From Bacilli bacterium (GTDB lineage: Bacteria > Bacillota_I > Bacilli_A > RFN20 > CAG-826), in NCBI GenBank assembly GCA_024408565.1, contig JAKSUW010000005.1, forward strand, positions 1 to 54,131: DNA of 54,131 nucleotides, given 5' to 3'. How positions within the stretch are numbered: position 1 is the stretch's first letter; the number at the start of each line of letters is the position of its first letter. A program made the position numbers and the translations under genes. Under the pieces are notes generated by a model. It had not been told where the DNA came from, did not search any database, and was given only the letters and a program-made list of their open reading frames with translations. This document shows, one piece after another, positions 1-54,131 of the stretch.

Positions 1-70
1 CCTTTCTTCTTTAAAAGCGATTCGTGGTTACCGTGTTCAACAATATCACCTTGGTTAAGCACAAAAATAA
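1..70 (-). repeat. duplicated 3' fragment of the ABC exporter gene
   Basis: Bases 1-70 match 1702-1771 at all but one position (position 56 is t where the intact gene has c), then the two sequences diverge abruptly. The matching stretch encodes a near C-terminal part of the ABC exporter ORF at 1659-3467, and the mismatch changes the D of LDQGD to N. The lipoprotein gene at 153-1583 therefore sits between two direct copies. The left copy is either a gene remnant left by duplication or insertion, or the edge of a paralogous gene outside the window. The 82 bases from 71 to 152 hold nothing recognisable. Confidence 0.7.
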
Positions 71-152
71 TTAACATAAATCTAATCTATTAACCGCTTT
101 TTCAATTTATTAATATCGCCGCCAAGGTTTTGTAATATTCAAAGTAATCTCA

Positions 153-1583
153 TTAGTTCCAATAATAAGAATTGCCAGCGGTTGGTGTATCTTTGAAGGA
201 TCCACCAGTGTTTGAAAACATACTTTTAACAGCATCTTTAGGAATTTGAGTGGGACATTTAAATATTAGTGTTGCTCCACTTCCTTCACTCACATTTAAA
301 GAAGTGCAGCCTCGGAACATAGCGTCGTAACAAGAATCCGCTAATGTGGTCGCAGGTAAAGTAGGTGCTTCAGCAAGAGAAGTGCAACCGTCGAACATAA
401 AGTGGTAACAAGAATCCGCTAATGTGGTCGCAGGTAATACAGGCGCTTTAGTTAATCCACTTTCACAAAACATTGAATTATAGCAGTTTTGTGCAAGCGT
501 TTTTGCAGGGAGTCCGGGGGCTTCAGTCAAACTAGTGCAACCGTAAAACATAGCGTTATAGCAACCATCAGCGAGGACGGTGGCGGGGAGGGCAGGGGCT
601 TGAGTAAGAGAAGTGCAGCCATAAAACATGCTAGCATAACAGCCATACTGTAAATTTGTTGTATAAGATGACAAATAATCGGTAGGAACAGTGACTAAAC
701 CACTATATCGAAACATGCCATAACAGCAGTTCTCTTCTAATGTGGTTGCGTTAATTGCTGGAATATTGGTTAATTTAGAGCAACTATCAAATAAGTACAT
801 GTAACAATATTTAGAAGGAAGACCGGGCAATATCAATGCGCTTGCATCGCTAATATTGCATTCCTTAAATAAGTAAGTAAAGCAATAATCAACTGGTGGC
901 GTATCATTAAAAGTAAAATTCTCTTTATCAATTATGGACATAATATCCCCACTAACAACAAAATCTGAACCTTCAGACGTTACGAAAGATGTATAAATTC
1001 TATAGGTTTGCGCCATTCCGCTTGGGTTATTTCCTCTTAAATAAATTGTCTCATCTTTACTGAATTTATGAATTTCAACGGGTTCATCTGGTTTTACAAG
1101 AGAAGCGACCTTTGTCCAATTATCACGATCGAGAGAATACTCTAAATTCACATTATGTAGCGGCGCGCTTTTTGTTTTTCCCACATAACTTAAAGTTCCA
1201 CCACCAGTTGAATTACAAGTAAAACTAAGATAATCATGCGCTTTGCGTGGATCAGTCGCAGTAACTATAACTTCAACATTATTACCAGGCATTACACATG
1301 TAAAAGTAGCATTCTTATCTACAATGTTATAGGTGTAATCATCAACGCCTTTGACTGTAATATCATTTTGATTAGGTAAAACATAATTATCATCCGGGAC
1401 GATAGTAATTGATACATTAGCGCCTTTTTTATATTGCGGTTTAATTTCGTATTTATCGTTAACTTTACAATTCGTACCATCAAAGTGGAATGTATAACTA
1501 TTAGAAGGAGTTGGGGAACCACCACAGCCAACCAAAAATGATGCCGCCATAAACGGCACTACCAATAACTTTAGTTTTTTCAT
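153..1583 (-). CDS. BspA-like repeat surface lipoprotein
   Basis: Predicted secreted, lipid-anchored 476-aa surface protein. A basic start and hydrophobic segment lead to a lipobox, LVGC, with Cys20 as the lipidation site. Residues 25-115 look like a beta-rich spacer. From about residue 230 there are tandem units of roughly 24-26 residues with the pattern CYxxMFxGCTSLTxAPxLPATTLA, a leucine-rich-like repeat of the BspA/DUF285 type, used in surface adhesins in other bacteria. Adhesion here is inference. A GAGAGG Shine-Dalgarno lies 9 nt before the ATG, and a TATACT box at 1613-1618 could be the -10. The gene stands alone between direct copies of part of the neighbouring ABC gene, so it may have been inserted there. 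The ligand is unknown. Confidence 0.75.
   Translation of the reverse strand: MKKLKLLVVPFMAASFLVGCGGSPTPSNSYTFHFDGTNCKVNDKYEIKPQYKKGANVSITIVPDDNYVLPNQNDITVKGVDDYTYNIVDKNATFTCVMPGNNVEVIVTATDPRKAHDYLSFTCNSTGGGTLSYVGKTKSAPLHNVNLEYSLDRDNWTKVASLVKPDEPVEIHKFSKDETIYLRGNNPSGMAQTYRIYTSFVTSEGSDFVVSGDIMSIIDKENFTFNDTPPVDYCFTYLFKECNISDASALILPGLPSKYCYMYLFDSCSKLTNIPAINATTLEENCCYGMFRYSGLVTVPTDYLSSYTTNLQYGCYASMFYGCTSLTQAPALPATVLADGCYNAMFYGCTSLTEAPGLPAKTLAQNCYNSMFCESGLTKAPVLPATTLADSCYHFMFDGCTSLAEAPTLPATTLADSCYDAMFRGCTSLNVSEGSGATLIFKCPTQIPKDAVKSMFSNTGGSFKDTPTAGNSYYWN
327..437 (-). repeat. two identical 33-nt intragenic repeats
   Basis: Bases 327-359 and 405-437 are identical 33-mers 78 nt apart (26 codons). They encode the same part of consecutive protein repeats (LPATTLADSCY). 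Neighbouring units diverge more, so this pair looks recently duplicated or homogenised and could drive repeat-number change. Confidence 0.75.
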
Positions 1584-1658
1584 ATAATGAAACCTCTCTA
1601 TGCTTTGATGTTAGTATATTTGAAAAAAAAATTCAATGTTGGGGCAAAAAGTCTATCT

Positions 1659-3467
1659 TTACGCGTCCGCAAACTGGGAATTATATAATTCCGCGTAGAA
1701 GCCTTTCTTCTTTAAAAGCGATTCGTGGTTACCGTGTTCAACAATATCACCTTGGTCAAGCACAAAAATAACATCCGCGTTCTTAATGGTTGATAAGCGG
1801 TGGGCGATAATAAAACTTGTCCGCCCTTTGGTGAGTTCATCCATCGCTTTTTGGATGACAATTTCGGTTCTAGTATCGACACTACTAGTGGCTTCATCAA
1901 GAATCAGTAACGGGGCGTCTTTAATAATCGCCCGGGCAATGGTTAATTGTTGTTTTTGTCCTTCGGACAAGTTGAGTTTATCATCAAGCATGGTGTCATA
2001 GCCATGCGGCAAAGTTTTAATAAAGTGATCAAGCCCCACCGCTTTTACTACTTCATCAAGTTTTTCATCACTTACATGTTTTTTGTTATAGACAAGGTTT
2101 TCTCTTACGGTTCCAGTAAAGAGCCAAGTATCTTGTAAGATCATATTAAATAATTCGTGGACGCGCTCACGCTTTAAGTCTTTCGTGGAAACGCCATCAA
2201 TCTTAATATCACCCGAATTTAATTCATAGAAACGCATTAATAAATTAACAATCGTGGTTTTGCCAGCACCCGTTGGGCCAACAATGGCAATCTTTTGACC
2301 AGGCTTAATATGCGCGGTGAAACCATGAATAATTTCTTTGTTTTTAACATAACCAAAGCGGATTTTATCAAAGATAACTTCACCCTTAATCGTCTTTAAT
2401 TTATTTTGTTTATGGTCCTCGTTACTAAGCTCAGTTTGTTCCAGTAACGCAAAGACTCGTTTACTGGCCGCGCTGGCTTGTTGAATGGAAGTCATTGATT
2501 GAGCGAAGGTCGATAAGGGTTGAGCGAATAAACGGGAATAAATGACAAAAGAAAGAATCGTACCAAGGGTCACTAAGGTGCTCCCATCGATAATAAACAT
2601 AATGCCAAAGACAAAGATTAATACATAAGATAAATTACCGGCAAACACCATGATGTGCATATTCATGCCTGAGAGAATCTGTGACTTCCAGTTATCTTCG
2701 TATAGGCAATTATTCGTTTTAATAAACTTCGCTCTTTCAAACGCGTTAGCGGCAAAGATGCGGACAATCTTGTGATTAGTAAAGACTTCTTCAATTTGTC
2801 CATTCATCGTGCCTAAATCATCTTGCTTCCGGTTAAAGTATTTTTGTGATTTAGCGAGCACAAACGCCATCGCAATAAAGCCAACGATGGAAGAACCAAT
2901 TGTAATAAAAGCGAGAATCCAGTTACTTCTAAACATCATCACGATGGTGCCTAAGAATAAGGCGAATGAACTAATTAAGTTCGCGACTGAGCTCGCAAGC
3001 GTTTGACTAATCGCATCTACGTCGTTAGTCACGACTGATAAGGTATCGCCAATGGTCGTGGTATCAAAATAGTTAAGCGGGATTTTGTTAACTTTATCAC
3101 TAATATCACGCCGTAAGCGGTAGCTAATATATTGCGTCACGTTGGCCATGATTAATTGTTGACCATAGGAAAGAAGTGCCCCACCAACATATAAACCAAT
3201 TAATAAATAGGCGATGGCTAAGAATTCATCCATATCAACACCATCAGGACGAGTAATGCCGTTGGTAATAATGTTAACTAAATCTTTAACTTTTTCAGGC
3301 CCGATGACTGAACAAACGGCTCCGCCGATGGCTAAAATAATCGCGACAATAATCGCGGGCAAATAGCGTTTACCATACACCACAATTTTCTTGAGGGCGT
3401 GGAAATCCGCTTTTTCTTTTGGCCCTGAACGTCTCCGGGGGCGCATCCCACCCATCATCCCCGCCAT
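1659..3467 (-). CDS. ABC exporter subunit (permease-ATPase), catalytic-site half
   Basis: A 602-aa type-IV ABC half-transporter with six membrane segments in residues ~30-330 and a nucleotide-binding domain after ~360. Motifs are Walker A GPTGAGKT (~392-399), signature LSEGQ (~499), Walker B LLILDEATS with the catalytic Glu (~522) and the switch His in IAHRLST. The signature has E where LSGGQ is usual. The start codon overlaps the upstream subunit's stop as TAATG, implying translational coupling and 1:1 synthesis. Together they resemble heterodimeric multidrug exporters (LmrCD/BmrCD/TM287-288 type). Substrate is not readable from sequence. The N-terminus is Met/Gly/Arg-rich (MAGMMGGMRPRRR). 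Confidence 0.9.
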   Translation of the reverse strand: MAGMMGGMRPRRRSGPKEKADFHALKKIVVYGKRYLPAIIVAIILAIGGAVCSVIGPEKVKDLVNIITNGITRPDGVDMDEFLAIAYLLIGLYVGGALLSYGQQLIMANVTQYISYRLRRDISDKVNKIPLNYFDTTTIGDTLSVVTNDVDAISQTLASSVANLISSFALFLGTIVMMFRSNWILAFITIGSSIVGFIAMAFVLAKSQKYFNRKQDDLGTMNGQIEEVFTNHKIVRIFAANAFERAKFIKTNNCLYEDNWKSQILSGMNMHIMVFAGNLSYVLIFVFGIMFIIDGSTLVTLGTILSFVIYSRLFAQPLSTFAQSMTSIQQASAASKRVFALLEQTELSNEDHKQNKLKTIKGEVIFDKIRFGYVKNKEIIHGFTAHIKPGQKIAIVGPTGAGKTTIVNLLMRFYELNSGDIKIDGVSTKDLKRERVHELFNMILQDTWLFTGTVRENLVYNKKHVSDEKLDEVVKAVGLDHFIKTLPHGYDTMLDDKLNLSEGQKQQLTIARAIIKDAPLLILDEATSSVDTRTEIVIQKAMDELTKGRTSFIIAHRLSTIKNADVIFVLDQGDIVEHGNHESLLKKKGFYAELYNSQFADA

Positions 3468-5227
3468 TAGAGTTCGCTCTCCTTTAATTGTGATAACGCG
3501 ATTTCGCGATAAATTTTACAAGTCTTTAAAAGTTTTTCGTGTTTCCCTAACCCGACCATTTTACCCTTATCGATAACTAAGATTTGGTCCGCGTTTTTAA
3601 TCGTGCCAATCCGTTGGGCCACAATAATAATTGTGGTATCTTTTAAATATTCTTTTAAGCCCTTCCGCACTAACATATCCGTTTTATAATCAAGCGCCGA
3701 GAAAGCATCATCAAGAATTAAGACTGGTGCATTTTTATAAATTGCCCGGGCAATACTAAGCCGTTGTTTTTGTCCACCCGAGAAGTTTGTTCCACCTTGG
3801 GCCACTTCGGTGCGCACGCCGTTTTTTAGGCGATGGACAAAGTTAGCCTGCGCCGTCTTAATCGCGTAGCGGAAATGCTTATCATCATCTTCGATTGCTT
3901 GATTACTACCATAGGTAATGTTTGATTTAATATCACCTCTAAATAAGATAGCCTTTTGGGTAGCAATCGAAATATTATCGGTAATATCTTTTTGGCTAAA
4001 TGATTTAATGTTTTCACCATCCAATAAAATTTTGCCTTTACTTACATCGTAAAAACGCGGAATTAAATTAATAATTGAAGATTTACCTGAACCCGTCGCA
4101 CCGATAATTGCAAAGGTGGTGCCAGGCTTAATCGTGAAATTAATATTCTTCAAACAAGGTGATTGGGCGTCAGGATAAGCAAAAGAAACATTTTTAAAAG
4201 TGACTTCACCACGAATCCGTGGATGTTTATTTTCTTTGGGATAAACAATACTAGTTTTGGTATCAAGGACTTCGTTAATCCGCCGCGCTGAAACAATGGA
4301 GCGTGGTAATAAAATAAAGATTAAGATGAGCATCATAAACGCGATAACGACTTGAAGAGCGTATTGGGTGAAAGCAGTCATATTCGCGATGATTTGAGCC
4401 CGTTCCGCCGCACTGGCGGGATCAGTTAACGGGATTTGATTAATTAAACAAGCGGCAATCCAATAGATGGCTAAAGTTAAACCACTCATACATAAAGTCA
4501 TCACTGGCATCATGACGCCCATTGCCCGTGAAGTGAATAAGTTATTTTCAGTTACCGTTTTATTAGTCACGCCAAATTTATTGGATTGATACTCTTCCGC
4601 GTTAAAGGCGCGAATAACGCGCACACCCGTGATGGTTTCACGCATCGCGTTATTTAAATCATCGGTTAATTTTTGAATCTTTTTAAAGCGCGGATAACAA
4701 ACTAGAACAATAAGACCAACACAAGCGATAATCACTAATACACAAATTAAAACCGCCATAGTCCATTCAATACTGGTCGAGGAAATTTTACAGACGGCCC
4801 AAATAGCTAAAATCGGCGCTTTAATTAAAACCTGCATGCCTAAGGCAATAAACATTTGCATGTTGACTACGTCATTCGTAGTCCGCGTAATTAAACTGGG
4901 GGTGGAAAATTTATTCATTTCCGCATCGGAGAACGAGGCAATTTGGTCATAAAGTTTACTACGTAAAGTCCGCGAGAAGTTAGCGGCGATGTGACTAGAA
5001 AAATAGCCAGTAGCAATCGCGGCACACATACTCGCAAACGCTAGACCTAACATAATCCCACCGTTAATCCAGACTTCGTTTTTATCCTGCTCGGCTATTG
5101 ATTCAGTTAACTTCGCTGTGTAATCAGGGATTGTTAAATCAAGGTAAACTTGTAAAACAATTAAACCAATCGCGATGATTAAAAAAGCGATGTCACGTTT
5201 TGATAGATGTTTAAAAATTTTTAACAC
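3467..5227 (-). CDS. ABC exporter subunit (permease-ATPase), degenerate-site half
   Basis: A 586-aa ABC half-transporter, first gene of the exporter operon. Six membrane segments lie in residues ~12-310, then a nucleotide-binding domain with Walker A GATGSGKS (~375), signature FSGGQ (~482) and Walker B LILDDAFSALD (~505). Asp replaces the catalytic Glu in Walker B. In the composite dimer this non-catalytic Walker B faces the unusual LSEGQ of the partner, so one ATP site is predicted degenerate and the other (partner Walker B with this FSGGQ) active, as known for heterodimeric exporters. The start is GTG, with GAGGA 7 nt upstream. It is divergent from upp, with 132 bp between the starts. Confidence 0.9.
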   Translation of the reverse strand: MLKIFKHLSKRDIAFLIIAIGLIVLQVYLDLTIPDYTAKLTESIAEQDKNEVWINGGIMLGLAFASMCAAIATGYFSSHIAANFSRTLRSKLYDQIASFSDAEMNKFSTPSLITRTTNDVVNMQMFIALGMQVLIKAPILAIWAVCKISSTSIEWTMAVLICVLVIIACVGLIVLVCYPRFKKIQKLTDDLNNAMRETITGVRVIRAFNAEEYQSNKFGVTNKTVTENNLFTSRAMGVMMPVMTLCMSGLTLAIYWIAACLINQIPLTDPASAAERAQIIANMTAFTQYALQVVIAFMMLILIFILLPRSIVSARRINEVLDTKTSIVYPKENKHPRIRGEVTFKNVSFAYPDAQSPCLKNINFTIKPGTTFAIIGATGSGKSSIINLIPRFYDVSKGKILLDGENIKSFSQKDITDNISIATQKAILFRGDIKSNITYGSNQAIEDDDKHFRYAIKTAQANFVHRLKNGVRTEVAQGGTNFSGGQKQRLSIARAIYKNAPVLILDDAFSALDYKTDMLVRKGLKEYLKDTTIIIVAQRIGTIKNADQILVIDKGKMVGLGKHEKLLKTCKIYREIALSQLKESEL

Positions 5228-5359
5228 GCGTTCTTCCTCAATTAATTACTAACCTATATATGATAACTAAATTAAGAAAAAATGATAGGATTTTATCGTT
5301 TTATTCATTGCCATCTGATAATAATTTTTGTGAAATTATTAAAGTTTAAGGAGTACATT

Positions 5360-6013
5360 ATGTCCGCTAAAAAGAATCCCAACGTCCACGTTTTCCATCA
5401 TCCATTAATTTCTCATAAGATGGCCATTTTAAGAAATAAATATACGAGTATTGTTGAATTCCGTCGCGCGATTAAAGAGATTGCAATGCTTGAATGTTAT
5501 GAAGCGCTTCGCGATATTCCAACCGCGGCTCAAACGATCGTGACTCCACTAGAATCAACACGCCAACATGTTATCAAAGAAAAAGAGATTTGCTTTGTTC
5601 CAATTTTACGGGCGGGCTTAGCGATGGCCGAAGGCTTTATTGATTTAATGCCCAGAGCGAAAGTTGGCCACATTGGTATCTACCGTAATCCTAAAACCAA
5701 AAAACCCGTTGAATATTTTATTAAATTACCGCGTAATATTTCTAAATTACGTGTGTTTTTAATTGACCCCATGTTAGCCACTGGTGGTAGCGCCATTGAA
5801 GCGGTTAAACGCTTATATAAACACGGGGCAAAAAATGTCACCTTTGTTTGTATGGTCGCTGCGCCTGAAGGCGTTAAAGCTTTTACAAAAGCTTGTCCGC
5901 ACGTCAAACTCTATATCGGTACTTTAGACCGCGAACTTAATAAAAATAAATATATCTTGCCGGGTATCGGTGACGCGGGTGATAGAATCTACGGCACAGA
6001 AGAAGAAATCTAA
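5360..6013 (+). CDS. upp: uracil phosphoribosyltransferase
   Basis: Cytoplasmic salvage enzyme making UMP from uracil and PRPP. The 217-aa length fits the family (~209 aa). The PRPP-binding loop is DPMLATGGSA, with the family ending GDAGDRIYGT. The start at 5360 is chosen because AAGGAG lies 7 nt upstream. An in-frame start at 5282 would add 26 residues absent from the family. The gene ends exactly where the convergent RDD gene ends, with no spacer. It complements the de novo pyrimidine operon further right. Confidence 0.95.
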   Translation: MSAKKNPNVHVFHHPLISHKMAILRNKYTSIVEFRRAIKEIAMLECYEALRDIPTAAQTIVTPLESTRQHVIKEKEICFVPILRAGLAMAEGFIDLMPRAKVGHIGIYRNPKTKKPVEYFIKLPRNISKLRVFLIDPMLATGGSAIEAVKRLYKHGAKNVTFVCMVAAPEGVKAFTKACPHVKLYIGTLDRELNKNKYILPGIGDAGDRIYGTEEEI

Positions 6014-6520
6014 TTAGAAACTTTCTTTGTTGTTATCGCTACTAACAATATCAACGACGCGTGTCATTGATATTTCTTCATGGAAAGTTGTGTGTTTTGG
6101 ATTAACGCATAGTGCGATTAAAGAAACAATCGCACTAAAGCCAAGGGTTAATACCGCGGTGACAATACGGGTGGTTTCTCTTAGAAACATTGTACGGACA
6201 CTAGGCCCTTTAAGGGTTTGTTTATCAATAATCCGGATGCCCATAAAACGTTTACCGATTGTTTGCCCATCCCAATAAACCGGTAAGGCAACAAAGTAAA
6301 GAATAACAACACAAATTAAGACCGCCCCGCCAATTCCGGAAGCAATCCATAACGCTACAATACTGGCAGGCCGTACATCATTCACTAAAACGTTAGCCAA
6401 TGCAAAGATTGATGGTAATAACAAGACCACCGCAACGATAAGTAATAAAGCGAAATCAAATAGCAACGCGAAAACCCGTTTCTTAGGTTTTGCGTTTAGG
6501 ATTTGTCTAGCGTCTTTCAT
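6014..6520 (-). CDS. RDD family membrane protein
   Basis: Small integral membrane protein (168 aa) with three predicted helices and the family's charged landmarks: R and D in the first helix region (RVFALLFDFALL) and the stretch QTIGKRFMGIRIID before the last helix. RDD proteins are of mostly unknown function; some are tied to ion homeostasis. The ATG at 6520 follows the NUDIX stop by one base (TAG-t-ATG), so the two are likely cotranscribed and coupled. A TTG three codons earlier would overlap the NUDIX gene and is less likely. Confidence 0.75.
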   Translation of the reverse strand: MKDARQILNAKPKKRVFALLFDFALLLIVAVVLLLPSIFALANVLVNDVRPASIVALWIASGIGGAVLICVVILYFVALPVYWDGQTIGKRFMGIRIIDKQTLKGPSVRTMFLRETTRIVTAVLTLGFSAIVSLIALCVNPKHTTFHEEISMTRVVDIVSSDNNKESF

Positions 6521-6521
6521 A

Positions 6522-7127
6522 CTAATCAAAAATGACCTTATCCATTTGCGCTGCTTTAATCATCCGTGTGATTTCTTCTTTTGTCCCTTTAAAAGATAAC
6601 TTTGGTAGTTTCTTTGGATTAAAGAATTTTACATCCGTAGTTTCGTAACAATGGCGTTTTAAATCCTTCGCGACTTGCGCTTTAAAAACGGCGACAAACG
6701 CTGGAATCGTCACATGGTGTTTAAAGGGGATTTGGTGTAATAAACCAACAAACTTAATGTCTTTAATGATGACACCTGCTTCTTGTTTTACTTCTTTTGC
6801 GGCGGTATCACTCGCTGATTCATATAAGTCACACCAACCACCAGGTAAAGAATAACCGCCATCAACTTTTTCTTTAACCATTAAGACTTCGCCTTTTTTA
6901 TTAAAGACCACGGTCCGTACCGAAATATTAGGCGTTGGATAAACAAATTTTGTAAAGTAGTTATTCCGGTCAAACTTCACTTCTTGAAAATGCTCAAGCA
7001 TCGTTTTGGTCAAATCAGAAATCTCGTGATAGTTATCTAGGGCATAGGGATCAGTTGAATAAACTAAACCCGTTTTGGCAATGGCTTGGACCTTAATTAA
7101 GAAATCATAAAATTGCTTATTTTTCAT
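6522..7127 (-). CDS. NUDIX hydrolase
   Basis: A 201-aa protein with an N-terminal helical region of ~65 residues, then a NUDIX domain. The Nudix box begins GGWCDLYESA, and the metal-binding core appears as AAKEVKQEAGV in place of the canonical REL..EtG (KEV for REL, QEAG for EEtG). The layout, a helical N-domain and a VRTVVF strand, resembles ADP-ribose or nucleoside-diphosphate-sugar pyrophosphatases, but the substrate is not certain. The start at 7127 follows a TATAAT box by only 9 nt with no Shine-Dalgarno, so the transcript is probably leaderless. The longer frame to 7232 would run through the divergent gene and is rejected. Confidence 0.8.
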   Translation of the reverse strand: MKNKQFYDFLIKVQAIAKTGLVYSTDPYALDNYHEISDLTKTMLEHFQEVKFDRNNYFTKFVYPTPNISVRTVVFNKKGEVLMVKEKVDGGYSLPGGWCDLYESASDTAAKEVKQEAGVIIKDIKFVGLLHQIPFKHHVTIPAFVAVFKAQVAKDLKRHCYETTDVKFFNPKKLPKLSFKGTKEEITRMIKAAQMDKVIFD

Positions 7128-7142
7128 TGCGCTTATATTATA
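7113..7142. promoter_or_regulatory. back-to-back promoter, NUDIX / SPFH-like gene
   Basis: On the plus strand, TTGCTT (7113-7118), 17 nt and TATTAT (7136-7141) precede the ATG at 7153 by 11 nt. On the minus strand, TATAAT (7137-7142) precedes the ATG at 7127 by 9 nt, with only a weak -35. The two -10 boxes overlap almost completely, so polymerase can probably load one direction at a time. Both genes would start at or within a few bases of the 5' end of their mRNA. Confidence 0.5.
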
Positions 7143-7152
7143 GAATATAACT

Positions 7153-7530
7153 ATGTTAAATTTCGTAGATTTTGTCTTGCTGATTCTTCTATGCACAGTT
7201 ACTGCGGTTGTTTTAATCTTTGCGACTGGCATTGTTCATACTAAACCTGGCTATGTAAGCGTTATCGAAAAGCACCGTAAATTTTATCGTTTAGAAACGC
7301 GGACGATGAGTTATTATCTCCCCTTTATTTATAAAAAAGTGGCTTATTACCCAACGAATGTGAATGGGATAATTAAAACCCGGTATAAGAAAGTTATCAC
7401 TTATCGTATCGTTGATGTGATGAAACTTTACACTAGTAAAATTGAACTCAAGAAATTATTAAGCGAAGAAAAAAATCTCGAGGCGAACCTCGAGCAATTA
7501 TTTGGCATCAAAATTATTAAAGTCGAATAA
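7153..7530 (+). CDS. small membrane protein with a partial SPFH/band-7-like domain
   Basis: A 125-aa protein: one N-terminal transmembrane helix (~5-28), then a segment resembling the beginning of an SPFH/stomatin domain (PGYVSVIEKHRKFYRL, later YYLPFIYKKVAYYP and VITYRIVDVMKLY). It stops before the long coiled coil of normal stomatins, so it is either a minimal SPFH-like protein or a truncated one. Its short C-terminal acidic/lysine part (KKLLSEEKNLEANLEQ) could still form a helix. No Shine-Dalgarno; probably leaderless. Its 3' end contains the transcription terminator of the convergent cdaA gene. Function unknown. Confidence 0.6.
   Translation: MLNFVDFVLLILLCTVTAVVLIFATGIVHTKPGYVSVIEKHRKFYRLETRTMSYYLPFIYKKVAYYPTNVNGIIKTRYKKVITYRIVDVMKLYTSKIELKKLLSEEKNLEANLEQLFGIKIIKVE
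7469..7494 (-). terminator. Rho-independent terminator of cdaA
   Basis: Read on the minus strand: a perfect 7-bp stem CTCGAGG/CCTCGAG closed by a TTCG tetraloop (7477-7494), then a T7 run at 7469-7475. It lies ~40 bp past the cdaA stop, inside the coding sequence of the convergent gene 7153-7530. UUCG tetraloops are exceptionally stable, so termination should be efficient. Confidence 0.85.
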
Positions 7531-7531
7531 G

Positions 7532-8287
7532 CTATTCGCTTTCGTTCATGCGGTAAAGTAATTCACGCACAAATTTATCAGGGCTCACTGTATCAAGTTC
7601 ACCAATTTGGGCGATGGAAATACGACCTGTTTCTTCTGAAACCACCACGGTAATGGAATCGGATATTTCACTAATGCCAATCGCGGCCCGGTGCCGTGAA
7701 CCATATTTGCCCGTTAAGGCTTTAGTGGTTGGAGTATAATAAACGCTCGCGGCATAAATCATATTATCTTTGATAATAACCGCGCCATCGTGTAAGCGAG
7801 TGCCCGGATAAAAGATTGTGGTTAATAATTCACTTTTCACTGGCGCATTAATAATGGTGCCGTTTTTCGTTAACGGAGTTAAATTATCGTGTTTTTCAAA
7901 AGTAATAATCGCCCCGATTTTTTGCCGGCTACACGCAAGAACCGCTTTCTCTACTTCTTTCACTAACGCTTCCCGGTCAATAATTTTTTTCGGCATATGT
8001 TTCTTATTAATTTCACCGTGTGGTGACTTAGAAAAAAGTGCCCGGATGGCGCCAAGCTTAAGAATAGCTAACACTAAAACAAAAGCCGTACCAACCACTA
8101 ATAAAACATCTGAGACTAAATTTAAATTGAATAAACAAGCGACAACAATTAAACCAAAGAAACCAATTAGTCCTAACACTAACCATTTATTAAATTTAAT
8201 CTTAATCGCAAGTAGAATCACCGCCGCAATCAGAACAAGCCCAACGGAGAGATCAACGATTGTACGAACGTCACTAAAGTCCAACAT
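7532..8287 (-). CDS. cdaA: diadenylate cyclase (c-di-AMP synthase), CdaA type
   Basis: Makes c-di-AMP from two ATP; c-di-AMP controls potassium and osmolyte balance in Firmicutes. Three N-terminal membrane helices (~10-29, 34-52, 57-78) are followed by a DAC domain with the catalytic DGA in LHDGAVII (~165) and the RHR in YGSRHRAAIG (~195). At 251 aa it matches CdaA (~270 aa) better than the single-helix CdaM. The usual partners cdaR (ybbR) and glmM are not adjacent. A TATAAT box at 8298-8303 sits 10 nt before the ATG and no Shine-Dalgarno is present, suggesting its own leaderless transcript. A strong terminator follows. Confidence 0.93.
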   Translation of the reverse strand: MLDFSDVRTIVDLSVGLVLIAAVILLAIKIKFNKWLVLGLIGFFGLIVVACLFNLNLVSDVLLVVGTAFVLVLAILKLGAIRALFSKSPHGEINKKHMPKKIIDREALVKEVEKAVLACSRQKIGAIITFEKHDNLTPLTKNGTIINAPVKSELLTTIFYPGTRLHDGAVIIKDNMIYAASVYYTPTTKALTGKYGSRHRAAIGISEISDSITVVVSEETGRISIAQIGELDTVSPDKFVRELLYRMNESE

Positions 8288-8318
8288 AGTTATAGATATT
8301 ATATATTAAGTTTTTCAT

Positions 8319-8876
8319 TTAATCTTTCATTATCTTACTTAAGAGTGCTTTCACCTCGTCAGGTGAAATGGCATAAACTTCTGGTAAATTACGACCAATT
8401 TCAATGTAATCAAGACCATAGCCAAACAAGAAATAATCTTCGGTGATTAGCTTACCGACATAGTCAATTTTCACTTCACATTTCCGCCGGGAACGCTTAT
8501 CAAATAAGGCAACGAGGATAATCCGTTTGGGATGATATTTTTCTTTAATATAATCAAGTAAATATTTCATAGATAAACCGGTATCAACCACATCTTCTAC
8601 TAACACTAAGGTCCGACCATCGACTTTAAAATCAATTCCCCGTGACATCGTTACTTTTTCGGTAGACTCGGTACCAGCGTAAGAAGAAATTTGAATGAAT
8701 TCGGTATAAACATAGGGCTTAATATTTTCCGCTAAGTCCATCATAAAGTTGAGCGCCCCTTTCATGATTCCAACAACAACTGGAATATGCTCTTCGTTCT
8801 CTAAATCTTTACTAAGTGCTTCCCCAATCCGCTTCGTCGTTGCTTGGATTTCGGCGCGGGACATGACTAGTTCCAT
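8319..8876 (-). CDS. hpt: hypoxanthine(-guanine) phosphoribosyltransferase
   Basis: Purine salvage: converts hypoxanthine or guanine plus PRPP to IMP or GMP. 185 aa, typical for Hpt. The PRPP loop is LVEDVVDTGLS and the flexible-loop region SSYAGTEST is present. The start at 8876 is chosen because AAGGAGG lies 7 nt upstream and the ATG overlaps the xpt stop as TAATG. An ATG two codons earlier would sit one base from the Shine-Dalgarno. Forms a two-gene purine salvage operon with xpt. Confidence 0.93.
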   Translation of the reverse strand: MELVMSRAEIQATTKRIGEALSKDLENEEHIPVVVGIMKGALNFMMDLAENIKPYVYTEFIQISSYAGTESTEKVTMSRGIDFKVDGRTLVLVEDVVDTGLSMKYLLDYIKEKYHPKRIILVALFDKRSRRKCEVKIDYVGKLITEDYFLFGYGLDYIEIGRNLPEVYAISPDEVKALLSKIMKD

Positions 8877-9457
8877 TAGCATTCCTCCTTACTAAAAATG
8901 GGACGATTGTTGGTAAAGCCGGTGATGCGAGCGCAAGCGCATACCTTAACACCTAGCTCTTCAATCCGTTTCCGCCCACCTTGCATTTCTTTTTCGCACG
9001 CCACCGCTACACCAAGCGGGATGGCTTTCGCTTGTAAACACATTTTAATTAAACCAACGGAGGATTCACCCGCCGCTAAAAAGTCGTCAACGATTAATAC
9101 TCGTTCACCTGGTTTTAAAAAATCTTGGGCAATATAAATATTGTTATCCGTGTTATGGGTAAAAGAATGGACCGTATAAGAATAATTATGATCACTCGCG
9201 GTGACCGTGGTTTTACTTTTTTTCGCAAATACAATTGGCACATCACCTAACTCCATCGCGACCGCGACCGCAAAGGCAATGCCACTTGCTTCAATCGTTA
9301 TCACCTTATCAACGTTTTGAAAATGTTGGGCGATAAAATGCGCTACCGCTTTTAAAACTTTCATATCAATTTGGTAGTTTAAAAATGAGTCAACCTTTAA
9401 AATTGAATTATTGAGAACAACCCCTTCCTGGAGGATTCTGTCTTCTAATAATTTCAT
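8876..9457 (-). CDS. xpt: xanthine phosphoribosyltransferase
   Basis: Converts xanthine and PRPP to XMP. 193 aa as in the Xpt family, with the PRPP motif VLIVDDFLAAGES and the family start MKLLEDRILQEG. First gene of the xpt-hpt operon. In Bacillus, xpt is usually preceded by a purine riboswitch; here only 31 bp separate it from the upstream gene, which leaves no room for one. Instead a promoter and a perfect AT-rich palindrome overlap just ahead of the start. Confidence 0.92.
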   Translation of the reverse strand: MKLLEDRILQEGVVLNNSILKVDSFLNYQIDMKVLKAVAHFIAQHFQNVDKVITIEASGIAFAVAVAMELGDVPIVFAKKSKTTVTASDHNYSYTVHSFTHNTDNNIYIAQDFLKPGERVLIVDDFLAAGESSVGLIKMCLQAKAIPLGVAVACEKEMQGGRKRIEELGVKVCACARITGFTNNRPIFSKEEC

Positions 9458-9463
9458 AAGCGG

Positions 9464-9507
9464 TAATAATTAGTAATTATTATAAACCTTAAATATGTTT
9501 TGGTCTA
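9464..9507 (-). promoter_or_regulatory. xpt-hpt promoter with palindromic operator candidate
   Basis: Minus strand: TAGACC (9502-9507), 17 nt, TATAAT (9479-9484). A perfect 9-bp inverted repeat with a 1-nt centre (arms 9464-9472 and 9474-9482) overlaps the -10 box and the predicted start site, as an operator would. AT-rich palindromes arise by chance in such genomes, so binding is inference. Confidence 0.45.
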
Positions 9508-11636
9508 CGAACTTTTTGATAGAGTAAAACGAAAGCGCAAATAATCATTAAAACCGTTAAACCGGTATCGGCTAAAACTGAGTAAATCATATCCATATCC
9601 TTTACTACGATATCCACAATCATCACCCCAAATTTCACCGCTAAAGAAAAGACGACGCAGAACCACGCCCGGTTCCGGGTCATCTTGGCAATCTTATGGG
9701 CGTCATATACCTTAGCAGGATTATCATTCATAATAACAACATCAGCGTGATTGACCGCGATATCACTACCAATTCCACCCATCGCAATCCCAATATCGCT
9801 ACGCATAATACTTGGAGCGTCGTTAATCCCATCGCCAATAAAAGCAACTTTTTTGTTAGGATCACTCATTTCCATTTCCAGGTACTTAGTTTTTTCATCG
9901 GGTAAGAGTTCACTATGCCAGCGGTCAATCCCTAAAGCTTCACAAGTTTCTTTCGCGGTTTCTTCTTTATCGCCAGTGAGTAAAACAATTTCTACGCCCG
10001 CGTGATGCAAGAGATTTACCATCGGTTGAGCGTCTTTCTTTAATTCATCACTTAACACGGCGTAACCAGCGTATTGTCCATCGACGGCTAAATAAATCAC
10101 CGTGCCAATATCACTAACTTCATCAACCGTAACACGGTGCGATGATAAAAAGAAACGGCTCCCAACCACAATCGCGTGATCTTGGTAGCGAAGGGAAACG
10201 CCTTTCCCCGCTTCTTCTTGATAATTCTTAACCGCATTAATATAATCTTTAGCTTTGACCTCGTGCATAATCGCTTTCGCAATTGGGTGATCGCTTAAAC
10301 ATTCCGCGGCATAAAGATATTCCTTAAATTGCTCTACGCTTAATTTATTCGGCACAACTTTCGTCAGCATAAACGCACCATGGGTTAAAGTCCCGGTTTT
10401 ATCACTGACCAGTTTTTTCAGTTTCACTAATTCATCTAAATAATTCGCGCCTTTAACAATAATGCCGTTTTTACTTGCTAGACCAATTCCAGCGAAATAG
10501 GAAAGCGGCACACTAATAACAATCGCACAAGGACAAGCAATGACGATGAGATTTAGTGCTTTCTTGGTCGCTTCAACCCAATCAGTCGTGGCGCTACCCC
10601 AAATGACGAGTAATAAAATCGCCGCGATAATAACACCCGGTGTGTAGTATTTAGCAAACTTCGTAATAAAGTTTTCGGCTTTCGCTTTATGTTCGCCACT
10701 ACTTGCCACTAATTCTAAGATTTTACTAACAGTTGATTCTTGATAAATCTTCTTCACTTGGAGCGTTAAAGTGCCGCTTTTGAGCATACAACCTGACAAA
10801 GCTTCATCCCCCGCTTTCACGTGCTTAGGGACATATTCGCCAGTTAAAGAAGATATATCAAGGTTCCCTTCTCCTTCAATCACTTCGCTATCAACCGGGA
10901 TTGTCTCCCCCACTTTTACAATAATTAAATCGCCAACTTTTAAGTCTTGGCTTTTGATCGTCTTAGTTTCAATGCCATCAAAATAAGTGGCAGTTTCTGA
11001 ACGTTCATCGACCGCGGTCGAAATGGCGTTCCGACTTTTATTTGTCGCATAGTGTTCAATCATTTGCCCAATTTGGAAAAGAAGGATCACCATCGTTGCA
11101 TCAAAGAATGGTTCGTAGCGGCCATCTTCTTCTGGGAACACCGCGGTTAAAATAGAAACACCAACCACCGCTAAAGTGATTAATAAGAATTCATCAATCG
11201 GATTTTTAAGATGAATAATCTTATAAATAACTTTATAAAAAATTGAATAACCAACGATAAGAATCGCGATTAAATAAAGAATTAAACATGCAATATTATT
11301 TTGATCACGAAAGAAAGCGAAGCGACCAACAAACATTAAAATGGCCGCAATGATAATGCGACCTAATAAAATAATGTTTTTCGTGGTGAAGAACTTTTCG
11401 CGTTCTACATTTTGTTTCGCATCACTAATATATAAGTCATTGCTTTCAACTTGTTTAATAAGCCGCTTAATTTCTTCAATGCTTAATGGTTGATCTTTAT
11501 AGGTGATGTATAACCGCGCTCCAGCAAAATCAATCCGCGCGTATTCAATTCGCGCGTCGTGATTAAGAAATGACTCCGTTTTTGCGGCGCAGTTCGCACA
11601 ATCAAAACCTCGGATGGTATAAACTTTTTTCATCAT
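9489..11636 (-). CDS. cadA: heavy-metal P-type ATPase (Zn/Cd/Pb exporter type)
   Basis: P1B-type ATPase, 715 aa, exporting divalent metal ions across the cytoplasmic membrane. It has one N-terminal HMA domain with GFDCANCAAK (CxxC), then membrane helices, the actuator loop SLTGEYVP, the metal-site CPC in ACPCAIVISVP, phosphorylation motif DKTGTLT, SDHPIAKA (HP motif), the ATP-binding LTGDKEET and the hinge GDGINDAP. The last helix carries LADTGLTVL, whose Asp is typical of the Zn/Cd/Pb (P1B-2) subgroup rather than copper pumps. Two bases separate it from glyA, so it is in that transcript. Two ATG codons in tandem open the frame, without an evident Shine-Dalgarno. Confidence 0.9.
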   Translation of the reverse strand: MMKKVYTIRGFDCANCAAKTESFLNHDARIEYARIDFAGARLYITYKDQPLSIEEIKRLIKQVESNDLYISDAKQNVEREKFFTTKNIILLGRIIIAAILMFVGRFAFFRDQNNIACLILYLIAILIVGYSIFYKVIYKIIHLKNPIDEFLLITLAVVGVSILTAVFPEEDGRYEPFFDATMVILLFQIGQMIEHYATNKSRNAISTAVDERSETATYFDGIETKTIKSQDLKVGDLIIVKVGETIPVDSEVIEGEGNLDISSLTGEYVPKHVKAGDEALSGCMLKSGTLTLQVKKIYQESTVSKILELVASSGEHKAKAENFITKFAKYYTPGVIIAAILLLVIWGSATTDWVEATKKALNLIVIACPCAIVISVPLSYFAGIGLASKNGIIVKGANYLDELVKLKKLVSDKTGTLTHGAFMLTKVVPNKLSVEQFKEYLYAAECLSDHPIAKAIMHEVKAKDYINAVKNYQEEAGKGVSLRYQDHAIVVGSRFFLSSHRVTVDEVSDIGTVIYLAVDGQYAGYAVLSDELKKDAQPMVNLLHHAGVEIVLLTGDKEETAKETCEALGIDRWHSELLPDEKTKYLEMEMSDPNKKVAFIGDGINDAPSIMRSDIGIAMGGIGSDIAVNHADVVIMNDNPAKVYDAHKIAKMTRNRAWFCVVFSLAVKFGVMIVDIVVKDMDMIYSVLADTGLTVLMIICAFVLLYQKVRRPKHI

Positions 11637-11638
11637 AA

Positions 11639-12883
11639 CTAATAAGGCAAAGGATATTTATCGAGTAATTTCTTAATATCAGCTCGCGCCGCTTTTAACG
11701 CTACTTCATCATCACGGTGTTTAAGAATTGTGTCAATTAAACGTGCGACTTCACGAACATCATCTTCTTTAAAACCACGGGTTGTCATCGCGGGTGTACC
11801 AATCCGTAGACCACTCGCTTTAAAGGGTGGTAAAGGATCACGCGGAATCGCGTTTTTATTTAAGGTAATATTATTTTTATGTAATAAAGTTTCCGCTTCT
11901 AATCCATTAATGCCTAGTTTTGTTATAACTAAAGTGAAGAGGTGATTATCGGTACCGCCACTCACCACTTCATAACCCATCTTAATAAATTCATCAACCA
12001 TTGCTTTAGCGTTCTTAACGATTTGCTGTTGATAAGTTTTAAATTCCGGTTGGAGCGCTTCATGGAAAGCGACCGCTTTTGCGGCAATCACGTGTTCTAA
12101 TGGCCCGCCTTGGCAGCCTGGGAAAATACTACTATTAATCTTTTTAATAATCTCTTCATTGTTAGTTAAGATAATGCCACCACGTGGTCCTCTTAAGGTC
12201 TTGTGGGTCGTAGAAGAAACTACATCTGCTACTTCACACGGATTAGGATGTAGACCCGCCGCGATTAAACCAGCAATATGTGCCATATCGACAAATAAAT
12301 AGGCGCCGACTTCATCACAAATAGCCCGGAACTTTTTAAAATCAATGATGCGAGAATAGGCGCTTGCCCCCGCAATAATCATTTTGGGTTTACATTCTAA
12401 AGCAATACGCCGAACTTCATCATAATCGATATAACCTTGATCGTTCACGCCATAAAATTTCGCATTAAAATCTTTTCCTGAGAACGATAATTTATAACCA
12501 TGTGTTAAGTGTCCACCCGCGTCTAGGCTCATACCTAAAACAGTTCCACCATTAGGCACTAAGGCTTTATAAACAGCCATGTTCGCACTACTTCCGCTAT
12601 GGGCTTGAACGTTCGCATATTTCACATTAAATAATTTACATACCCGGTCAATTGCTAGCCGTTCAGCGTTATCGATAAATTCACAACCACCATAATAGCG
12701 TCTACCTGGATAACCTTCCGCGTATTTATTAGTTAAAACACTACCTTGTGCTTCTAAGACCGCTAACGAAACATAGTTCTCACTAGCAATGAGTTCAATA
12801 TTATCCCGTTGCCGGTTTAGTTCGTTTTGAATCTGTTGATAAAGTTCTGGATCCACTTCTTGGAGTTTCTTTTTGTTCATCAT
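11639..12883 (-). CDS. glyA: serine hydroxymethyltransferase
   Basis: PLP enzyme interconverting serine and glycine and charging tetrahydrofolate with a one-carbon unit. 414 aa, normal length. PLP-lysine motif [14 protein letters not shown]; other hallmarks are [24 protein letters not shown] and [14 protein letters not shown]. The start is taken at 12883 (ATG ATG AAC); an ATG ten codons earlier lies upstream of the predicted -10 and adds non-homologous residues. A TATGAT box at 12896-12901 is 12 nt before the ATG, with no Shine-Dalgarno, so the mRNA is probably leaderless or nearly so. Divergent from mrp. Confidence 0.93.
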
Positions 12884-12895
12884 AAGTGATATTTT

Positions 12896-12953
12896 ATCAT
12901 AGATAAAAAGCAATGATAATTTTTGTGCTTTTGTTAAGAGAAAACGCTATAAT
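12896..12953. promoter_or_regulatory. divergent promoter region glyA / mrp
   Basis: Minus strand: TATGAT at 12896-12901, 12 nt before the glyA ATG. Plus strand: TATAAT at 12948-12953, 8 nt before the mrp ATG. Clear -35 boxes are not seen. Neither gene has a Shine-Dalgarno, and the mrp -10 is so close that transcription should start essentially at the ATG. Confidence 0.5.
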
Positions 12954-12961
12954 TAAACCCG

Positions 12962-13747
12962 ATGAGTGAATGTAATCATAACTGTAATGAATGTAATCAA
13001 AAAGACTGTGGCGAACGCTCGTTAGCGTTTAAACTTCATCCTAGTAGTCATATTAAACATACCATCGGCATTTTTAGTGCAAAGGGCGGAGTTGGTAAAT
13101 CACTCGTCACTTCTTTACTCGCGATTAAAAAAGTGCGAGAAGGGAAGAAAGTCGCCATCCTTGACGCGGATGTAACTGGACCAAGTATTCCAAAAGCCTT
13201 TAACGTAAAAGGACCGCTTTACGCTGAGGAAGGAGCGATTATCCCGTTAGTAAGTCAAACGGGCATTAAAATCGTTTCCGCTTCATTGTTACTTGATAAT
13301 AACAGCCAACCCATTCTTTGGCGGGGTCCGCTCATCGCGGGGATGGTCAAACAATTCTACACCGATGTTAATTACGGCGATTTAGATTATTTATTTATCG
13401 ATATGCCACCCGGAACCGCCGATGTTTCATTAACGGTTTTTCAATCACTAAACCTTGAGTCAATTATCATTGTTACGACCCCACAAGATCTTGTTAACGA
13501 AATTGTTACTAAAGCCATCGAGATGGCTAAAAAAATGAATATTAAAGTTTTAGGTATTGTGGAAAATATGGCATACGCCATTTGTCCTGATTGCCATAAA
13601 AAGTTCAAATTATTTGGTGAATCTCACGTTAAAAAAGTAGCGGACTTTTATCAACTACCAATCTTAGGGGAAATCCCGATTGACCCCGCCATTAGTAAAC
13701 TCGTCGACAGCGGAATGATTGAACTAATTAAAGATACTTATCTATAG
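12962..13747 (+). CDS. mrp: Mrp/ApbC-family Fe-S carrier P-loop ATPase
   Basis: A 261-aa NBP35/ApbC-type ATPase implicated in carrying Fe-S clusters. It has a deviant Walker A SAKGGVGKS (~39-47), LDADVTGPSIP, Walker B-like FIDMPPGTADV and a C-terminal CPDC pair that binds the bridging cluster in the family. A Cys-rich N-terminus (C at ~4, 8, 11, 16) resembles the additional cluster site of Nbp35. The MIP18/DUF59 domain of longer bacterial Mrp proteins is missing. The last 20 bp overlap the convergent pyrP gene. Confidence 0.9.
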   Translation: MSECNHNCNECNQKDCGERSLAFKLHPSSHIKHTIGIFSAKGGVGKSLVTSLLAIKKVREGKKVAILDADVTGPSIPKAFNVKGPLYAEEGAIIPLVSQTGIKIVSASLLLDNNSQPILWRGPLIAGMVKQFYTDVNYGDLDYLFIDMPPGTADVSLTVFQSLNLESIIIVTTPQDLVNEIVTKAIEMAKKMNIKVLGIVENMAYAICPDCHKKFKLFGESHVKKVADFYQLPILGEIPIDPAISKLVDSGMIELIKDTYL

Positions 13748-15638
13748 AAGTCTTTTTCTTCTTTTTGAATTTTTGTCTTAAAAATTTATCAGTTCTTTTG
13801 TCAATCTCTTGACAATTCTTGCGAATTAATTGAATGATTTCATTCTTACTCATTTCGGGTTTATAGCCTTTAAACTGGAATAATTTAATCAGCGAAACGA
13901 GCTCATTAACCGTCCGGTTATTAAGCATTTCTTCGCTCCGCAAATAGTTAGAAAGCTGCGCGACCGTGAAGTCAACGTTTTCGTGAATAAAACCGAAAGT
14001 TAATAATCCAGTGGCTAATGTTTCTGGTTCAAATCGTTTTAAATAACGACGTACATAGTCTTCGTATTTCACCTCTTCATTTACTTCGGAGACCACCGCA
14101 CTAGTCCGATTAGTCAAACGACGACAGATATGGTAAGTGGCAATACCTAATAGCATAGCAGTGGCAATCGAACCAATTTGCATACTCCCTTCAATTACCC
14201 CAATTGATAATAATTTAAAGGGTGGGAAGAGAAGGATTAGTCCACCGATTCCCGAGATTAAAATCGAGCAAACCGTTAATAAGTTAGTATTATCATCAAG
14301 ATTAATATCCTTAAACATTCTTAAGCCCGAAACAGAAATATAACCGTAAAGGGCTAAACAAATACCGCCCATAACACAACTTGGAATGGTCTGAAGTGCA
14401 GTGCTAAATGGTGCGAGGAAAGATAAGATAATACAAATACACGCTGTTGTAAAAGTAGTAATAACGGAAGCGTTCCGCGTCATCGCTACGCACGCAATAC
14501 CTTCGCCATATGAAGTGTTAGGACAAATACCCAAAACTGTACCAGAAATACTGCCCACTCCATCACCAAGTAAAGTCCTTGTTAAACCAGGATCAGTTAA
14601 TAGATCGTGTTCAATAATTCGACTCATGTTTTTGTGATCCGCTAAGTGTTCAGCAAAACTTACAATCGCAATTGGGCAGAAAGCTAACACAATCGCCCCC
14701 ACTCCTGACCACGATAAGGCACCAACAAAGACATGATTATCAACTAAAATCTGAGTTAATTGTTTGGCATTTTCTATTACAATCTCAATTTTAACTTCGC
14801 CTATCATAAACCATTCTGGGTGAATCGCATTATAGAAATTAGCTTGATCAACAATAAATTGAGGATCAGGTTGACCAGTAATTAACTCTTTTATGCCTTC
14901 GGCCAAAGAGATATGCGGTACTTGAAAGAAGGACTGCCAACTCACATTCGTAAATAATTTTTGCACTGGTGTCCAGTCAATAATTTTTAAATAGTCAGTG
15001 TTAGTTGCGTTACCAATCGCCGTAAAAATAGAGGCCAAACCATAGCCAACTAAAATGCCAATGATAAAAGGAATTAGTTTAATACCTTTGTAGCGCATCT
15101 GGACCGAACAAATAACCACCGTAAAGAAAGCAACTAATCCACATAGTAATGCAACAAGATTATAGGCTTTAAATTCACCTTGGCTTGCCGAGACGATGTT
15201 GCCCATAGCGCTACCGGCTAAACTTAAACCGATTAAAGCCACAACTGGTCCAATAATCACTGGCGGCAAAATACGATTAATCCAATGAACGCCAACAAAT
15301 TTCACGATGATAGCGATAATGACATACATTAAGCCACTTAAAATACCGCCCAGTAAAATGCCACAATAGCCAAACGCTAAGGCCGATGGGAAAGCGGCAA
15401 TATAAGCGAAGCTACTTGATACCACGATTGGTGATTTGCCTTTGGTAAATAAGATATAAACAATGGTCCCAACACCAGCGCCTAAAATCGCACTCGGGAT
15501 TTGACTAGGAACACCAATTGCGACTGGCACTGCAACGGTCGCGGCTAAAATCGCTAGCAATAATTGAGTAGAATAAAGTAATAGATTTTTAAATTTCGGA
15601 CGATCGCCAACTTGGTAAATGAGCTCGTTACTTTGCAT
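13728..15638 (-). CDS. pyrP: uracil/xanthine permease (NCS2 family), last gene of the pyr operon
   Basis: Nucleobase:cation symporter-2 transporter, probably for uracil given its place after pyrB. About 12-14 hydrophobic helices, with FAEHLADHKNMSRI (conserved Glu and His of UraA) and GICPNTSYGEGIA (family G-x-x-P-x-T-x-x-E). It is 636 aa, against ~430 for UraA/PyrP. The extra length is an inserted ~60-residue loop near residues 230-300 and a hydrophilic C-terminal domain of ~130 residues ending in a Lys-rich tail (FKKKKKTS). The function of that tail is unknown. 57 bp separate it from pyrB and hold a TATAAT (15665-15670), so a second promoter is possible. Confidence 0.88.
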   Translation of the reverse strand: MQSNELIYQVGDRPKFKNLLLYSTQLLLAILAATVAVPVAIGVPSQIPSAILGAGVGTIVYILFTKGKSPIVVSSSFAYIAAFPSALAFGYCGILLGGILSGLMYVIIAIIVKFVGVHWINRILPPVIIGPVVALIGLSLAGSAMGNIVSASQGEFKAYNLVALLCGLVAFFTVVICSVQMRYKGIKLIPFIIGILVGYGLASIFTAIGNATNTDYLKIIDWTPVQKLFTNVSWQSFFQVPHISLAEGIKELITGQPDPQFIVDQANFYNAIHPEWFMIGEVKIEIVIENAKQLTQILVDNHVFVGALSWSGVGAIVLAFCPIAIVSFAEHLADHKNMSRIIEHDLLTDPGLTRTLLGDGVGSISGTVLGICPNTSYGEGIACVAMTRNASVITTFTTACICIILSFLAPFSTALQTIPSCVMGGICLALYGYISVSGLRMFKDINLDDNTNLLTVCSILISGIGGLILLFPPFKLLSIGVIEGSMQIGSIATAMLLGIATYHICRRLTNRTSAVVSEVNEEVKYEDYVRRYLKRFEPETLATGLLTFGFIHENVDFTVAQLSNYLRSEEMLNNRTVNELVSLIKLFQFKGYKPEMSKNEIIQLIRKNCQEIDKRTDKFLRQKFKKKKKTSIDKYL

Positions 15639-15664
15639 AAAAAAATCTATCTATTTATAGATAT

Positions 15665-15670
15665 ATTATA
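15665..15670 (-). promoter_or_regulatory. possible internal promoter of pyrP (-10 box)
   Basis: Minus-strand TATAAT 26 nt before the pyrP ATG, with a TTGATT 19 nt further upstream. A weak hairpin (ATCTA/TAGAT) and a T7 run lie between the box and the start codon. No Shine-Dalgarno. Confidence 0.35.
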
Positions 15671-15695
15671 CCAAGTATAATAAGGTAAAAATCAA

Positions 15696-16778
15696 CTAAT
15701 GTTTTTGTTCGCAATAGATGCACTTAAATTCGCCTTTTTTATTGGTCGGGACGAATTTATGTTCGTGCTCTTGCTCAACGCCAGAAATGCAACGTGGATT
15801 TTTGCACTTTAAATCGTAGCGGACTTTCTTCTTATCAAATAAGGGTTCTTTCTTCGGATTCTTTTTCGCGAGATCTAACAATTTAAGAATTAACGCCATT
15901 CGAATATATTTTCCGTTTAGCGTTTGCCGGAAATACGCTGCACGAGGATCATCATCCACCTTCACGCTAATTTCGTTTACGCGTGGTAAGGGGTGAAGAA
16001 TTCGTAAACTCTTCTTGGCCTTTTTTAATTTATCAGTCGTTAAGACATAAGAATTCTTTAGGCGTTCATATTCTTTTTGGTCAAAGAATCTTTCACGTTG
16101 AATCCGGGTCATATAAAGAATATCTAAGTCTTTAATGTTATCTTCTAAGCTTGTCACTTCTTTATATTTCATATGGTTCTTTTTAATGATGTCATTAATG
16201 ACATAATCAGGCATCTTTAATTCTTTTGGTGAGATTAAGACGAGCTTAATATTTTTGTAACGTGACATCGCTAAAGTTAAGGAATGAACGGTGCGACCAT
16301 ATTTAAGATCACCGCACATACCAATCGTTAAATTATTAAATCCTCCCTTCTCACGATAGATTGTTAATAAATCCGCGAGCGTTTGGGTTGGGTGAGCGTG
16401 CATACCATCGCCAGCATTAATGACGGGAACATTCGCCGCTAAGGCGGCCACTAAACCCGCGCCATCTTTAGGGTGACGAATCGCAATGATATCCGCAAAA
16501 TTAGAAACCACTTTGCAAGTATCCGAAACGCTTTCTCCCTTTGCGCTACTACTTGAAGTAGCTTCGCTAAAGCCTAAAACATTACCACCTAATTCCATCA
16601 TCGCCGCGGTAAAAGATAAACGCGTTCTTGTTGATGGCTCAAAGAATAGCGTCGCGAGTTTTTTACCTTCACAAGCGTGAGCGTATTTCTTCGGATGCTT
16701 AATAATGTCACAAGCGGTTTTACATAATTCGTCTAATTCTTTGACGGATAAATCTTTAATATCGATTAAACTACGCAT
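15696..16778 (-). CDS. pyrB: aspartate carbamoyltransferase fused to a PyrI-like zinc module
   Basis: Second step of UMP synthesis: carbamoyl phosphate plus aspartate gives carbamoyl aspartate. The catalytic part (1-~305) shows [20 protein letters not shown] and [12 protein letters not shown], the last being the E. coli-like type that pairs with PyrI. The protein is 360 aa, about 50 longer than usual. The tail has Cys325, 330, 353 and 356 in the pattern C-x4-C-x22-C-x2-C, with CKNPRCIS and CIYCE strikingly like the zinc domain of PyrI (CPNSNCIS, CKYCE; known zinc Cys109/114/138/141). The nucleotide-binding half of PyrI is absent. The tail may hold catalytic trimers together or dock to a separate PyrI; that is inference. 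Confidence 0.93.
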
Positions 16779-16780
16779 AA

Positions 16781-17422
16781 CTATCCTTTAATCCAACTCT
16801 CATCACTCGGGTTATTACGGAAAGCGAGTAAACGCTTAATATCTTCGCTCTTAATATAATTTTCTTGAGCGGCAACTTCAGCAATCACATCAAAGTTAGT
16901 AAGTGAATATGTTGTGACTTTCGCTTCGGCTAAAGCATCTTTACTCTTTTGCATATTATAGGTAAAGATTGAAACCATACCTAAGACATTAACACCCGCT
17001 TCACGGAGTACCTTAATAACTTCTAAGGATGAGCCACCAGTAGAGATTAAATCTTCAATCACCACCACTTTCATACCACTAGTTATCTTACCTTCAATTT
17101 GGTTTTTCCGTCCGTGGTCTTTAGCGCCCGCTCTCACATAACCCATTGGTAGACGAAGAAGATGACCAACAATCGCCGCGTGAGCGATACCCGCGGTCGC
17201 GGTACCAACAACCGCTTCCACTTGGGGAAACTTCGCTTGAACGGTTTCCGCTAACGCGTTTTCCACATCATTTCTTACTTTGACAGAAGTTAAAGTTAAA
17301 CGGTTATCACAATAAACCGGACTTTTAATACCGCTTGCCCAAGTAAAGGGTTCATCAGGCCGAAAGAAAACCGCTTTAATACTGAGGAGATCTTTCGCAA
17401 TTAATTCTTCAATTTTTTCCAT
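16781..17422 (-). CDS. pyrE: orotate phosphoribosyltransferase
   Basis: Fifth step of UMP synthesis: orotate plus PRPP gives OMP. 213 aa, typical. PRPP motif [14 protein letters not shown] and the family KSPVYCDNR region are present. The start at 17422 is preferred because AAGGAG lies 7 nt upstream; the frame extends 12 codons further but would overlap pyrF by 25 bp. Two bases separate it from pyrB. Confidence 0.95.
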
Positions 17423-17433
17423 CGTTATACTCC

Positions 17434-18132
17434 TTATTTTATAAACTCTTTGACACACCGTTCATAGGCCGCCACTGGATCAATTGCTTCCGTAATAGGC
17501 CGACCCACTACAATATAATCAGAACCAATCGCGTTAGCTTGTTCAGGTGTCATAACACGTTTTTGATCGCCTTTATTTGAATCCGCAAAGCGGACACCTG
17601 GCGTCACGGTTAAGAAACTACTACCACAAGCATCATGCACTTTCTTGGCTTCAAGTGGTGAACATACGACACCATCTAAACCACTATCTTTGGCGTTCTT
17701 CGCGTAATGCATCACCACATTAGCGATGTCATCTTTAATTAATAAATCGGTTTCCATCGCTGCTTGGTCAGTCGAAGTTAATTGCGTAACCGCGATTAAT
17801 AAAGGCCGCGTTCCATCCGGACGAGTTAAACCTTCTAAGGCCGCTTTCATCATCGCTTTTGTTCCTGAGGCGTGACAGTTAACCATATCAACATCAAGAT
17901 TACTTAATACACGCATACTCTTCTTTACCGTGTTTGGGATATCGTGTAATTTTAAATCTAAGAAAATCTTATGACCGCGGGCTTTAATGGCTTTAATAAT
18001 ACTTGGTCCCGCACTATAAAAAAGTTCCATGCCAATTTTCACAAACGGCTTCTTATCCTTAAATAAATCGAGAAATTTGAGTGTGGCTTCTTCGCTAGCG
18101 AAGTCGCAAGCAATAATGACATCTTTTCCCAT
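17434..18132 (-). CDS. pyrF: orotidine 5'-phosphate decarboxylase
   Basis: Last step to UMP, decarboxylating OMP. 232 aa, TIM barrel. The catalytic DxKxxD is DLKLHDIPNT, with the phosphate-binding end YIVVGRPITEA. Its start overlaps the pyrD stop as TAATG, indicating coupling. Confidence 0.95.
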   Translation of the reverse strand: MGKDVIIACDFASEEATLKFLDLFKDKKPFVKIGMELFYSAGPSIIKAIKARGHKIFLDLKLHDIPNTVKKSMRVLSNLDVDMVNCHASGTKAMMKAALEGLTRPDGTRPLLIAVTQLTSTDQAAMETDLLIKDDIANVVMHYAKNAKDSGLDGVVCSPLEAKKVHDACGSSFLTVTPGVRFADSNKGDQKRVMTPEQANAIGSDYIVVGRPITEAIDPVAAYERCVKEFIK

Positions 18133-19043
18133 TATTTACATCCCCCGATAATTTCTTTTAACGCTTTAATTTTATAATGAGACATTACGCGTGGTAAATC
18201 CTTAACGATTTTATAAGCAGCGTAAGGGTCCACTAAATTAGCGGAACCAATCTCAACGGCGGTAGCGCCCGCTAACATCATTTCGATAACATCTTCCGCA
18301 CTAGAAATGCCACCCATACCGATAACAGGAATCTTGACCGCGTGAGCGACTTGATAAACCATCCGTAAAGCGATTGGAAACACCGCATCACCACTATAGC
18401 CACCAAAGGTGTTTTTAAGAATTGGTGAGCGTTTCTTTAAATCAATCCGCATTCCTAAAATGGTGTTAATAAGTGATAAACCATCCGCCCCCGCTTTTTC
18501 ACAGGCTTTAGCGATTTCAACAATATTCGTGACATTAGGTGAAAGCTTTACGATGATTGGTTTTTTACTGACTTTCTTGACTGCTTTAGTGACTAACGCG
18601 GCGTTTTTGGCGTCTGTTCCAAACGCCATACCGCCACCATGAACATTAGGGCAAGAAATATTAATTTCAATCCAACCAACTTGGGGACATTTATTTAGTT
18701 TTTTCACCACACTTACATATTCATCAATTGAGAAACCACTGACATTGGCCATCACTGGTTTCTTAAAGAACTTTTTCATCTTCGGTAGTTCAACTTTAAT
18801 GACTTGATCAATACCAGGATTTTGTAAGCCTACCGCGTTAAGAACGCCGTTTTTGCCTTCGGCAATCCGTGGGGATAAATTACCAAACCGAGGTTTTAAA
18901 GTTGTACCTTTAAAGGAGAAAGTGCCTAAGAGATTTAGATCATAAAGTTTAGCGAATTCTTCGCCATAACCAAAGGTACCACTCGCAGGAATCACTGGGT
19001 TAGTTAAGGTGATGCCACATAGTTTAACTTTGGTGTCTACCAT
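18132..19043 (-). CDS. pyrD: dihydroorotate dehydrogenase, class 1B catalytic subunit
   Basis: Fourth step: oxidises dihydroorotate to orotate using FMN, passing electrons to PyrK and NAD. 303 aa. Class 1 active-site Cys lies in EINISCPNVHGGG; SGTFGYGEEF and GMGGISSAED are FMN-site motifs. Adjacency to pyrK confirms class 1B. Start overlaps the pyrK stop by 7 bp. Confidence 0.95.
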   Translation of the reverse strand: MVDTKVKLCGITLTNPVIPASGTFGYGEEFAKLYDLNLLGTFSFKGTTLKPRFGNLSPRIAEGKNGVLNAVGLQNPGIDQVIKVELPKMKKFFKKPVMANVSGFSIDEYVSVVKKLNKCPQVGWIEINISCPNVHGGGMAFGTDAKNAALVTKAVKKVSKKPIIVKLSPNVTNIVEIAKACEKAGADGLSLINTILGMRIDLKKRSPILKNTFGGYSGDAVFPIALRMVYQVAHAVKIPVIGMGGISSAEDVIEMMLAGATAVEIGSANLVDPYAAYKIVKDLPRVMSHYKIKALKEIIGGCK

Positions 19044-19756
19044 ATAATCTCCTTGCCAAGAAAGACCGGCCCGTCTTTACAGACACGCTTCGCGCCTTCC
19101 TCAGTCTTAATTGTACATCCCATACACGCTCCAAAGCCACAACCCATTCTTTCTTCTAAAGAATATTCGCCGACTTTTGCTAACGTATAAACCGCTTTTA
19201 ACATCGGAATTGGACCACAGGCATAAACATAATCATAATGAAGTTTTTTCATCGCATCGGTGACTAAACCTTTAACACCTACACTACCATCAAGCGTAGT
19301 CACAATCACTTTCACGCCGAGCTTTTTAAATTCGTTCACATAAAATAATTCATTCTTCTTATTAAAGCCAAGAATGACGGTTACATCTTTCTTTTGTCTC
19401 TTTAATTCCTTGGCTAAGAAGTATAGCGGTGGGATACCAACTCCACCACCGACTAATAAATTGTGTTTTTTCGCGTTAGTTAAATTATATCCGTTACCTA
19501 AACTAGTTAAGACATTCACTTCAGTATGAAGTTTACTAAGTTTATCCGTCCCTTTCCCAACCACTTTATAAATTAAGGTTAATTGGTTTTTATTCGCATC
19601 ACAAATCGAGATGGGACGGCGAAGATAGTAGCCAGGAATTTTTAGATTCACGAATTGTCCTGGATGCATCGTATCGATCTTACCAGCTAAAACTAAACGA
19701 TAAACATCGCTAGTGAGAGGGTGATTTTCTTTAATCGCTAAAACTACTTCTTTCAT
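19037..19756 (-). CDS. pyrK: dihydroorotate dehydrogenase electron-transfer subunit
   Basis: FAD and [2Fe-2S] protein that carries electrons from PyrD to NAD+. FAD-binding RRPISICD, an NAD-binding GGGVGIPPLYFLA, and the C-terminal cluster ligands in ERMGCGFGACMGCTIK plus a later RVCKDGPVF. The start at 19756 gives a family-like beginning (MKEVVLAIKEN), directly after the carB stop. An ATG three codons earlier would overlap carB by 8 bp and cannot be excluded. No clear Shine-Dalgarno at either. Confidence 0.93.
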   Translation of the reverse strand: MKEVVLAIKENHPLTSDVYRLVLAGKIDTMHPGQFVNLKIPGYYLRRPISICDANKNQLTLIYKVVGKGTDKLSKLHTEVNVLTSLGNGYNLTNAKKHNLLVGGGVGIPPLYFLAKELKRQKKDVTVILGFNKKNELFYVNEFKKLGVKVIVTTLDGSVGVKGLVTDAMKKLHYDYVYACGPIPMLKAVYTLAKVGEYSLEERMGCGFGACMGCTIKTEEGAKRVCKDGPVFLGKEIIW

Positions 19757-19757
19757 A

Positions 19758-22700
19758 CTAGGCATCAATCGTGGAAATCTTTAAGGTTGTCTCCTCTAAT
19801 ACATCAAGTAAGACACCTACAGTGTCTAGACTTGTAAACATCGTGACATTATTTTCGGTTGCCACTTGACGAATCCGGTAGCCATCGCGTTCTTCACCAA
19901 ACGCGCCGACATCTTGCGTATTAATAATATAGGCAATATGACCTTGACGAATCGCATCAGGAATTTCGTTTGATCCATTAGAAATCTTTTGCATAATGTG
20001 TGTACGAATGCCACGTTTCTTTAAATATTCCGCGGTGCCTTTTGTCGCACAGATATTAAAGCCGAGTTCATAGAAACGTTTCACTAACGGGAACGCTTCG
20101 TTTTTATCTTTATCGGCAATGGTCACAAAGATAGTGCCAAAGTTTTTTACTTTCATGCCACTAGCTTGTAGGGCCTTAAATAGCGCCCGGTGCATATCAT
20201 CATCGTAACCAATCGCTTCGCCCGTTGATTTCATTTCGGGACTTAAATAAGCATCTAGACCCCGTAACTTATTAAAGGAGAAAACAGGGACTTTCACATA
20301 CCACCGTTTCTTTTCGGGGGCGTATAGTTCAAAGATACCTAATTCTTTAAGGCTCTTACCTAAGATAACATCCGTTGCAATATCGGCGAGCGAATAACCG
20401 GTTGATTTAGAAAGGAACGGGACAGTTCGCGAGGACCGTGGATTCACTTCAATGATATAAACCCGTTCATGATCATCGACAATAAATTGAATATTAAATA
20501 GACCGATGATGCCAATCCCTAAACCGAGTTTCTTAGAGTACTCTAAGATAGTGCCTTTTACTTTATTAGAAATCGAGAACGCGGGGTAGACACTAATGGA
20601 GTCACCTGAGTGAATACCGGTCTTTTCGACTAACTCCATAATGCCTGGCACAAAGACATTTGTCCCATCACAAATAGCGTCGACTTCGCATTCTTTACCA
20701 AAGATATATTTATCAACGAGAACCGGTTTGTCTTCATCAATTTCCACCGCTGTCTTTAAATAGCGACGAAGTTGCGTTTCATCGCCCACGATTTGCATCG
20801 CGCGTCCACCTAAGACAAAGCTTGGCCGGACTAAAACTGGATAGCCTAATTTCTTTGCCGTTTTCACGCCTTCCTCAATGTTAGTCACCGCGCGTCCTGG
20901 TGGTTGAGGAATATGTAGTTTTTCAAGTAAACGTTCGAATAAATCACGGTTTTCCGCCCGGTCGATAGCCTTGCAATCAGTCCCGATTAATTTCACTCCC
21001 ATCGCATCAAGTGGATCGGCTAAGTTAATCGCGGTTTGTCCACCCAGTGTCGCAATGACACCATATGGTTTTTCATAATCAACAATCGCCATCACATCTT
21101 CAGGGGTTAATGGTTCAAAGTAAAGTTTATCCGCGGTCGTGTAGTCAGTCGAAACGGTTTCGGGGTTATTGTTAATAATGATGGCTTCATAACCCGCCCG
21201 TTTAATCGTTTGGACTGCGTGGACGGTTGAATAGTCAAATTCCACTCCTTGACCAATCCGAATCGGACCCGCCCCAAGGACCACCACTTTCTTTTTCTTA
21301 GTTAAGCGTGATTCATTTTTCTCTTTTGGATTAAATAAATGCTTATAAGTGGAATATAAGTAAGCGATATATTTGCCCGTATGGAGAGTATCGACCATCT
21401 TGAAGATGGGTGTAATCTTATTCTTTGTCCGGTAACGATAAAGTTCGATATCACTCATTCCCCAGAGGCTCGCAATGCAATGATCAGAGAAGCCCATGGC
21501 TTTGGCTTTCTTGAGTAAATTTAGATCTTTATGTTTTGCTTTTAATTGATTTTCCACATCCATAATCCGCTTTAAAGCGTCTAAGAAAAGTGGCGTAATC
21601 ATAGTAATCTTTTGAATCTTTTTCACATCTTCACCCATCCGTAAAAGTTCCGCGATAGCGAAGAAGTTATCATCTTTAAATTGAGTGATATACTCAAGTA
21701 ATTGTTTCTTAGTGTAACCTCTAAATTTCTTAAGATATAAATGGTTCGCACCAATTTCTAACGAACGAATCGCTTTTAGATAACAGGCTTCAAGGCTATC
21801 ACCAATTGCCATGACTTCACCTGTTGCTTTCATTTGGGTTGATAAGACGTTACTCGCTCTTGAGAATTTATCAAAGGGGAAGCGTGGGAATTTCGCAATC
21901 ACATAATCAAGCGTTGGTTCTTTACTTGCGAAGCCACCTGCGACGGGAATTTCTTTTAAACGCATTCCAACTGCAATCTTCGCCGTAACACGCGCGATTG
22001 GATAACCACTCGCTTTCGAGGCTAAGGCAGAAGAACGCGAAACCCGTGGATTAACTTCGATTAAATAATATTTACTAGTTTTTGGATGAAGAGCGAATTG
22101 AACGTTACAACCACCTTCAATCTTTAATTCCTTAATAATCTTAATCGCGGAGTCGTTAAGCATTTTGTAATCATGTTTACTTAAGGACATAATGGGTGCC
22201 ACAACGATGCTATCACCCGTATGAACACCAACGGGATCAACGTTTTCCATTCCGCAAATTGTGATCGCGTTATTGTCGTGGTCACGCATAACTTCGAATT
22301 CGATTTCTTTATACCCTTTCACACTCTTTTCGATTAGCACTTGGTGAACGGGGGATAAGGCGAAAGCGTTAATACCAATCTCCACTAATTCTTTTTCGTT
22401 ATTAGCAAAACCACCACCGGTTCCACCTAAGGTAAAAGCGGGACGTAAGACAACGGGATAGCCAATTTTCTTAGCGGCGACAATCGCTTCATCAACACTA
22501 TAAGTAATGATAGAAGGAATCACTGGTTCGTGAATCTTCATGCACATTTCTTTAAAGAGTTCACGGTCTTCCGCGCGTTCAATTGAAGAAGCAGGCGTTC
22601 CTAACAGTTCAACATTACATTCTTTTAAGATGCCTTTCTTTTCAAGCTGCATCGCTAGGTTAAGTCCAGTCTGTCCGCCAATGCCAGGTAAGATAGCGTC

Positions 22701-22946
22701 TGGTCTTTCGTAACGAATAATCTTCGCGACATATTCAAGAGTTAAGGGTTCCATATAAACCTTATCGGCGATACTCGTATCGGTCATAATCGTCGCGGGG
22801 TTCGAGTTTACTAAAACAACTTGATAGCCTTCTTCTTTTAAGGCAAGACAAGCTTGAGTACCCGCGTAGTCAAATTCCGCGGCTTGGCCAATCACAATTG
22901 GACCAGAACCAATGATGAGAATCTTCTTTAAATCTTTTCTTTTCAT
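19758..22946 (-). CDS. carB: carbamoyl-phosphate synthase large subunit
   Basis: Makes carbamoyl phosphate for pyrB. 1062 aa, full length: N-terminal carboxyphosphate ATP-grasp half (~1-400), helical linker (~400-550), carbamoyl-phosphate ATP-grasp half (~550-930) and MGS-like allosteric domain (~930-1062). Hallmarks GSGPIVIGQAAEFDYAG and GAGPIRIGQGVEFDYS mark the two halves. The glutaminase subunit gene carA, normally just upstream, is missing here: pyrC directly precedes it with an ATGA overlap. carA must be elsewhere, or the enzyme uses free ammonia. Confidence 0.95.
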   Translation of the reverse strand: MKRKDLKKILIIGSGPIVIGQAAEFDYAGTQACLALKEEGYQVVLVNSNPATIMTDTSIADKVYMEPLTLEYVAKIIRYERPDAILPGIGGQTGLNLAMQLEKKGILKECNVELLGTPASSIERAEDRELFKEMCMKIHEPVIPSIITYSVDEAIVAAKKIGYPVVLRPAFTLGGTGGGFANNEKELVEIGINAFALSPVHQVLIEKSVKGYKEIEFEVMRDHDNNAITICGMENVDPVGVHTGDSIVVAPIMSLSKHDYKMLNDSAIKIIKELKIEGGCNVQFALHPKTSKYYLIEVNPRVSRSSALASKASGYPIARVTAKIAVGMRLKEIPVAGGFASKEPTLDYVIAKFPRFPFDKFSRASNVLSTQMKATGEVMAIGDSLEACYLKAIRSLEIGANHLYLKKFRGYTKKQLLEYITQFKDDNFFAIAELLRMGEDVKKIQKITMITPLFLDALKRIMDVENQLKAKHKDLNLLKKAKAMGFSDHCIASLWGMSDIELYRYRTKNKITPIFKMVDTLHTGKYIAYLYSTYKHLFNPKEKNESRLTKKKKVVVLGAGPIRIGQGVEFDYSTVHAVQTIKRAGYEAIIINNNPETVSTDYTTADKLYFEPLTPEDVMAIVDYEKPYGVIATLGGQTAINLADPLDAMGVKLIGTDCKAIDRAENRDLFERLLEKLHIPQPPGRAVTNIEEGVKTAKKLGYPVLVRPSFVLGGRAMQIVGDETQLRRYLKTAVEIDEDKPVLVDKYIFGKECEVDAICDGTNVFVPGIMELVEKTGIHSGDSISVYPAFSISNKVKGTILEYSKKLGLGIGIIGLFNIQFIVDDHERVYIIEVNPRSSRTVPFLSKSTGYSLADIATDVILGKSLKELGIFELYAPEKKRWYVKVPVFSFNKLRGLDAYLSPEMKSTGEAIGYDDDMHRALFKALQASGMKVKNFGTIFVTIADKDKNEAFPLVKRFYELGFNICATKGTAEYLKKRGIRTHIMQKISNGSNEIPDAIRQGHIAYIINTQDVGAFGEERDGYRIRQVATENNVTMFTSLDTVGVLLDVLEETTLKISTIDA

Positions 22947-24148
22947 ATCTTTTTACCTCGATAGACAACTTTTTGCTTGTGAAGGGTTAGATAATTTACT
23001 CCACTTACCTTATATCCCTTAAACGGCGTGTTTTTCCCTTTCGAAAGAAATTTACTTGGGTTAATCGTCGTGGTTTCGTTTAAATTCCACACGCTAAAAT
23101 CACCATTATGTTGATAGTTAAACCGTTTCCGTGGATTAATCACTAATAATTCCATTAGTTTATCTAAACTAATTACCTTCTTTTTTACAAGGTAAGTATA
23201 TAAAAGCGGGAAAGCGATCTCTAATCCGGACGCCCCAAATAAACTATTCTTTAATCCGCGGTTCTTTTCTTTCAAAGCGTGTGGAGCGTGATCAGTTGCA
23301 ATCATATCAATCGTGCCGTCTTTAATACCTTTAATAAGCGCTAACTGATCAGCTTTGCTTCTAATCGGCGGATTAATTTTATACATTCCATCTTCTTTAA
23401 GCATTGCATCATTAAGCAATAAATAATGTGGAGCGGTTTCTGCGGTAATATTGACTCCCGCTTTCTTAGCCTTTCTAATTAAATCCACGCTTTCTTTACT
23501 CGAAACGTGACAAACATGAAAAGCACATCCAGTTAGTTTCGCTAACTTAATATCGCGTTTTACTTCTTCGTATTCACTTGAAGAAGGAATACCAATATGG
23601 TGATGTTTTTTTGCATAGACACCATCATGAATATAACCGCCTTTTGTTAAGGCTTTCACTTCGCAATGCGCGGCAATGACTTTATGAAGTTTCTTCGCTT
23701 GCTTCATCGCCTCTTTCATAAGCGCTTCGCTTTCAACGCCTTTCCCATCATCGCTAAACGCCATGACTAAAGGTGCCGTTTTTTCTAAGGGTGATAGACG
23801 CTTACCTTCTTCATTTAAAGAAATAGCGCCATACGGCACTACTTCAATGACACTATCTTTCTTGATAATGGATAATTGTTTCTTAAGATGGGTGGGAGTA
23901 TCGCTCACCGGATTAAGATTTGGCATCGTGGCGACTAAAGTATAACCGCCTCGTGCAGCCGCTAATGAACCCGTCTTAATACTCTCCTTATAAACAAAAC
24001 CCGGCTCCCGGAAGTGCACATGCACATCCATGAAGCTCGGGATAAAGGTATATTTTGCTTGATTATATTGAGGATAACGCTTGAGGAATTTTAAAACATT
24101 TTGCTTAATTAACTTGGGTAAAATAATGTTCGCTTTGACTGCTTTCAT
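22943..24148 (-). CDS. pyrC: dihydroorotase
   Basis: Third step: cyclises carbamoyl aspartate to dihydroorotate. 401 aa, class I/amidohydrolase type. Metal ligands DVHVHFREPG, HCEV, HVCHVSS and ATDHAPH are all visible. First gene of the pyr operon. The start at 24148 is preferred over an in-frame TTG at 24184 because that TTG lies in the spacer of the predicted promoter. A modest AAGAG precedes the ATG. The 5' leader would be about 13 nt, too short for a PyrR attenuator. Confidence 0.93.
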   Translation of the reverse strand: MKAVKANIILPKLIKQNVLKFLKRYPQYNQAKYTFIPSFMDVHVHFREPGFVYKESIKTGSLAAARGGYTLVATMPNLNPVSDTPTHLKKQLSIIKKDSVIEVVPYGAISLNEEGKRLSPLEKTAPLVMAFSDDGKGVESEALMKEAMKQAKKLHKVIAAHCEVKALTKGGYIHDGVYAKKHHHIGIPSSSEYEEVKRDIKLAKLTGCAFHVCHVSSKESVDLIRKAKKAGVNITAETAPHYLLLNDAMLKEDGMYKINPPIRSKADQLALIKGIKDGTIDMIATDHAPHALKEKNRGLKNSLFGASGLEIAFPLLYTYLVKKKVISLDKLMELLVINPRKRFNYQHNGDFSVWNLNETTTINPSKFLSKGKNTPFKGYKVSGVNYLTLHKQKVVYRGKKI

Positions 24149-24167
24149 TAAATTTTCACTCTTATAA

Positions 24168-24195
24168 ATTGTAATAGTTTTCAAAACCTTTGCAA
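24168..24195 (-). promoter_or_regulatory. pyr operon promoter
   Basis: Minus strand: -35 TTGCAA (24190-24195), 16-nt spacer, -10 TACAAT (24168-24173), 19 nt before the pyrC ATG. No terminator-antiterminator pair fits between promoter and start codon. Confidence 0.6.
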
Positions 24196-24230
24196 GTTTT
24201 TTTATTTATGAAATAAACAAGAGGAAAAAA

Positions 24231-24551
24231 TTAGAATTCAGCTTTAAATAAACTAATAATATAACCCAAAGTTTTTCTATCCAAAGTTTCGACATATTGA
24301 TAGTGACGTGCATTTAAATCAAGTGAACGTACATGAGCGACCAAAACTTGACCCTTAATTTCGCCGCATTCGACATCAACTCGTAATGGATGAGAATGAT
24401 ATTTCGAAGTAATTGGTAACAATAATGCTAATCCGCCTGCCTTACGATTAAATATATCATTAGAAATAACTAGTGCTGGCCGCCGACCTTTTTGTTCATG
24501 CCCCTTAATAGGATCAAAATCAATAAAAATAATATCGCCTTGTCTTACCAT
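24231..24551 (-). CDS. MazF/PemK-type toxin endoribonuclease
   Basis: A 106-aa PemK/MazF-fold protein, typically a sequence-specific mRNA interferase. Family signature from the N-terminus: GDIIFIDFDPIKGHEQKG, then RRPALVISND.FN and LLPITSK, with S and R residues near VRSLD as in MazF. Overlaps the antitoxin gene upstream by 7 bp. It ends 47 bp before the pyr promoter, so it should be a separate transcription unit. Cleavage specificity is not readable from sequence. Confidence 0.88.
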   Translation of the reverse strand: MVRQGDIIFIDFDPIKGHEQKGRRPALVISNDIFNRKAGGLALLLPITSKYHSHPLRVDVECGEIKGQVLVAHVRSLDLNARHYQYVETLDRKTLGYIISLFKAEF

Positions 24552-24808
24552 TCTTCATTGCCTCGTTTCTTGCCCCAACTAACTTCACGCACTGGATCGT
24601 TTTTGATTGGACCATGTTCTTTTTCGTAATTAGAAAAAACGTCAGCCAACTTAATTTCGAGTTCTTCATATGCCTTTTCAAGCGTAATTTTGCTATTTGC
24701 CGTTTTAATTTCTAAATGATCACCAACTGATAAATCTAAATTTTTCAACACGCTAGACGGAATAATAACGCCTTTGCTATTGCCGAATTGAATAATTTTT
24801 GTATACAT
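24545..24808 (-). CDS. MazE/AbrB-type antitoxin
   Basis: An 87-aa protein with a SpoVT/AbrB swapped-hairpin DNA-binding domain (residues 1-~48: IIQFGNSKGVIIPSSVL and VGDHLEIK) and an acidic C-terminal tail (~50-87) of the kind that wraps the toxin. AGGAGA lies ~6 nt before the ATG. It probably represses its own promoter through the palindromes just upstream. Confidence 0.87.
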   Translation of the reverse strand: MYTKIIQFGNSKGVIIPSSVLKNLDLSVGDHLEIKTANSKITLEKAYEELEIKLADVFSNYEKEHGPIKNDPVREVSWGKKRGNEEW

Positions 24809-24822
24809 ATATATCTCCTATT

Positions 24823-24845
24823 GTATATACATATGTTATAACATA
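24823..24845 (-). promoter_or_regulatory. palindromic operator candidate of the mazEF-like pair
   Basis: A perfect 14-bp palindrome TATGTTATAACATA (24832-24845) sits next to an 8-bp palindrome GTATATAC (24823-24830), both in the promoter region just before the antitoxin Shine-Dalgarno. AbrB-fold antitoxins usually bind such elements. No uniquely good -35/-10 pair is evident. Confidence 0.5.
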
Positions 24846-24895
24846 GCACCGTAAAAAACAATACTTAAATATATATGGCATTTTTTAATTATTAA

Positions 24896-26497
24896 TTATT
24901 TATATAAATCCCACACTAAAGTGCCATAGGCTTCTTTAATTGGGACGATAATTGGATGTGCATTGTTGCCATTTGAACCATGTTGACACATATAGAGTTG
25001 GCCATCATCTTCAAAAATCATACTGTGTCCACCGTCTTCATCGTTATACATGCCCTTTGCGTACAACATCCGATTTTGGTGAACCCACGCATTAGGATTA
25101 TCAATTTCCGCTTCGCCTTCACGGTTAATCAACATGCCTGTTGCATAACCACCAGGAACATCAGAACCGTTTGACCATATCATGACTAAACTTCCATCTT
25201 TCATTTTATGAACAAAACAGCCATCGGTAATGTGATCTTTTGTGCACCATGGCCCATCATTAGCTTTAAAAAGTGTTACCGGATCGCCATCGATAGTTTT
25301 CAAATTTTTTGACAATTTCACAATATTCATTCTGCCAATTTCGCCTGGACAATCAACCCATTCTTTAACATAGATTAGCCACGGCTGTTTGTTTTCGTCA
25401 ACATACAATGTTCCATCAATCGTGCAGCCTAAAGAATCATCAGTAATATGTCCTGGTTTGACAGTATTATTAGGATGTTCAGAAATTGTAACAAAATTTT
25501 TATCGGGCGACGAACTTTCAAAAACAGTTACCCCACGTTTTCCGGTCGCCGCGCTGTTGTAAGTAGTGAACATATAATATTTACCATTATATTTATGCAT
25601 TTCTGGCGCCCAACGTTGTTCAGCGACATCAGCTTGACTACTAGTAACGATTTCGTGATTTAGAAGCGTCCATTCATTTTTAAACGAACCGGTTGTGTGA
25701 TAGCACCGCCACTCAATTCCTTCCCAATTGGTTGTGCCGTACATATAATAATCGTCTCCTTCTTTCAAAATAAATGGGTCACGAATAGCACGAAATGTAC
25801 CCGGTATGTCTTCAGGTAAAGTAATTTCGGTAATCTTGTCGGGTTTACATTCGCCAGTAACTGATAAATTGCCTGGCACCTTCAAACCATCTTCGTTGCA
25901 ATAATCAGTTAATAGATGATCAATCGCACAGGTTCTCGATAATTCAGTTGTGTAGCCAATAACTATTTTTCTATCTTCAATCTTAATCGCGTACCCATTA
26001 TCTTCTAAATTTTTGGACAACGATTCCGATTCTTTACGTCCGTGATCAATGACAATCTCTCTTTTACCCACAGGTTCTTTAACATCCTTAATCGGCAAGG
26101 TATAACCTTTATAATAAGATAAAGCATCATTAATTTGGTAGGCATCTTGTAGAGCAGTCGATTTATCCGCCACAATCCGATATGATTCATCAACAACAAG
26201 TGGGAGAACTTCACTATTCCAAGTCGCCCATAATGTTAAGTTGCCCGTAGTACCTTTTTTAATTTCAGTAATAGGTTCACCCGATTCACCACCTAAAAGC
26301 CAACCAGTAAACTCATAGCTACAATCGGTTGGATCCTTGAGTGTAAAAGCGTCATTAACCGTGTAGCTCGTCGGATTATTAGCCGTCGCGCCTTTTAAGT
26401 TTTCATAAGTAATTGTTGACGATTTAACGCCACAACTAGTAAAGGTGCCAACCATTGATAAGGAGGCAATCCCGATTAAAAATAATTGTTTCTTCAT
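24896..26497 (-). CDS. GH43-like glycoside hydrolase lipoprotein
   Basis: A 533-aa exported lipoprotein: signal peptide with lipobox ending TFTSC (Cys22), an InlB B-repeat/Flg_new-like module (~28-93, ending YEFTGWLLGG and TLWATW), a mixed domain (~95-215), then a five-bladed propeller like GH43 (~230-530). Blade motifs include RDPFILKEGDDYYMYGT (catalytic-base Asp), RWAPEMHKYNGKYYMF, IDGTLYVDENKQPW and TDGCFVHKMKDG. Where many GH43 enzymes have EGP at the acid position, this has TDGC, so activity should be checked. Likely trims plant or host glycans at the cell surface. It starts just after the ribosomal terminator, without a clear Shine-Dalgarno. Confidence 0.82.
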   Translation of the reverse strand: MKKQLFLIGIASLSMVGTFTSCGVKSSTITYENLKGATANNPTSYTVNDAFTLKDPTDCSYEFTGWLLGGESGEPITEIKKGTTGNLTLWATWNSEVLPLVVDESYRIVADKSTALQDAYQINDALSYYKGYTLPIKDVKEPVGKREIVIDHGRKESESLSKNLEDNGYAIKIEDRKIVIGYTTELSRTCAIDHLLTDYCNEDGLKVPGNLSVTGECKPDKITEITLPEDIPGTFRAIRDPFILKEGDDYYMYGTTNWEGIEWRCYHTTGSFKNEWTLLNHEIVTSSQADVAEQRWAPEMHKYNGKYYMFTTYNSAATGKRGVTVFESSSPDKNFVTISEHPNNTVKPGHITDDSLGCTIDGTLYVDENKQPWLIYVKEWVDCPGEIGRMNIVKLSKNLKTIDGDPVTLFKANDGPWCTKDHITDGCFVHKMKDGSLVMIWSNGSDVPGGYATGMLINREGEAEIDNPNAWVHQNRMLYAKGMYNDEDGGHSMIFEDDGQLYMCQHGSNGNNAHPIIVPIKEAYGTLVWDLYK

Positions 26498-26513
26498 AAT
26501 TTCATTTTACATT

Positions 26514-26539
26514 AAAAAAGCGCCCGTAGGCGCCTTTTT
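26514..26539 (-). terminator. terminator of the S10-spc-alpha operon
   Basis: Minus strand: A5, then GGCGCC, TACG loop, GGCGC, and a T6 run. The GC stem is closed by a UACG (UNCG-type) tetraloop and extended by an A/U helix. It lies 16 bp past the rplQ stop. The A and T runs on both sides make it usable in either direction. Confidence 0.9.
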
Positions 26540-26554
26540 GTAAATTGAGTCAAA

Positions 26555-26953
26555 TTATTCAACAAACGCAACGATGACGCGTTTAGCACCATCTCCACGC
26601 CGGTTCACACATTTATATTGATGCGTGTAACCACCATGCCGGTTCTTATAGCGAGGGCCTAAGACTTTAAAGAGTTTAGTTAACGCTTTCGTGTTATCGC
26701 CACTCTTTTCGTTTCTTAAGAGTTTAAGCGCTTCACGCCGCGCGGCTAAGGTGTCTTTCTTCGCTAAGGTAATGAGATGATCAATATTCTTAACGAGTTG
26801 TTTAGCGACACCGCTAGTGACCGTAATCTTTTCGTGAAGAATTAATTCGGTCGCGACGTTACGTTGCATCGCGTGTTCCCGCGTTGCGGTCCAACCGGTC
26901 TTAAACCGAACACCGGTCTTACCATGGACGTTCTTTCTACCATGCGCTGCCAT
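26555..26953 (-). CDS. rplQ: ribosomal protein L17
   Basis: Large-subunit protein near the exit tunnel; last gene of the merged ribosomal operon, as usual after rpoA. 132 aa. The family core RNVATELILHEKITVT and the terminal GDGAKRVIVAFVE are clear. The N-terminus (MAAHGRKNVHGKTGVRF) is a few residues longer and more basic than in Bacillus. Two bases separate it from rpoA. Confidence 0.95.
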   Translation of the reverse strand: MAAHGRKNVHGKTGVRFKTGWTATREHAMQRNVATELILHEKITVTSGVAKQLVKNIDHLITLAKKDTLAARREALKLLRNEKSGDNTKALTKLFKVLGPRYKNRHGGYTHQYKCVNRRGDGAKRVIVAFVE

Positions 26954-26955
26954 AA

Positions 26956-27936
26956 TTACTTATTCTCCGTTGAATAGTCACGGAAGGCTAAGCCAAGCGA
27001 AGCGAGTTTTTCCTTCACTTCTTTTAAGCTCTTCTTACCTAAGTTACGGACTTTCATCATCTCGTCCTCGGTCTTTTGAGTTAATTCATAGACGGTCGTA
27101 ATGTTCGCTCTTTTTAAGCAGTTATACGAACGGACGGATAAATCAAGATCTTCAATTGGTGTTTCGTTGACTTTGTTATCTTCTTTGACTTCCACTGGTG
27201 GTTCTTCGAAATGAATTTCAAAGTTCTCACTCTTAGCGAATTCATTTAAGTGGGCGATTAAGATATTCGCCGCCGTAGTAATCGCTTCTTGTGGTTTCAC
27301 TGAACCATTGGTCCAGACTTCTAAAGTTAACTTATCGAAGTGTGAATCGTGCTTCACCCGAGTAGGTTCGACATCATAACTCACTTTCACAACTGGACTA
27401 TAGTTACTATCGGTATCAATCCGACCAATTTGGTTGGGGTGATCGTTATTCGCTTTATTGGCTTCGGCGGTCACATAACCACGACCGCAACGGGCAAATA
27501 AGCTCATGTGTAAACGACCATTCTTGCCTAAGTGAGCAATCTCTAAGTCCGGATTAATAACACTCACCATGCCTGGGCATTCGATGTCTTTTGCGTAGAC
27601 GGTGCATGGACCTTTCTTATCGATTTCAAGGCGTTTACTTTCTTCGCTATCATCATCAATCTTTAAGATTAAATCTTTAAGATTAAGTGTGATGGTCATC
27701 ACGTCTTCTTCGACACCTTCTAAGGCTTCAAATTCGTGACGCGCACCATCGATTTCAATGGCGAAGATACTCGCGCCTGGTAAGGCACTTAATAACACCC
27801 GGCGTAACGCGTTACCAATCGTTAAACCAAAACCTCTTTCGAGAGGTTCAACGACGAACTTGCCGTAGTTATTCTCTTCGCTTAAGGTATCGACACTGAA
27901 GTTAATCTTTTTAAATGCTTTTGGTAAATTATTCAT
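26956..27936 (-). CDS. rpoA: RNA polymerase alpha subunit
   Basis: Dimerises to scaffold RNA polymerase. 326 aa. The N-terminal assembly domain includes EPLERGFGLTIGNALRRVLLSALPGA. A linker at ~235-255 precedes a C-terminal DNA- and activator-binding domain with the helix-hairpin-helix RNLGKKSLKEVKEKLASLGL. Standard position between rpsK and rplQ. Confidence 0.97.
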   Translation of the reverse strand: MNNLPKAFKKINFSVDTLSEENNYGKFVVEPLERGFGLTIGNALRRVLLSALPGASIFAIEIDGARHEFEALEGVEEDVMTITLNLKDLILKIDDDSEESKRLEIDKKGPCTVYAKDIECPGMVSVINPDLEIAHLGKNGRLHMSLFARCGRGYVTAEANKANNDHPNQIGRIDTDSNYSPVVKVSYDVEPTRVKHDSHFDKLTLEVWTNGSVKPQEAITTAANILIAHLNEFAKSENFEIHFEEPPVEVKEDNKVNETPIEDLDLSVRSYNCLKRANITTVYELTQKTEDEMMKVRNLGKKSLKEVKEKLASLGLAFRDYSTENK

Positions 27937-27973
27937 AAATATTTTTCTCCTTTTAAATATAAATAATGTTTAA

Positions 27974-28363
27974 TTAGCCTCTAGGCCGTTTCTCTGGACG
28001 GCAACCATTATGTGGGACAGGTGTCGTATCGACGATACTAATAATTTGCATCCCCGCGGCGACGAGTGCCCGAATGGCGGACTCTCTTCCAGGACCAGGA
28101 CCCTTCACATTAACATCTAGTTGACGAATGCCTTGATTAAACGCTGCTTTCGCGGCAGCTTCACTCGCGCTTTGCGCAGCAAAGGGAGTCGACTTCTTCG
28201 CGCCTTTAAAACCTAAGGTACCAGCGCTAGCCCAACTAATCGCGTTACCTTGTTCATCGGTAATCGTGACAATCGTGTTATTAAAGGTGCAATGAATATG
28301 GGCGACGCCTTTGGTAAACGCACGTTTAATTTTCTTTTTTCTCGTTGTTGCTGTTTTTGCCAT
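27974..28363 (-). CDS. rpsK: ribosomal protein S11
   Basis: Small-subunit platform protein contacting the mRNA exit. 129 aa with the family stretches [16 protein letters not shown] and [15 protein letters not shown], ending in [13 protein letters not shown]. Good AGGAGG before the start. 37 bp separate it from rpoA. Confidence 0.96.
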
Positions 28364-28378
28364 AACGTTCCTCCTTCA

Positions 28379-28759
28379 TTAACCTTGTTGTTTCGCTTCT
28401 TTCTTATTCGCGATGGTCTTTCTTGGACCTTTACGCGTACGGGCGTTAGTTCTCGTGCGTTGACCACGAACGGGTAAACCCCGTTTATGGCGCATTCCAC
28501 GATAGCACCCGATTTCGGTTAAGCGTTTAATGTTTAACGCGGTCTCTCTCCGGAGATCACCTTCGACGCGGATCTTGCTAATCTCGTTACGGATCGCTGA
28601 GAGCTCCTCGCCTTTTAAATCTTTCACCCGTGTATCTTCTGATACTTTCGCGTTCTTACAAATGCGTTTCGCCGTGGTATCTCCAATCCCATAAATGTAG
28701 GTTAAAGAAACGACGACGCGCTTTTCATTAGGTATATCAACACCTACAATACGTGCCAT
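28379..28759 (-). CDS. rpsM: ribosomal protein S13
   Basis: Head protein of the 30S subunit contacting L5 and the P-site tRNA. 126 aa. [13 protein letters not shown] at the N-terminus; the basic tail [17 protein letters not shown] is the tRNA-contacting end. Follows rpmJ with a Shine-Dalgarno in the 14-bp gap. Confidence 0.96.
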
Positions 28760-28773
28760 GCCTAATTTCCTCC

Positions 28774-28887
28774 TTATCCTTGTCTTTGCTTGTGCTTGGG
28801 GTTCTCACAAATCACCATGACTTTGCCATGGCGGCGGACCACTTTGCACTTATCGCAAATTGGTTTGACGGAAGGTCTTACTTTCAT
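28774..28887 (-). CDS. rpmJ: ribosomal protein L36
   Basis: A 37-aa zinc-ribbon protein of the large subunit. Starts [14 protein letters not shown] and contains Cys11, Cys14, Cys27 and a final His (C-x2-C-x12-C-x4-H), so it is the zinc-binding form. Lies between infA and rpsM as in most Firmicutes; AGGAG lies ahead of the ATG. Confidence 0.95.
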
Positions 28888-28920
28888 AAAATTTCTCCTT
28901 CGTGCCTTTTTGCACAACCT

Positions 28921-29142
28921 TTAGTTTTTATGTCTAAAGGTAATTCGGCCCCGTGTTAAATCGTAGGGGGAGATTTCCACTGTGACTCGATCACCTGGGA
29001 GAATACGAATGTAATTCATTCGAATTTTTCCAGAAACGGAAGCCAGAATCACAACGCCGTTTTCAAGCTTTACCCGAAACATGGTGTTGGGTAAGTTTTC
29101 CACGACCGTGGCCTCTACAGTAATGACGTCAGCTTTTGACAT
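28921..29142 (-). CDS. infA: translation initiation factor IF-1
   Basis: OB-fold factor that occupies the A site during initiation. 73 aa, exact family size, with [17 protein letters not shown] and [19 protein letters not shown]. Located between map and rpmJ, the conserved Firmicutes order. Confidence 0.96.
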
Positions 29143-29145
29143 TTA

Positions 29146-29919
29146 CTACTTAATCTCCTTTTGCTCCGTCGGACTCATCGTGAGGATTTCATACCCCGTT
29201 TTGGTCACGACTAGCGTATTTTCGTAATGGCTTGATAGTTTACCATCTTTCATCTTGGCTGTCCAGCCGTCTGATAAAATTCTGGTTGCATATCTACCTT
29301 CGGCAATCATCGGCTCGATTGCTAAGCACATCCCTTCTTTTAAGATGGGTCCGGTACCACTTAATCCGTAATTAGGGATGCTTGGATCTTCGTGTAGATG
29401 CGTACCAATCCCGTGTCCAGTGTAATCCCGCGGAACGGAATAGCCATGACTCTCCGCGTAAGCTTGAATCGCGTGGGAGACATCACCAAGGTGAATGCCT
29501 GGTTGAATGAGCTTTACACCAGTAAAGAAACATTCTTCAGTGACTTTAACGAGGCGTTTCGCGTTTTCTTTCGCGATGCCTACTACGTAAGTCCGACAGG
29601 CGTCCGCACAATATCCGTTTAGCGTTACCCCTACATCAAGCGAGACAATGTCGCCATCGTGAAGAATAATTTTGTCGCTAGGAATGCCGTGTACGAGTGT
29701 ATCATTCACACTCACACAGATCACTCCGGGATAGCCTTGATAGTCTAGGAAAGTTGGGATTCCTCCCTCCTTCCGAATTACTTCATCGGCTTTGTTAGCG
29801 AGAGCTAAGGTTGAAACCCCAGGGACACAGAGGGGTTTTAACGTGGTGAACACTTTCGCAACCACTTGCCCCGCTTGGCGCATAAGCGCAATTTCGCGAG
29901 GACTTTTGATGGAAATCAC
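29146..29919 (-). CDS. map: methionine aminopeptidase, type I
   Basis: Removes the initiator Met from nascent proteins using two metal ions. 257 aa. Metal ligands are seen in DGDIVSLDVGVTLNGYCADACRT (two Asp), the His of GHGIGTHLHEDP, and Glu in AIEPMIAEG and the late HYENTLVVT. No N-terminal zinc extension. Three bases before infA and two after adk. Confidence 0.96.
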   Translation of the reverse strand: MISIKSPREIALMRQAGQVVAKVFTTLKPLCVPGVSTLALANKADEVIRKEGGIPTFLDYQGYPGVICVSVNDTLVHGIPSDKIILHDGDIVSLDVGVTLNGYCADACRTYVVGIAKENAKRLVKVTEECFFTGVKLIQPGIHLGDVSHAIQAYAESHGYSVPRDYTGHGIGTHLHEDPSIPNYGLSGTGPILKEGMCLAIEPMIAEGRYATRILSDGWTAKMKDGKLSSHYENTLVVTKTGYEILTMSPTEQKEIK

Positions 29920-29921
29920 TA

Positions 29922-30575
29922 TTACTTAACCTCTACGGCTTGACCCGCTAAAGCAAGTACTGCGTCAGCCGGCTGCATTCCATCAATTGAGGTGACATAA
30001 CCCTTAGCTTCATAGAAACTAAGTAAGGGTTTCGTGTCACTATAATAGTGCGCTAAACGCGTCTTGAGCGAAGCTTCGTTATCATCTGGACGTTGCATGA
30101 GTGGTCCACCACAATGGTCGCAAATGCCTTCCACTTTGGGTGGGACATTAACGACGTGATAGGGCGTTCCACAATTCTTGCACACCCGCCGGCCGGAGAT
30201 GCGTTTCACCAAAATCGCTTCATCCGCCGTAAGATTAATAACTAAGTTCACCGGACGGTTTAACTTAGCGGTCAACTTCTCCAAAGCTTCCGCTTGCGCT
30301 AAGGTGCGTGGGAAGCCATCAAGAAGATAACCATGACTACAATCGTCTTGGGCAAGTCGAGCTTCAACGATACCAATGGTAACGTTGTCGGGGACAAGGT
30401 CCCCTCTTGCCATGTAGTCTTTGGCGAGTTGACCGAGTTCGGTTCCCGCCTTTATCGCTTCGCGAAACATGTCACCCGTTGAAATGTGCGGGATGTGATA
30501 CTTCGCGACCAGACGCTTTGCTAAGGTGCCTTTACCTGCACCGGGAGGTCCCATAAGGATAATATTACTTTTCAT
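29922..30575 (-). CDS. adk: adenylate kinase
   Basis: Catalyses ATP + AMP = 2 ADP. 217 aa. P-loop GPPGAGKGT at ~8-16, STGDMFREAI for AMP binding, DGFPRTLAQ. The LID carries a structural zinc site, CKNC and CDHC, as in Gram-positive long-form enzymes. Its ATG is in the same frame as the preceding ORF, separated only by that ORF's TAG and one codon. Confidence 0.96.
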   Translation of the reverse strand: MKSNIILMGPPGAGKGTLAKRLVAKYHIPHISTGDMFREAIKAGTELGQLAKDYMARGDLVPDNVTIGIVEARLAQDDCSHGYLLDGFPRTLAQAEALEKLTAKLNRPVNLVINLTADEAILVKRISGRRVCKNCGTPYHVVNVPPKVEGICDHCGGPLMQRPDDNEASLKTRLAHYYSDTKPLLSFYEAKGYVTSIDGMQPADAVLALAGQAVEVK

Positions 30576-30578
30576 AAA

Positions 30579-30986
30579 CTATAAACTTGCTCCTGCTGCT
30601 TGGACTTCTTCAAACGACTTGCCCGCTAAAAGGCCATCGATTTGCGCATTTAATTCAATCGCGACACCAACCACAATGATAAGGCTTGTACCACCTAAAG
30701 CCAAGGACTTATCATCGCCAAAGGCGTGCGCTAAGGTTAACACTACTGGTAAACCCGCAATGAAGGCTAAGGATATTGCGCCTAAGCAAGTAACGCGGTT
30801 TAAGACCTTACCAACATAACGTTCAGTTTCGTTACCGGGACGAATACCTGGAATATAAGAACCTGACTTTTGGAAGTTCTCCGCTAATTGTTGTGGGCTA
30901 ATTTGAATGCTCGCATAGAAGAAGCAGAATAAGATAGTTAAGGTGAGATAGATGAGAAGTCCCCACGGGAATTCAATATTACCCAT
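30579..30986 (-). CDS. secY: SecY C-terminal part (TM8-TM10) as a separate ORF
   Basis: 135 aa matching the last third of SecY: TM8 (PWGLLIYLTLTILFCFFYA), the long cytosolic C5 loop with GSYIPGIRPG, which contacts SecA and the ribosome, TM9 (CLGAISLAFIAGLPVVLT) and TM10 with SLIIVVGVAIEL. It lies in the same frame as the upstream secY ORF, separated by a TAG and five codons. A strong Shine-Dalgarno, GGGGAGG, lies 6 nt before its ATG. Either SecY is made as two polypeptides split in the external loop between TM7 and TM8, or a single-base change or error breaks one gene. Readthrough would give ~451 aa, a normal SecY length. Confidence 0.88.
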   Translation of the reverse strand: MGNIEFPWGLLIYLTLTILFCFFYASIQISPQQLAENFQKSGSYIPGIRPGNETERYVGKVLNRVTCLGAISLAFIAGLPVVLTLAHAFGDDKSLALGGTSLIIVVGVAIELNAQIDGLLAGKSFEEVQAAGASL

Positions 30987-31001
30987 TGGTGGCCTCCCCC
31001 G

Positions 31002-31934
31002 CTACGAGAAGATTTTTCGCCACGGGTCGTTCGCGGCATAAACGCTAATAAAGCTTGCGATCACGCTTGGTGCAAGCATAATGCTACTAGCAAAGATGAC
31101 CGGAATAACACCAGCGGAGTTAATCTTGATTGGTAAGAAACTCGCCCGCGCCATGGTTGGATTTGCGCCACCACGACCCGCGTGTTGAACCGGGATCTTT
31201 CGTTTACTTAATTCAATAAAGACGACGAAAGAAATAATGAGAACAAACACTAAGATATAAAGGATAAACTGGAAGCTACCCTTTAAGATTTCACTCGCTG
31301 GACGACCAATGCCTGGTAACACCCATTTTTCAAACGCGGTTTTAATTTGGATTGGTAGACTCCGGATACAACCCGCAAAGATAATAACCGAAATACCATT
31401 GCCTAAACCTTTACTAGTGATCTGGTCACCTAACCACATCATGAGCATTGAACCAGCGAGAATAACAATAATAATGTAAATATAAGACCAAGGCGCTGGG
31501 ATTTGACCGTCTAAGGTAATTAATGATTGGTTTTCCATGGTCTTGATAATGCCATAAGCTTGGACTGAACCAAGTAGAAGCGTTAAATAACGAGTCGCCA
31601 TTTCGCTTTTCTTCCGGCCATATTCACCTTGCTTACTTAATTCAGTTAAAGCGGGTAAAACATCTTTACTTAATAATTGGACAATAATTTGAGCGGTAAT
31701 ATATGGACTAACACCAAGTGCGAAGATGGAGAAGTTTTGTAACGCACCTCCACCAATTAAGTCCATTAAGCCAACCGCTCCAGCGTTTTTTAACGCCTCG
31801 GCTAAATCAGGACTTGGTGTAACACCAGGAACAGTAATCGTCGCCCCAATCCGAATGACTAAAAGAATCATGATTGTAAATAAAATCCGACTCATGACTT
31901 CTTTGTTCTTTAGGATGTTAGCGATTTTCTTCAT
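31002..31934 (-). CDS. secY: SecY N-terminal part (TM1-TM7), ends at an in-frame TAG
   Basis: Main channel subunit of the Sec translocon; 310 aa cover TM1 to TM7, including the plug region (GVTPSPDLAEAL... LMDLIGGGALQNFSIFALGVSPYITAQI) and the C4 loop with KRKIPVQHAGRGG. It ends after DPWRKIFS at TAG. The missing TM8-TM10 follow immediately as the next ORF in the same frame. The start lacks a visible Shine-Dalgarno and follows rplO by 6 bp. Position between rplO and adk is standard. Confidence 0.9.
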   Translation of the reverse strand: MKKIANILKNKEVMSRILFTIMILLVIRIGATITVPGVTPSPDLAEALKNAGAVGLMDLIGGGALQNFSIFALGVSPYITAQIIVQLLSKDVLPALTELSKQGEYGRKKSEMATRYLTLLLGSVQAYGIIKTMENQSLITLDGQIPAPWSYIYIIIVILAGSMLMMWLGDQITSKGLGNGISVIIFAGCIRSLPIQIKTAFEKWVLPGIGRPASEILKGSFQFILYILVFVLIISFVVFIELSKRKIPVQHAGRGGANPTMARASFLPIKINSAGVIPVIFASSIMLAPSVIASFISVYAANDPWRKIFS

Positions 31935-31940
31935 TAAATG

Positions 31941-32381
31941 TTATTTAATTTCCTTAATACTACCACCGGCTTTCTCAATCTTTGCTTTCGCGGATTTTGA
32001 AAACTTGTGGGCTTCAATATTGAGTTTCTTTTCTAAGGTTCCTTGACCTAAGATTTTCACTCCGGAACACTCACATTTTATAACACCATCACTTTTTAAT
32101 AAAGTGGGATTCACATTTGTTCCATCTTTATAACGGTTTAATTGTTCGAGATTAACGCAGGCATATTCCTTGCGGTTCATGTTGCTAAAACCGAACTTTG
32201 GTAACCGACGGTATAAGGGGTTTTGACCACCTTCGAAACCAACTTTCATATGGCCCGAACGGCTCCGTTGGCCTTTATGACCTTTGCCGCACGTCTTCCC
32301 ATTACCACTACCAACGCCCCGGCCTTTCCGGTACGCCTTCGTGACACTACCTGGAGTGTATTTTAATTCGTTTAGACCCAT
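31941..32381 (-). CDS. rplO: ribosomal protein L15
   Basis: Large-subunit assembly protein. 146 aa with the Gly-rich, basic N-terminus [20 protein letters not shown] and [18 protein letters not shown], ending in [15 protein letters not shown]. Directly follows rpsE by two bases: rpmD (L30), usually between them, is absent. Confidence 0.96.
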
Positions 32382-32383
32382 AT

Positions 32384-33046
32384 TTACTTCGCCTCCTCAG
32401 GTTGATGATGTTCATCGACTAAGCCGCGGAGTTCCCGCACTTGGCGGTAGCTCTTTAATTGGCTAATCGCGTTATGGGTGGCGCGAATAACGTTAATACT
32501 CGCTCTTGCCCCATAAACTTTACTCACCACGTTCTTTAAACCCGAAAGTTCAAGAATGGCCCGCACTGGACCACCGGCAATAATACCAGTACCAGCCGGC
32601 GCGGGTTTTAAGTAAACTTTCGTCGCACCATATTTACCCATCACTTCGTGAGCAATCGTGGCGCCTTTAACAATATGAATGTTATACATGTTGTGACGTG
32701 CCGCTTCCAGTGACTTCTTAATCGCATCGGGTACTTCACCACTCTTTTCCATCGCAAAACCGTATTTGCCTTTCTTATCGCCGATCACCACTAACGCGCT
32801 AAAACGCATGTGACGACCACCTTGAACGGTCTTAGAAATCCGGTTAATATCAACGACTCTTTCTTCGTACTCTTTCCGTTCATCACGACGCATCCGACCA
32901 TGGTCACGGCGATTCCGTCCGTGTTGAGGACGAGCGTGTTCACCGGGTTTACCTTCCGCTTTTTTATCGGTAGGTTTTACTTCACCTTTTTTCTCGACCG
33001 CTACTTTCTTGTCCGCGGCAACTTCTTTCTTCATTTCTTCTGGCAT
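32384..33046 (-). CDS. rpsE: ribosomal protein S5 with N-terminal extension
   Basis: 30S accuracy and mRNA-helicase-region protein. The S5 core begins near residue 64 ([21 protein letters not shown]) and ends with the usual helix. Its length is 220 aa, against ~166. The first ~60 residues are a Lys/Glu/Arg/His-rich, low-complexity extension ([17 protein letters not shown], then [16 protein letters not shown]). Similar charged additions occur on several ribosomal proteins here. Confidence 0.95.
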
Positions 33047-33056
33047 AGTTCACTCC

Positions 33057-33413
33057 TTAGAATTTTAATCCGCCTTTCCGGGCAGCTTCGGCAAGCGCCG
33101 CAACGCGACCATGATAAATATAACCACCACGATCAAACACGATGTTAGTAATTTTCTTGGCTTTGCAAGCTTCCGCTAAAGCGGCACCGACTTTACTCGC
33201 GGCCTCGACATTACCACCGTTAGTAAGTTTTAAACCTTTGCTACTCACCGATAATAAAGTCATGCCTTTAGTATCATCAATGACTTGAACTTCAATGTTC
33301 TTGTTCGAACGGAAGACGACGACCCGTGGGGTCTTGCTATCGCCTTTGACTTTCGCTCTCACGCGAGCGTGACGACGAACTCTTTCTTGATTACGTGAAT
33401 TCTTCTTAATCAT
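33057..33413 (-). CDS. rplR: ribosomal protein L18
   Basis: Binds 5S rRNA. 118 aa with [32 protein letters not shown] and the ending [22 protein letters not shown]. Normal length, between rplF and rpsE. Confidence 0.96.
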
Positions 33414-33427
33414 AAGCTAGCTCCTTA

Positions 33428-33997
33428 TTACTTCGCCCCACCAGCGGCTGGACCACCGGCTGCGGTCGCTCTCTTACCTTCCTTATGCGGTACATATTCG
33501 CCCACATAACGAATACCTTTACCTTTATAAACTTCAGGTGCCCGAGCATCATGGATTAAGGCCGCGGTTTGACCCACCGCTTGTTTATCAATGCCTTCCA
33601 CAATGATATTAGTGGCATCTTTACAGGTAATCTTACTATTAGGTTCAGGGGTAATAATAACAGTATGCGAATAACCAATGTGTAAACAAAGTTTCTCGCC
33701 TTGCATATTCGCCCGGTAACCAATACCGCGAATCTCTAACGCTTTCTTATAACCATCAGTCACACCGATGACCGCGTTATTTAAATTCGCGCGAACGGTG
33801 CCGTGGTTCGTCTTATTGACTTGTTCATCGTTAATCCGTTTGACACTTAAAATGCCATCTTTAAATTCACAAGTGATACCAGGAATAAGGCGCACATCTA
33901 AGGTGCCTCTTGGTCCCATGACTTTCACTTTTTCTGGACGGATATCTAGCGTCACTGTGCTAGGAATCTTAATAATTTTAAAACCGATACGTGACAT
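33428..33997 (-). CDS. rplF: ribosomal protein L6
   Basis: Large-subunit protein near the factor-binding site. 189 aa. Start at 33997 (MSRIGFKIIKIP) is set by AAGGAG 6 nt upstream; a GTG six codons earlier overlaps that Shine-Dalgarno. The C-terminal KGKGIRYVGEYVPHKEGKRA is conserved, followed by an added Gly/Ala-rich tail (TAAGGPAAGGAK). Confidence 0.95.
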   Translation of the reverse strand: MSRIGFKIIKIPSTVTLDIRPEKVKVMGPRGTLDVRLIPGITCEFKDGILSVKRINDEQVNKTNHGTVRANLNNAVIGVTDGYKKALEIRGIGYRANMQGEKLCLHIGYSHTVIITPEPNSKITCKDATNIIVEGIDKQAVGQTAALIHDARAPEVYKGKGIRYVGEYVPHKEGKRATAAGGPAAGGAK

Positions 33998-34008
33998 ACT
34001 GATCTCCT

Positions 34009-34404
34009 TTACCACACATAGGCGAGGACTTCCCCACCCACTCCTAACGCGCGGGCTTTCGCATCGGTCATCACACCTTTGGAGGTACTAATGATGGCGA
34101 TACCTAAGCCTTTTAAAACTCGTGGAAGGTGTTCGGTGTCACTAGTCACCCGAAGACCAGGCTTCGAGATTTTCTTTAAACCCGAAATAACTTTTTCACC
34201 TTTCGCACCATACTTTAAAGTAATAGTAATGGTCTTTTTCACTTCGCCTTTTGAGACACTAAAGTCTTTAATAAAACCTTCGTCTTTTAAGATTTTGGCG
34301 ATTTCTTCTTTCATTTTGCTACTTGGCATATTCACCGTTTCATAACGTAAGGCGTTCGCGTTACGAATCCGGGTTAACATATCGCTAATTGGATCAATAA
34401 TCAT
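34009..34404 (-). CDS. rpsH: ribosomal protein S8
   Basis: Binds the central domain of 16S rRNA. 131 aa with [14 protein letters not shown] at the start and the terminal [26 protein letters not shown]. The ATG at 34404 is 7 nt after AAGGAGG; a GTG two codons upstream is too close to it. Confidence 0.96.
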
Positions 34405-34416
34405 ACTCACTCCTCC

Positions 34417-34602
34417 TTACCAAGAACTCTTCTTCATGCCTGGGATTTCGCCTTTATAGGCTAATTCTCTTAAGCAAATCCGGCAGAGTTTAAACTTACT
34501 ATAAACCGCGTGTGGACGACCACAGCGTTCACAGCGAGTGTATTCTCTCACCTTAAACTTTTGGGGTTTCTTACATCTAATTTTTTTACAAGTTTTTGCC
34601 AT
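34417..34602 (-). CDS. rpsZ: ribosomal protein S14, zinc type
   Basis: A 61-aa S14 of the zinc-binding (C+) type: two CxxC pairs, CERC (24/27) and CRIC (40/43). This is the ancestral Gram-positive form rather than the ~100-aa zinc-independent paralogue. Located between rplE and rpsH. Confidence 0.96.
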
Positions 34603-34613
34603 AGTGTTCTCCT

Positions 34614-35231
34614 TTATCGATTAAACGGCATTCCTAATAAATCAAGTAACGCCCGCGCTTCGCGGTCACTCTTCGCGGTAGTAACTACCACGATATCCAT
34701 TCCCCGCACTTTACTCACCTTATCGTAGTCAATTTCGGGGAAAATTAATTGTTCTTTAATACCTAAGGTATAGTTACCATGACCATCAAAGGCTTTCGCT
34801 GAAACGCCCCGGAAGTCACGCACCCGAGGAAGCGCAATACTTACTAACTTATCAAAGAATTCGTACATCTTGCTTCCGCGTAAAGTGACTTTACAACCAA
34901 TCGCTTGACCTTCACGAAGTTTAAAAGTCGCGATGGACTTTTTCGCTCTCGTCACCACGGGATGTTGACCAGTAATTAAACCTAACTCTTTCACTGAATC
35001 ATCAATGTATTTTGAGTTCGTGGTCGCATCGCCAATACCAATATTAATGACGATCTTCTCAAGCCGTGGAACGGCCATTTTGCTTGTATAGTCAAACTTC
35101 TTAATTAAAGCTGGAATAATTTCGCCCTCGTATTTACTTTTTAATCGAGGCGTATAATTCGCTTTCTTATTACCAGCGCCCGCTTTCTTCGCGGCGGGTT
35201 TTTTGACTGCTGTTTTAACTTCTTCCGCCAT
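34614..35231 (-). CDS. rplE: ribosomal protein L5 with N-terminal extension
   Basis: Binds 5S rRNA and bridges to S13. Its core begins at [17 protein letters not shown] and contains [20 protein letters not shown]. Its length is 205 aa, against ~179. The extra ~25 N-terminal residues are Lys/Ala-rich ([18 protein letters not shown]). Confidence 0.95.
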
Positions 35232-35242
35232 AGTGAACCTCC

Positions 35243-35548
35243 TTAAATCGCTGTGCCGGTCTTTTTATTAACCCGGACTTTACCTTTTTCTGTTTTCTTA
35301 TAACCGACTTTTACGGTTTTCTTCGTTTTGGGATCAATTAATGCAACGTTTGACACATCAATTGGAACATACACATCGAGCACGCTCCCTTCGGGAGTTT
35401 GTTGGGTGGGCTTATTATGTTTCTTATGCACATTCACGCCCTCTACCACGACACGGTGAAGTTTCGGAAGGACACGTTGAACAATCCCTTCCTTACCTTT
35501 ATCCGCACCAGCGATGACTTTGACTTTATCACCTTTTCTAATCTTCAT
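35243..35548 (-). CDS. rplX: ribosomal protein L24
   Basis: Early 50S assembly initiator with a KOW motif: [20 protein letters not shown]. 101 aa, normal size, ending in Lys-rich [17 protein letters not shown]. Between rplN and rplE as usual. Confidence 0.96.
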
Positions 35549-35559
35549 ACGCTTTCTCC

Positions 35560-35934
35560 TTATAAGACCTCAATCGCTAAGGACACGATTTTCATAAATC
35601 CTTCGCCCTTATCACGAAGTTCACGTGCGACTGGACCAAACACACGAGTACCAACGGGTGTCCCATCATCGTTAATTAAAACGCAAGCGTTATCATCAAA
35701 CGCGATTTGACTACCATCTGGACGGTTATAGGCTTTCTTCGTGCGAACGATGATCGCTTTAACAACATCGCCTTTCTTGACTTTGCCATTCGGAATCGCT
35801 TCCTTCACAGCGCAAAGCACGATATCACCAATCCCCGAAGACTTGCGGTTAGAACCACCGTAGAGGTTAAAGATTCTGACACTTCTAGCGCCGCTATTAT
35901 CGGCGACCACTAAATTGGTTTCCTTTTGCACCAT
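35560..35934 (-). CDS. rplN: ribosomal protein L14
   Basis: 50S protein at the subunit interface. 124 aa, starting [19 protein letters not shown], with [10 protein letters not shown] and the terminal REKG-like [14 protein letters not shown]. Two bases from rpsQ. Confidence 0.96.
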
Positions 35935-35936
35935 AA

Positions 35937-36407
35937 TTACTTTTCCTCCTTCTTTTCGTCTTCGGCATTCTTAGCTTCTTCCGCCTTCTTAGCCGCTTCT
36001 TCCGCTTTTTCTTTTTCTTCTCTTAAACGAGCGTGTTCGGCTTCGATTTCCGCCACCTTCTTATCGGTCACGGCTTTTTCTTGCGCCTTCACGTCTTTAA
36101 TCTTTTCTTCGACGTTTAATTCCGCGGTGTTAATCTTAATTTCCGCTAACGCTTTCTTATCAATGCTCACTAAGCGGAATCGCTTTAATTTCGAGATGGG
36201 TTTAGTGCCCATGATTGTCACCACGTCGTTAACTTTCGCTTTATTCTTTTCATCGTGCACATAATACTTCTTCGCATATTTCACGCGCTTGCCGTATTTA
36301 GCGTGCTTACGATAAGTTTCAACTAAGACCACAATGGTCTTATCCATTTTGGTCGAAATGACCACACCTTGCATGGTGCGGCGTTGACCACGTACTAACT
36401 CTGACAT
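35937..36407 (-). CDS. rpsQ: ribosomal protein S17 with long charged C-terminal tail
   Basis: The S17 core occupies the first ~85 residues ([29 protein letters not shown]). The protein is 156 aa, nearly twice the usual length. The extra ~70 residues are Glu/Lys/Ala-rich and predicted to form a long helix or coiled coil ([19 protein letters not shown]). No known S17 function explains it; it would project from the 30S body. Confidence 0.93.
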
Positions 36408-36409
36408 AC

Positions 36410-36643
36410 TTACTTAGCCTCCTTTTTACTCGGAGCGGATTTTTTCTTTTTCTCCGCGATTTCGCGTTCTTTTAAAACGGTGTTAATCCGCGCGATATCT
36501 TTCCGAATCCCGTGGAGTTGTTCACCATGTTCAAGTTGCCCAACGGCTTTCTTCCGACGGAGATTAAATAATTCTTCTTGTAAATGATAAAGCTTATCTT
36601 TTAATTCGTCAGTCGGTAAGGCTTTGACATCATCAATTTTCAT
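36410..36643 (-). CDS. rpmC: ribosomal protein L29
   Basis: Small helical protein at the polypeptide exit. 77 aa; core [31 protein letters not shown], then a short Lys/Ala tail ([14 protein letters not shown]), ~10 residues longer than typical. Confidence 0.95.
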
Positions 36644-36645
36644 AA

Positions 36646-37059
36646 TTACTTCTCTCCTTTCTTCACAATCTTACAATGAATCGGTAATTTATAAGCGCAT
36701 AGGCGTAACGCTTCGCGAGCCGCACTGGCGGGGACGCCACCGATTTCAAACATAATGCGGCCCCGTTTTACCACGGCCACATAATATTCAGGGTTACCTT
36801 TACCAGAACCCATCCGGACTTCGGCGGGTTTCTTGGTTTTGGCTAAATGGGGGAAAATCTTAATCCAGACTTTACCTGCCCGGTTGGTATAACCGGCTAA
36901 CACAATCCGCGCCGCTTCAATTTGGCGGTCGGTAATCCAAGCGCCTTCCATGGCCTTAAGGCCAAAGTCACCGTATTGGACTTCATTACCCGCTTTACTC
37001 TTCCCTTCATACTTAATCGCATGGGGACGGCGGTATTTCATTCTCTTTGGTTGTAACAT
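36646..37059 (-). CDS. rplP: ribosomal protein L16
   Basis: 50S protein near the A-site tRNA elbow. 137 aa, standard, with [23 protein letters not shown] and [17 protein letters not shown]. Its ATG overlaps the rpsC stop as TAATG. Confidence 0.96.
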
Positions 37060-37832
37060 TACTTATTCCCTCCTTCCGCTTTTTCCTCACTCACTTCGCG
37101 GCGTGGACGACGATCACGGTTAAACCGTGGACGACGTGGTTGGGGTGCTTCTTGTGGCATATTGGCCTCGGCTTCAAGTTCTTCCTTACTTTTATAATTA
37201 CCACGGCAGATCCAAACCTTTACCCCTAAACGACCATAAGTGGTCTTCGCTTCCGCAATCGCGAAATCAATATCACTCCGTAAGGTATGAAGCGGGATAA
37301 TTCCGTCTTTATAACCTTCGTTACGCGCAATATCAGCACCACCTAAACGGCCGCCGACTAAAGTCCGGCAACCTTTCGCACCGGCTTTTCTCACGCGAGA
37401 AATGGCTTTCTTTTGGGCGGTTCTAAAGCTCGCCCGGTTTTCTAATTCTAAGGCAATTTGTTGAGCGACAATCGCCGCATCTAAATCAGGATGTTTCACT
37501 TCAACGACGTCAATTCTTAACTTACCTGATTTAACAATCTTTTGTAAGGCTTGGTTGATCTTAGTGATGTTACTACTATCTTGACCAATCACAACGCCAG
37601 GTTTAGCCACAAAGGGCATGACCACAACTTTATAACTACCATCGTTATTCTTCTTTCTTTCGATTTCGATATGGGAAACAAGTGCGTCTTGGCACGCCTT
37701 CATTAAATATTTCCGAATCGCGATATCTTCTAATAAGAACGCACTATATTTATCACCATCCGCGTACCACCGAGAATTCCAATCCCGATTGATACCCATT
37801 CTAAAACCAACTGGATTAACTTTATGACCCAT
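37059..37832 (-). CDS. rpsC: ribosomal protein S3 with basic C-terminal tail
   Basis: mRNA entry-tunnel protein. KH domain and S3 C-domain clear: [25 protein letters not shown]. Length 257 aa, against ~218; the last ~35 residues are Pro/Arg/Glu-rich ([19 protein letters not shown]). Confidence 0.95.
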
Positions 37833-37833
37833 A

Positions 37834-38259
37834 TTACTTCTCCTTCACGGTGACTGTCACAATGGACGCCCGTTTCACTTTACCACTTGCGCTACCTTTC
37901 GCTCTTGGCATATAACGTTTCATCTTAATGCCATCGTTCGCGTAGGCTTTCACAATATAGAGTTTGTCATAATTCATATTGAAGTTATTACTCGCATTCG
38001 CGGATGCACTCTTAATGACTTTAATAATGTCGCGAGCGCCTAACTTATTCGTATTGTTTAAAATCGCAATGGCTTCGCTCACGGGTTTATTTCTCACTAA
38101 ATCAAGTAGTAAGCGGGCTTTCCGTGGCGTCATTCTTAAATCACGCGCAATCGCAGTGGCTTCCGTGACTGGAGCCTTCACCACTTTCTTTGCTTCTTTT
38201 TCTTTCTTCTCAGCTTGCGCTTTCTTTTCTGTTTTGGGTTTTCTTTTTAAAATCGCCAT
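37834..38259 (-). CDS. rplV: ribosomal protein L22 with N-terminal extension
   Basis: Exit-tunnel protein. Core from ~residue 32 (EATAIARDLRMTPRKARLLLDL) to the beta-hairpin loop MKRYMPRAKGSASGKVKRASI, which lines the tunnel. 141 aa; the first ~30 residues are a Lys/Ala/Glu-rich extension (KPKTEKKAQAEKKEKEAKK). Confidence 0.95.
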   Translation of the reverse strand: MAILKRKPKTEKKAQAEKKEKEAKKVVKAPVTEATAIARDLRMTPRKARLLLDLVRNKPVSEAIAILNNTNKLGARDIIKVIKSASANASNNFNMNYDKLYIVKAYANDGIKMKRYMPRAKGSASGKVKRASIVTVTVKEK

Positions 38260-38269
38260 AACTTACTCC

Positions 38270-38650
38270 TTATTTCTTCGCGGCTGGTGCAGCAGCGGGT
38301 GCAGCGGCTGGTGCGGCAGCAGCGGGTTTTGCTCCAGCGGCTGGTTTAGCAGCTGGGGCTGCAGCAGCGGCAGCGGCCTTATCTTCCGCGTTATTACCGG
38401 TATGCATATGGAAGGTTCTCGTTGGGGCGAATTCACCTAACTTATGACCGACCATATCTTCGGTAACGTACACCGTGATATGTTCACGCCCGTTATACAC
38501 CGCAAAGGTTAACCCGACAAAATCCGGGAAAATCGTTGACCGGCGACTCCAGGTCTTAATAATTGATTTCTTATTAGCCTTGTTTAAAGCTTCTACCTTC
38601 TTCATGAGGGAAGCTTCAACGTATGGTCCTTTCTTTAAACTTCTTGCCAT
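38270..38650 (-). CDS. rpsS: ribosomal protein S19 with Ala/Pro-rich tail
   Basis: 30S head protein; core ~1-90 ([52 protein letters not shown]). 126 aa; the last ~35 residues consist almost only of Ala, Pro, Lys and Gly, similar to a flexible linker. The tail is encoded by repetitive GC-richer sequence at 38280-38385. Confidence 0.95.
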
Positions 38651-38662
38651 AAATTATTCTCC

Positions 38663-39493
38663 TTACGCATTCCGACGTCTAATAATGAGCTTGGTGGAGT
38701 GTTGTTTGACCTTCCGGGTCTTCACACCAAGGGCACGTTTACCCCATGGGGTCCGTGGCGCATCGCGGCCGACTGGACACTTACCTTCACCACCACCATG
38801 TGGGTGATCAGGTGGGTTCATCGCACTACCACGAACGGTTGGACGAACACCTAAGTATCTCGTCTTACCCGCTTTTCCGCGGTTAATTAAGGTATAGTCT
38901 TCGTTACCGACGACACCGATGGTGGCGCGGCAATTATTTAAAATCTTCCGCATTTCGCCTGAAGCTAAACGGACGATAACATAGCGACCTTCTTTACCTA
39001 AGACTTGGGCACTCGTTCCTGCAGCGCGACAAAGTTGTCCGCCTTTTCCAGGGTTAAGTTCGACGTTATGGACGAACGTACCTTCAGGGATATTCACGAG
39101 TTCCATCGCGTTCCCCACTTGGACATCGGTCACGCGGCCCGAGATAATGACGCTACCGACTTTGATATCTTTCGGTGCTAAAATGTAGCGTTTCTCGCCA
39201 TCGCGATAATTGACTAAGCAGATGTGGGCGTTGCGGTTAGGATCATATTCGATTGTCGCTACGACCCCAACGATGTCGTCTTTATTCCGTTTAAAATCAA
39301 TAATCCGGTATTTGTGTTTATTACCGCCACCAATGTGACGGGTAGTAATAACACCTTGGTTATTACGACCGCCTGTTTTATTTAACTTTCTAGTTAAACT
39401 TTTTTCAGGTAGGTTAGTCGTAATTTCGTTATACATAACACTACTCATCGCACGACGAGATGGTGATGTAGGACGATAATTCTTCATTGCCAT
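38663..39493 (-). CDS. rplB: ribosomal protein L2
   Basis: Central 50S protein near the peptidyl transferase centre. 276 aa, standard. [23 protein letters not shown] and the functional [18 protein letters not shown] (with the essential His) are intact. Confidence 0.97.
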
Positions 39494-39527
39494 AATGTTT
39501 GCCTCCTATAATTTAGTTAACTGTTAT

Positions 39528-39974
39528 TTATTCCTTGAATAAATCAATGGCTTGACCTTCAGCGATGGTAATAACCGCTTTCTTATAACCTTGGATCTTA
39601 CCTTGGTAGCGGCCACCACGCGTGGTCTTCTTCGCCCGCACGGTTACAACACTCACGTGCGTAGCTTTTACTTTAAATAAGCGTTCAAACGCTAATTTAA
39701 CTTGGGTTTTGTTCGCGCTCGGTTTGACTTTAAAAGTGGCTTGGTTTTGATTTTGAATCATCGCCATGCTCTTCTCAGTAATAATCGGCGCAATAATGAC
39801 GCTAAAGTCATAACGATTGGCTTTGGCCATATCTTTATTGCTCGTGTTCACCTTGACGACTTCTTTCTTCGCTGGCTTCACGGCTTTTTTACTTGCCTCT
39901 TCCTTCTTCGGAGCTTCGGCTTTTTCAGTCGCTTTCTTTGTTTCTTTTTTTGCGACTTTCTTCTCGTCCGCCAT
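39528..39974 (-). CDS. rplW: ribosomal protein L23 with N-terminal extension
   Basis: Exit-site protein and docking point for trigger factor and SRP. Core begins ~residue 55 (IIAPIITEKSMAMIQ) with TTRGGRYQGKIQGYKKA near the end. 148 aa against ~95; the first ~45 residues are Lys/Ala/Glu-rich. ATG overlaps the rplD stop as TAATG, with GGAGG 7 nt upstream. Confidence 0.95.
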   Translation of the reverse strand: MADEKKVAKKETKKATEKAEAPKKEEASKKAVKPAKKEVVKVNTSNKDMAKANRYDFSVIIAPIITEKSMAMIQNQNQATFKVKPSANKTQVKLAFERLFKVKATHVSVVTVRAKKTTRGGRYQGKIQGYKKAVITIAEGQAIDLFKE

Positions 39975-40597
39975 TATTTGACCTCCTTCACGACGTCCGC
40001 GGTTAATAATAAGTTACGCGCGTTCATGACGTCATAGACATTTAGATGTTTAAGATCTAAGAGTTTTACGTTGCTTAAGTTATGAGCGGCGTGCATAAGG
40101 TTAGTATCAACCTTACTTACAACCACAAGGGTCTTGCCTTCTAACTTAAGGGCTTTAATAATCTTATTAAAAGACTTTGTCTTTTTATCTGTCTTTAATT
40201 CATCAATCACGACTAAGCCTTTCTTCGCTTTAAGTGATAAAGCACTATACATCGCTAATTGATGTTCTTTCCGGTTTTGGTTTAACTTAAAGTTTTGGAC
40301 ACCCTTTGGGCCAAAGACGGTACCACCGCCAACCCAAATTGGTGAACGAGTCGAACCGGCACGGGCACGACCAGTACCTTTTTGTCTCCATGGTTTCTTA
40401 CCACCACCACTAACTTCACTTCTTTTCTTTGTTTTCGCGGTGGCTTGGCGAGCGTTCGCGTTCGCTAATTTAACCGCGTGATAAATGGCTTGATCGTTAG
40501 GTTTCACCCCAAAGACCTTACTATTTAAATCAATGGTTGAGACTTTAGCGCCAGTGGCGTTAACAACATCAACGGTAATTTTCTTACTTTCCGCCAT
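39974..40597 (-). CDS. rplD: ribosomal protein L4
   Basis: 50S tunnel-constriction protein, in E. coli also the autorepressor of the S10 operon. 207 aa. Basic loop EVSGGGKKPWRQKGTGRARAG is intact. Two bases after rplC. Confidence 0.96.
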   Translation of the reverse strand: MAESKKITVDVVNATGAKVSTIDLNSKVFGVKPNDQAIYHAVKLANANARQATAKTKKRSEVSGGGKKPWRQKGTGRARAGSTRSPIWVGGGTVFGPKGVQNFKLNQNRKEHQLAMYSALSLKAKKGLVVIDELKTDKKTKSFNKIIKALKLEGKTLVVVSKVDTNLMHAAHNLSNVKLLDLKHLNVYDVMNARNLLLTADVVKEVK

Positions 40598-40599
40598 AA

Positions 40600-41409
40600 T
40601 TACTTAGCCTCCTTTTTCGCTTTTTCTTGTTGAGGAGCAGCCTTTGGAGCTTCCTTCTTTACTTCGGGTTTAGCTTCAACCTTTGGTTGTTCCGCGGGTT
40701 TTGCTTCCGCTTTGGGCGCTTCTTTCTTCGCACTTAAATCCACTAAGTTCTTCACTTGTTGGGGTTTACCTAATTGGGTGCGGATCGCGCTTCTAATCTT
40801 TACTAATGAATGATTCGCGCCGGGAAGAGCACCTTTAATTAAGATGTAACCTTTTTCGGCGTTAGTCTCTACCACTAAAAGATTAAGGATCGTGACTTGT
40901 TCAAAGCCCCGATGACCTGACATCTTCTTACCTGGTAAGACCCGGTTATTACAACGACCATTGTTAGCAAAGCTACCAACTTGCCGGTGATAACCAGAAC
41001 CATGGCCTTTTGGACCAATCGTATGGTGATAACGTTTAATGGTGCCGGTATAACCTTTACCTTTAGAGGTACCGATGACATCAACAATGTCGCCAGTCTT
41101 AAATAGACTTGCGTCAAGTTTCGCCCCGACCGCTAAGTTTAAGTTATCTAAATCTTTACCAGCGATTTCGCGGTAAAAATTCGCAATTGGGGTATTGGTT
41201 TTCTTCGCATAACCCTTTTCGCATTTATTGGCCTTGGCTTCTTTCTTGGTATCATAACCAATGACGTAAGCCTTATAGCCATCTTTTTCAACGGTTTTAA
41301 TCCGTGTAACTATGTTAGGAAGTACTTCCACGACGGTTACACCATATTGGGTACCATCCGTGGCGAAGATTTGAGTCATTCCTAACTTACGTCCGATAAT
41401 TTGTTTCAT
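40600..41409 (-). CDS. rplC: ribosomal protein L3 with C-terminal extension
   Basis: 50S assembly initiator. Core 1-~210: [31 protein letters not shown], with MSGHRG in the loop that reaches the peptidyl transferase centre. 269 aa; the last ~50 residues are Lys/Ala/Glu/Pro-rich ([18 protein letters not shown]). Confidence 0.95.
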
Positions 41410-41426
41410 AACTCAGTCTTCCTCCC

Positions 41427-41738
41427 TTATAGTTTGATATCAATATCAACCCCACTTGGTAAGTCTAACCGTCTTAAAATATCGACAGTTTCCTTCGTTG
41501 GGTTAGTGATATCGATGAGCCGTTTATGGGTCCGAATTTCAAATTGTTCACGCGCGTCTTTATATCTATGGACCGCTCGTAAGACCGTATAAACTTGTTT
41601 ATCCGTTGGTAACGGAATGGGGCCAACAGTCGTCGCTCCAGTTTTCTTGGCCGCTTCTAAAATCTTCTCGGCCCCAAGATCTAAGATCTTATGGTCGTAA
41701 GCTTTTAAGCGAACCCGAATGATTTTTGCTTTTGCCAT
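41427..41738 (-). CDS. rpsJ: ribosomal protein S10 (first gene of the ribosomal operon)
   Basis: 30S head protein and transcription antitermination partner (NusE). 103 aa: [47 protein letters not shown]. Excellent AAGGAGG before the ATG. Preceded by a ~130-nt leader and a good promoter. Confidence 0.97.
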
Positions 41739-41867
41739 GAAATTTCCTCCTTATTTTTACTTTTTTAGGCTATTACTTTCTTCGCTATAATCGAATTCCC
41801 TGGCCACCTTTCATGACAACGCCTATAGGTGTGTCAGCAACCTCGATTAGTCACCGCGAGTGCAAGT
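41739..41867 (-). promoter_or_regulatory. S10 operon 5' leader, structured
   Basis: About 130 nt between the predicted transcription start (~41867) and rpsJ. It contains a hairpin at 41814-41836 (TGACA/TGTCA arms around an inner CCTATAGG) and further G/C-rich segments including GGTGGCCAGGG. Leaders of S10 operons often carry an r-protein-binding RNA for feedback control (L4 in E. coli). I cannot assign this one to a known family; a regulatory role is inferred from position, size and structure. Confidence 0.45.
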
Positions 41868-41873
41868 AGGAAT

Positions 41874-41902
41874 AACATACTCCCTTTAAGGGTGAGTGTC
41901 AA
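41874..41902 (-). promoter_or_regulatory. promoter of the S10-spc-alpha operon
   Basis: Minus strand: -35 TTGACA (41897-41902, perfect consensus), 17-nt spacer, -10 TATGTT (41874-41879). The TGA inside the -35 box is also the stop codon of the upstream ORF (41899-42165), so the accessory region abuts the ribosomal promoter without a spare base. The spacer contains a CCCTTTAAGGG-like inverted repeat. Confidence 0.75.
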
Positions 41903-42165
41903 ATTATTCTTTTATAGACTAAATCTGAGTTCTTTATGTAAGTCATATAAAATTCATCTTCATCGTGACAATTAATAACTGATCTAATTTGATATTCTAA
42001 TATCGGAATATATGACTCTGGGTTTGAATTACCTATATCTAAGATATAGCAAGTATTACCGATTTCTATACCTTTCCGCTCAAAAAATTCCTTTATTTTG
42101 TTAAAATCATCGTTCCTAGCCCCATTTTCTGTGTCAGACAAATCATAGGATATCCCAATATGCAT
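41899..42165 (-). CDS. small protein with ISYDL start, possibly Cas2/VapD-like fold
   Basis: An 88-aa protein of unknown function. MHIGISYDLSD resembles the first strand of the SinR/VapD/Cas2-like ferredoxin-fold proteins (ISYDL), followed by a helix (DFNKIKEFFERKG), a strand (TCYILDIG), another helix and a final strand after an acidic turn (DEDEFYMTYIKN). This order fits that fold, but the similarity is short and I infer it only weakly. It lies 13 bp downstream of an Abi_2 gene in the same direction, so the two probably form a unit. Its stop codon is part of the rpsJ promoter -35 box. Confidence 0.5.
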   Translation of the reverse strand: MHIGISYDLSDTENGARNDDFNKIKEFFERKGIEIGNTCYILDIGNSNPESYIPILEYQIRSVINCHDEDEFYMTYIKNSDLVYKRII

Positions 42166-42178
42166 GCCTATATCTCCT

Positions 42179-43087
42179 TCACTTAATTATCTCATCCCAA
42201 TCTTTAGGAAAACCTATATAGGATAAATTTAATACATTTGAATGCTTGCGGAAAATTGATTTAATTTGAAAATAAAAACTGTTCCAGTCAAACTTAAAAC
42301 TCTTTTCCATCATTCTTTTCAAAACCAATATGGATAAAAACAATCTAGGACCAAAATTAGGATCAAAGTATTTTTTGTCTTCATCAAATAGTAAAGGCGT
42401 TGTTTTCATAGGCATATTGTATAAACGGCAATAATGTGCACATTTATTTCTTATTTCTAATAAAGTAAGCATCCAGCTATATAATCTATCTGGCGAAATA
42501 CCAAATAAACTAGACACGCATTTTTTGTCCTTTCTTTTCATAATTCTGTATAAAGAAGATAGAGTCCCTAACGAAAATAATTCCGATGCCACCCAAATGG
42601 GAAATTTACCATTATATTTGCCAATATGATGCTTTACAAACGGTTGATCTTTTTGCCTACTTATTTCGTGATTTAAATTTTTCATTATATGTTCATGTAC
42701 AGTTTCATTAAGTTTATCTAGTTTAATCGGATTAAAGTTCTTTGGATTCAAGTATCCAATAGGACCATACGTAATGCCTAAAATATAAGAAATATGAGTT
42801 CTTAAATAAACTTCTAACGTCTCTATCTCTTTAATTAAAATGTTCCGTAATTTACTATCAAAAATATATAAATCGTAAAGAGTTTTAATAGACACGCCTT
42901 GGCGATATTCTTCTTTATTATCTGGCTTAGTAAGACCAGCGCCGTAGGCGGTTAAACGATAATAGTTTACTTTTTGGAGAATCTTAAGCGCGTTTTTACG
43001 ATTGGGGATGGTGAGTTTGTGAAAACACTCTAGGCGATCTAGTTGTTGCTCAAATGTTAGTGCATCTTTTAAACTCAATTTAGCCAT
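42179..43087 (-). CDS. Abi_2 family HEPN protein (AbiD/AbiF-like)
   Basis: A 302-aa abortive-infection-type protein. Typical Abi_2 landmarks: LTFEQQLDRLECFHKLTI at the start, INYYRL-type KVNYYRLTAYG, LYDLYIFDSKLRNILIKEIETLEVYLRTHISY, and near residues 210-220 the HEPN RNase motif RNKCAHYCRLYN (Rx4H). HEPN proteins of this group are thought to cut RNA during phage infection. Start at 43087 gives the family N-terminus (MAKLSLKDALTF); an ATG ten codons earlier is also possible; neither has a Shine-Dalgarno. CCCACC/GGTGGG arms ~30 nt apart (43105-43138) overlap the start region. Confidence 0.85.
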   Translation of the reverse strand: MAKLSLKDALTFEQQLDRLECFHKLTIPNRKNALKILQKVNYYRLTAYGAGLTKPDNKEEYRQGVSIKTLYDLYIFDSKLRNILIKEIETLEVYLRTHISYILGITYGPIGYLNPKNFNPIKLDKLNETVHEHIMKNLNHEISRQKDQPFVKHHIGKYNGKFPIWVASELFSLGTLSSLYRIMKRKDKKCVSSLFGISPDRLYSWMLTLLEIRNKCAHYCRLYNMPMKTTPLLFDEDKKYFDPNFGPRLFLSILVLKRMMEKSFKFDWNSFYFQIKSIFRKHSNVLNLSYIGFPKDWDEIIK

Positions 43088-43246
43088 ATATGTGAAAAGT
43101 CCCACCCTGGTACGCATTGTTAAGAGGCGTGGTGGGCTCTGACGTAATTATATTAGTATGGAAAATGTTAGGTGTCAATACAATACATGCCAAAAAAATA
43201 TTAATCACGTTCCCGTCGCTTTTTTAACTATTACAAAGTAGTTACG

Positions 43247-44302
43247 CTATGCATAAACAATAGTCACTACACTTACTATGTTGCTTGCGAAATCCCATTT
43301 AAGAGCCACTTTATATTTGCTATTTCTATAAAAAATTGAAACATTGAAAATGATAATGAATGGGTCTTCTTTGCGTGCTGACATATGCGAAATTTGGTTA
43401 CTATTAATAGCGTTAGCAATCAATTGCTTTAATTCGTCTTTTTGGAAAACTATTTTCTTATTTTCCGATACGTACTTAAGTTTACTATCCGAGACATTAA
43501 TTTTAGGCATTTTGATATTTTTTATATCAAAATAGAAACAAATGGCGTACTTTAAGTCGTCTTTTAATGCCACTATCTGTTGTGGTCTCGCTGTTAAAAA
43601 AGTAATATAGTATAAATCGTTTATTGGGCATAATTTGAAATTGCCATTGGCAACTTTTACAAAAGTATAATTGCATTTGTCACCATCCTCTGCCACACTA
43701 TAAAGCAATTTTTTGCCGTCTTTGACAAAATTTTGTACTAAAAAATAAGTCAAAGCAAATTTTTCAATTGTAGGAAAAGTTATATTTTTTGAAAATAATA
43801 ATGCACCATTATTTTTAAACGCTTCTACAATTTTTTCTGCAGTTTTATCCGAAATGTTGCAAATTGCCAAAACACATATGTTATGTTTAAAAATAATATT
43901 AAAATCCACCCCGCTATCTTCGAAAATTTTCTTGTATATCCAAATTTTATTTTGATCAATAATTAAATCACCTGTTAAGAAGGCGCATTTAGATTTATCA
44001 TCGAGAACATTGATAGCTGTGTTAATAATCGGTTCAATATAATTACTTCGGGGTAAGGAATCAGAATTAAAAATAAACGCAAAAACATTTGTCGAAGGTT
44101 CAAGGGGCGCCCTTAATTCACTATAATTTATATCATAAGAAGATAATTTTTCTTTAAATTCGAAAAATAGTTTATTAATTAAATCTTTCTTAGTACTTTT
44201 AGGAAAAATACTCGATATGATTTGCAATACATCTGGATTTATTACATGAATGCTTTCCGAAACTTTTTTCTTGTTCATAGCAATATTACATCGTATAGAC
44301 AT
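43247..44302 (-). CDS. unknown 351-aa protein paired with an OLD-like ATPase
   Basis: Not recognised. No signal peptide or membrane segment. The composition is soluble, alternating strands and helices; a hydrophobic core segment (FNIIFKHNICVLAICNISD) and a late ARKEDPFIIIFNVSIFYR strand suggest an alpha/beta fold. No nuclease or kinase motif is evident. It begins 12 bp after the stop of the OLD-like ATPase-TOPRIM gene on the same strand, so it is its operon partner. Two starts (44302 and 44278, MNKKKVSESIHVIN) are possible, neither with a Shine-Dalgarno. Base composition is AT-rich like the rest of the island. A role as specificity, effector or immunity component is speculation. Confidence 0.7.
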   Translation of the reverse strand: MSIRCNIAMNKKKVSESIHVINPDVLQIISSIFPKSTKKDLINKLFFEFKEKLSSYDINYSELRAPLEPSTNVFAFIFNSDSLPRSNYIEPIINTAINVLDDKSKCAFLTGDLIIDQNKIWIYKKIFEDSGVDFNIIFKHNICVLAICNISDKTAEKIVEAFKNNGALLFSKNITFPTIEKFALTYFLVQNFVKDGKKLLYSVAEDGDKCNYTFVKVANGNFKLCPINDLYYITFLTARPQQIVALKDDLKYAICFYFDIKNIKMPKINVSDSKLKYVSENKKIVFQKDELKQLIANAINSNQISHMSARKEDPFIIIFNVSIFYRNSKYKVALKWDFASNIVSVVTIVYA

Positions 44303-44314
44303 ATAAAATTTTGC

Positions 44315-45619
44315 TTATTTTAACAGATTTTTAACTTCTTTTATTAAAGGATTTTCGCTGTTTAAAAAATCACTTACCATTTCTGCTATATCCATTTTTA
44401 TAGGAGAGTCATTATCTGCACCAATATCTTTATAAATATTCAACGAATGGCACTTGGCAAAGAAATCCGCCTTCGTCAAAGGGACGATGGTTGCATCAGA
44501 ATCAAACATTTGTCGATATGTATTAAGAGGAATATATAACTCTATACATTCTTTCGATAGTGAGTGCTCTTCGTCGCCTGAGTCTCCATCTTTAATGGTT
44601 TTACAGGTAAATCCATTGTGAATTAATTCTGATTTAACTGGTTCTATATTAGTATGACCGCCACATTGTATGACCAAATATTTGTTAGTTTCTCCAATAA
44701 TCTCAATGGCCTTTTTAATCCATTTCATATCAGTTTTACCCTCAACTAATACAAAAGTCTTTGTTTTTTCCACGCCACCCAAGTAACTATATAAATCAGT
44801 AATACTTTTCACATTATCGGTAAACAAAGGAACTACATCATTAATATCAGTTATTTTCATTATTTGTGTAGAATGAGTTGTTATTAAAGTTTGAGCAATT
44901 TTTTCTTTAATTGCAGCAACTAAATTCTCAACATTTTTATAGGAAAAAGAATTTTCTATCTCATCTATCCCGAGAATCACATTCTCATAATTTCCTGTAG
45001 TTAGCAAAGCATAAACTAAATTTTTTTGATATCCTGACCCGCGCCCTTCTAACGGAACCCCAGAACTATCTATGTTATACTTGATAGCCTTTTTAATATC
45101 GAGAGTTGAATTTGGCAATAAAGTTGTTGAATTGGCATTTTGAACAACTAACATTTTTCCGTCTATACTTTTCAAAATATCGTTTATCGCATCGTTAGCT
45201 GCATCAGTGATACTTTTGTCAGTTCCATCTCCAATTATTTTCTTTTCAACAATTGAGGATGCTAAATTCTCTAATATCTCAACAGGATTATCATTGTTAT
45301 ATGGAATATAGATATAAGATATCCCTTTTATATCCGCAATATTCATAGAAAGTTTTTCATCGAGTCTATAAGTTTTTCCTTTATAAACCTTTTTGATAAA
45401 TTTTTTCCCATCCGTAAAAATGCCAAACACCACCTCTTCATCTGGATTTCTAACAAAATCGGGATTTATTTTTTTGTCATTAAAAAATATATCTAGTGCT
45501 TCTAAAATGGTGCTTTTTCCAGAATCATTATCGCCAATGATAACATTATGTTTTTGAAAATAGATTGTTTTATCTTCGAATGCTTTAAAATTTTTGATAT
45601 AAATAGATTTTATTATCAT
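44315..45619 (-). CDS. OLD-like ABC-type ATPase fused to a TOPRIM domain
   Basis: 434 aa. N-terminal SMC/RecF-like ATPase: IKNFKAFEDKTI, Walker A GDNDSGKST (29-37), signature-like EGRGSGYQKNL (~195), Walker B VILGIDEIENS (~216) and H-loop TTHSTQI. C-terminal TOPRIM: FVLVEGKTD (catalytic Glu, ~290) and KDGDSGD (~343). This ATPase-TOPRIM order is that of OLD-family nucleases and related defence ATPases (GajA of Gabija, PARIS AriA/AriB), though it is shorter than GajA. AAGGAG lies 12 nt before the ATG. Its 370-nt upstream region contains alternative hairpins and a structured repeat. Confidence 0.83.
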   Translation of the reverse strand: MIIKSIYIKNFKAFEDKTIYFQKHNVIIGDNDSGKSTILEALDIFFNDKKINPDFVRNPDEEVVFGIFTDGKKFIKKVYKGKTYRLDEKLSMNIADIKGISYIYIPYNNDNPVEILENLASSIVEKKIIGDGTDKSITDAANDAINDILKSIDGKMLVVQNANSTTLLPNSTLDIKKAIKYNIDSSGVPLEGRGSGYQKNLVYALLTTGNYENVILGIDEIENSFSYKNVENLVAAIKEKIAQTLITTHSTQIMKITDINDVVPLFTDNVKSITDLYSYLGGVEKTKTFVLVEGKTDMKWIKKAIEIIGETNKYLVIQCGGHTNIEPVKSELIHNGFTCKTIKDGDSGDEEHSLSKECIELYIPLNTYRQMFDSDATIVPLTKADFFAKCHSLNIYKDIGADNDSPIKMDIAEMVSDFLNSENPLIKEVKNLLK

Positions 45620-45739
45620 ATATTTTGTTATCTCCTTATTTCATTATTGTATGCGACAATAATGCTATTATCAATGAAGGAAATCTACTAGAAACGAAGG
45701 CAGAAGATTCAAATAATCTCTTTTTACCTGCCACCCCTC

Positions 45740-45787
45740 GTTATCATTCGATGAGATGGGACTACTCGATGATAACTAAGTTATCAT
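45740..45787 (-). promoter_or_regulatory. alternative hairpins ahead of the OLD-like operon
   Basis: Three related arms: A, GTTATCATTCGATGAG (45740-45755); B, CTACTCGATGATAAC (45762-45776); C, GTTATCAT (45780-45787). B can pair with A (long, imperfect) or with C (short; the palindrome GATAACTAAGTTATC), but not both. Such competition is the layout of RNA switches or attenuators; no U-run follows, so the mechanism is open. Confidence 0.45.
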
Positions 45788-45813
45788 AGATTCTGTACTA
45801 TATATAGATTAAT

Positions 45814-45940
45814 TAAAAATCTCCTACATATACTCCATATATAAAACTCACTATATATAAAGTATTATCTTAATAATCAAAACCCTGTTGTGCTAACTAG
45901 AGGGTACCCCACCACCCCATGATTGCGCAGCAATGATGGG
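45814..45940 (-). repeat. structured repeat, copy 1
   Basis: About 127 bp, nearly identical to 46835-46964. Contains CTCCTACATATACTCCATAT at one end, CCCTGTTGTGCTAAC, the palindrome GGGTACCC and the terminal hairpin CCCATGATTGC/GCAATGATGGG (45916-45940). On the minus strand the terminator-like stem is weaker than in copy 2 (one extra mismatch, T4 run). Confidence 0.85.
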
Positions 45941-45988
45941 TCACGCCCACATCTCACCGCTTTCTAATTCATAATCGATAAGCACCGA

Positions 45989-46798
45989 TTAATCGAACAT
46001 ATATTCGAGTGAACTATTATCATCTACTACATCAAGAATAGTTTCGTTCTTCTTTTGAAGTGTATAAGAGGTCTTAACCTTAAGGTTTTCTTTAATATAA
46101 CGAGACATTCTTCCTTTCGTGGGCGCCTTTAATAAATGTCCACCACTACCTAATACTTTTAAAGTAAAGACATACTTCCCTTTCTTCAAAATAATCTCAG
46201 TGGGACTAACTTTCTTTAATTTAACTAGATTATAAGTAGATAAATAATATTCATGATTATTGTTCTTAATAAAACAAAGAACGCCAATAAACTTAAAAAA
46301 CATGATCGGAATAGTGGCAATCGCTAAAGTAACCGTCTGATGATTGATAACTGAATTATACCAAACATACTTCTTCGGGAAATTAACCCCACGATCACCT
46401 TCAATATAACCCACTCCATGATTAAAACTATATTGTTTGTTATTATAAATAACACTACCTTCTAAAGTATGATACATCGAATAGATTTCATGCTTACATT
46501 CAAGCGGAAGAATACTAAATGGACCCATGACTCTTTTTCTTAGTGGATGTAGTTCGCCTAAGCTAATTATCCCTTCTAAAGACATATCTTCTTGTTTAAT
46601 CTTAAAATTAACCTTATTGTCAATTACTTTTACTGACTCTTTATCATTAATCACATGCGCTCCATCGTTAGTGATCACCTGTAACTCTGGACCATCATCT
46701 GAAGAACTAATAATAACCGCAAAAGAAAAACCATTCTCACTTACAAACTTATAATACTTACCAAAGAAATATTTTTTCATTGCCTTAAATATTATCAT
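45989..46798 (-). CDS. tocopherol-cyclase-like protein
   Basis: 269 aa resembling the bacterial tocopherol cyclase-like (lipocalin-type) family: KKYFFGKYYKFVSENGFSFAV, an HxxG-like CKHEIYSMYHTLEGSV, and the diagnostic YIEGDRGVNFPKKYVWYNS (family GYIEKDWG..FP..YIW). Such proteins occur widely in gut Firmicutes with unknown role; vitamin E synthesis is not implied. The upstream start 46798 has GGTGGG close by; MKKYFF at 46780 is the alternative. It is flanked by two copies of a structured repeat, and a decayed fragment of a second copy of this gene lies at 48018-48055. Confidence 0.75.
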   Translation of the reverse strand: MIIFKAMKKYFFGKYYKFVSENGFSFAVIISSSDDGPELQVITNDGAHVINDKESVKVIDNKVNFKIKQEDMSLEGIISLGELHPLRKRVMGPFSILPLECKHEIYSMYHTLEGSVIYNNKQYSFNHGVGYIEGDRGVNFPKKYVWYNSVINHQTVTLAIATIPIMFFKFIGVLCFIKNNNHEYYLSTYNLVKLKKVSPTEIILKKGKYVFTLKVLGSGGHLLKAPTKGRMSRYIKENLKVKTSYTLQKKNETILDVVDDNSSLEYMFD

Positions 46799-46834
46799 AA
46801 CCCACCTACACTCATGTAATCATAATAAAACTAA

Positions 46835-46964
46835 TAAAAAATCTCCTACATATACTCCATATATAAAACTTACTATATATAAGTATTATCTTAATAATCA
46901 AAAAACCCTGTTGTGCTAACAAGAGGGTACCCCATCACCCCATGATTGCATAGCAATGATGGGG
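46835..46964 (-). repeat. structured repeat, copy 2
   Basis: 130 bp matching 45814-45940 almost throughout. The hairpin CCCCATGATTGC/GCAATGATGGGG (46938-46964) has one extra G-C pair relative to copy 1, changed on both arms, and a different loop (ata for gca). It precedes the tocopherol-cyclase-like gene as copy 1 precedes the OLD-like operon. Confidence 0.85.
46900..46927 (-). terminator. terminator-like stem inside repeat copy 2
   Basis: Minus strand: CCCT-C-TTGT, loop TAGC, ACAA-C-AGGG, then T6. Eight base pairs interrupted by one C/C mismatch. It would stop transcription entering from the right before the tocopherol-cyclase-like gene, or act as an attenuator if transcription starts further right. 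Confidence 0.6.
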
Positions 46965-47282
46965 CCGCCCCCCCTATACCTCTACCACTTCTTAAATTTA
47001 TGATAGATAACTAATTGAATTACCATATCTAACATCATCCTTATAAGTTAACAGTCGATAATCGATTAATGAATAAATAAGAGTCAGAAAAACTGTCATA
47101 TACCTAATATTAAAGAAAGAATCAGAGAAATCAATGCGGAAATTGAAGATGAGTGGTAACACCTATATTATGTAAACCAAACGAGTCATTTTAATATTTT
47201 TTATATTTATTCATAAATATATCCATTAAATATACGCAAAATGCCTCTTCCTTTTTACGTATGTAGTATTAGGAGGTATTTT
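46965..47282. other. intergenic region with a possible gene remnant
   Basis: 318 bp, very AT-rich. A plus-strand open stretch 47073-47159 without a start codon ends in IKERIREINAEIEDEW and a stop, and may be the 3' end of a lost gene. The rest holds the promoter area of the next gene; its Shine-Dalgarno AGGAGG lies just before 47283. Confidence 0.35.
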
Positions 47283-47954
47283 ATGTTACAAAATAGTGAG
47301 GCTATTCAAAATCATGAGGAAGTTATCCAAAATAACACTCTTAGTGAAGATGAAGAAGATAAGGAGTTTGATCGCTTATTAACCGCTATTACGAGTATTT
47401 TAAATATCAAAGACTCTTGGTTTAGGTTCATCTTAGTTGATACATCTAATGGTAACAAGCTAGATGATGACTTTGCTATGCCATCCGGTATGGGTATTGG
47501 AGGCGGAAAGAAATATATTATCGCGATTGATGGAGAATTATGGACTAAATATATTGAAGAAACTAATCCAAAGATGAAAATAAAAAGATGTGCAGCATTC
47601 GTACGAGTTATCTCTCATGAATTTATGCATCTATATCAATTCAAGCATTCGTTTGATAAATACGCTAAAGAATTTTATTACGAAAAAAGCCTCCCTCACG
47701 ATCAAGATAATTGGAATTACCGGCAACATAAAAAATACATTAATCTTAGTATTGAACTTGAAGCCTATGCATTTGGACTACTTGTAGAATCTAAAATATT
47801 AAACAGAAAAAGAATAACCTATATCCCTTATGATATTAACAAATACCAATTCAGAAAAACTTATTTACAAATAAAATCTATCTACGAAAAGAAAATAGAA
47901 GAAGCATTTAATTTAAACAAAGAGGAAACCGACACTAAAGTTGTAAGGGAATAA
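47283..47954 (+). CDS. predicted zinc metallopeptidase (HExxH)
   Basis: 223 aa. An acidic N-terminus (NHEEVIQNNTLSEDEEDKE) leads into a domain with the zinc-binding helix VISHEFMHLYQ (His112, Glu113, His116) and a later acidic IELEAYAFG helix that can supply the third ligand (Glu158 or Glu160). This resembles short gluzincin-like peptidases. No signal peptide, so it acts in the cytoplasm. Start at 47283 is fixed by AGGAGG 7 nt upstream; an earlier ATG at 47241 has none. The position between island genes suggests a defence or regulator-cleaving role, but no partner is identified. Confidence 0.65.
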   Translation: MLQNSEAIQNHEEVIQNNTLSEDEEDKEFDRLLTAITSILNIKDSWFRFILVDTSNGNKLDDDFAMPSGMGIGGGKKYIIAIDGELWTKYIEETNPKMKIKRCAAFVRVISHEFMHLYQFKHSFDKYAKEFYYEKSLPHDQDNWNYRQHKKYINLSIELEAYAFGLLVESKILNRKRITYIPYDINKYQFRKTYLQIKSIYEKKIEEAFNLNKEETDTKVVRE

Positions 47955-47983
47955 TAAGCGTATCCTAAACTAAGAAATTCCTA

Positions 47984-48055
47984 TATATAACCATGTTGTG
48001 TAACAAGAGAGTACCCAATGATTAAAACTATATTTGGTTATTATAAATAACACTA
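47984..48055 (-). repeat. decayed third copy: repeat remnant plus gene fragment
   Basis: 47984-48016 keeps the middle of the structured repeat (TATATAACC.TGTTGTG.TAACAAGAG.GTACCC). Directly joined to it, 48018-48055 matches 46418-46456 (ATGATTAAAACTATATT... ATTATAAATAACACT) with a 2-nt deletion, i.e. a piece of the tocopherol-cyclase-like gene. The upstream repeat and gene body are fused by a deletion, showing that a second gene copy once existed here. Confidence 0.7.
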
Positions 48056-48080
48056 AAATTTTCACAATAATTATGCAAAA

Positions 48081-48162
48081 TGTTGGAAAAGTGCAAATAA
48101 TATAATGTAAAAATGTTGGAAAAATGCAAAAAAATAGCAAAAAAATGTTGGAAAAATGCAAA
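48081..48162 (+). repeat. three iterons upstream of the AAA_14 ATPase
   Basis: Three copies of TGTTGGAAAARTGCAAA at 48081-48097, 48114-48130 and 48146-48162, spaced 33 and 32 bp (about three helical turns, same DNA face). A TATAAT (48170-48175) follows, so they lie just upstream of the promoter, a typical place for a cooperative repressor or activator. Another TATAAT (48101-48106) lies between copies 1 and 2. Confidence 0.75.
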
Positions 48163-48197
48163 AATAATGTATAATAATGAGCAAAATAGGAGAAAAT

Positions 48198-49493
48198 ATG
48201 CTATTTAGAAAAGTTACAGATAAAATAGATAATTGGTATAAAAGCAACAAAACCGCATTGTTAATCGACGGCGCACGTCAAGTCGGTAAAACCACTATTA
48301 TTGAAGAATATCTTAATAATAGCGGCATAGATTATGTCGAATTTAATTTGTTTGATAACAAAATTGCCTGCAACGCATTTAATACCGCCATTGATGCCGA
48401 AGATCTATTACTTAAATTATCAGCAATTGCCAAAAAACCTATGACTAAAGGAAAAACTGTAATATTCGTTGATGAAGCTCAAGAGGCTGATGATGCAATT
48501 ACACCTATTAAATTTTTAGTAAAGAACGGCAGTTACCGTTTTATATTTTCTGGGTCTTTACTAGGGGTCAAAATGAAAGATATACAATCCATTCCGATTG
48601 GGTTTATGTCAGTTATTAATATGTATCCAATGGACTTTGAAGAATTCTTAATTGCTAATTCGGTTAATAAAGATACCATCGGATATTTAAAACTTTGCTA
48701 TCAACAATTTAAACCAGTTGATAGCGATATACATAGACAAATCATGAATATCTTTAATAAATACCTTGTTGTAGGCGGTTTGCCAAAAGCGGTTAAAGAA
48801 TATGTTGAAACTAATAACATTGATAAAGTAAGAGATGCTCAACGTGATGTCGATAAAGGCTATTTAATGGACGTTGCAAAATATAATTACGCTGAGAAAT
48901 TACTAATAGATGATATATATGAACTAATTCCCAGTGAGTTGAATGCCAAAAATAAGCGCTTTATCATTAAATCGTTAGATAAGAAAGCTAGATATTACAC
49001 TTATGAATCAAGTCTTGTGTGGTTAAAGAATAGTGCGATTGGTTTATTCACTTATACAGTCGATGAACCAGTATATCCACTTAGAGCGAGTGTTAAAAGA
49101 CAATTATTTAAGTTATTTTTATGCGATACCGGTTTATTAGTATATAAGTTAACTAAAAACACCGCCGCTAAGATATTAACTGGTCATATTAATATCAATT
49201 ATGGTTCAATCTATGAATCAATAGTCGCGCAAGAATTAACAGCGCATGAGATTCCTTTATATTATTACAACAACAAGAAGCATGGAGAGGTTGATTTCTT
49301 AATCGAAGACAATGATCAAATCATTCCAATCGAAGTAAAAAGTGGAAAAGACTACGATAGACACGTCGCATTAAACCAATTAATGAACATTGAAAATTAC
49401 CACATTAATAAAGCGTATGTTTTGTATAACGGAAATGGTGAGATTAAAGGTAAAAAAATATATATGCCAATCTATTTTGTGATGTTTATATGA
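48198..49493 (+). CDS. AAA_14 / DUF4143 ATPase
   Basis: 431 aa of a family common in gut bacteria and archaea. Walker A DGARQVGKTT (~26-35), Walker B VIFVDEAQE, sensor-like FSGSLLG. The C-terminal DUF4143 domain ends in a nuclease-like GEVDFLIEDND... IPIEVKSG (D...E-x-K pattern of PD-(D/E)xK folds). The role is uncertain: DNA-related ATPase, regulator or defence. The start at 48198 follows AGGAG by 5-6 nt; the ATG at 48177 is only two bases after the -10. It overlaps the next gene by 4 bp (ATGA), so both work together. Confidence 0.8.
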   Translation: MLFRKVTDKIDNWYKSNKTALLIDGARQVGKTTIIEEYLNNSGIDYVEFNLFDNKIACNAFNTAIDAEDLLLKLSAIAKKPMTKGKTVIFVDEAQEADDAITPIKFLVKNGSYRFIFSGSLLGVKMKDIQSIPIGFMSVINMYPMDFEEFLIANSVNKDTIGYLKLCYQQFKPVDSDIHRQIMNIFNKYLVVGGLPKAVKEYVETNNIDKVRDAQRDVDKGYLMDVAKYNYAEKLLIDDIYELIPSELNAKNKRFIIKSLDKKARYYTYESSLVWLKNSAIGLFTYTVDEPVYPLRASVKRQLFKLFLCDTGLLVYKLTKNTAAKILTGHININYGSIYESIVAQELTAHEIPLYYYNNKKHGEVDFLIEDNDQIIPIEVKSGKDYDRHVALNQLMNIENYHINKAYVLYNGNGEIKGKKIYMPIYFVMFI

Positions 49494-50776
49494 TTAAAAT
49501 TGACATTGATGAATTTATCAAGGATATTAATAACAATATCAAAAATTACGCTACGGATTATGAGCGAGTCGGCATTGACTTTAAAACCATCACCCAAAAT
49601 CAAATTAATATTCTTTACGAACGAACACTGTCCTCAATAACTAATTATTTTATCTATACCGAATTTCAAAAACTAAAAACCAATGTAGAATTATGGGCGA
49701 ACGAAACAAAAATACTTTTTGAAAACGGGATTAACGCTTTTGATTTTTCCGATTTAAAGAAAGAAGTAGGCTTAAAGTCAAAAAGTAAATCATATAGAGA
49801 AATGTGGAAAAATTATTGTGTGCCAGATGGCCTTTTTGTTATTAATGATATTATGTACGAGCCATTCTATCTATTTGTCGAGTACAAATTAAACCAAGAC
49901 TTAGTATATATTGATTTAGCATTAGATTACCTAAAATATAAAGCATACACATACAAAAGCCGTTTAAAGTCAGCCTTTGCATTTGTTATATTTGATAAAA
50001 ACGAAAAATATCCAACAATTATTAGTTCAAGTCCCCCGTATTTCCAAATACTAAACAAGACAATTTCGCCATCTATGGATATGGAAAAAAGGGTGTGCAT
50101 ATATAAAAATTTAGAAATTAAAGACGATGACAGTGATTTTGACTTCAACGAATTAAGTGACTCAATACAACAGTTTACCGAATTGTCTACTTTATCATCG
50201 GATATCCTATGTTACGAAGATAAAATCGGACTAATTGCAGACGATAATATTTTTATAAATTCTATGGAAAAGTTTAACAAGCGTATTATTAATGCTCAAA
50301 TTATTAGAGATAATTACAGTTACATAGTGGCTATGTGGAATGCTTGCGAAAAGAACAAAGTGTTTGATGATATTTATAAGGATTTTGATTTAAATTTTAA
50401 AGAAGAATTAACAGACGAAAAAATAATCGATGAAGGATCGCATTATTCTGCATGCTTTGATGAGAGCATTAATTTAAAGGCTAGAGTTCGAGCAATGGAG
50501 GACGGAATAAGAGGTTCTTCTTATGCATCTTTTAATGTAATAGTTCTCATTGATTATTTTAATAATTATTTTGGTATTGATAAAACTATTATTCCTATGT
50601 ATGGCAAAACAAAAATCGGAAGGAATATTAAAGAAAAAGAAGAAATAGATTTCAATAAAACAGCGATGGCACAAAAAGCAAAAATAGATAGACATTATGG
50701 AAATGACTTACAAAAAGGCAAAAAAATTAGAAAATTAACATATGCGTTAATGTATTACATAAAAAAAATTATATGA
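49490..50776 (+). CDS. PD-(D/E)xK-like protein, frameshifted at an A8 tract
   Basis: A 428-aa open part of a gene of unknown family. PDGLFVINDIMYEP (Asp ~112) and FVEYKLNQD (Glu ~131, Lys ~133) suggest a restriction-endonuclease-like fold; the rest is helical. It ends in IKKII just after eight consecutive A (50761-50768). In the +1 frame, coding continues unbroken for 71 more residues to 50984. With one A fewer the product would be ~497 aa. The tract may be a natural on/off switch, a recent mutation or a sequencing error. Translationally coupled to the AAA_14 ATPase by ATGA. Confidence 0.65.
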   Translation: MIKIDIDEFIKDINNNIKNYATDYERVGIDFKTITQNQINILYERTLSSITNYFIYTEFQKLKTNVELWANETKILFENGINAFDFSDLKKEVGLKSKSKSYREMWKNYCVPDGLFVINDIMYEPFYLFVEYKLNQDLVYIDLALDYLKYKAYTYKSRLKSAFAFVIFDKNEKYPTIISSSPPYFQILNKTISPSMDMEKRVCIYKNLEIKDDDSDFDFNELSDSIQQFTELSTLSSDILCYEDKIGLIADDNIFINSMEKFNKRIINAQIIRDNYSYIVAMWNACEKNKVFDDIYKDFDLNFKEELTDEKIIDEGSHYSACFDESINLKARVRAMEDGIRGSSYASFNVIVLIDYFNNYFGIDKTIIPMYGKTKIGRNIKEKEEIDFNKTAMAQKAKIDRHYGNDLQKGKKIRKLTYALMYYIKKII

Positions 50777-50984
50777 AACTATCTATGAGATAAATGAAAA
50801 TAATGCAATCGGAGAATATAATGAGGCCTATAAAAGCTATGTTTTAGCTGGTCAATTCAACGAAAAAATAGAAAAAATCAGTCGGCGTTTTAAATATACA
50901 AAACCAATAAAATTGAATATAAATTTAAGAAATACAAAAGCAGAGTTATTAAAACTAGTTGAACACATTATTACAAAAATATAA
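50769..50984 (+). pseudogene. displaced 3' end of the preceding gene
   Basis: In the frame +1 to 49490-50776, beginning LYETIYEINENNAIGEYNEA and ending in LLKLVEHIITKI at TAA (50982-50984). 71 codons without a stop, with the same composition as the upstream part and no start signal of its own. It is best read as the C-terminus lost by the A8 frameshift. It ends 4 bp before the convergent HEPN gene. Confidence 0.75.
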
Positions 50985-50988
50985 ACAA

Positions 50989-51696
50989 CTACAAAATTAT
51001 TCTAATTTCGCGTGGTAAAGACCAAAAAACTTGATATTTATAATTATTTTGGTGTTTTAAAAAAGCATCATCAATTTCCTTTTTTATCTCATTTTTGAAT
51101 TCAGAGGGCAGGTGAATAATCAAATTACTAATACTACTAGTTAAGCCCTTCTTCATTTTGCCTTCTAGCATGGTAGTACATAAGTCTTTTTGATTAAGAA
51201 GAAACTTATTATGCCCGACTTTATTTCTGAGTGCCACTAAAGCTTTTTTATTCGCTTTTGTTTCAACATTCGGGAAAAGTGCAACAAAATCCTCGTCTGG
51301 TAAATGATATGCCACGTCGACTAGATTGCTAAAAAGATCATATGATAATAAATCAAATGTTTTATTGCTGTTTTTTGATAGTTTTCTTGCATCTTCTCCT
51401 ATAAATTTATTACATCCATTAGGCAAATCTTTCTCTAAAGAATACTTATTAGATATATAGGCCCGCATATTTTCTTCTAAAAAGCCCAAAAATTTATATA
51501 GTATCCTTCTAATACGCTTGTCATATCTCATTGTTGAAGCCACTTCACAATAAGTAGGGGTTCTATTTAGTTTCTTTTTGAGAAAATTAGCAACATTGAT
51601 ATGCTCTTGAATCCCGCGCCTGTCTAAATACACCTTAGCAGATTCTATCTCATCAGGTTCAATCTTAACTAATTTGAAAAAACTATCGTAATCCAT
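50989..51696 (-). CDS. HEPN-domain protein (probable RNase), partner of a nucleotidyltransferase
   Basis: 235 aa, mostly helical. Abi_2-like features: RIRRILYKFLGFLEENMRAYISNKY in the middle and, at about residues 155-161, ALRNKVGHNKFLL with the HEPN Rx4H motif (R-N-K-V-G-H). Such proteins commonly are RNA-cleaving toxins. The gene overlaps the nucleotidyltransferase gene upstream by 14 bp. HEPN next to a Pol-beta-type nucleotidyltransferase is the classic HEPN/MNT arrangement in which the transferase can silence the HEPN protein by nucleotide modification. It is the last gene of the operon starting with the DNA methyltransferase. Confidence 0.72.
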   Translation of the reverse strand: MDYDSFFKLVKIEPDEIESAKVYLDRRGIQEHINVANFLKKKLNRTPTYCEVASTMRYDKRIRRILYKFLGFLEENMRAYISNKYSLEKDLPNGCNKFIGEDARKLSKNSNKTFDLLSYDLFSNLVDVAYHLPDEDFVALFPNVETKANKKALVALRNKVGHNKFLLNQKDLCTTMLEGKMKKGLTSSISNLIIHLPSEFKNEIKKEIDDAFLKHQNNYKYQVFWSLPREIRIIL

Positions 51697-52312
51697 ATTT
51701 TTGTTCTAGCTCATTAACCGTTTCTAGTAATAGGGAAAAAGAATCTTTATCTTTAGACCTATTTTTCTTTATTAAATATAACTCTTTAATTTCTACCCAA
51801 TATCCCATCCTTTTTAATTTAGTGAATCGTTCTTGGAAATTCTTAGATTTAGGTATTCTCCCCCATATGTATGCATTGTTTGGTTTATCATAGTATAATT
51901 TGTACCATTTATGATTCTTTTCATCATCAAACATTATTGCGAAATCAGCCGAATATCTATATCCATTAATCTTAAAATTATTACTCTTAATGGTAATAGC
52001 GGATGTTGAATCACAAACATGGGTGTCTTTGGGCAAGCATTCTCTAAATGCGTTCATAATTGTTAATTTGAATTTTTTGGCATCATTAGTAATACCGATT
52101 TTATCTTTTTGAATCATTAAGTTGTAATCTAAATCAATATGCCCATTAGAATCAACTGTAATTAAATTTCTTTTAGCGCTTCCAACGAGGTTGAAAGAAA
52201 AAGTAAATTGACATCTAACAATATTTTGGGTCTTTAAAATAACATTATCAAAATAATTAATTAATTTTAATCTAACTGCTGAAACATTTAAATAAGAATA
52301 GTTATACTTCAT
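51683..52312 (-). CDS. Pol-beta-type nucleotidyltransferase (MNT or CD-NTase-like)
   Basis: 209 aa. NLVGSAKRNLI has the GS motif (Gly44-Ser45), HIDLDYNLMI the two metal-binding Asp (60, 62), and YSADFAIMFDD a third Asp (123) after a strand, the three-carboxylate pattern of this superfamily. The sequence between GS and DxD is longer than in minimal MNT antitoxins, and ITIK before the third Asp also recalls CD-NTases that make cyclic oligonucleotides. With a HEPN gene next door, MNT-like modification is the simpler reading. Overlaps dcm upstream (11 bp) and HEPN downstream (14 bp): all three are coupled. Confidence 0.65.
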   Translation of the reverse strand: MKYNYSYLNVSAVRLKLINYFDNVILKTQNIVRCQFTFSFNLVGSAKRNLITVDSNGHIDLDYNLMIQKDKIGITNDAKKFKLTIMNAFRECLPKDTHVCDSTSAITIKSNNFKINGYRYSADFAIMFDDEKNHKWYKLYYDKPNNAYIWGRIPKSKNFQERFTKLKRMGYWVEIKELYLIKKNRSKDKDSFSLLLETVNELEQKYGLR

Positions 52313-53360
52313 TTCTATAATGTTTCAAATGTTGCTTTATAGATCTTCCGATAACTTGTCCTAGTTTTACAGGAACAGCATTTCCTATATGTCTAGCAAT
52401 TGTATTCATTGAAAAAGGAATTTTTGGATCAATAAAATTATATTTTTTTGGAAAAGTCTGAAGAATAGCCCCCTCTCTTAAAGAAATCGCTCTATTTTGA
52501 TTTGGGTGTCCGAATCTTCCTGTACCATAACTATAAAATTCTGTAGTAATAGTAGGCCCAATTTTCCCCCAACTCATTCTTCCATAAACAGAAGAATAGG
52601 TGATGCCAGACTTTTTTTTGTGGCAACTGCATAATAGTGACTTTGGCCAATCTTTCCAAGTCCCCCCTTGTTTGGAGGCTTTAATACGCATTAAGTTCTT
52701 TTTAGACAAAGCAGCAGATCGATGTAGTGGATCTTTTGGATATATTTCGCCGGCTTCTATCGGCGGCATGTTACATATAAAAGAATTTATATTTACTTTT
52801 TTTCTATCATGAGTCGGCTTGATTAAATCTATATTACCTAATTTTGATGCCAATAAAACGAATCTGTGCCTATTTTGTGGAATTCCATAATCTGGACAAT
52901 AAACCACTTCTCCGCCACTTGTATAATAACCATTATCATTAAGAATACTGACAAAGTCTTTATATACATTAGTTTTTCTTATAGCAGGAACGTTTTCCAT
53001 AGAAATAATGGTAGGCTTTAATTCTTTAACTATTCTTCCAAATTCCATAAGCAAATCATATTTATCATCACTTTCTCGAGGCACATTCTTAAAACGCTTA
53101 AAACTCATATTTGAAAAGGGTTGGCATGGTGCACACCCAACCAAAATATGAATAGATTTTGGTGAATAATACTTTTTTATATCATTTCCTCTAACAAAAC
53201 GAATATTTTTGTTAACAAATTGAGTTTTATTATTATGCTCATAAGCATATTTACATGTTGCATCATTGTCAAAACCTGCAATAACTTTTAAACCGCTTCT
53301 TTTTAATCCGCAAGTTAAGCCGCCTACTCCGCAAAACAAATCAACAACTTCTATATCCAT
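52302..53360 (-). CDS. dcm: DNA (cytosine-5) methyltransferase
   Basis: 352 aa, full set of C5-methylase motifs: I DLFCGVGGLTCGL, IV VGCAPCQPFS with catalytic Cys, VI SMENVPAI, VIII PQNRHRFVLLAS, target-recognition region ~200-290 with a possible metal site (LLCSCHKKK), X ARHIGNAVPVKLG. First gene of an operon with a nucleotidyltransferase and a HEPN protein and divergent from a GHKL ATPase, so probably the modification part of a restriction-like system. Recognition sequence unknown. No dedicated restriction enzyme is visible inside the window. Confidence 0.93.
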   Translation of the reverse strand: MDIEVVDLFCGVGGLTCGLKRSGLKVIAGFDNDATCKYAYEHNNKTQFVNKNIRFVRGNDIKKYYSPKSIHILVGCAPCQPFSNMSFKRFKNVPRESDDKYDLLMEFGRIVKELKPTIISMENVPAIRKTNVYKDFVSILNDNGYYTSGGEVVYCPDYGIPQNRHRFVLLASKLGNIDLIKPTHDRKKVNINSFICNMPPIEAGEIYPKDPLHRSAALSKKNLMRIKASKQGGTWKDWPKSLLCSCHKKKSGITYSSVYGRMSWGKIGPTITTEFYSYGTGRFGHPNQNRAISLREGAILQTFPKKYNFIDPKIPFSMNTIARHIGNAVPVKLGQVIGRSIKQHLKHYRNEV

Positions 53361-53429
53361 ATTTTGTGTTCATTAACAAGAATATCATAGCACTTATATT
53401 TTTTGAATATAACAATATTAAAAAATATT

Positions 53430-53464
53430 TGTATATTTCAGTATACAATGTGTTATTGTTAACA
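53430..53464. promoter_or_regulatory. two palindromes between dcm and the GHKL gene
   Basis: TGTATA-6-TATACA (53430-53447) and TGTTA-4-TAACA (53451-53464) lie side by side, 19 bp before the GHKL start, within the 122-bp divergent promoter region. Position and tandem arrangement suit an operator controlling one or both units; AT-richness makes chance occurrence possible. Confidence 0.4.
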
Positions 53465-53482
53465 TATATAGGGGATTTATTC

Positions 53483-54131
53483 ATGATGAACAAGAAATAT
53501 AAATTGGAGATTGATCCGAGAATTTTAACCGTTTTAAGCCAAAATTTATATTCTAATCTTTACTATGTTCTGTCCGAACTTATTGCTAATGCTTATGATG
53601 CTGACGCGCATAATGTCTATATTAAAATTGATAATTCTACTGTGATTGTTGAAGACGATGGTTGCGGCATGAACAATGATGAAGTAGATAAATATTTAAT
53701 TGTTGGAAACGAATCTAGGAATAGCGAAGCGAATGCAAAAACTAAATTAGGGAGAAATAAAATTGGCAGAAAAGGGATTGGAAAACTTTCCGCATTATCT
53801 ATTTCTACAGAATATAAATTATTAACGAAACAAAATGGCGTTACTAATGGTTTTATTGTTAGAAATAATATAAAACGCGATGAATATCTAACATCAATTG
53901 AAGTTAAGGACGAAATGTTTGAATTTATTAAAGAAACCAAAACTGGAACTAGAGTTGAAATATTTAATGCTAATTTCCAATTTAACGATGATATAGATAT
54001 AATTGCTAAGAATATATTAAAGATATTCCCTATTCTTTCAAAAGACTTTAAACTCAATATATTTTACAAAGATAAACATAAAGTTTTGCAAAATTATGAT
54101 GAAGAAATAATTCAACAGTTATCAACTTTAA
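53483..54131 (+). CDS. GHKL (MORC/Hsp90-like) ATPase, cut by the window end
   Basis: 216 residues are visible with no stop. All GHKL motifs are present: N-box SELIANAYDADA, G1 VEDDGCGMNNDEV, G2 GRNKIGRKGIGKLSALS, then a conserved-looking KTGTRVEIF. This pattern is that of MORC-like and MutL/Hsp90-type ATPases. Prokaryotic MORC-like ATPases are known beside cytosine-5 methylases, Z1-domain proteins and nucleases in restriction-like systems, which matches the divergent dcm. Start at 53483 has GGGGA 7 nt upstream; an ATG at 53486 is equally plausible. Further partners are expected to the right. Confidence 0.85.
   Translation, partial: MMNKKYKLEIDPRILTVLSQNLYSNLYYVLSELIANAYDADAHNVYIKIDNSTVIVEDDGCGMNNDEVDKYLIVGNESRNSEANAKTKLGRNKIGRKGIGKLSALSISTEYKLLTKQNGVTNGFIVRNNIKRDEYLTSIEVKDEMFEFIKETKTGTRVEIFNANFQFNDDIDIIAKNILKIFPILSKDFKLNIFYKDKHKVLQNYDEEIIQQLSTL

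Follow-up and report, generated by a model that had tools for sequence, protein, structure and literature searches.

A possible recent split of secY into two coupled cistrons in a Bacilli genome

The secY locus

The window, by which we mean the whole analysed stretch of 54,131 nucleotides (contig JAKSUW010000005.1 of assembly GCA_024408565.1, from an uncultured Bacilli bacterium of gut type), carries secY on its minus strand at the usual position in the ribosomal-protein operon, between rplO and adk. The reading frame is divided into two in-frame open reading frames (ORFs): the first encodes transmembrane helices (TM) 1-7 and ends in TAG, and five codons later an ATG opens TM8-10. The features are as follows.

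29922-30575, minus strand: adk, the downstream neighbour (PF00406)
30579-30986, minus strand: secY ORF2, TM8-10, from the ATG at 30986 to its own TAG (135 aa; PF00344 positions 208-305)
30987-31001, minus strand: five codons from stop to start, CGG GGG AGG CCA CCA, including the very rare AGG
30993-30999, minus strand: Shine-Dalgarno-like GGGGAGG, separated from the ATG by 6 nt (pairing predicted at -11.0 kcal/mol)
31002-31004, minus strand: in-frame TAG stop, where the four congeneric copies all read TAT (Tyr)
31002-31934, minus strand: secY ORF1, TM1-7, ending in that TAG (310 aa; PF00344 positions 1-202)
31941-32381, minus strand: rplO (L15), the upstream neighbour in the spc operon (PF00828)

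Both ORFs share one frame, which stays open past the TAG, and the sequence around the break (within 30950-31050) carries TAG and GGGGGAGG. When read through the stop, secY matches the whole family model PF00344 (positions 1-305 of 306, 328.5 bits in a profile search); the separate halves score 215 bits (positions 1-202) and 108.9 bits (positions 208-305 of 306). Alignment to solved B. subtilis-type SecY locates the break in an external loop; from the known topology of SecY we take the flanking helices to be TM7 and TM8, in agreement with the original prediction. The layout proposed there (TM1-7, TAG at 31004-31002, five codons, in-frame ATG at 30986) is correct in every detail, and so is the spacing of 6 nt, since GGGGAGG (30999-30993) is followed by CCACCA and then the ATG.

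SecY, the protein-export channel of bacteria, is essential and, to our knowledge, is always one chain. The gene described here shares with other SecY genes (PF00344) the full 10-TM sequence in order and the spc-operon place, and its nearest solved relatives are of the B. subtilis type, e.g., 5eul and 7xha; it differs in that a TAG cuts its frame in the external loop joining TM7 to TM8, where a Shine-Dalgarno (SD) sequence and a start for TM8-10 follow. Conserved residues are kept in both halves without extra decay (10 rare residues, versus up to 26 in relatives). It is the one secY of the genome (929,526 bases in 26 contigs, 90.8% complete, 0% contamination); a second copy elsewhere in these contigs was considered and ruled out, none being found. 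A plasmid collection yielded distant secY only, and the viral contigs searched held no same-species copy.

Comparison with related genomes

The four secY copies from congeners (G001 contributes two, G002 and G004 one apiece), whose proteins are about 83-84% identical to that of the window, all read TAT (Tyr), one base from TAG, at the stop position. Tyr occupies this column in 39 of the 78 usable family sequences, most of the rest having Thr or Ser. Among 146 order-level genomes, all of which were covered, secY was found in 143, and an internal stop occurs in this genome and in none of the other 142. A family-wide scan gave 188 genomes with a match; no other internal secY stop was seen among the best ~150 matches listed, where two TAA cases lie at or adjoining the C-terminus. 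Since it occurs in none of the 142 order-level genomes and none of the four congeneric copies, the break is not a shared, conserved trait. The original prediction had set out the right alternatives, a natural two-piece SecY or else a point mutation or error, but the sense codon in the congeners, which it had named as refuting evidence, rules out a split conserved among these relatives.

As the congeners are only ~83-84% identical, their TAT marks the break as young or false, and does not say which; the interrupted secY is known from a single metagenome-assembled genome. The column of the ORF2 start has Met in 64 of 78 relatives, so this ATG is an old internal loop Met and not a new one.

Several secY genes of the family are unusual in other ways. 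The G001 bin contains two different secY genes (on C5 and C15), 84% and 83% identical to that of the window; this bin, with 7% contamination, probably combines two organisms. The G002 gene on C41 (L080) has an N run (scaffold gap) in its N-terminal part and looks split in searches, and that of G007 (L033; C211, ~3900-3930) is broken near TM6 by a short deletion with a frameshift, which looks like an assembly defect. Both defects lie outside the TM7-TM8 loop.

Ribosome-binding site and loop

The GGGGAGG before the ATG has a predicted strength in the functional range, proper spacing and an in-frame start (the standard anti-SD sequence was assumed; the 16S 3' end is absent from the assembly). Pairing as strong as -11.0 kcal/mol is reached by 12% of the genome's 158 starts with homology support, for which a congener backs both the start and the extent of the gene. 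Not one internal in-frame ATG, out of 1,212, equals it, so the site is more than chance; the exact GGAGG precedes two of these internal ATGs. Most neighbouring operon genes begin with GGAGG-type sites, and none of the other secY genes with Met at the loop position has an SD of such strength before it. Relatives read GAG ATG at this place, from which two substitutions suffice for GGG AGG, and the codon AGG is used only 26 times among 55,888 in the genome. It is this exceptional ribosome-binding site that keeps the two-cistron reading alive.

If the stop is read through, residues 306-316 of the resulting loop depart from the family. Leu 306, present in 77 of 78 relatives, is replaced by Arg (L306R); the stretch contains three Arg, versus none (72 relatives) or one (six), and the net charge of the loop is +2, versus -5 to 0. 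Replacing only the stop by a sense codon would therefore still leave an untypical loop, and an odd loop would be expected if TM7 and TM8 were no longer linked by it. Locally divergent stretches between this genome and its congeners are nevertheless common (94 in 130 genes), which weakens the argument from the loop; on the same count, divergence of the loop was dropped as a sign of error.

Changes of the type T>G/A>C are in excess in the loop (6/14 vs 29/225; Fisher p = 0.008, a post hoc test chosen after the data were seen). Such a lean also occurs in sequencing error, and here it could reflect error or chance. Compensating frameshifts were assessed by reading the other frames by eye and setting -2/+2 indels against relatives: an alignment with a TA deletion and two additional G is roughly as good as one with substitutions only. 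Two further candidates were rejected. The other checkable GC runs, considered as signs of a genome-wide G-rich artefact, are mostly ordinary Ala, Gly, Pro or Arg codons shared with congeners, and against a repeat or insertion, the GC-rich stretch is single copy in the genome and absent from the other loci compared.

Readings of the interruption

We consider, with a probability of about 0.45, that secY has undergone a recent, lineage-specific split into two translationally coupled cistrons. It is a shade more doubtful that a living bacterium makes its sole SecY as two separately translated, assembling pieces (TM1-7 and TM8-10), the second from a newly evolved ribosome-binding site. The sequence itself, its absence from relatives, the strength of the site and the ordinary role of TAG are established, while a genuine stop, the production of both pieces and their assembly are inferred. 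In the outside loop between TM7 and TM8, one transversion would have turned TAT (Tyr) into TAG. One or two further changes in the ancestral GAG-ATG codons immediately after it would have created GGGGAGG, and with it a strong ribosome-binding site serving the old internal loop Met. Ribosomes ending TM1-7 would then reinitiate 15 nt later on TM8-10, and the second piece would insert with its short tail on the outside and assemble with TM1-7 and SecE. A young two-cistron SecY, here known from one assembly, predicts a strong and well-spaced SD, an odd loop and a harmless location of the break, none of which is predicted by a single base error.

Naturally split bacterial genes occur as adjacent, translationally coupled cistrons. 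The secY described here resembles them in its short gap, single operon, own SD and break in a surface loop; the known cases are conserved within clades, whereas the proposed split of secY occurs in one genome and is known from sequence. Proteolytically nicked or fragment-complemented forms of E. coli SecY are laboratory constructs, reportedly cut in a cytoplasmic loop and not between TM7 and TM8, and would be a precedent for a SecY that functions in pieces; a search for literature on split or nicked SecY found no paper bearing on the case. If the split is true, the two helices of the lateral gate, TM7 and TM8, can do without a covalent link, the fission of a gene for an essential membrane protein has been caught very early (a stop plus a new SD over an old Met), and the question arises how TM8-10 inserts apart from the first half of the channel. 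If false, the locus usefully illustrates how an in-frame stop can turn up in a metagenome assembly that is clean elsewhere.

A consensus error, which we place behind the split but regard as a serious possibility, would mean that secY is continuous and its consensus has a single wrong base, or several within a poor stretch, with the ATG as an ordinary loop Met and the SD as a by-product of the same G-rich stretch. Findings of this kind come most commonly from a single base error, and the present data leave room for one. An error accords with the continuous congeners, all one base from TAG, with a stop unique among the 143 order-level genomes with secY, with the T>G/A>C excess, and with the other secY breaks in the family (the N run in G002 and the frameshifting deletion in G007), which are plainly assembly defects. 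On the other hand, when congeneric ORFs were compared with 577 kb of the genome, secY alone was interrupted among ~182 full-length places, other stops falling in antisense ORFs or at termini; with no further gene interrupted, the base quality of the assembly looks good. Correcting the TAG alone would also leave the arginine-rich, positively charged loop unlike that of any relative, a point weakened by the many divergent stretches elsewhere, and fewer than 1 in 1,212 internal ATGs are preceded by an SD this strong.

It is improbable that the stop is a real nonsense allele of the sampled population, whether leaky readthrough of TAG yields full-length SecY or the variant is transient, in the minority or dying out. 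The frame open after the stop and the conservation of both halves would suit such an allele, but this is the sole secY in the genome, and the strong SD would have to be coincidence. Readthrough at its basal rate is low for the needs of an essential channel. Moreover, TAG terminates 19 of the 158 homology-checked genes, release factor RF1 is present, and none of the 38 tRNA genes found in the 90.8% complete genome has a CUA anticodon. These three facts bear out the view of the original prediction that TAG is a true stop and general recoding unlikely, and they lead us to reject general or programmed recoding of TAG as an amino acid, a highly improbable reading that has the open frame after TAG in its favour and nothing else, and an ordinary RNA structure at the site against it, even if a suppressor tRNA may lie in the missing ~9% of the genome.

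As regards the coupling of the two proposed cistrons, a stem predicted within 30940-31040 (minus strand) pairs GGGGAG of the SD with CUUCUC inside ORF2. If real, this stem would hide the SD unless ORF1 is translated, a point against the site, and would favour coupling to ORF1 translation; it is no stronger than in shuffled sequences (z -0.97). The start of secY itself, at 31934 on the minus strand, has almost no SD (+0.4 kcal/mol), unlike most genes of the operon and unlike ORF2.
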